Shown piece after piece: positions 1 to 32,366 of a DNA stretch of 32,366 nucleotides (positions are counted from its first letter, which is position 1; the number at the start of each line of letters is the position of its first letter). Under the pieces are notes generated by a model that saw only the letters and a program-made list of their open reading frames with translations, had not been told where the DNA came from and did no database searches. The position numbers were made by a program, and so were the translations under genes. The DNA is from Paracoccaceae bacterium (GTDB lineage Bacteria; Pseudomonadota; Alphaproteobacteria; Rhodobacterales; Rhodobacteraceae): positions 1-32,366 of the forward strand of contig JABDPT010000108.1 of assembly GCA_013042605.1 (NCBI GenBank), read 5' to 3'.

Positions 1-129
1 CGCTCAGGCGTTGCCGCGCCACCTTGCTGGCAGCATCACGCGGCCCTGCCTTCTTCGCTGTAGATGATCGTCCCATGGGATGTCCCTCCTTCCCCAAAAT
101 AGCACGGAAAGAAGGTTAAGTGGACACAC
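1..129 (-). mobile_element. Left part of a probable IS element (transposase 5' end plus terminal region), cut by window edge
   Basis: Minus strand ATG at 76 preceded by AAGGAGGGACATCCC; encodes MGRSSTAKKAGPRDAASKVARQRLS..., resembling N-termini of IS481-type transposases; TGTGTCCACTTAACC-like sequence at ~115-128 could be the terminal repeat. Family and boundary are from recall only. Confidence 0.4.
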
Positions 130-354
130 TAAGTTCTTGAGCCTCAATGCGGGTGATTGTGGCTGTTATTCACAAGGATTCAAGGATAGGCGCAGCCAGT
201 CCTCTCAAAAAAATCCGTCTACGAGGCAATTCGCTTGACCAGATGGTCTTCGCCAAGCTGTAATATTCGCAACGGTACGCTTGTGTGGATCCATGAGGCC
301 TGCATCGTGCAGTTCACGGCCCTGGTGCTACGCCAAAGTAAAACAGCTGAGTAC

Positions 355-939
355 TCACTGCCCCAGAATCTTTGCAACCAATTCAGCCTCGTATTTATAC
401 AAACAGGGCCGAGCATGTTGAATTTGGGGGGTCGCAAGAACGATATCGGATGAGCTCATGGCGAAGATTTCTGGTTCTGCCTCCCGATCTAGGGGCTGGG
501 CAACTTCCTCAACAAAGTGGCTCTCACACTTGAGCGCATTCACATAAACTAGTTCTGGTCTGTCAAGCGAGAAGCGAATAGGGTGCGAGGCAGGTGCCGG
601 GCACCGTTTGATCGTAGTATCATTCACGAGGTGCCGCGCGAGCGCAAGAACTTCTTCGACGCCAAAGTGGAGGGAGATCAGCGCGCCGGAGATCGCAATA
701 TACTGGTCATCGACGACACGTAAGGTCGTTCGATTTCCGAGGGCACCTGCTTCAATACGCACCCATGACAGATCAAGATTGGCAGGTGCCACCTCGGTCT
801 GGACCCAACGCAACGGCTGAAAGCCATGATCTTGGGTCAATAGTTCGACACCTACCCGAAGCGAAGCTGTAGAAACCTCGCCATTGCTGCTCAAAACAGT
901 GCTGTTCGGGTGAAATCCGCCGGTTAGTTTGATCGGCAA
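355..939 (-). CDS. hypothetical protein
   Basis: 194-aa ORF in a gap without competing gene; no family recognised. Confidence 0.45.
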   Translation of the reverse strand: MPIKLTGGFHPNSTVLSSNGEVSTASLRVGVELLTQDHGFQPLRWVQTEVAPANLDLSWVRIEAGALGNRTTLRVVDDQYIAISGALISLHFGVEEVLALARHLVNDTTIKRCPAPASHPIRFSLDRPELVYVNALKCESHFVEEVAQPLDREAEPEIFAMSSSDIVLATPQIQHARPCLYKYEAELVAKILGQ

Positions 940-1062
940 GTGGTCACCAAGCCCCTAATAAATAGATAATTTATTTTGCCTTCCTCTTTCTAAATACGAC
1001 GAAACAATCTTTTAACGAAATTTTGATTGAGCGTATCAACACTGTTCAACGGTTGCAAGCCT

Positions 1063-1175
1063 GTGCTGCTTTTCTTTCTGCGGCGCAGTTGACGGCGTTG
1101 GTCGATTGCTTTGCCGCATATGCGAACCTCGGCGCCGGTTGACTTCCGCTCTGGGCTCACAGGGACCATTCGCTG
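1063..1175. repeat. Degenerate dispersed intergenic repeat, copy A
   Basis: CTGCTTTTCTTTCTGCGGCGCAGTTGACGGC ... GTTGACTTCCGCTCTGGGCTCA; matches copy B near 8622. Confidence 0.45.
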
Positions 1176-1261
1176 CAATAGGTACAGACGACTGCTCAGC
1201 GAACATAGCAGACACTTGTCCCGGAGATTAATGGACTTGAGCGGCAATTCTCTCCGTGCAG

Positions 1262-2188
1262 CTAGCCAACAGTCTGGTCGAATTCGTCATGTTCCCATCG
1301 CCTCACCTGACGAATAAGCCCGCCTATTTCCATCAGTTGTTCGGACAGCGGATTTGTCTTCCGCCACGCCATGCCAATAGTGCGTGATGGACACGGTGGC
1401 TTGAAACGTGCGACCGAAACAGGGGCAGACCGTGTCTCCAGTTCTATTGCCATTTCGGGAATGAGCGTCAGACCTATCCCAGCGCCAACCATTTGCACGA
1501 GGGTTGAAAGCGAACTGCCTTCCATCAAATGGCGGGGTTCAGACGCCGTCATCTCGCAAAAGCTCAGCGCTTGGTCACGGAAGCAGTGTCCTTCAGACAG
1601 CAACAACAGCCGCATTTCACGCAGAGTCTGGGGGCTTGGCACCGGCCTCTCCGCTTCGGCCATGGGTCGCAGCAGGAGGAAATCCTCTTCGAACAGCGAC
1701 AACTCCTCCATTGCCGGTTCCGAAATGGGCAACGCCAGGATTGCAGCGTCGAGGCGCGAGTCCAATAGATCGGCAATCAGCGTTCTCGTGATTGCCTCCC
1801 TGGGCTGCAGATCAAGCGCCGGCATCTTCCGCGTAAGCGCTTTGATGATGCGCGGGAGAAGATAGGGAGCAACCGTTGGGATGACACCAAGGCGAAGCCG
1901 TCCCGCCAAGGGGCCTTCGGCTGACCGGACGAGATCGTTCAATTCGCCAACTTCCGTCAAAATCTTGCGCGTCCTTTCAAGCAGATCTTCCCCGAGTGCG
2001 GTCAGCCGTATCTGCCGCGCATGGCGCTCCACCAATGGCGCGCCCAGCATGGCTTCAAGCTCTTTGATCTGCATCGACAGCGCAGGCTGGGAGATCCCAC
2101 AGGACTCGGCCGCGCGGCCGAAATGCTTGCGGCGCGCAAGCGCTTCGAAATACCGCAGGTGCTTCAGCGTCAATCCAATCATCAACAT
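1262..2188 (-). CDS. oxyR: LysR-family hydrogen peroxide-inducible regulator OxyR
   Basis: N-terminal LysR HTH (LKHLRYFEALARRKHFGRAAESCGISQPALSMQIKELE); redox-cysteine segment EGHCFRDQALSFC as in OxyR; divergent from katG. Confidence 0.92.
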   Translation of the reverse strand: MLMIGLTLKHLRYFEALARRKHFGRAAESCGISQPALSMQIKELEAMLGAPLVERHARQIRLTALGEDLLERTRKILTEVGELNDLVRSAEGPLAGRLRLGVIPTVAPYLLPRIIKALTRKMPALDLQPREAITRTLIADLLDSRLDAAILALPISEPAMEELSLFEEDFLLLRPMAEAERPVPSPQTLREMRLLLLSEGHCFRDQALSFCEMTASEPRHLMEGSSLSTLVQMVGAGIGLTLIPEMAIELETRSAPVSVARFKPPCPSRTIGMAWRKTNPLSEQLMEIGGLIRQVRRWEHDEFDQTVG

Positions 2189-2207
2189 AGATTATGACAT
2201 CGGTAAG

Positions 2208-2225
2208 AAGAATCAATTGGTTCTT
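2208..2225. promoter_or_regulatory. Putative OxyR operator in oxyR-katG intergenic region
   Basis: AAGAATCAATTGGTTCTT is an 18-nt palindrome with 16/18 symmetric positions, between the divergent genes. Confidence 0.5.
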
Positions 2226-2243
2226 ATCGGGTGTGTGAGTTAG

Positions 2244-4484
<2,241 letters not shown>

Positions 4485-4498
4485 AGTCAAAACAACGC

Positions 4499-4522
4499 CC
4501 GGGCAGGCTAACGTCTGCCCGG
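4499..4522 (+). terminator. Hairpin downstream of katG
   Basis: CCGGGCAGGCTAACGTCTGCCCGG: stem CCGGGCAG/CTGCCCGG plus GC/GT, 15 nt after the katG stop. Confidence 0.55.
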
Positions 4523-4734
4523 CAAATCAATCAAAAGACGTCGGCTTCGGGCTCAGAGCCGTCATCCGAGTCTTTCCGTCAGATGACGGTTTCGTTGCGA
4601 TAAGCCGTTATTGATTGGTTGCGACCCGAGAATTCCGGCCTCAACGACCGTTTACTCTAACACCGGATGCGGGACAAACCGGACTTATGCGAACGGCTTT
4701 TTCTTTGCTTGAGTGACTTGCTTAAGCTAAATTT

Positions 4735-4760
4735 CCCCGGTCGCCTTCGTGCGACCGGGG
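4735..4760. terminator. Strong GC-rich hairpin (terminator-like)
   Basis: CCCCGGTCGC-CTTCGT-GCGACCGGGG, 10-bp perfect stem with 6-nt loop, followed by CAGAACCTTTT. Confidence 0.45.
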
Positions 4761-4865
4761 CAGAACCTTTTGAAACACTCCGCAGACAACCACTCACGGA
4801 CACTCAGGGAGTGAAAAAGGGTTCTTTCAAGTCGTCAAAATTGTCAATATGATAATCTTGGCGGC

Positions 4866-5222
4866 TTGCCTCGCCTTGTAAAATCTCTTTGGATGGCCAC
4901 ATTTTTGAACAAACGATTGCAAAGTAGGCTTTCAGAACTTTTTGAACTGCGCAGCATGCTACGCGAGATGGAGCATGAAATCGGGCTTGATGGCCTAACA
5001 AAAGCAGAGTTGGACGTGTTTCTTGCTGCGCATGCCTTAGCTGGCGGGCGTCAAGAAGTCGTGACGTCTAACGATATCCGAAACCATGATTTAACCTCAG
5101 GGATCACCCAGGCTTCCTATCACAGGGCGTTGCGGTCTTTGATCTCCCTAGATTTGCTCGAGAAAGCCGAGGGTTATAAATCAAGGCACTATCTGGTGCG
5201 CAATCACCTTGCTGGTGGCTAG
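4866..5222 (+). CDS. small winged-helix/HTH-like hypothetical protein
   Basis: 118-aa ORF (internal ATG at 4893 also possible); GITQASYHRALRSLISLDLLEKAEGYKSRHYLVR resembles a winged-helix region. Confidence 0.5.
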   Translation: MPRLVKSLWMATFLNKRLQSRLSELFELRSMLREMEHEIGLDGLTKAELDVFLAAHALAGGRQEVVTSNDIRNHDLTSGITQASYHRALRSLISLDLLEKAEGYKSRHYLVRNHLAGG

Positions 5223-5309
5223 TAAGCTCTTTTGATTTGACTGTTTTTGCATTCGTCTGTTGACAAAACAAAGACAGCTCTTTCCTCGATATTTCTGAAT
5301 CCTTATCGA

Positions 5310-5738
5310 ATGGACCGCGTCCCTGTTTTTTTGATCATCATCTTCGCATATGTCTTGTGACGCGGGTTGACCGCTCTGGTTGTGACACCAGTGCAAAGTC
5401 TGATTTCGCCAGAAATCACGGTTTTCGCGAGCCTGATTTATCTGCCTCATGGTGTCCGGGTGCTCGCGACATGGGCATACGGCTAGAAAGCCTTGCCCGC
5501 GCTGATTTTGGGAACAAGCCTATCAGTCTGGTTGTTCAGCGCGCCGGAAGATGTGAGTTTCCTTCAGCCAGCTCTGATTGAGGGCATCCTTGTTGGTTCA
5601 GCCTCTGCGTTTGTTACTTTCGAGGTCGCCCGGCTTGCCGGTTTCAATCTCTATTTCGGTGGATCAAGAAAGGCTCAGTGTACACCGGTCGAAAAAAATG
5701 TTGCGTCAAAAAAAAAGTTGGCATCATACATTCAGTAA
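5310..5738 (+). pseudogene. membrane-protein gene with two in-frame stop codons (TGA 5358-5360, TAG 5484-5486)
   Basis: Single frame from ATG 5310 to TAA 5738 reads MDRVPVFLIIIFAYVL*RGLTALVVTPVQSLISPEITVFASLIYLPHGVRVLATWAYG*KALPALILGTSLSVWLFSAPEDVSFLQPALIEGILVGSASAFVTFEVARLAGFNLYFGG...; coherent hydrophobic membrane protein across both stops. Confidence 0.65.
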
Positions 5739-5752
5739 GTCGCATGTGACTT
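5737..5752. promoter_or_regulatory. Palindrome upstream of VPLPA-CTERM gene
   Basis: AAGTCGCATGTGACTT, 14/16 symmetric; a further CACATG occurs ~20 nt downstream. Confidence 0.3.
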
Positions 5753-5798
5753 ATTTTGGTGCTTCACATGTGTTTGAGATTTCTTGGGGGGGTAAGAA

Positions 5799-7076
5799 AT
5801 GATTCGTTTGAGCGTTTTGGCTAGCTTGCTGCTGTCCAGCACTGTTGTGATGCCTACTTTAGCGACCGCTGCAACTATCACCGGATGGAATACGGATAAC
5901 GTTGTTGAGGGGGCGGAGGATACTGATCCTACTGACGACGTTGGTGGAGCCAGCGTAGTTTATGATCAGGACGTGTCGGGCGGAGTTCCTACAGACGCCG
6001 AATCTAACGGACAAGTCGTCTACATTGCGCCCGAGTCTAACACTCCAGGCATCGAGGTAGACGATACCGACTATAGCGTCTTCGACGGCTGCATCCTTTC
6101 ATCAAGCACTGCAACATGCACGAGCCCGTTCCAGAGCGGCAAACGCATCAAACAGCAGGTAACCGACACCGGAACAATTGATCTGGTTTTTGATATCTCT
6201 GCTGACGGCGAAGGCGAGTCGATATTTCAAGTCTATCACCGTCTAATAAACGTAACGGGTGGAACACTTGATGGTTTCGAGATCCAGCTTGGGACCGGAG
6301 TGGGTTCGGAATTCGAAGCGTCTGGAGAGAGTGACGGTCTCCGCTTCGCGACCACGACGGATGGAGTAGAGTTCGGCCCCAACGACGTGGCCGCATTTAG
6401 CCAGTACCCATTCGGACTGTTTGGTGGCGAACCGCTCAACCCCAATCCATTGAGTTTGCCGGGTTTCTTCGACACGGTCGATCGCGCAGGCTTCGAAGTC
6501 TCGCTAGGTGAGGATGTAATCTCCTCCGGGGAGTACTACGGAACCTATGACGACCGCTTCGGAAGCTGGCTGTCGCAGGAGGACGTGCCCGACGGTCTTC
6601 TTTACGATTACGACCCGGGCAATGCCGATCCGTTAGTCATGGCATGGGCCGGAGTGACCGGGTGGGAGTTTCTCAGAGGAACTGATCCTGGCTCGGAGTT
6701 GAACTTTCTCGGCGTCGAACCAATCGGGTCACTGATCTTCGGGTATGACTTTGTCTACGATCCAGTGAACGGTGTGTCGGAATCCATGATGAATTATATC
6801 ATGGCAAACCTTGTCGATGAGTTTGCTGATCCACTGGAGTTTGGAACTGATCTGTTCATCGACCCCATCGAGGACCTAGCGAACCTCAACTTGACCTTTG
6901 CTATCGCAATCGACGATCTGCTTGCCGAAAGTTTTTCCTCTTTCACGCTGAGGGTCACTACTTCAGGATCGGCCATAGCACCAGTTCCGCTTCCGGCAGG
7001 TGCGCCGCTTTTGCTAGTTGGGCTAGCAGCGCTTGGCGTAATCTCACGTAAGCGCCGCCGCAACACGCTCGCCTAG
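5799..7076 (+). CDS. secreted VPLPA-CTERM sorting domain protein (possibly choice-of-anchor F type)
   Basis: N-terminal signal peptide (MIRLSVLASLLLSSTVVMPTLATA); C-terminal VPLPAGAPLLLVGLAALGVISRKRRR = VPLPA motif + TM + basic cluster; ITGWNTDNVV...SSSTATCTSPFQSGKR resembles choice-of-anchor proteins from memory. Confidence 0.85.
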   Translation: MIRLSVLASLLLSSTVVMPTLATAATITGWNTDNVVEGAEDTDPTDDVGGASVVYDQDVSGGVPTDAESNGQVVYIAPESNTPGIEVDDTDYSVFDGCILSSSTATCTSPFQSGKRIKQQVTDTGTIDLVFDISADGEGESIFQVYHRLINVTGGTLDGFEIQLGTGVGSEFEASGESDGLRFATTTDGVEFGPNDVAAFSQYPFGLFGGEPLNPNPLSLPGFFDTVDRAGFEVSLGEDVISSGEYYGTYDDRFGSWLSQEDVPDGLLYDYDPGNADPLVMAWAGVTGWEFLRGTDPGSELNFLGVEPIGSLIFGYDFVYDPVNGVSESMMNYIMANLVDEFADPLEFGTDLFIDPIEDLANLNLTFAIAIDDLLAESFSSFTLRVTTSGSAIAPVPLPAGAPLLLVGLAALGVISRKRRRNTLA

Positions 7077-7337
7077 ACAGCTGAGGTGGGCGTCAGAAAA
7101 TCAAGATTGCAGGCGTCCACCAATCCTACTTTAGGAGGCAGAGAACGTTTCCAGTTTCTCGCCAGAGCGACCATCACAGTGTTCACGTATGACTGTTACC
7201 GCATCTATGCTTGCAACTGTTTCTGCTACGGTCTTTGCGGTCGTAACCCCGCCGATGTGAAAGCCTTTAAGCGGCGCAAGTTTCAGTAGGAAGGCATGAA
7301 CGCCGACATTTGCAGCGAAACTATGGATGGCTCGAAT

Positions 7338-7566
7338 GGGCTTATTTCGTTGAAAAACTCTTCGTTGATCGAAGCCTAAGTTGCTGATTCAATTCTTCCT
7401 AGATGGAGGGATTGGCGATGATGGGACCGAAGCAAGAAGCGCAGGCGGCATTGTTCTACGAGTTCTCGCTGGAAGATCATGTGCCCCAAGACCACCTGTT
7501 GCGGTCGATTGATCGCTTCGTCGACTTGAGCAGTATCCGCGCGTATCTCGCAGACTTCTACAGCCA
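7338..7566 (+). mobile_element. 5' fragment of an IS element (IS1182/IS5-like transposase N-terminus)
   Basis: GGGCTTATTTCGTTGAAAAACTC terminal-repeat-like start; then MMGPKQEAQAALFYEFSLEDHVPQDHLLRSIDRFVDLSSIRAYLADFYS, a typical transposase N-terminus, abruptly replaced by integrase sequence. Confidence 0.6.
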
Positions 7567-7569
7567 TAA

Positions 7570-8159
7570 GCGACCTAGCGCTGTTCACTCTCGCGATCGA
7601 CAGCAAGCTCCGCGTTTGTAACTTGGTTCGCCTCAAGGTCGCAGACCTCGTCGCCGGCGGCTCCGTACGGGACCGAGTATCGGTCATCCAAAGCAAAACC
7701 GGGCGGCCAGTTCAATTCGAAGTGTCTGAGAACAGGCGGATATCTATGCTTACGTGGGTCACATCCGCACCCGTGCTTGGTCAAGTATTCCTATTCCCAA
7801 GCAGGTTCCATGGTTCACCCCACATCTCAACACGACAGTATGCGCGTCTTGTGAATGACTGGGTGTCTGCCATCGGAATCGATCCAAGCGGATATGGCAC
7901 GCATTCTCTCAGGCGGACGAAGGCCGCCTTGATCTACCGGAAAATCGGAAACCTGCGCGCGGTTCAACTCCTACTCGGTCATACCAAGGTGGACAGCACG
8001 GTTCGGTACCCTGGCGTCGAACTGGAGGACGCGCTGAGCATCGCCGAGAAGATCGACATCCGTGGCCATGGCGGACGGCAGCAGTCGTCCGCCATTCTAC
8101 ACCTGACTTTGCTCAAACCTGACCGCATCGTCCGTTTCGAGCCCCTGCGCGACATTTGA
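7570..8159 (+). pseudogene. 5'-truncated tyrosine recombinase/integrase
   Basis: DLALFTLAIDSKLRVCNLVRLKVADLVAGGSVRDRVSVIQSKTGRPVQFEV...YGTHSLRRTKAALIYRKIGNLRAVQLLLGHTKVDSTVRYPG; HxLR, LLGH and Tyr present, N-terminal domain missing; reads in frame upstream of the listed ORF start at 7623. Confidence 0.75.
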
Positions 8160-8219
8160 TTTGGCGGACCTGGAGGCTAACATGCTGTGGTCAGAGTGGT
8201 CGGAAAAGGGGGACTCGTC

Positions 8220-8540
8220 ATGAAAAGGCCCATCATTTCACGTGCAGAAGCGAGTCGCTGGAAACCTGATTGTGACGCGTATTTCGAAAAGTATCAGGAC
8301 GGGCTCTTTGACGACTTCAACCAAATTCAGTTCGTACTTGCAGTTGAAGATCTGCACGCCAACCCCAATAAAGGAGAGCTGATCTTCGGTTTCGCTGGAG
8401 TAGACGGGATATTCTTCTGCTTTCTAGAAGGTAAGCCGGGCGTTTGGGCTTATTACGGTATCGAAGATGAGCACGTACTCATCGCCCCGACCATTTCCGA
8501 CTTTGTTGCGAAATGGGAAAAACGTGAGATCGTTCTCTAA
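8220..8540 (+). CDS. small orphan hypothetical protein
   Basis: MKRPIISRAEASRWKPDCDAYFEKYQDGLFDDFNQIQF...GVWAYYGIEDEHVLIAPTISDFVAKWEKREIVL; vaguely SUKH/SMI1-KNR4-like, not established. Confidence 0.5.
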   Translation: MKRPIISRAEASRWKPDCDAYFEKYQDGLFDDFNQIQFVLAVEDLHANPNKGELIFGFAGVDGIFFCFLEGKPGVWAYYGIEDEHVLIAPTISDFVAKWEKREIVL

Positions 8541-8621
8541 TTCCAAGAATGCGGCAACGACCGCTAAGTCCGCAAGTCGGACATCGGTGCCATATGACTC
8601 GCTGCGCCACGAACGAATGGC

Positions 8622-8733
8622 CGCTTTTCATCCTGCGACGCAGCTGACGGCTTCTGTCCAGGGTGTTGCTGCACGTGCGACCGTTTTGGCCGGATCACTT
8701 CCGGTTTGGGCTCAAAGCCGCCATGCGGCGACG
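8622..8733. repeat. Degenerate dispersed intergenic repeat, copy B
   Basis: CCGCTTTTCATCCTGCGACGCAGCTGACGGC (26/31 to copy A) ... GATCACTTCCGGTTTGGGCTCA (18/22 to copy A), same order and similar spacing. Confidence 0.45.
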
Positions 8734-9113
8734 CAGAAAAGTTGCGAATTTCGGATCAACTTGAATGTCGGGTTATCGACTGGTGGCCTTACTGGCGCGC
8801 AGTTGAGGCGAACTTCTGGTTGCTGCTTTTTTCGCTGGATGTTGCGATTGACACGAGGTGTTATTGTTGTCCGAAGGAAACCATGCAGTAGAGCCCAAGG
8901 CCGATTTCCATGTCCCGTTTGGGACCGTTGGATTTGAAACTATACTTCAATATTGGTCGACGTCGAATAGAAATTCGATGATGCACATCGGGCCGACACA
9001 CAGTCACCGCAAAATGCGGCGCCTAACGGCAACATTGGACCGTTTTTGCTTACCTAACGCTTACCCTGGCGGCTGATGAGCACAGTGCCAAACCTGTAAA
9101 GTATTGATTTTTC

Positions 9114-9189
9114 TGGTGCCCCCACACGGACTCGAACCGCGGACCTACTGATTACAAATCAGTTGCTCTACCAGCTGAGCTATAGGGGC
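9114..9189 (-). tRNA. tRNA-Thr (anticodon TGT)
   Basis: Reverse complement GCCCCTATAGCTCAGCTGGTAGAGCAACTGATTTGTAATCAGTAGGTCCGCGGTTCGAGTCCGTGTGGGGGCACCA; cloverleaf stems, loop TTTGTAA, encoded CCA. Confidence 0.96.
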
Positions 9190-9303
9190 ACTGGCGGGGG
9201 AGATACTAAGGCGCAGGCGTTCGTGCAAGCCCTGCGGCACCGGAAAACGGTGTCGCGTGCGGTTTATCCCCCTATACTGGCCGCAAAGAAGATGCAGGCA
9301 GGC

Positions 9304-10182
9304 ATGCAGATCGTTTTTCACATTGGCGCGCATTGCACGGATGACGACCGGCTGGTGCGGTCGCTTCTGGGCAATCGCGATGTGCTGGCGCAGGCCGGGG
9401 TCGCGGTGCCGGGGCCCGGGCGGTACCGCAAGGTGCTGAGCGAGGCGCTGCAAAAACTGCGCGGGGCCGAGGCGAGCGCGGAGACGCAGGATGTCCTGCT
9501 CGATGCCGTGCTGGACGACGATCATGCCGAACGTGTGGTGCTGTCGAACCCCAGTTTCATCTGCATGGCGTCCAGGGTTCTCGACGAGGGTCAGCTTTAT
9601 GCCAAGGCTGGCAAGAGCGCGTGGCTGCGCCGTGCGTTTCCGGGGGCGGAGGTGGAGTTCGCGCTTGGGCTGCGCAACATGGCAAGCTTTCTGCCGGCGC
9701 TTTACGACAGTCTGAACCCGGACATGCTGTCGGCGGAAGAGTTCCTGGACGGGATCGATCCGCGCGATCTGCGCTGGTCGGACTATATCGAGCGGTTGCA
9801 GGACGCCAATCCGGGCGTGCCGATCACCGTTTGGTGCGACGAAGACAGCCCGCTGATCTGGCCCGAGATCCTGCGCGAGGTTGCGGGCGTCGATCCGACC
9901 GTGCCGCTGGGCGGTGCACTGGACCTGACGCGCAAGATCATGGCGCCCGAGGGCAACAAGCGCATGCGCGCCTATCTCAATCGCCGACCCCCGGCGAATG
10001 AAAACATCCGGCGGCGGGTGGTGGCGGCCTTCCTGTCGAAATACGCGCTGGACGAGGCGGTCGAGCAAGAGGTCGACCTGCCCGGATGGGACGAGGCGCT
10101 GATCGATGAATTGACCGAGCTTTACGACGAAGACGTGGATGAAATCGCGCGGATGCCCGGGGTGCGGGTGCTGATGCCCTGA
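9304..10182 (+). CDS. conserved hypothetical (sulfotransferase-like) protein
   Basis: MQIVFHIGAHCTDDDRLVRSLL... P-loop-like start as in sulfotransferase-fold proteins; core-like codon usage. Confidence 0.7.
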   Translation: MQIVFHIGAHCTDDDRLVRSLLGNRDVLAQAGVAVPGPGRYRKVLSEALQKLRGAEASAETQDVLLDAVLDDDHAERVVLSNPSFICMASRVLDEGQLYAKAGKSAWLRRAFPGAEVEFALGLRNMASFLPALYDSLNPDMLSAEEFLDGIDPRDLRWSDYIERLQDANPGVPITVWCDEDSPLIWPEILREVAGVDPTVPLGGALDLTRKIMAPEGNKRMRAYLNRRPPANENIRRRVVAAFLSKYALDEAVEQEVDLPGWDEALIDELTELYDEDVDEIARMPGVRVLMP

Positions 10183-10226
10183 GGTTTTCGCGATAAGGGC
10201 GGCGCCCGACCGCGGGTGGGCGTGAA

Positions 10227-10276
10227 GCGCCCGCCCATGGGGGCGGACGGGCGCTGCCCGGCGGTGCCCGCCGGGC
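10227..10276. terminator. Two tandem GC-rich hairpins between convergent genes
   Basis: GCGCCCG(CCCATGGGGGCGGA)CGGGCGC at 10227-10254 and GCCCGGCGG-TGC-CCGCCGGGC at 10256-10276. Confidence 0.5.
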
Positions 10277-10282
10277 GAAAGC

Positions 10283-10546
10283 TCACATCCCCAGCGCTTC
10301 CTTGTACATCTCCAGCACCGCCTCTTCCTCGGCCAGATCGTCCTTGTCGCGCTTGCGCAGCGCGATGACCTTGCGCATGACCCGCGTATCGTATCCGCGC
10401 CCCTTGGCCTCGGCCATCACCTCTTTCTGCTGTTCGGCGATGTCCTTTTTCTCGGCCTCCAGACGTTCGTACCGTTCGATGAACTGGCGCAGTTCGTCGG
10501 CGGTCACGCGGTAGCTTTGGTCGGGGCTGCTGGAGGTATCGCTCAT
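10283..10546 (-). CDS. gapR: DUF2312 / GapR-family nucleoid-associated protein
   Basis: YRVTADELRQFIERYERLEAEKKDIAEQQKEVMAEAKGRGYDTRVMRKVIALRKRDKDDLAEEEAVLEMYKEALGM matches the GapR family pattern. Confidence 0.88.
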   Translation of the reverse strand: MSDTSSSPDQSYRVTADELRQFIERYERLEAEKKDIAEQQKEVMAEAKGRGYDTRVMRKVIALRKRDKDDLAEEEAVLEMYKEALGM

Positions 10547-10673
10547 CTGGGGTCTGGTCCTTTCAAACGGGTTTCGCACTCCCTATCCAAGGGCCATGGC
10601 GCGGGCAAGGGCTTGCCCCGCGCGACACATCGGGTTAGGCGCGACATCAGGCAAAACCGGCAGGAGAGCGGCC

Positions 10674-10889
10674 ATGCAGGCCATGGTATGGATCGGCGCC
10701 GGCATCACGGTTCTGGGCGTTGCGATGCTGGGCTGGTGCGCGGTGTCCGCGGCCCGGGCACGCAGCGCGGGACTTGACGATGACGCGTTGCGCGCGCGGC
10801 TTCAAAAGATCGTGGCGCTGAACCTTGGCGGGCTGGCGGTGTCGGGCATCGGGCTGATGGTGGTGATCGTCGCGCTGTTTCTGAGCTAG
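10674..10889 (+). CDS. small two-TM membrane protein
   Basis: MQAMVWIGAGITVLGVAMLGWCAVSAARARSAGLDDDALRARLQKIVALNLGGLAVSGIGLMVVIVALFLS. Confidence 0.65.
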   Translation: MQAMVWIGAGITVLGVAMLGWCAVSAARARSAGLDDDALRARLQKIVALNLGGLAVSGIGLMVVIVALFLS

Positions 10890-11411
10890 GGTGCCGGCGG
10901 CGCCTTTTCCCCGCGATCAAACGCTTCCCAGCCTTCGCCGCCAAACACATCGACCCCAAGCTGGGCCAGCACATGCGGGAAATCGACCATCACCCAGTTG
11001 TCGGTGATCTTGCCGTCCTCGACCTTCCAGAAATCCATATATCGGATCTCGACGCGTTTGCCGGTGGGCGCGAGCCCCATGAAAAGGCCCGAATGCGTCG
11101 CCTCCTGCCGCCCGAAGGCCGCTGCCCATTCGCCCATGTAAAGCCGCGCCTCGTCGATACAGACCTTGTCCGAGAACGCCGCCTGAAACGGCTTTTGCCA
11201 GTTTTCCTGAAATTCGCGCAGGCCCCGCTTGGTGCCGCAGCCGGTATTGCCGAACCAGGTAAAGCTTTCGGCGAAGAACTCTCCGATATCGCCGATGCGG
11301 TGGTCGTTCAGACCGTCGACCATGCCTTCGATCACCGCGCGGGTGGCATCGGTTTTCGACAGATCGGTGTCACGGGTCAGAACGGCCTGTTCAGGGCGGG
11401 AACCTTTCACG
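10886..11411 (-). CDS. SnoaL-like / ester cyclase family protein
   Basis: NTF2-fold SnoaL pattern: FFAESFTWFGNTGCGTKRGLREFQENWQKPFQAAF...GLFMGLAPTGKRVEIRYMDFWKVEDGKITDNWVMVD; GTG start at 11411. Confidence 0.75.
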
Positions 11412-11487
11412 GCGCAATCTCCTTTCGGCAGGGTCGCTGCCCGGCCTAGACACTCCGCGCGTTCCGCGCAACAGTCCGTGCACACGA

Positions 11488-12510
11488 TTGCAAGACAAGG
11501 CTGCCCCCGTGCTTCCCAATGATCTCAAATCCCGCAGCCGCGCGCTGTTGATGGCCTTGGCCGAGGGGGCCGATCCGGCCGGGATCTATCACCCCGACGC
11601 GGTGGTGCATGCGGGCCATCCCTGGGGCGATCTGACGGGGATCGAGGCGATCTCGGCGCTGTGGGCCAGCCTGCGGACGGCCCTGCCCGACATGGAACGG
11701 CGCGACCTGATTTTCGTGGGCGGCGAGAACCGCGACGACCCCCGGCTCGATACCCCGCGCGCGCCGCATCTGGTGGCCGCGATCGGCCATCTTCAGGGCA
11801 GCTTTCTTGCCGATCTCATTGATATTCCACCCACATTCGGCGTCGCCCACCTGCGGCATTCCGAGGCGCATTGGCTTGACGGCGACCGCTTTCGCGAAAG
11901 CTGGCTGTTCCTCGACCTGCTTGACCTCAAGCGGCAGGCGGGTCTCTGGCCCCTGCCCCCGAGCCTTGGGACCGAAGGCATGTGGCCCGGTCCTGCCACG
12001 CAGGACGGGCTGCGCGCCGATGATGCGCCATGGGATGGGGCCGATGCGCTTGATACAGTGTTCAAGATGCATGCCGCACTTCTGTCCTTCGACGGCGTGT
12101 CGCTGGAAAGCATGCCGCACGCCGAATACTGGACGACGCATTTCATGTATTACGCATCCTCCGGCATCGGCATGTGCCGGGGGCTTGAGGGGTTTCGCGC
12201 CCACCACCAGATCCCGTTCCTGCGGGCCTTTCCCGACCGCACCGCCACGGGCCATTTCATCCGCATCAGCGACGGGCCCTATGCGGTGACCGGGGGCGTG
12301 GTCACGGGCACCCATAGCGGCGAATACCTGGGCATGCCTGCCACGGGCAAACACATCCGCATACCGGTGATGGATTTCTACCGGTTGGAGGGCGACCGGA
12401 TCGCCGAGAACTGGCTGCCGATGGACGTGCCTTACGTCGCACACCAGATGGGGCACGATCTTTTCGCCCGGCTGCGCCATTATCGCGGCAAGCCGCGCCG
12501 GACGCTTTAG
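11488..12510 (+). CDS. double SnoaL-like domain protein
   Basis: Two NTF2/SnoaL-like halves; C-terminal half GEYLGMPATGKHIRIPVMDFYRLEGDRIAENWLPMDV; TTG start (or GTG 11509). Confidence 0.7.
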   Translation: MQDKAAPVLPNDLKSRSRALLMALAEGADPAGIYHPDAVVHAGHPWGDLTGIEAISALWASLRTALPDMERRDLIFVGGENRDDPRLDTPRAPHLVAAIGHLQGSFLADLIDIPPTFGVAHLRHSEAHWLDGDRFRESWLFLDLLDLKRQAGLWPLPPSLGTEGMWPGPATQDGLRADDAPWDGADALDTVFKMHAALLSFDGVSLESMPHAEYWTTHFMYYASSGIGMCRGLEGFRAHHQIPFLRAFPDRTATGHFIRISDGPYAVTGGVVTGTHSGEYLGMPATGKHIRIPVMDFYRLEGDRIAENWLPMDVPYVAHQMGHDLFARLRHYRGKPRRTL

Positions 12511-12608
12511 AGCCTTTCGAGAAATACCTCAGGCATCCTCCATCGCGTTTCGCGTTCGACCGAAGGGAGAGGCAGCGAAAACGCGATTCAAGTGTTTTCC
12601 GAAAGGCT
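12511..12608. repeat. ~98-nt nested imperfect inverted repeat between convergent genes
   Basis: Outer arms AGCCTTTCG (12511-12519) / CGAAAGGCT (12600-12608); inner arms ATCGCGTTT (12542-12550) / AAACGCGAT (12579-12587). Confidence 0.6.
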
Positions 12609-14700
12609 ATTTGGGGTTCAGCGACGCGAAGCCGAGGCCGTTTTTCACCAGCTCGTCAAAGCGCGGTGACGGTGTCCAGAAAAGCGGCTCTTCCCGGGCC
12701 AGACGCTCAAGATCGCGCTTGATCTTGAAAAGCCCTTCGGCATCCGCCGTCTGCATCGGCCCGCCGCGCCAGCGCGGATAGGCAAAGCCGTGGATCATCA
12801 CCACGTCGATATCCGACGGGCACCGCGCGACGCCTTCGTCGAGCAGCTTCGCCCCCTCGTTGACCATCGCGGCAAGGCATTGCTGCTGGATGTCTTCCCG
12901 GCTGAATTTCTGCGGCTCGATCCCCTGAAACACCCGCTCTTCGGCGATGATCGCGGTCACTTCGGGGTCGACCTGCCCGCTGCGCGCGCCGCGCGGATAG
13001 GTGTACCAGCCGCGCCCGACCTTGCGGCCCAGACGCCCCAGCTCGCACAGACGGTCGGGGATGGCGACATAGCGTGCCGACGGGTTGCGCGTGGCCGCCA
13101 GCCGTTGACGCCGCGCCCAGGCGATGTCGAGCCCGGCCAGATCGGACACTTCAAACGGCCCCATGGGAAAGCCGAAATCGCGCATGGCGGTGTCGATCTC
13201 GACCACGCTGGCGCCGTCTTCCAGCATGAACTCGGCGGCCTGCCGATAGGCCGAATTGACCCGGTTGCCGATGAACCCATCGGTCATGCCCGAACGCACG
13301 CCGATCTTGCGCAATTGCCGGGCCAGCGCAAAGGCGGTGGCCTGCACGTCCTTGGCGCTGTCGTCGGTCGGAATGATTTCAAGAAGCGGCATGACATGCG
13401 CGGGCGAAAAGAAATGCAGCCCGATCACGTCTTCGGGCCGGCCCGAGGCGGCGGCCAGGGGACGGATATCGAGATACGAGGTGTTGGTGGCCAGAATCGC
13501 GCCGGGCTTGGCGATGCGGCCAAGGGTGCGGAACACGCCTTCCTTGGTGCGCGCGTCTTCCACGACCGCCTCGACGATCAGGTCGGCATCGGCCATTGCA
13601 CCGGGGTCGGTGTGACCGCTTAACCGTGCGATGCGCTGATCGCGGGCGTCCGCCTTCATGCGGCCCTTGTCGACCGCGCGGTCATAGATGTCGATGATAC
13701 GCTCGACCCCCGCTTCCAGCGTGTCGATATCCCGTTCGACCAGCGTGACGTTATAGCCGGCGTCAAGACAGGCCACGGTGATGCCCGCGCCCATCAGCCC
13801 CGCGCCGACAATCCCGATCTGGCGAATCGTGCGGGGGGTAGCGCCAGCAAGCTGGGGCTGTTTGATCGCGGTGCGTTCGGCGAAAAAGACGTGGCGCAAG
13901 GCGGCGGACTGATCGCTTTTCACCAGGTCTTCGAAGGCCGCGCGTTCGAACTTCATCCCCGCCTCGAGCGGCATGAGCGCGCCGACCTCGATGCAATCGA
14001 CGATGCGCTTGGGCGCTTTGAGGGGAGAGCCCGAAAGGCTTGCCCGGCGTTCGGCCACCGCCGCGAGCCAGCTTTGCGGATCGGCGAGATAGGGGCTGTC
14101 CTGAAGGTCTTTGCGCGGCACCTCGCCGTCGGCCATGCGCAGGGCAAGGTCAACGGCGTCTTTCACCGGTTCTTTGTCGGAAACCGCGTCGATCAGCCCG
14201 GCGGCCAATGCCTGTTTTGCAGTCATCGGATCCCCCGAAAGGATCAGGTCAAGCGCGGCCTTCGCCCCGATCAGGCGCGGTACGCGCTGGGTCCCGCCCG
14301 CGCCGGGCAGAAGACCCAACTTGACCTCGGGCAGGCCGATCGTCGTGGCCGCGGACGCCACCCGCGCGTGGCAGGCCAGCGCCAGTTCGACCCCGCCCCC
14401 GCGGGGCGTGCCATGCAGCGCGGCCACCACGGGCTTTTCGCACATGTCGATCATCGCGCAGACAGTGGGCAGGTTGGGTGCCTGGGACGGTTTGCCGAAT
14501 TCGGTGATGTCAGCGCCCGCCGGGAACGTCCGGCCCTTGGCGCAGATGACAATGGCCCGCACCTCCGGGTCGTCGCCGGCCCGTTCCAGACCGGTAGCAA
14601 GGCCCGCGCGCACGGCGTGGGCAAGCGCATTCACTGGTGGATTCCCAATCGTGAGAAGGGCGACATCGCCCGTCACACGGTACCCGACCGTTTCCCCCAT
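12607..14700 (-). CDS. fadJ: bifunctional enoyl-CoA hydratase / 3-hydroxyacyl-CoA dehydrogenase
   Basis: N-terminal crotonase domain (PPRGGGVELALACHARV...GLLPGAGGTQRVPRLIG) followed by NAD-binding GAGLMGAGI and HFFSPAHVMPLLEII HCDH domains. Confidence 0.9.
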   Translation of the reverse strand: MGETVGYRVTGDVALLTIGNPPVNALAHAVRAGLATGLERAGDDPEVRAIVICAKGRTFPAGADITEFGKPSQAPNLPTVCAMIDMCEKPVVAALHGTPRGGGVELALACHARVASAATTIGLPEVKLGLLPGAGGTQRVPRLIGAKAALDLILSGDPMTAKQALAAGLIDAVSDKEPVKDAVDLALRMADGEVPRKDLQDSPYLADPQSWLAAVAERRASLSGSPLKAPKRIVDCIEVGALMPLEAGMKFERAAFEDLVKSDQSAALRHVFFAERTAIKQPQLAGATPRTIRQIGIVGAGLMGAGITVACLDAGYNVTLVERDIDTLEAGVERIIDIYDRAVDKGRMKADARDQRIARLSGHTDPGAMADADLIVEAVVEDARTKEGVFRTLGRIAKPGAILATNTSYLDIRPLAAASGRPEDVIGLHFFSPAHVMPLLEIIPTDDSAKDVQATAFALARQLRKIGVRSGMTDGFIGNRVNSAYRQAAEFMLEDGASVVEIDTAMRDFGFPMGPFEVSDLAGLDIAWARRQRLAATRNPSARYVAIPDRLCELGRLGRKVGRGWYTYPRGARSGQVDPEVTAIIAEERVFQGIEPQKFSREDIQQQCLAAMVNEGAKLLDEGVARCPSDIDVVMIHGFAYPRWRGGPMQTADAEGLFKIKRDLERLAREEPLFWTPSPRFDELVKNGLGFASLNPK

Positions 14701-14785
14701 AACCAAAACTTTCCCAGTACACGGCCCGTTACACCGTTCTTTCAGGATTTAGCCCTGTGGCGCACGCAATGGCAAGCGGCGGGGT

Positions 14786-14977
14786 TCAGACGGGGAAGTT
14801 ATCGGAATCGTCGTAATCGTCGTCATCGGTCACGCCGGCGACCATTTCATAGAACATCGTGGGGCCGACAAAGCCCATCTTTTCAAGATCGTTCAGCATC
14901 CGGTTGAGGCTGCGCAACAGCACCTCACGCTCAATCTCGGAGGCCTGCGCGGCCGCGCTTCGGCTACGGTCTGTCAT
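14786..14977 (-). CDS. small hypothetical protein
   Basis: 63-aa ORF: MTDRSRSAAAQASEIEREVLLRSLNRMLNDLEKMGFVGPTMFYEMVAGVTDDDDYDDSDNFPV. Confidence 0.6.
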   Translation of the reverse strand: MTDRSRSAAAQASEIEREVLLRSLNRMLNDLEKMGFVGPTMFYEMVAGVTDDDDYDDSDNFPV

Positions 14978-15037
14978 CGGTCTGCTTGCCTCTGGCTTGG
15001 GATGCGGGTCATGGGAAAATAACGCATGATCATCGGG

Positions 15038-15355
15038 TTACGGGGAACATTTGCGGCAGAACGGCGTATCGGGAAGCACATCGAGCCGTTCTTCAGAAAT
15101 TTCCTCTCCGCATTTGACGCAGAAGCCGTACTCACCCTCGTCGATCCGCTTCAGCGCGGCGTGGATACGGGCGATTTCGGCCTTTCCGGCATTCCCGAGG
15201 TCTTCGAGCATTTCGTCGTCTTCACGCTCGACCGCCGCTTCTTCCCAGTCGCGGGTGTTATGGGTCACAAGCGTCTTGTCGATGCCATGCAATCGGCCCT
15301 CAAGCTCGGCCAGACGGTTTTGCAGAGTTGTTTTTCTTCTTTCGAGAATATGCAT
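15038..15355 (-). CDS. TraR/DksA-family zinc finger protein
   Basis: C-terminal YGFCVKCGEEISEERLDVLPDTPFCRKC; RBS GGAGGGG before ATG at 15355. Confidence 0.88.
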   Translation of the reverse strand: MHILERRKTTLQNRLAELEGRLHGIDKTLVTHNTRDWEEAAVEREDDEMLEDLGNAGKAEIARIHAALKRIDEGEYGFCVKCGEEISEERLDVLPDTPFCRKCSP

Positions 15356-15467
15356 GATCGACCCCTCCTTCTGCGGAAGACTGGGTCGATGGTAAGCCAG
15401 ACCGGGTATGGGGGCATTGATGCAGGTCAACGGCGCCGGGGTTCCGGCGCCGGACAGGTCAGAGCGA

Positions 15468-15677
15468 TCAGACCGGGACGTTGTCCCACAGATCGTCAGG
15501 TTCATTGGCGTCCGTGATCGCGGCTTTGCGGGCTATGCGATGGACATTGCCTTGGGTGATCTTCTCGCGCAGCGCGGACTTCAACGCATCGGCCTGTTCA
15601 GGATGGCGCGTCAGGTTTTCGGCGAAGCGATTGATCTCTTCTTCGAGCGTATAGGAAATGGCGTTGTTGTTTTTCAT
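15468..15677 (-). CDS. small hypothetical protein
   Basis: 69-aa ORF MKNNNAISYTLEEEINRFAENLTRHPEQADALKSAL... with RBS-like GGGAGGACC. Confidence 0.6.
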   Translation of the reverse strand: MKNNNAISYTLEEEINRFAENLTRHPEQADALKSALREKITQGNVHRIARKAAITDANEPDDLWDNVPV

Positions 15678-15876
15678 TGGTTGGGTCCTCCCGTTGGCTG
15701 GCGGTAATTTCCAGCGGTGGCGTAAGTTCGTAACATGCCGTAAACGAGACTTCGACCGCCCCGACAGGGCGGTTACGTATTCAAAATGAAAGAGGCGGAG
15801 TTTTGCCTAAAATCAGGGCATATGCACTGAATGCCATGCGTTTGGTGAAACCGGAGGTCTCGAATTCGGGCCTGTT

Positions 15877-16194
15877 TCAGGGCTTCGGGCAAAAGCCTTC
15901 GTAAAGCGCCATCATCACCGGCGTGACGCGCGGGTCCGACAGGCGATACCGCATCTGCCGTCCGTCCCGCGTCGCCGCGACCAGCCCGTCTTCGCGCAGC
16001 CGCGCCAGCTGTTGCGACACATAGGCCTGGCTTAGCTGAAGGGTCTCTTCGATCTCGCCCACGGTCTTTTCGGCTTCGACCAACTGGCACAGGATCAAAA
16101 GCCGCGACGGGTTGGACAAGGCGCGCATGACCCCCGCGGCCTCCTCGGCCCCCAATGCCATTGCGTCAAGCGGGATATTAACCATACCGTCCAT
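15877..16194 (-). CDS. ArsR-family regulator, BigR/SqrR-like persulfide sensor
   Basis: wHTH MRALSNPSRLLILCQLVEAEKTVGEIEETLQLSQAYVSQQLARLREDGLV; Cys in LILCQLVE and EGFCPKP; divergent from persulfide dioxygenase. Confidence 0.85.
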   Translation of the reverse strand: MDGMVNIPLDAMALGAEEAAGVMRALSNPSRLLILCQLVEAEKTVGEIEETLQLSQAYVSQQLARLREDGLVAATRDGRQMRYRLSDPRVTPVMMALYEGFCPKP

Positions 16195-16220
16195 GCGTCT
16201 AACCGTCTCTGTTCTTCATC

Positions 16221-16242
16221 ATATATCACTATTGTAATATAT
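16221..16242. promoter_or_regulatory. Putative ArsR/BigR operator
   Basis: ATATATCACTATTGTAATATAT, 22-nt imperfect palindrome (symmetrical ATATAT arms, AC/GT core) in divergent intergenic region. Confidence 0.65.
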
Positions 16243-16286
16243 CGTCTACTTTCCTATCTTCGCTAGGTAACATCGGAGCACGAAAT

Positions 16287-17150
16287 ATGCACCCAGTCAT
16301 CACCGCTTTTTTCGATTCCGCGACGAATACGATCAGCTATGTCGTGCGCGAACCACAAGGGCGCGCGGCGGCCATTGTCGATAGCGTGCTTGATTTCGAT
16401 TATGCCAGCGGGCGCACCGATACCGCGTCGGCCGACGAGATCGTGGCGTTCGTTCAGAAAGAAGATCTGCGCATCGAGTGGATCCTCGAAACCCATGTCC
16501 ATGCCGACCACCTGAGTGCGGCGCCCTATCTTCAGGAAAAGCTGGGCGGCAAGATCGGCATCGGGCGCAACATCACGATCGTGCAGGACACCTTCGGTAA
16601 GGTCTTCAACGAAGGCACCGAGTTTCAGCGGGACGGCAGCCAGTTCGACGCCCTGCTGGAAGAGGGCGAAAGTTTTCACATCGGACAAATGCGCGCCGAC
16701 GTGCTGCACACCCCCGGGCACACGCCCGCCTGCATGACCTATGTCATCGGGGATGCGGCCTTTGTCGGCGATACTCTGTTCATGCCTGATTTCGGCACGG
16801 CGCGCTGCGATTTCCCGGGCGGATCGGCGGCGGATCTCTATGCCTCGATCCAGAAAATCCTGTCCCTGCCTGACGAGACCCGCATCTTCGTGGGCCACGA
16901 CTACAAGGCCCCGGGGCGCGAGGAATATGCCTGGGAAACCACAGTGGGCGAGCAGAAGGCAAAGAACGTGCATGTCGGCGAAGGCCGCGATGCCGAAGAG
17001 TTCGTGGCCATGCGCGAGGCGCGCGATGCCACGCTTGGCATGCCCAAGCTGATCGTGCCGTCGCTTCAGGTGAACATGCGGGCGGGCAACATGCCCGAAC
17101 CCGAAGAAGATGGCAGCGTGTTCCTGAAAGTACCGGTGAACAAGCTCTAG
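16287..17150 (+). CDS. MBL-fold persulfide dioxygenase / sulfurtransferase-type hydrolase (Blh/ETHE1-like)
   Basis: ETHVHADHLSAAPYL, HTPGHTPACMTYV, GDTLFMPDFGTARCDFPGGSA, VGHDY motifs. Confidence 0.9.
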   Translation: MHPVITAFFDSATNTISYVVREPQGRAAAIVDSVLDFDYASGRTDTASADEIVAFVQKEDLRIEWILETHVHADHLSAAPYLQEKLGGKIGIGRNITIVQDTFGKVFNEGTEFQRDGSQFDALLEEGESFHIGQMRADVLHTPGHTPACMTYVIGDAAFVGDTLFMPDFGTARCDFPGGSAADLYASIQKILSLPDETRIFVGHDYKAPGREEYAWETTVGEQKAKNVHVGEGRDAEEFVAMREARDATLGMPKLIVPSLQVNMRAGNMPEPEEDGSVFLKVPVNKL

Positions 17151-17168
17151 AACGGAAAGGATAGTCCC

Positions 17169-17594
17169 ATGCAGCAAGAGTGGATCATGGGGTTGATCGG
17201 CGGGGGAATGATCGGGCTGGCGGCCACGATGTTCCTGCTGATCAATGGTCGTATCATGGGGGCCTCGGGCCTTCTGGGCGGGCTGGTCGATGGCACCGGG
17301 CGCGGCAATGCCGGCGAACGCGCGGCGTTCATCGCCGGTCTGATCGCGGTGCCGGGGCTGATCGCCTTTGCGATGGGCGGCTCTGAGACCCATGCCTCAA
17401 GCAATATCGCGGTGCTGATCGCGGCGGGGCTGTGCGTCGGCATCGGCACGCGGCTGGCCAATGGCTGTACCTCGGGTCACGGGGTTTGCGGCATTTCGCG
17501 GCTGTCACTGCGCGGGATCGTGGCGACGGTGTTCTACCTGATGGCCGGGGGTCTGTCGGTGATGCTCTTCAAACATGTGCTGGGGGTGATCTGA
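17169..17594 (+). CDS. YeeE/YedE (DUF395) sulfur transporter subunit
   Basis: Membrane protein with LCVGIGTRLANGCTSGHGVCGISRLSLRGIVAT motif. Confidence 0.88.
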   Translation: MQQEWIMGLIGGGMIGLAATMFLLINGRIMGASGLLGGLVDGTGRGNAGERAAFIAGLIAVPGLIAFAMGGSETHASSNIAVLIAAGLCVGIGTRLANGCTSGHGVCGISRLSLRGIVATVFYLMAGGLSVMLFKHVLGVI

Positions 17595-18028
17595 TGCAAC
17601 GCGCTATTTACGCTTTTCTCGCAGGCGGACTTTTCGGCGCCGGCCTGCTTGTCTCGGGCATGACCGACACCCGCAAGGTGCAGGGCTGGCTTGACGTCTT
17701 CGGCGACTGGGACCCGACGCTGGCCTTCGTGCTGGGCGGGGCAATCCTGCCGATGGCCGTGGCCTGGCAGCTTACCCGCAACCGTCAGCCGGTTCTGGGC
17801 GGCGCGTTTCCACCCAAGCCCGAAACCCGGCTGGGCTGGCCATTGGTCAGTGGGTCGGTCCTTTTCGGGGTCGGCTGGGGTCTTGTCGGGCTCTGCCCCG
17901 GTCCGGCCATGGCATCGCTGACCTTTGGCGGCATGGAGGGGCTTGTCTTCCTTGTGGCAATGCTGGCAGGAATGCTCGCAGCGCCCCCGTTGCGGCGGCG
18001 GCTGGTCGAGGCATCCGCCCCGGCCTGA
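17594..18028 (+). CDS. YeeE/YedE (DUF395/DUF6691) sulfur transporter subunit
   Basis: MQRAIYAFLAGGLFGAGLLVSGMTDTRKVQGWLDVFGDWDPTLAFVLGGA...GVGWGLVGLCPGPA; TGATG overlap with upstream gene. Confidence 0.88.
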   Translation: MQRAIYAFLAGGLFGAGLLVSGMTDTRKVQGWLDVFGDWDPTLAFVLGGAILPMAVAWQLTRNRQPVLGGAFPPKPETRLGWPLVSGSVLFGVGWGLVGLCPGPAMASLTFGGMEGLVFLVAMLAGMLAAPPLRRRLVEASAPA

Positions 18029-18061
18029 CCGGCCCGCGACCCCGACAAAGGATCGCCCTGA

Positions 18062-18487
18062 ATGGACATTCGCCAGATCACGCCGGACTTCGCCGTGTCG
18101 CCCCAGATCGAGCCGGGGGATGTGCCCGCGCTGAAAGAGGCCGGGTTCAGGACGGTGGTCTGCAACCGGCCCGATGTCGAAGTGCCCCATGAGTTGAGCG
18201 CCGAGGCGATGCGCGCGGCGGTCGAGGCGGCGGGTCTGACCTTTGTCGAGAACCCCATCGACGGGTCCGCGATCACAGCCGACGGGATCGCGGCGCAAGG
18301 CACGGCGGCGGATGCGGGCGAAGGCCCGGTTTTCGCCTATTGCCGGTCTGGCACACGCTCGGCGATGGTCTGGGCGATGTCGCAGGCGGGCAAGCGCGAG
18401 ATCGACGATATTCTCGCCGCCTGTGCGCAGGCGGGCTATCCCTTCGACGGGCTGCGCGGGCAGTTGGAGCGGCTGGCCGAAAGTTAG
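18062..18487 (+). CDS. TIGR01244/DUF442 family sulfurtransferase/phosphatase-like protein
   Basis: MDIRQITPDFAVSPQIEPGDVPALKEAGFRTVVCNRPD...; active-site loop YCRSGTRS. Confidence 0.88.
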   Translation: MDIRQITPDFAVSPQIEPGDVPALKEAGFRTVVCNRPDVEVPHELSAEAMRAAVEAAGLTFVENPIDGSAITADGIAAQGTAADAGEGPVFAYCRSGTRSAMVWAMSQAGKREIDDILAACAQAGYPFDGLRGQLERLAES

Positions 18488-19554
18488 TCCGGGTCCGGCA
18501 GGTCGATCGGCGGCAGATCCGGGAGGTCCGGCAAGTCCCCCAATCCCGAAGACATCGGCAACTCTGGCAGGTCGGATCCGGCCGTGTCGTCGTCCGGCAT
18601 GGCGGGCAGGTCCGGCATAGCGGGCAGGTCTGAAAGCCCCGCCTCTTCCATCGCCCCGGCCAGCAGTGCCGGTCCGGCCCCCGACGCATCATCCGGCCCA
18701 TCGGCGCCGTGAAGGCGCAGCGCCCGGTGCATGCCGAGACGCCCCAGCCGCGCCCGCGCCAGGGCCTTTCCGCCCAAACCCGCCTCGATGCTGACACCGT
18801 CGAGCGCGTCGCCGGGCAAGGCGATCGCGTCGCCCGGCGCCAGCGATTTCAGCCGCGACAGCGGCAGCGACATGCGGCACAGCACGGCGCGCAGATCGGT
18901 CTTGATCTCCAGCCGTGGATCGGGCTTGCGCGGGCCCGTGTCGGCCCCTGCGCGCAAGGTCACCGCCGACGCCGCCAAGGGGGTGAAGAGATCAAGCGTG
19001 CCGGTCTTGGCGCCTGCGCCCAGATCGAAGGTGACATGCTGGCGGACATACACCCCCTCTTCCAGCGACAGCCCGGCACTGCGCGCATCGGCCACCCGTT
19101 CGGCGCAATGCCAAAGCGGGCGCACCTGCCCCGCATCGGCGAGCACGGTCGTGACATCGGCAACGAAACGGTCGATCACATGGGTGGTCAGGGCCGCGTC
19201 GGTATCGGTGGGCAGGCGTCCGGCGGGCTTGGCGGGGGATACGCGCCCGGTGGTCTGCACCTCGATCAGCGCGGCGATCAGCGCGGCGTCAAGCCGGGCC
19301 AGACCCAGCGCCTCACTCTCTCCGCGCAGCATGACGAACAGCGCGTCTTCGGCCCAGTCGCCCAGCACGGTGTCAAGGCCGACATCCTCTTCCGCGTGGC
19401 CCGTGACCGAGGCCACAAGCCCCGCCGCATCCTCGGCCGCGCGCGGCACGACCTGCCGCCAGGCGCGCCCAAGGGTCAGGCCCGGGGGCGCGGCGCGCGG
19501 ACCCGGGGGCCGCACGATCCTGCGCATCACTGCCAGTGACTGATCCGAAATCAT
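18484..19554 (-). CDS. FliM/FliN (SpoA) domain-containing protein
   Basis: DLRAVLCRMSLPLSRLKSLAPGDAIALPGDALDGVSIEAGLGGKALARARLGRLGMHRALRL is SpoA-like; acidic Pro-rich repetitive C-terminal tail. Confidence 0.75.
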   Translation of the reverse strand: MISDQSLAVMRRIVRPPGPRAAPPGLTLGRAWRQVVPRAAEDAAGLVASVTGHAEEDVGLDTVLGDWAEDALFVMLRGESEALGLARLDAALIAALIEVQTTGRVSPAKPAGRLPTDTDAALTTHVIDRFVADVTTVLADAGQVRPLWHCAERVADARSAGLSLEEGVYVRQHVTFDLGAGAKTGTLDLFTPLAASAVTLRAGADTGPRKPDPRLEIKTDLRAVLCRMSLPLSRLKSLAPGDAIALPGDALDGVSIEAGLGGKALARARLGRLGMHRALRLHGADGPDDASGAGPALLAGAMEEAGLSDLPAMPDLPAMPDDDTAGSDLPELPMSSGLGDLPDLPDLPPIDLPDPD

Positions 19555-19639
19555 GACTGTCGCCCCATCCAAGGCCAAACGTCCCCACTGGGCCCCTAAT
19601 CGCATGACAGCGTTACGATTTCCTTGAAATGGCGCGGTG

Positions 19640-22330
19640 TCAGGCCGCCGCCGAGGCCGCCGCCGTGGGCAGCGTCACCCGAAAGGCCGCCCCGCCCTGC
19701 CCCGGCAGATACTCGATCTCGCCGCCCAGCCGGGCCATGATCTCGCGGCAGATGGCAAGGCCAAGCCCCGCGCCCCCGGCCCGGCGCTGGTCGGTCAGGC
19801 GGGCGAATTTCTCGAAGATGAGCGACTGGCTTTGCTTCGGAATGCCGGTGCCGTTGTCGATGAAATCCACCGACACCTTGCCCCCCGCCTCGCGATATTC
19901 GATGCGCAGTTCGGGGTCGTCGGCGTCGCAGTATTTCTGCGCATTCGACACGATGTTGATAAAGACCTGCGACAGCCGGTCGGTATCGGTGTAAAGCGCC
20001 ACCTCGCCCCCGGCCTCGCCCCGGATGATCCGCAAAGCCCCCGGTTCGGCCCGGCTTTCCACCGCCGCCAACGCCCGGTCAAGCACCGCGCCAAGGCTCG
20101 CGTCGCGGGCATTGAGCGTCACCTGACCGTTTTCCAGCACGCTGAGGTCAAGCAGATCATCCAGCAGGCGCGTCAGGCGCAAGGTCTCATCATGGATGAT
20201 CGAGGAATATTTGCGCCGGTCGGTCCCCTCCATCCCGTCGCCATCCATCAGGATCTCGGAAAACGCCCGGATCGAGGTCATGGGCGTGCGCAATTCATGA
20301 CTGATCTGGCTGAGAAACGCATCTTTCTGGATCGAGAGCGCGGTCAGCTTTTCATTGGCCTCGCGCAATTGGCGGGCGGTGCGTTCCAATTCGTCGGATT
20401 TCGCCTCAAGCTGGCTGGAATACTCCATCATCTGCGCGCTTTCATCGGCCACGCGCATCAGGTCTTCGACCGACACGGTCACGCCCCCGGTGATCTGGCC
20501 CAGCATCGCATGCGCCGTGGCCGCGCCGACCGAACCCGACAGCTCGCGTTCGAGCCGTTCAAGGAAATCGGGCGTCACATCGGGCAGATAGCCCGCCTTG
20601 CCCTGCTCGGTCGCGGCGGCCACGAACAGCGCCTGCGCCTCGCCCGCGCCAAGGATGCGCTGCGCCATCATCAGAAGGTCTTCGGCCTCGACAAAGCTGC
20701 GGCCCCAGCCGCGCGCGCTGTCGGAATAGCGGTAGATGTTGACGAAAGTCGCGCCCTGCAACCGCTCAAGCGGGCGCGGGAAACTCAGAAGCGAACCCAG
20801 AAAGAACGCCGCCGTATTGAGCGCCAGCGACCAGAAGACCGCATGCACCAGCGGGTCGATCCCTTCGAGACCGAAAAGCGCCCGCGGGCGCAGGAAGCCG
20901 ATGCCCCAGGGCCCGGCCTCGAATGTCGCCGCACTCATGACCCCGCCCACGCCGAAACTGGGCAGGAACAGCGTGTAAAGCCAGACCGCAAAGCCAAGCG
21001 TGACGCCCGTGGCCGCCCCGACCCGGGTCGCCCCGCGCCAGAAGATGCCGCCCAGAAGCGCGGGCAGAACCTGTGCCACCCCGACGAAGGCGATGAGCCC
21101 CATGGCCGCCAGCGCCTCGCCCCCGCCGGAAAAGCGGTAATAGAGATAGCCCAGCGCCAGCACGCCCGCGATCGAGACCCGGCGCGACAAGAGCACGACA
21201 TTGCGCACATCGCCCGACACCGTCGCCCCGCCCTGCCGCGCATTCAGCCAGATCGGCATGACGATGTGGTTCGACACCATGGTCGACAGGGCAATCGCGG
21301 CAACGATCACCATGGAGGTGGCCGAAGAAAAGCCGCCAAGGAAGGACAGCATAGCCAGCCCGTCGCGGTCAAAGGCCAGCGGAACGGTCAGCACGAAAAG
21401 ATCGGGGTTCGCCCCGGCGGGCATCACCGCAAGGCCGACCACGGCGATCGGGATCACGAAAAGGCTGATCAGCATGAGGTAGAGCGGAAACGCCCAGGCC
21501 GCCGTGGCCAGATGCCGCTCGTCCGAGTTTTCGACCACCAGAACGTGGAACATGCGCGGCAGACACAAGAAAGCCGCCCCGGCCAGGAAGGTCAGCGTGA
21601 CCCAGCGTTCTGGCTGGATCTCCCACGCGGCGATGGGCGAGGCGTCGATCATGCGCATGATGTCCCCTGCACCGCCCGAAAGCCCCCACACCACGAAGAC
21701 GCCGACCGCGATCAGGGCCACGATCTTGACCACCGCCTCGACGGCGATGGCGATGACGACGCCGTGGTGGCGTTCGTTGACATCCAAATTGCGGGTGCCG
21801 AAGACCACCGTGAAAAGCGCAAGCCCCGCCGCGACCCAGAGCGCGGTCGAATTGAGGTCGCTGGCCTGCATTTCGGCGGTACTTGGCGCGAAGACCGCGA
21901 AGGCCAGCGTCACTGACTGAAGCTGCAGCGCGATATAGGGCGTGGTGCCAACGACCGCGAGCACGGTGACCAGCACGCCCAGAAGCGTCGACTTGCCATA
22001 GCGTGACGAGATGAGGTCGGCGATCGAGGTGATGCGCTGCGTGCGCCCGATCCGCACGAGTTTGCGCAGGATCACCCACCAGCCGATCATCACGATGGTG
22101 GGGCCAAGATAGATGGTGACGAACTCAAGCCCCGACCGCGCGGCATAGCCGACCGCGCCGTAAAACGTCCAGCCCGTGCAATAGATCGAAAGCGACAGCG
22201 TATAGACGATGGGCGAGCGCAACCACGCCGCCTTGCCACGCTGCGCGCGTTTTTCGGCGGCGAAGGCCACGAGAAAAAGAAAGCCCACATAGGCCAGACA
22301 CACACCGACAAGAAGATTGAACGAGAGCAT
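19640..22330 (-). CDS. sensor histidine kinase with N-terminal sodium:solute symporter domain
   Basis: SSSF-like multi-TM N-terminus (VGYAARSGLEFVTIYLGP...GGFSSATSMVIVA), then KDAFLSQISHELRTPMTSIRAFSEIL (H-box) and FINIVSNAQKYC / FIDNGTGIP / GGAGLGLAICREIMARLGG. Confidence 0.92.
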   Translation of the reverse strand: MLSFNLLVGVCLAYVGFLFLVAFAAEKRAQRGKAAWLRSPIVYTLSLSIYCTGWTFYGAVGYAARSGLEFVTIYLGPTIVMIGWWVILRKLVRIGRTQRITSIADLISSRYGKSTLLGVLVTVLAVVGTTPYIALQLQSVTLAFAVFAPSTAEMQASDLNSTALWVAAGLALFTVVFGTRNLDVNERHHGVVIAIAVEAVVKIVALIAVGVFVVWGLSGGAGDIMRMIDASPIAAWEIQPERWVTLTFLAGAAFLCLPRMFHVLVVENSDERHLATAAWAFPLYLMLISLFVIPIAVVGLAVMPAGANPDLFVLTVPLAFDRDGLAMLSFLGGFSSATSMVIVAAIALSTMVSNHIVMPIWLNARQGGATVSGDVRNVVLLSRRVSIAGVLALGYLYYRFSGGGEALAAMGLIAFVGVAQVLPALLGGIFWRGATRVGAATGVTLGFAVWLYTLFLPSFGVGGVMSAATFEAGPWGIGFLRPRALFGLEGIDPLVHAVFWSLALNTAAFFLGSLLSFPRPLERLQGATFVNIYRYSDSARGWGRSFVEAEDLLMMAQRILGAGEAQALFVAAATEQGKAGYLPDVTPDFLERLERELSGSVGAATAHAMLGQITGGVTVSVEDLMRVADESAQMMEYSSQLEAKSDELERTARQLREANEKLTALSIQKDAFLSQISHELRTPMTSIRAFSEILMDGDGMEGTDRRKYSSIIHDETLRLTRLLDDLLDLSVLENGQVTLNARDASLGAVLDRALAAVESRAEPGALRIIRGEAGGEVALYTDTDRLSQVFINIVSNAQKYCDADDPELRIEYREAGGKVSVDFIDNGTGIPKQSQSLIFEKFARLTDQRRAGGAGLGLAICREIMARLGGEIEYLPGQGGAAFRVTLPTAAASAAA

Positions 22331-22591
22331 TTAGCCGTCCTCGCCCTCCTCTGCGGTCAGATCGACATTCGCCGCCAGCCGGCGCGAAACGACGAAGGCC
22401 AGGAGGATCAACACGAGCCAGGCCAGGAAGAGATAGATCTTCGAGATCGACGTGCCGGCCTCTGTGCCCATCAAGAGCGGGATCAGAAAGAGGAACGCAC
22501 CCAGAAACGGCAGGATCCGCGCGGCATCCATCAGTCGGCGGCGGCGATAGGTCTCGCGCGCCAGAAACATCGGCTCGCCCCGGTCGCTCAC
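22331..22591 (-). CDS. small two-TM membrane protein upstream of symporter-kinase
   Basis: 86-aa ORF MSDRGEPMFLARETYRRRRLMDAARILPFLGAFLFLIPLLMG...; overlaps receiver-gene stop. Confidence 0.75.
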   Translation of the reverse strand: MSDRGEPMFLARETYRRRRLMDAARILPFLGAFLFLIPLLMGTEAGTSISKIYLFLAWLVLILLAFVVSRRLAANVDLTAEEGEDG

Positions 22592-22956
22592 GAGCCCACG
22601 AGCTCGCGTACGGAGCTGAGCACTTCGGAGTTGGAGAAGGGCTTGGTCATGAACCGGCTTGCGCCATAACGTTCGGCCATCTCGCGGTCTTTCTTCTGGC
22701 CGCGCGCCGTGAGCATCAGCACCGGCAGGGCCTCGGTCGCCTCACTGGCGCGCAGGTCGGCCAGAATGTCATAGCCCGAGCGGTTGGGCAGCATCACGTC
22801 GAGGATCACGAGGTCGGGCGCGCGCGCGGTCACCGCGTCAAGCGCGGTGGCGCCGTCGGAATGCACATCGACCGCCCAGCCATCGCGCGACAGGATGAAC
22901 CGGATCGCCTCGATGATGTTGGGTTCATCTTCGATCAGCAGGACACGTCCGCCCAT
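22588..22956 (-). CDS. stand-alone response regulator receiver protein
   Basis: MGGRVLLIEDEPNIIEAIRFILSRDGWAV...PDLVILDVMLPNRSGYDIL...PVLMLTARG...GASRFMTKPFSNSEVL; no output domain. Confidence 0.9.
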   Translation of the reverse strand: MGGRVLLIEDEPNIIEAIRFILSRDGWAVDVHSDGATALDAVTARAPDLVILDVMLPNRSGYDILADLRASEATEALPVLMLTARGQKKDREMAERYGASRFMTKPFSNSEVLSSVRELVGS

Positions 22957-23106
22957 GACCGATCTCCTCCCGTTGAATTTGTTCTTTTTATTACGGGCAC
23001 TATCGCGCAAGGACCCGGACCTGTCAAAAGCCGTCTGCGTCTCGCAAAAGGCAGAGCGCGCCTGGGGCGCGCGCATGAAGTTTTGCGCCGCCTTCGGCGT
23101 CGCGGT

Positions 23107-23137
23107 GCCTCCGGCGGGGATATTTCCGGACCAAAGA
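23107..23137 (-). repeat. 31-nt post-stop element, copy 1 (after ScfR-like gene)
   Basis: Minus-strand TCTTTGGTCCGGAAATATCCCCGCCGGAGGC, 4 nt after stop codon; 28/31 to copy 2. Confidence 0.75.
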
Positions 23138-23141
23138 CCGA

Positions 23142-24452
23142 TCAGGCCGGATCGGCAAGGATCGAGGGTTCGCGGCGCGCCGCACAGGACCGGCGCGGGC
23201 AGATGCGGCAGCTGGTACCCACGGGCACGGGCCGTTCGCCGGGGATCGCGACCCGGTCATCCGGCAGGATCAGCATCGAGGCTTCGAAGACGGTGGGTCC
23301 GTCGAACCCTTGCGGATGCGCGGGCTGGGAGATGGCATAGGTGAGAAAGCGGCGCGGCGTGCGGCCCGGTTGTTCGACGACCTGGCGCACCGGGCTCATC
23401 GGGCGGCCCAGCGCCTGATAAAGCGGCAGAAGCGGACAGGCCGCGCCGAAGCGGGGCATGGGAAAGCCGTCGGTGGATTTCTGGAACGTCAGCGTGCCGG
23501 AGGCGTCGCAGATCACCAGCCCGATCCGGCCCTTGCCCTCGACCTCTGGCAGGGATGCAAGGCGGCGAAAGACCGACGGCAGATCGACAGTGAAACGCTG
23601 CGCCAGCAGCGCCGGTTCCAGCCCGACCTCTTCGACGGCCGCGAGCATGTCCTTCAGCGGCATCCGCTCGGCCTCTTGCCGGTAGCGCGCCAGATGCAGC
23701 GCCGCCAGCGCCCGGCTTGAGGCGGACGAGAGCGCATCGGCCCCCTGCACGATGGTTTCGATGGCGGGCGGCAGGGCGCGTTCGAGATCGGGCATGTGAA
23801 AGCCGGTGTCTTCCAGCCAGCCTTCAAGCTCTTCCTGCGGGGCCGAGGCCCCCCGCTCGGCATCCGCGCCGGCATCGAGGTAGTTGACGAGGGCGCGGCT
23901 GGCTTCGGTCAGACGCTCGCTGTCCTCGAAGATGTTACGGTGAAAGCGGGCCTGCCATTCGGGGTCGATCTCTTCATCGTCGGCGAGGATGGCGCTGGCC
24001 GAATGGATCGCGGTGACCGTGGACAGCACGTCATGGAGCGAGGCCGACAGGAACGGGTCGTGGGTGAGCCGGTCGTTCAGCGTTTCGACCGTGCGCTCAA
24101 GCGACAGGATGCGCCGTTCCTGCGCGGCAATCAGCCGGGCCCAGCCGGGAAAGCGGCCCGCAAGCTCTTCGCTGCGCGCGGCCTCGGCGCCGACGGTTCC
24201 GGCGCGGTCGGCGGCGCTGCGCAGCGCATCGAGCAGGGCGATGTCGGCGCCTTCGGAAAGCGACACAGGCTCGACCTCGAGCGCCTCGGCCAGATCGACA
24301 AGCAATTTGCCGCCGATTCTGCGGCGGTTGTGTTCGATGAGATTGAGGTATGAGGGCGATATCCCGCATTGCTCGGCCAATCGCGCCTGTTTCAATCCCA
24401 GATCGATCCGGCGTTCGCGGATGCGGCTTCCGGTCAGGGCGGATTTTGGCAT
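23142..24452 (-). CDS. XRE-family HTH short-chain fatty acyl-CoA regulator (ScfR/RamB-like)
   Basis: GSRIRERRIDLGLKQARLAEQCGISPSYLNLIEHNRRRIGGKLLVDLAEAL HTH; C-terminal GTSCRICPRRSCAARREPS cysteine cluster. Confidence 0.82.
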   Translation of the reverse strand: MPKSALTGSRIRERRIDLGLKQARLAEQCGISPSYLNLIEHNRRRIGGKLLVDLAEALEVEPVSLSEGADIALLDALRSAADRAGTVGAEAARSEELAGRFPGWARLIAAQERRILSLERTVETLNDRLTHDPFLSASLHDVLSTVTAIHSASAILADDEEIDPEWQARFHRNIFEDSERLTEASRALVNYLDAGADAERGASAPQEELEGWLEDTGFHMPDLERALPPAIETIVQGADALSSASSRALAALHLARYRQEAERMPLKDMLAAVEEVGLEPALLAQRFTVDLPSVFRRLASLPEVEGKGRIGLVICDASGTLTFQKSTDGFPMPRFGAACPLLPLYQALGRPMSPVRQVVEQPGRTPRRFLTYAISQPAHPQGFDGPTVFEASMLILPDDRVAIPGERPVPVGTSCRICPRRSCAARREPSILADPA

Positions 24453-24666
24453 CGCGATTTCCTTTCGCTTTCAAGGGCTTTCTGCGGGTGCGCGAAAATT
24501 TCTTCACAAAGTATACAGTTGTATTGTGTATCTATTTACAAAAAAACCGTTCGATTCAAGCGAGTTGTTGCTAAATTTTCCAACTGACCGCGATAATGCG
24601 GCAGCTCTAAAAGGGGCAAGGTTCGCGCGGAGGAGCGCGGTCCGGTATCACCAACGGGAGGATTAT

Positions 24667-26025
24667 ATGTCCAAATCGACTCTCACACGTCGTGGGCTGC
24701 TTAAAACGGGTGCCGTCGCCGGCGCTGGTCTGGCCGCGCCGACGATCTTTGACGGCAAGGCCTGGTCGGCCGCCCACACCGGTTTCACCAATGCGCCCGA
24801 GGGCGACACGGTCACGCTGGGCTTCAACGTGCCCCAGACCGGCCCCTATGCCGACGAAGGCGCCGACGAACTGCGCGCCTATGAGCTTGCGGTCGAGCAC
24901 CTCAATGGCGGCGGCGACGGCGGCATGCTCAACACCTTCTCGTCCAAGACGCTGGACGGCACGGGCATCAACGGCAAGCGCGTCGAGTACGTCACGGGCG
25001 ATACGCAGACCAAATCGGACGCGGCCCGCGCATCGGCCCGGTCGATGATCGAAAAAGACGGCGCCATCATGATCACCGGCGGCTCGTCCTCGGGCGTGGC
25101 CGTGGCGGTGCAGGCGCTTTGCCAGGAAGCCGGCGTGATCTTCATGGCCGGTCTGACCCACTCAAACGACACCACGGGCAAGGACCGGAAAGCCAATGGC
25201 TTCCGTCACTTCTTCAACTCGTACATGTCGGGCGCGGCGCTTGCGCCGGTGCTGGCCAATGCCTATGGCACCGACCGGAAAGCCTATCACCTGACGGCGG
25301 ACTACAACTGGGGCTACACCACCGAACAGGCGGTCAAGGAAAGCACCGAGGCGATCGGCTGGGAAACCGTGAACACGGTTCTGACCCCGCTGACGCAGAC
25401 GGACTTCTCGTCCTATATCGCGCCGGTTCTGAACTCGGGCGCCGACGTGCTCGTGCTCAACCACTACGGCGGCAACATGGTGAACTCGCTCACCAACGCG
25501 GTTCAGTTCGGTCTGCGCGACGCGCAAGCCAACGGCAAGAACTTCGAGATCGTCGTGCCGCTCTACTCGCGTCTGATGGCGCGTGGTGCGGGTGCCAACG
25601 TTAAGGGCATCTATGGCTCGACGAACTGGCACTGGTCACTGCCCGATGAAGGCAGCCAGGCGTTCACACGGTCCTTTGGCACCAAGTACGGCTTCCCGCC
25701 AAGCCAGGCCGCGCATACCTGCTATGTGCAGACCCTGCTTTATGCCGATGCCGTCAACCGTGCCGGAAGCTTCAACCCCTGTGCGGTCGTCGAGGCCCTC
25801 GAAGGGTTCGAGTTCGACGGGCTGGGCAACGGCCCGACGCTTTATCGCGCCGAAGACCACCAGTGCTTCAAGGACGTTCTGGTTGTGCGCGGGAAAGAGA
25901 ACCCGACTTCGGAATTCGACCTTCTCGAGATCGTCGAAATCACGCCAGCGTCGCAGGTGACCTATGCACCGGACCACCCGCAGTTCGCCGGCGGCGCACT
26001 GGGGTCGTGCAACCCGGGCGCATAA
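24667..26025 (+). CDS. ABC transporter substrate-binding protein (branched-chain amino acid/urea type)
   Basis: Tat-like leader MSKSTLTRRGLLKTGAVAGAGLAAPTIF; periplasmic binding pattern VTLGFNVPQTGPYADEGADELRAYELAVEHLNGG; RBS GGGAGGA. Confidence 0.9.
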   Translation: MSKSTLTRRGLLKTGAVAGAGLAAPTIFDGKAWSAAHTGFTNAPEGDTVTLGFNVPQTGPYADEGADELRAYELAVEHLNGGGDGGMLNTFSSKTLDGTGINGKRVEYVTGDTQTKSDAARASARSMIEKDGAIMITGGSSSGVAVAVQALCQEAGVIFMAGLTHSNDTTGKDRKANGFRHFFNSYMSGAALAPVLANAYGTDRKAYHLTADYNWGYTTEQAVKESTEAIGWETVNTVLTPLTQTDFSSYIAPVLNSGADVLVLNHYGGNMVNSLTNAVQFGLRDAQANGKNFEIVVPLYSRLMARGAGANVKGIYGSTNWHWSLPDEGSQAFTRSFGTKYGFPPSQAAHTCYVQTLLYADAVNRAGSFNPCAVVEALEGFEFDGLGNGPTLYRAEDHQCFKDVLVVRGKENPTSEFDLLEIVEITPASQVTYAPDHPQFAGGALGSCNPGA

Positions 26026-26044
26026 ACGCAACCTGACAAAAACA

Positions 26045-26070
26045 GACCGCGCGCATCACAGCGCGCGGTC
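26045..26070 (+). terminator. Intra-operon hairpin between binding-protein and permease genes
   Basis: GACCGCGCGC-ATCACA-GCGCGCGGTC, 10-bp perfect stem. Confidence 0.55.
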
Positions 26071-26120
26071 ACCCCGCGGGCCAGGACGGGCCGCGATTGT
26101 CTGACGAGGTGGGAAAGACA

Positions 26121-27152
26121 ATGGACGCCATAATCCTGCAAATTCTGAACGGGCTGGACAAGGGTAGCGCCTATGCGCTGATCGCGCTTGGCCTGACGCT
26201 GATCTTCGGCACGCTCGGCGTGGTGAACTTCGCGCACGGGGCGCTGTTCATGCTGGGCGCCTTCTGCGCGGTCACGCTGAACGGTATTCTGACGATCAGC
26301 CATACGGTGATCGACGAAACCCGCACCGATTTTCTGGGCAATCCGCTCAAGGTCGAGGTGCCCTATATCTACGACATCTTCGGAGAGACATTGGGGGCCT
26401 CCATCATCGACTGGTCGGTGCCCTTGGCGATCCTCTTCGCCATCCCCGTGATGATCCTGATCGGCGTGATCATGGAACGCGGGTTGATCAAGTTCTTCTA
26501 CAAGCGGCCCCATGCCGACCAGATCCTCGTCACCTTCGGCCTGGCCATCGTCTTGCAGGAAATCATCAAGTATTTCTACGGCGCGAACCCCATTCCCACC
26601 CCCGCGCCCGAGGCCTTCATCGGGTCGTTCGACTTCGGTCAGCTGATCGGGTTCGATGCCAACACCATCATCTACCCCTATTGGCGGCTGGTCTATTTCG
26701 GCTTTGCCATGATCATCATCACCGGCGTCTTCGCCTTCCTGCAGTTCACCACCTTCGGGATGGTCGTGCGCGCGGGCATGGCTGATCGGGAAACCGTGCA
26801 GCTTCTGGGCATCAACATCGACAAGCGCTTCACGCTGATGTTCGGGCTTGCGGCGGCGGTCGCGGGGCTTGCGGGGGTGATGTACACGCCCATCAATTCG
26901 CCCAACTACCACATGGGCATGGATTTCCTCGTTCTCAGTTTTGTTGTGGTCGTGGTCGGTGGCATGGGATCCCTCCCCGGCGCCGTGCTCGCGGGGTTCC
27001 TTCTGGGAATTCTGGAAAGCTTTGCCTCGATGGGGGCCGTGATCGACCTGATCCCAGGGATCAACCAGGTGATCATCTACCTCGTCGCCATTGTCATTCT
27101 GCTGACCCGTCCGAGGGGCCTGATGGGCCGCAAGGGCGTGATGGAGGAATAA
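26121..27152 (+). CDS. ABC transporter permease (LivH-type)
   Basis: [40 protein letters not shown]. Confidence 0.9.
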
Positions 27153-27156
27153 TCAG

Positions 27157-28377
27157 ATGCTGGGTCTGAACAAGAAAGACTTCTCGCTCCTTCTGATCGT
27201 CGCACTTCTGACGATGCTGGCGCCCTTCATCCTCAACCCCTTCCCGGAAGGGTCGGAACTGGCGCAGTTCAACGCGGGCTATCCCGACCTGATGCAGCGT
27301 TTCGTGATCTTCGGGATCTTCGCCATCGGGTTCAATATCCTCTTCGGTCTGACCGGATATCTCAGCTTCGGCCACGCCGCCTTCCTGGGTGTCGGGTCTT
27401 ATGCCGGGGTCTGGATGATGAAGCTGCTGACCATGAACGTGATCCCCGCGATCCTCGTGTCGGTCATCGTGGCGGGCCTCTTCTCGATCCTCATCGGCTA
27501 CATCTCGCTGCGCCGGTCGGGCATTTATTTCTCGATCCTGACACTGGCCTTCGCGCAGATGTCCTTCGCGCTGGCCTATTCGGTGCTGACACCACTCACG
27601 GGCGGGGAGACCGGGCTGCAACTGTCGCTCAACGACCCGCGCATCATCGGCACCAGCGTGACCGAAAGCGGATCGATCCCGGTGACCCACCTCTTCGGGC
27701 TCGAGATGCGTGACAGCTTCGAGCTTGAGATGGGCGCATGGCTTTTCACCTTCAACGCCGGATACTACGTCTGCGCGGTGGTCCTGCTTGTCGCCTTCTA
27801 CATCGCGATCCGCATCTTCCGCTCGCCCTTCGGGATGATGCTGCGCGCGGTGAAATCGAACCAGCAGCGCATGAAATACACCGGGCTGAACCCCAAACCC
27901 TACACGCTCGCGGCCTTCGTGATCTCGGGCATGTATGCCGGTCTGGCCGGTGGCCTGATGGTGTCGATGGACCCGCTGGCCGGGGCCGAGCGGATGTTCT
28001 GGACCGCCTCGGGCGAGGTCGTGCTGATGACCATCCTCGGCGGCGCCGGCACGCTCATCGGGCCGATCCTTGGCGCGGGCATGATCAAGTACATGGAAAA
28101 CATCCTGTCCAAGATCAACTCGACCATTCTGCATGAATGGTTCGCCTTCATGCCCGACGGGATCGAGGATCTGCTTGTCACGCTCGTCTATCCCTTTATC
28201 GGCAAGGGCTGGCATCTGACGCTTGGGATCATCTTCATGCTGGTCGTGATCTTCCTGCCCGGCGGCCTTGTCGAAGGCGGCCAGCGGATCGCCCGCCTCT
28301 TCCGCCGCAAGAAGGAAGAGCCCAAGGGGCCCGATCCCGAGCATCATCCGAAACCCGCGCCCCACGTGGCCGAATAA
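27157..28377 (+). CDS. ABC transporter permease (LivM-type)
   Basis: [49 protein letters not shown]. Confidence 0.9.
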
Positions 28378-28391
28378 GGAGGGCCTGAGAC

Positions 28392-29150
28392 ATGGGTATT
28401 CTCGAAGTCAAAGGCGTCAATAAACGGTTCGGCGGGTTGCAGGCGCTGGGCGATGTGAACCTCTCAGTCGAGGAAAACACCGTCCACGCCATCATCGGGC
28501 CCAACGGCGCGGGCAAATCGACCCTGCTCAACGTGCTCGTGGGCAAGCTGATCCCCGATACCGGATCGGTGATGTTCGACGGGCAATCCGTGTTGGGCCG
28601 GTCCCCGCACGAGATCAACCAGATGGGCATTTCCCGCGTGTTCCAGACGCCCGAGATCTTCGGCGATCTCACGGTGATGGAAAACGTGATGATCCCCTGT
28701 TTCGCGCGTCGCGACGGATCGTTCCGCCTGCATGCGTTCGAGACGGTGTTCAACGAAAAGGCGCTTGTCGAACAGGCCGAACAGATCCTGATCGACGTGA
28801 ACATGATCGACAAACGCGACATGCACGCGGCCTCCATGTCGCGCGGCGACAAACGGCGGCTGGAAATGGCAATGTGCCTTGTGCAGGAACCGCGGCTTCT
28901 GCTTCTCGACGAACCCACCGCGGGCATGGCGCGGGCCGATACCAACAACACCATCGAGCTGCTCAAGGAAATCAACGAAAAGCGCGACATCACCATGGCG
29001 ATCATCGAACACGACATGCATGTCGTCTTCAGCCTGGCCGAGCGGATCACCGTTCTGGCACAGGGCACGCCGCTTGTCGAAGACACGCCGGAAAACATCA
29101 AAGGGCACCCGAAGGTGCAGGAAGCATATCTGGGGCAAGCACATGGCTAA
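28392..29150 (+). CDS. ABC transporter ATP-binding protein (LivG-type)
   Basis: Walker A GPNGAGKST, LLLLDEPTAGMA Walker B. Confidence 0.92.
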   Translation: MGILEVKGVNKRFGGLQALGDVNLSVEENTVHAIIGPNGAGKSTLLNVLVGKLIPDTGSVMFDGQSVLGRSPHEINQMGISRVFQTPEIFGDLTVMENVMIPCFARRDGSFRLHAFETVFNEKALVEQAEQILIDVNMIDKRDMHAASMSRGDKRRLEMAMCLVQEPRLLLLDEPTAGMARADTNNTIELLKEINEKRDITMAIIEHDMHVVFSLAERITVLAQGTPLVEDTPENIKGHPKVQEAYLGQAHG

Positions 29151-29949
29151 TGACAGCAATCTTCTGGACAAATCCGCCGACAACGCGAACGCGTTGAACG
29201 AGCGTCCCGATTTCTCGGCCCATGCCAACAAGGCCACCACGGCGCCTGCCTATTTCTCGGTTTACGACATGCACGCCTATTACGGCGAAAGCTATATCGT
29301 GCAGGGCGTGAGTTTTACGGTGCATGAAGGCGAAATTCTCGCCCTTCTGGGCCGCAACGGGGCGGGCAAGACCTCGACCCTGCGCTCCATCGCCCGGATC
29401 GGCGACCCGGAAGTGACCCATGGAGAGATCTGGCTCGATCACCAGCCCCTGCACACGATGTCGAGCCACGAGGCCGCGCAATCGGGCCTTGGCCTTGTCC
29501 CGGAAGACCGTCGCATCATTCAGGGGCTCACGGTCGAGGAGAACCTCAAGCTCGCCCAGATCGCCCCGCCCATCGGCTGGTCGATCGACCGCATCTACGA
29601 TCTCTTCCCGCGCCTCGGCGAACGCCGAAACCAGGAAGGCACGACGCTCTCGGGCGGCGAACAGCAAATGCTCTCGATCGCCCGCGCGCTGGCCCGCGAT
29701 ATCAAGGTGCTGCTTCTCGACGAGCCCTACGAAGGGCTGGCCCCGGTGATCGTGGACGAGATCGAAAAGACCCTCACCCACATCAAGGAACAGGGCATGA
29801 CCACGGTCATCGTCGAACAGAACGCGGTGCGCGCGCTGCAACTGGCCGACCGCGCGGTGATCCTCGATACCGGGACGATCGTCTTTGACGGCACCGCCGA
29901 AGAGGTGCTCGACAACGAAGCGCTGCGCGCCGAATACCTCGCGATCTGA
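29143..29949 (+). CDS. ABC transporter ATP-binding protein (LivF-type)
   Basis: GRNGAGKTST, LSGGEQQMLSIARAL, LLLDEPYEGLAP; ATG at 29143 overlaps upstream gene. Confidence 0.92.
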   Translation: MANDSNLLDKSADNANALNERPDFSAHANKATTAPAYFSVYDMHAYYGESYIVQGVSFTVHEGEILALLGRNGAGKTSTLRSIARIGDPEVTHGEIWLDHQPLHTMSSHEAAQSGLGLVPEDRRIIQGLTVEENLKLAQIAPPIGWSIDRIYDLFPRLGERRNQEGTTLSGGEQQMLSIARALARDIKVLLLDEPYEGLAPVIVDEIEKTLTHIKEQGMTTVIVEQNAVRALQLADRAVILDTGTIVFDGTAEEVLDNEALRAEYLAI

Positions 29950-29963
29950 GCGACACCCCGGCC

Positions 29964-29994
29964 TCTTTGGTCCGAAAATATCCTCGCCGAAGGC
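29964..29994 (+). repeat. 31-nt post-stop element, copy 2 (after LivF-type gene)
   Basis: TCTTTGGTCCGAAAATATCCTCGCCGAAGGC, 14 nt after stop codon; same orientation relative to its upstream gene as copy 1. Confidence 0.75.
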
Positions 29995-30084
29995 CGCCCC
30001 GCCCCCCCCGGGCGGGGCCGAACGTCGTGCCGCGCGGAACGCGCGTCCGCTTGATAGCGGGCGGGGACGCGATAGGTTTGGGAC

Positions 30085-31107
30085 ATGCGCGACCCTGTTC
30101 TCACCGTCACCCCGAAAGGGCTCTATTGCCCGGCCGGGGATTTCTTCATCGACCCATGGCGCCCCGTGGACCGCGCGCTGATCACCCACGGCCACGCCGA
30201 TCACGCCCGTCCCGGGCACGGGTCGTATCTGGCCACACACACCGCGCTTCCGGTGATGCGGCACCGCCTTGGCGAGATCGACGCCGAGGGTATTTCCTTC
30301 AGTGAAACCAGGCAGATCGGGGATGCGACCGTTTCCTTCCACCCCGCCGGTCATGTACCGGGTTCGGCCCAGATCCGGGTCGAGGTGGGCGGTGAGGTCT
30401 GGGTCGCCTCGGGTGACTACAAGACCGAAGACGACGGTCTCTCGGAACCCTTCGAACCGGTGCGCTGCCACGCCTTCATCAGCGAATGTACCTTTGGGCT
30501 TCCCGTCTTTAAATGGGCCGCACAAGCCGAAACGGGCGCGGCCATCAACGCGTGGTGGGCCGCCAATGCCGCCGCCGGGCGCGCCAGCGTGCTGGGTGCC
30601 TATGCGCTGGGCAAGGCGCAGCGACTTCTCTCGCTTCTCGACCTCGCCATCGGCCCGATCCTCACCCACGGCGCGGTCGAGGCCACGAACGCGATTTTCC
30701 GCACGCAGAACATCGCCTTGCCCGACACGCACCAGGTCACGCCCGACCTCGATCCCAAGGCCCATCCCGGCGCGCTGATCCTCGCGCCGCCCTCGGCCCT
30801 TGGCACGCCATGGATGCGCCGGTTCGGCCCGGCCTCGACCGGATTCGCCAGCGGCTGGATGGCCCTGCGCGGGGTGCGGCGGCGGCGCGCGGCGGATCGG
30901 GGCTTCGTGATGTCGGACCATGCCGACTGGGCCGGGCTGAACGCGGCGATTGCCGAAACCGGGGCCGAACGCGTGTTCGTCACCCACGGCTATACCGCGA
31001 TCTTCCAGCGCTGGCTCAGCGATCAGGGCTATGAGGCGCAGGTGCTGGAAACCGAGTACGAGGGCGAAACCCTCGAAAGCCCGGCCACGGCGGAGGACGG
31101 GGCATGA
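30085..31107 (+). CDS. ligase-associated DNA exonuclease (MBL/beta-CASP-like)
   Basis: ALITHGHADHARPGHGSYLAT MBL motif, HPAGHVPGSAQIRVE, SDHADW; followed by ATP-dependent ligase. Confidence 0.88.
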   Translation: MRDPVLTVTPKGLYCPAGDFFIDPWRPVDRALITHGHADHARPGHGSYLATHTALPVMRHRLGEIDAEGISFSETRQIGDATVSFHPAGHVPGSAQIRVEVGGEVWVASGDYKTEDDGLSEPFEPVRCHAFISECTFGLPVFKWAAQAETGAAINAWWAANAAAGRASVLGAYALGKAQRLLSLLDLAIGPILTHGAVEATNAIFRTQNIALPDTHQVTPDLDPKAHPGALILAPPSALGTPWMRRFGPASTGFASGWMALRGVRRRRAADRGFVMSDHADWAGLNAAIAETGAERVFVTHGYTAIFQRWLSDQGYEAQVLETEYEGETLESPATAEDGA

Positions 31108-32366
31108 GGGCCTTCGCCGATCTTTTCACCGCCCTCGACCAGACCACGAAGACGAACGCCAAGGTCGCCGCCCTCGCCGCCTATTTCGACACGGCCTCGG
31201 ACACGGACAAGCTCTGGACCATCGCGCTTCTCTCGGGCCGCCGCCCGCGCCGGACGGTGACCACCACGCTTCTGCGCGAATGGGCCGCCGAAGAGGCGGG
31301 CATCCCGCTCTGGCTTTTCGAGGAAAGCTATCCCATCGTCGGCGATCTGGCCGAAACCATCGCCCTCGTCCTGCCGCCGCCCACGCGCAGCACCGACCTT
31401 GGGCTGACCCACTGGATCACCCGGATCCGCCAGCTTGCCGATGCCGACGAGGCCGCCCGCAAGACCGCCATCCGCGACGCCTGGGATCAACTCGCCACAA
31501 CCGAGCGTTTCGTGTTCAACAAGTTGATCACCGGCGGCTTTCGCATGGGCGTGAGCCAAAAGCTGATGACCCGCGCGCTGTCGACGGCCACGGGCATCGA
31601 CGCGTCGGATCTTGCGCACCGGCTGATGGGCGACTGGACACCGGACACGACCAGCTATCACGCCCTGATCGAAGCGCCCGATCCGGGGGCGGACCTCTCC
31701 AAACCCTATCCCTTTTATCTCGCCTATCAGCTCGACGACGGACCCGAACCGCTGGGCGATCCGGGCGATTGGGCGGCCGAGCATAAATGGGACGGGATCC
31801 GCGGCCAGTTGATCCGCCGCGGCGGCGCGCATTTCCTGTGGTCGCGGGGCGAAGAACTGATGACCAACCGCTTCCCCGAACTGGCCACGGCGCGCGATTA
31901 CCTGCCCGAAGGCTGCGTGATCGACGGCGAGGTTCTGGCCTGGGCCGACGGCGCCCCCCTGCCCTTCAACGCGCTGCAAAAGCGGATCGGGCGCAAGACC
32001 GTGCCGAAAAAGCTTCTGGCCGAGGCGCCGGTGATCCTGCAGGCCTATGATCTGCTCGAGGAGGGCGGCGAGGATCTGCGCCCCCTGCCCTTCGCCACCC
32101 GCCGCGCGCGGCTGGACGCGCTGATCGGTGCGGTGCCGGCAGAGGCGCCGTTCCGCCTCTCTCCACTCCTCTGCTTCGCCACCTGGGACGATCTGGCCGC
32201 CGAACGCGCGCGCTCGCGCGAGATCGAGGCCGAGGGCGTGATGCTCAAGCGCCGCGACGCCCCCTATCGCGACGGGCGGCGCAAGGGCGATTGGTGGAAA
32301 TGGAAGGTCGATCCACTGACCATCGACGCGGTGATGATCTATGCGCAATCGGGCCATGGGCGGCGC
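31104..32366 (+). CDS. ATP-dependent DNA ligase (LigC/cisplatin-response type), truncated by window end
   Basis: ATGA overlap with the exonuclease; frame reads MRAFADLFTALDQTTKTNAKVAALAAYF...FNKLITGGFRMGVSQKLMTRAL...EHKWDGIRGQLIRR (KxDG motif I)...CVIDGEVLAW...EGVMLKRRDAPYRDGRRKGDWWKWK; absent from ORF track because open at the edge. Confidence 0.93.
   Translation, partial: MRAFADLFTALDQTTKTNAKVAALAAYFDTASDTDKLWTIALLSGRRPRRTVTTTLLREWAAEEAGIPLWLFEESYPIVGDLAETIALVLPPPTRSTDLGLTHWITRIRQLADADEAARKTAIRDAWDQLATTERFVFNKLITGGFRMGVSQKLMTRALSTATGIDASDLAHRLMGDWTPDTTSYHALIEAPDPGADLSKPYPFYLAYQLDDGPEPLGDPGDWAAEHKWDGIRGQLIRRGGAHFLWSRGEELMTNRFPELATARDYLPEGCVIDGEVLAWADGAPLPFNALQKRIGRKTVPKKLLAEAPVILQAYDLLEEGGEDLRPLPFATRRARLDALIGAVPAEAPFRLSPLLCFATWDDLAAERARSREIEAEGVMLKRRDAPYRDGRRKGDWWKWKVDPLTIDAVMIYAQSGHGRR

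Follow-up and report, generated by a model that had tools for sequence, protein, structure and literature searches.

The closest known kinds of sequence to the element analyzed here are the REPs and the enterobacterial BIMEs. REPs are located mainly between convergent and co-directional genes, where they form opposed pairs, according to a study whose main text does not name Rhodobacterales (Di Nocera et al., 2013, PMC3733652), and REPs lying no more than 15 nt from a stop codon are cited as affecting translation (PMC12306157). As in the GTAG- and CGTC-tagged REP superfamilies, the element of this study is short, high-copy and intergenic, is situated behind coding regions and occurs as inverted dimers. 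As in the enterobacterial BIMEs, it is a mosaic of modules that alternates in orientation, sits at gene 3' ends and is also found inside operons; its modules, however, are unrelated in sequence to those of BIMEs. Our literature search, which covered the open literature with subscription journals largely outside it, found no description of this sequence or of Rhodobacter REP-like repeats.

The window, i.e., the whole stretch of 32,366 nt that was analyzed, contains two copies. The first 31 nt of copy 1 (TCTTTGGTCCGGAAATATCCCCGCCGGAGGC, minus strand, 23107-23137) begin 4 nt past the stop codon of the gene at 23142-24452(-), and those of copy 2 (TCTTTGGTCCGAAAATATCCTCGCCGAAGGC, plus strand, 29964-29994) begin 14 nt past the stop codon of the gene at 29143-29949(+). 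The sequence-only reading had described these two 31-nt stretches as 28/31 identical, both sense to the upstream gene and 4 and 14 nt past two stop codons, and each of these statements is exact (3 of 31 positions differ). Both distances fall within the 15-nt range cited for REPs (PMC12306157). In 100 dinucleotide shuffles of the window, no match with three or fewer mismatches was obtained. Pfam backed the calls of the two flanking genes: the first, predicted to encode an ScfR/HTH regulator, matched ScfRs and HTH, and the second, predicted to encode the ATPase of an ABC transporter, matched ABC_tran. Both copies run on into two more hairpins, to about 23056-23137 and 29964-30045, with the 31-nt span accounting for just the first third of each. 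The features of the two loci are as follows.

22999..23027, minus strand: promoter-like TTGACA-N17-GATAGT of the next gene (response regulator), by consensus only
23056..23072, minus strand: copy 1 hairpin 3 (GC-rich), from the sequence, stem read by hand
23085..23103, minus strand: copy 1 hairpin 2 (GAA loop), by arm detection; other copies have equivalent hairpins with different stems
23107..23137, minus strand: copy 1, module A (TCTTTGG type) and CCCGCCGGAGGC core, E 1.8e-9 to profile R1
23138..23144, minus strand: stop codon of the ScfR-like gene and 4-nt spacer before copy 1, from the sequence and Pfam
29964..29994, plus strand: copy 2, module A (TCTTTGG type) and CTCGCCGAAGGC core, from the sequence and from BLAST and profile searches
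29996..30018, plus strand: copy 2 hairpin 2 (GCCCCGCCC / GGGCGGGGC), by arm detection, stem ends read by hand
30031..30045, plus strand: copy 2 hairpin 3 (GAA loop), stem read by hand

In an Rfam search of the window, only a tRNA scored above the gathering score, and there was no match for the element. Elsewhere in the window, an ORF of the phage-integrase family (7623-8159) lies near a tRNA-Thr (TGT) gene (9114-9189), and the stretch from ~4.5 to 9.1 kb, where a local codon model gave a weak coding signal, is possibly a decayed integrated element.

The genome (G000) is a 3.54-Mb draft assembly of 318 contigs that is 94% complete. Whole-genome searches identified 42 places by BLAST and then 90 by sequence profile, and at least 87 copies, a lower bound given the draft assembly, were read with their flanks, including the two window copies. 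Common to all is module A (YTTCTTCTGGCnnnAAATATYCC or, as in the window, a TCTTTGG variant), and in each copy one of two hairpin modules is attached to it. Its usual forms are CTTCTTCTGGCnnnAAATATCC and GTCTTCTGGCnnnAAATATTCC; the type of the window copies, TCTTTGGTCCnnAAATATCC, is rare (6 copies). The class I ending, found in both window copies, is CCCGCCGGAGGC, commonly followed by AYCGCG-hairpin-CGC-AAAACATC-ATG-hairpin, while the class II ending is CGGGGG-hairpin-GGGGGCAGCGCCCCC. Base -1 and base +7 of module A are perfectly linked into two subfamilies (G-T 45, T-C 34, mixed 0 among 79 copies; Fisher 4e-23), and each subfamily is found with both hairpin classes, which is expected if module A was copied as a unit and the endings were exchanged. 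In Phaeobacter inhibens DOK1-1 the two linked bases are A and C. Thus, the link is a lineage mark, not a rule.

A REP is a palindromic stem-loop of 20–40 bp; the element of this study has a mostly linear core, and in class I and class II copies GC-rich hairpins of variable sequence are appended to it. The element differs from REPs in having neither the GTAG tag nor a CCA tail. The letters CGTC are present only in the G/T-type copies of module A, where they do not precede an 8–9 bp stem starting with A-T pairs; the window copies read TCTTTGG and the T/C-type copies CTTCTTCTGG. The REP-like inverted arrangement is found in all 17 of 17 close pairs, although most copies, unlike those of BIMEs, are singletons and only a minority are paired. 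The idea that single copies are decayed inverted pairs was rejected, as few of them have a recognizable second arm. All seven close pairs of G000 (L024, L027, L033, L020, L197, L200, and L032) have the module A ends facing inward, and both arrangements are present in genome G191. Two near-perfect inverted pairs, L165:3853-3918 and L332 (G003), have arms of ~20–33 nt and a loop that is A/T-rich or unrelated, and would form a bidirectional A-stem-T palindrome. These AAATA-GC stem-loop-TATTT palindromes resemble bidirectional intrinsic terminators, but single copies, inspected on either strand, have no U-run behind their hairpins.

The statement in the sequence-only reading that similar strings occur in roseobacter intergenic regions, and that the sequence may be common, was borne out by a wider search. 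The exact 19-mer AAATAYYCCCGCCGGAGGC is found in 138 of 199 Rhodobacteraceae genera (the reversed control gave 0 matches in every genome) and in none of ~285 genomes from ~150 other alphaproteobacterial families, with copy numbers of up to at least 163 per genome. Across genera the upstream half reads TTCWTYTKG, so that the bipartite core, TTCWTYTKG-N4/5-AAATAYYCCCGCCGGAGGC, is 33 nt long and has a near-invariant 19-bp part at a fixed spacing in many genera. In G191 this core stands without a consistent hairpin module, and hairpins therefore cannot be the whole function. A near-invariant core over the whole family leaves room for a clade-specific binding protein, in which case a putative Rhodobacteraceae-specific factor would recognize the 33-nt core in either orientation at gene ends and act as a transcription roadblock, an insulator or a supercoiling/nucleoid factor, setting transcript ends or chromosome organization between genes; gyrase or IHF on BIMEs provides the comparison. 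The clade restriction and fixed spacing of the core, its independence from hairpins in G191 and a dyad (YCGCCGR) whose columns 23/29 show C-G/T-A co-change are consistent with such a site. We nevertheless consider it a rather doubtful explanation, both for the element as a binding site and for the factor proposed to read it. Against the binding site, the copies are readily gained and lost (see below) and no replichore strand bias relative to GC skew was seen in G201, where the skew is weak in the sampled stretches. If true, the proposal would mean that the clade as a whole has a gene-end system with no relation to RAYT/REP.

Gene context was read in the stretches around the copies, with genes called by a home-made codon model in which single starts may be wrong and stops are reliable. 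On this basis, the G000 copies comprise 37 in convergent gaps, 37 in co-directional gaps (14 sense and 23 antisense), 6 in divergent gaps and ~3 inside called genes. Relative to local intergenic bp, a background drawn from stretches chosen for carrying copies, convergent gaps are enriched (p 2e-10) and divergent gaps depleted (p 3e-6). The pattern recurs in G191, where 29 of its 163 copies could be assigned, with 16 in convergent gaps, 5 sense and 8 antisense in co-directional gaps and none in divergent gaps. The corresponding counts are 7, 0, 7, and 0 in G201 and 4, 3, 6, and 1 in G003. The location typical of REPs, between convergent or co-directional genes and outside coding sequence, is thus that of the element in G000 and G191, and the gene 3'-end location proposed from the two window copies holds for the genome at large.

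The strand does not follow. Both window copies are sense, 4–14 nt from a stop codon, and had been read as a gene-sense 3'-UTR signal for termination, processing or stability. In co-directional gaps of the four genomes, antisense copies outnumber sense copies 44 to 22 (binomial p = 0.009 toward antisense), so both window copies are in the rarer orientation. The reverse would be expected of a 3'-UTR element that acts in the sense strand, and such a role is not supported. The sequence-only reading had held that a lack of enrichment or of strand bias after stop codons would tell against it; genome-wide, the sense bias is lacking, and the association with stop codons stands. In favor of a sense-strand role, the class I 39-nt stretch of G000 has a better fold in the sense orientation (mean z -1.07) than in antisense (-0.09). 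Its first stem, CUUCUGGC/GCCGGAGG, was considered as a conserved structure and rejected, as it pairs in 95.6% of cells in G000, no more than in shuffles, shows no covariation in G000 and is not conserved across genera. The gene-sense reading is thus largely refuted and now very improbable. An orientation largely independent of genes is, on the other hand, what a binding site recognized in either direction would allow.

An even more remote explanation is a DNA uptake sequence like the DUS/USS of Neisseria and Haemophilus. The element is a short conserved motif, dispersed across the family and sometimes found in inverted pairs behind genes, and members of the Rhodobacteraceae carry gene transfer agents. 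It is, however, present in ~87 copies per 3.5 Mb with almost none in coding sequence, and such a low copy number and near-absence from coding sequence are unlike uptake sequences as generally known. We regard this explanation as having almost no likelihood.

Across genera the core has no conserved stem; hairpins, which vary, are present in copies of both classes. Because MAFFT/RNAalifold misaligned the variable hairpins of full composites, an arm-swap test was used in their place, and it supports the appended hairpins, in contrast to the first stem of class I: each hairpin-2 arm kept 5.5 of 6 pairs when matched with the arm of the same copy and 2.9 with arms swapped between copies, the own values being biased upward by the choice of arms for pairing. 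In class II copies the lengths of the G-run and the C-run correlate (rho 0.71). In class II copies such as L211, L214, L219, and L229 of G000, the lengths of the first G-run, the second G-run and the final C-run covary, which suggests that two G-runs compete for one C-run. Stem wobbles are symmetric between the strands (35 vs. 36) and thus give no evidence that RNA of one strand is under selection. At convergent ends in G000, few canonical terminators are found (7–9%), and their frequency is the same with or without the element, so that the element as a replacement of canonical terminators was rejected. In the sampled stretches of G000, the median length of convergent gaps that lack the element is 17 bp, and canonical terminators occur at ~7% of ends.

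Comparisons of orthologous loci demonstrate that the sites turn over, with copies gained and lost at orthologous positions. Among 44 relatives, the ScfR locus has a recognizable sister copy in only two (one with a different inverted pair and one with a reverse copy); in most, the predicted promoter of the gene that follows (TTTTGACA...GATAGT) is close behind the ScfR stop codon and the element is absent, while the window has the element between the two. The element is located between rfbB and rfbD, antisense, in Leisingera caerulea S216, and between gcvH and gcvP, sense, in P. inhibens DOK1-1. Both sites are likely inside operons, where a strong terminator would be unexpected. At the rfb site, Phaeobacter and Tritonibacter retain related elements with changed hairpins, which in others have been replaced, and the gcvH-gcvP gap of P. 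inhibens strain P30 has other hairpins. In rfbB-rfbD gaps without the element (L272-L275 and L279), other long GC-rich hairpins are found, and on some plasmids the gap has an extra hydrolase gene. Plasmid matches in Rhodobacteraceae are mostly outside annotated genes.

This turnover at the strain level, the presence on plasmids, and the subfamily linkage with shuffled modules would also suit a mobile repeat of a purely selfish kind, spreading in the form of single-stranded hairpin DNA, with positions behind genes the only ones tolerated. So would the triloops, which on the element's own strand are of the GNA type in 28 cases and of the TNC type in none, whatever the gene orientation; the GNA triloop is very stable in single-stranded DNA. 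Loop polarity could, however, simply come along with the copy, and conservation of the core over the whole family is unusual for such a repeat. Furthermore, the Y1 HUH transposase (RAYT, PF01797) was found in 0 of 16 element-carrying genomes, with control genomes positive, and an IS91-type Y2_Tnp in only 1 of 16. The lack of a Y1 transposase sets these genomes apart from the REP-RAYT system, although the CGTC REPs of alphaproteobacteria have no dedicated transposase either (PMC3733652). A purely selfish repeat is judged an improbable account.

The element is dispersed, modular, located at gene 3' ends, loose in orientation, and gained and lost. We consider it, with moderate confidence, to be one copy of a modular intergenic repeat that is REP-like and dispersed, occurs only in the Rhodobacteraceae and gives 3'-end hairpins in either orientation, with a function that we infer. 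Copies of this REP-like repeat would have spread as units via an activity, either an enzyme or a factor, that recognizes module A, and would be kept at gene ends where the hairpin or a bound protein is useful or at least harmless. The useful role may be to mark a 3'-end boundary for transcripts arriving from either side or to stop them bidirectionally. The copies are not a gene-sense regulatory signal, and annotators should not take single copies for gene-specific regulatory motifs.

Canonical intrinsic terminators are scarce in G000, and transcript ends in such GC-rich alphaproteobacteria are poorly mapped. A clade-wide, near-invariant gene-end element without a known enzyme is a concrete target for finding what binds or copies the element, with AAATAT and GCCGGAGGC as the core stretches singled out for scrambling in a search for the binder, and for determining whether the element sets the 3' ends of transcripts.
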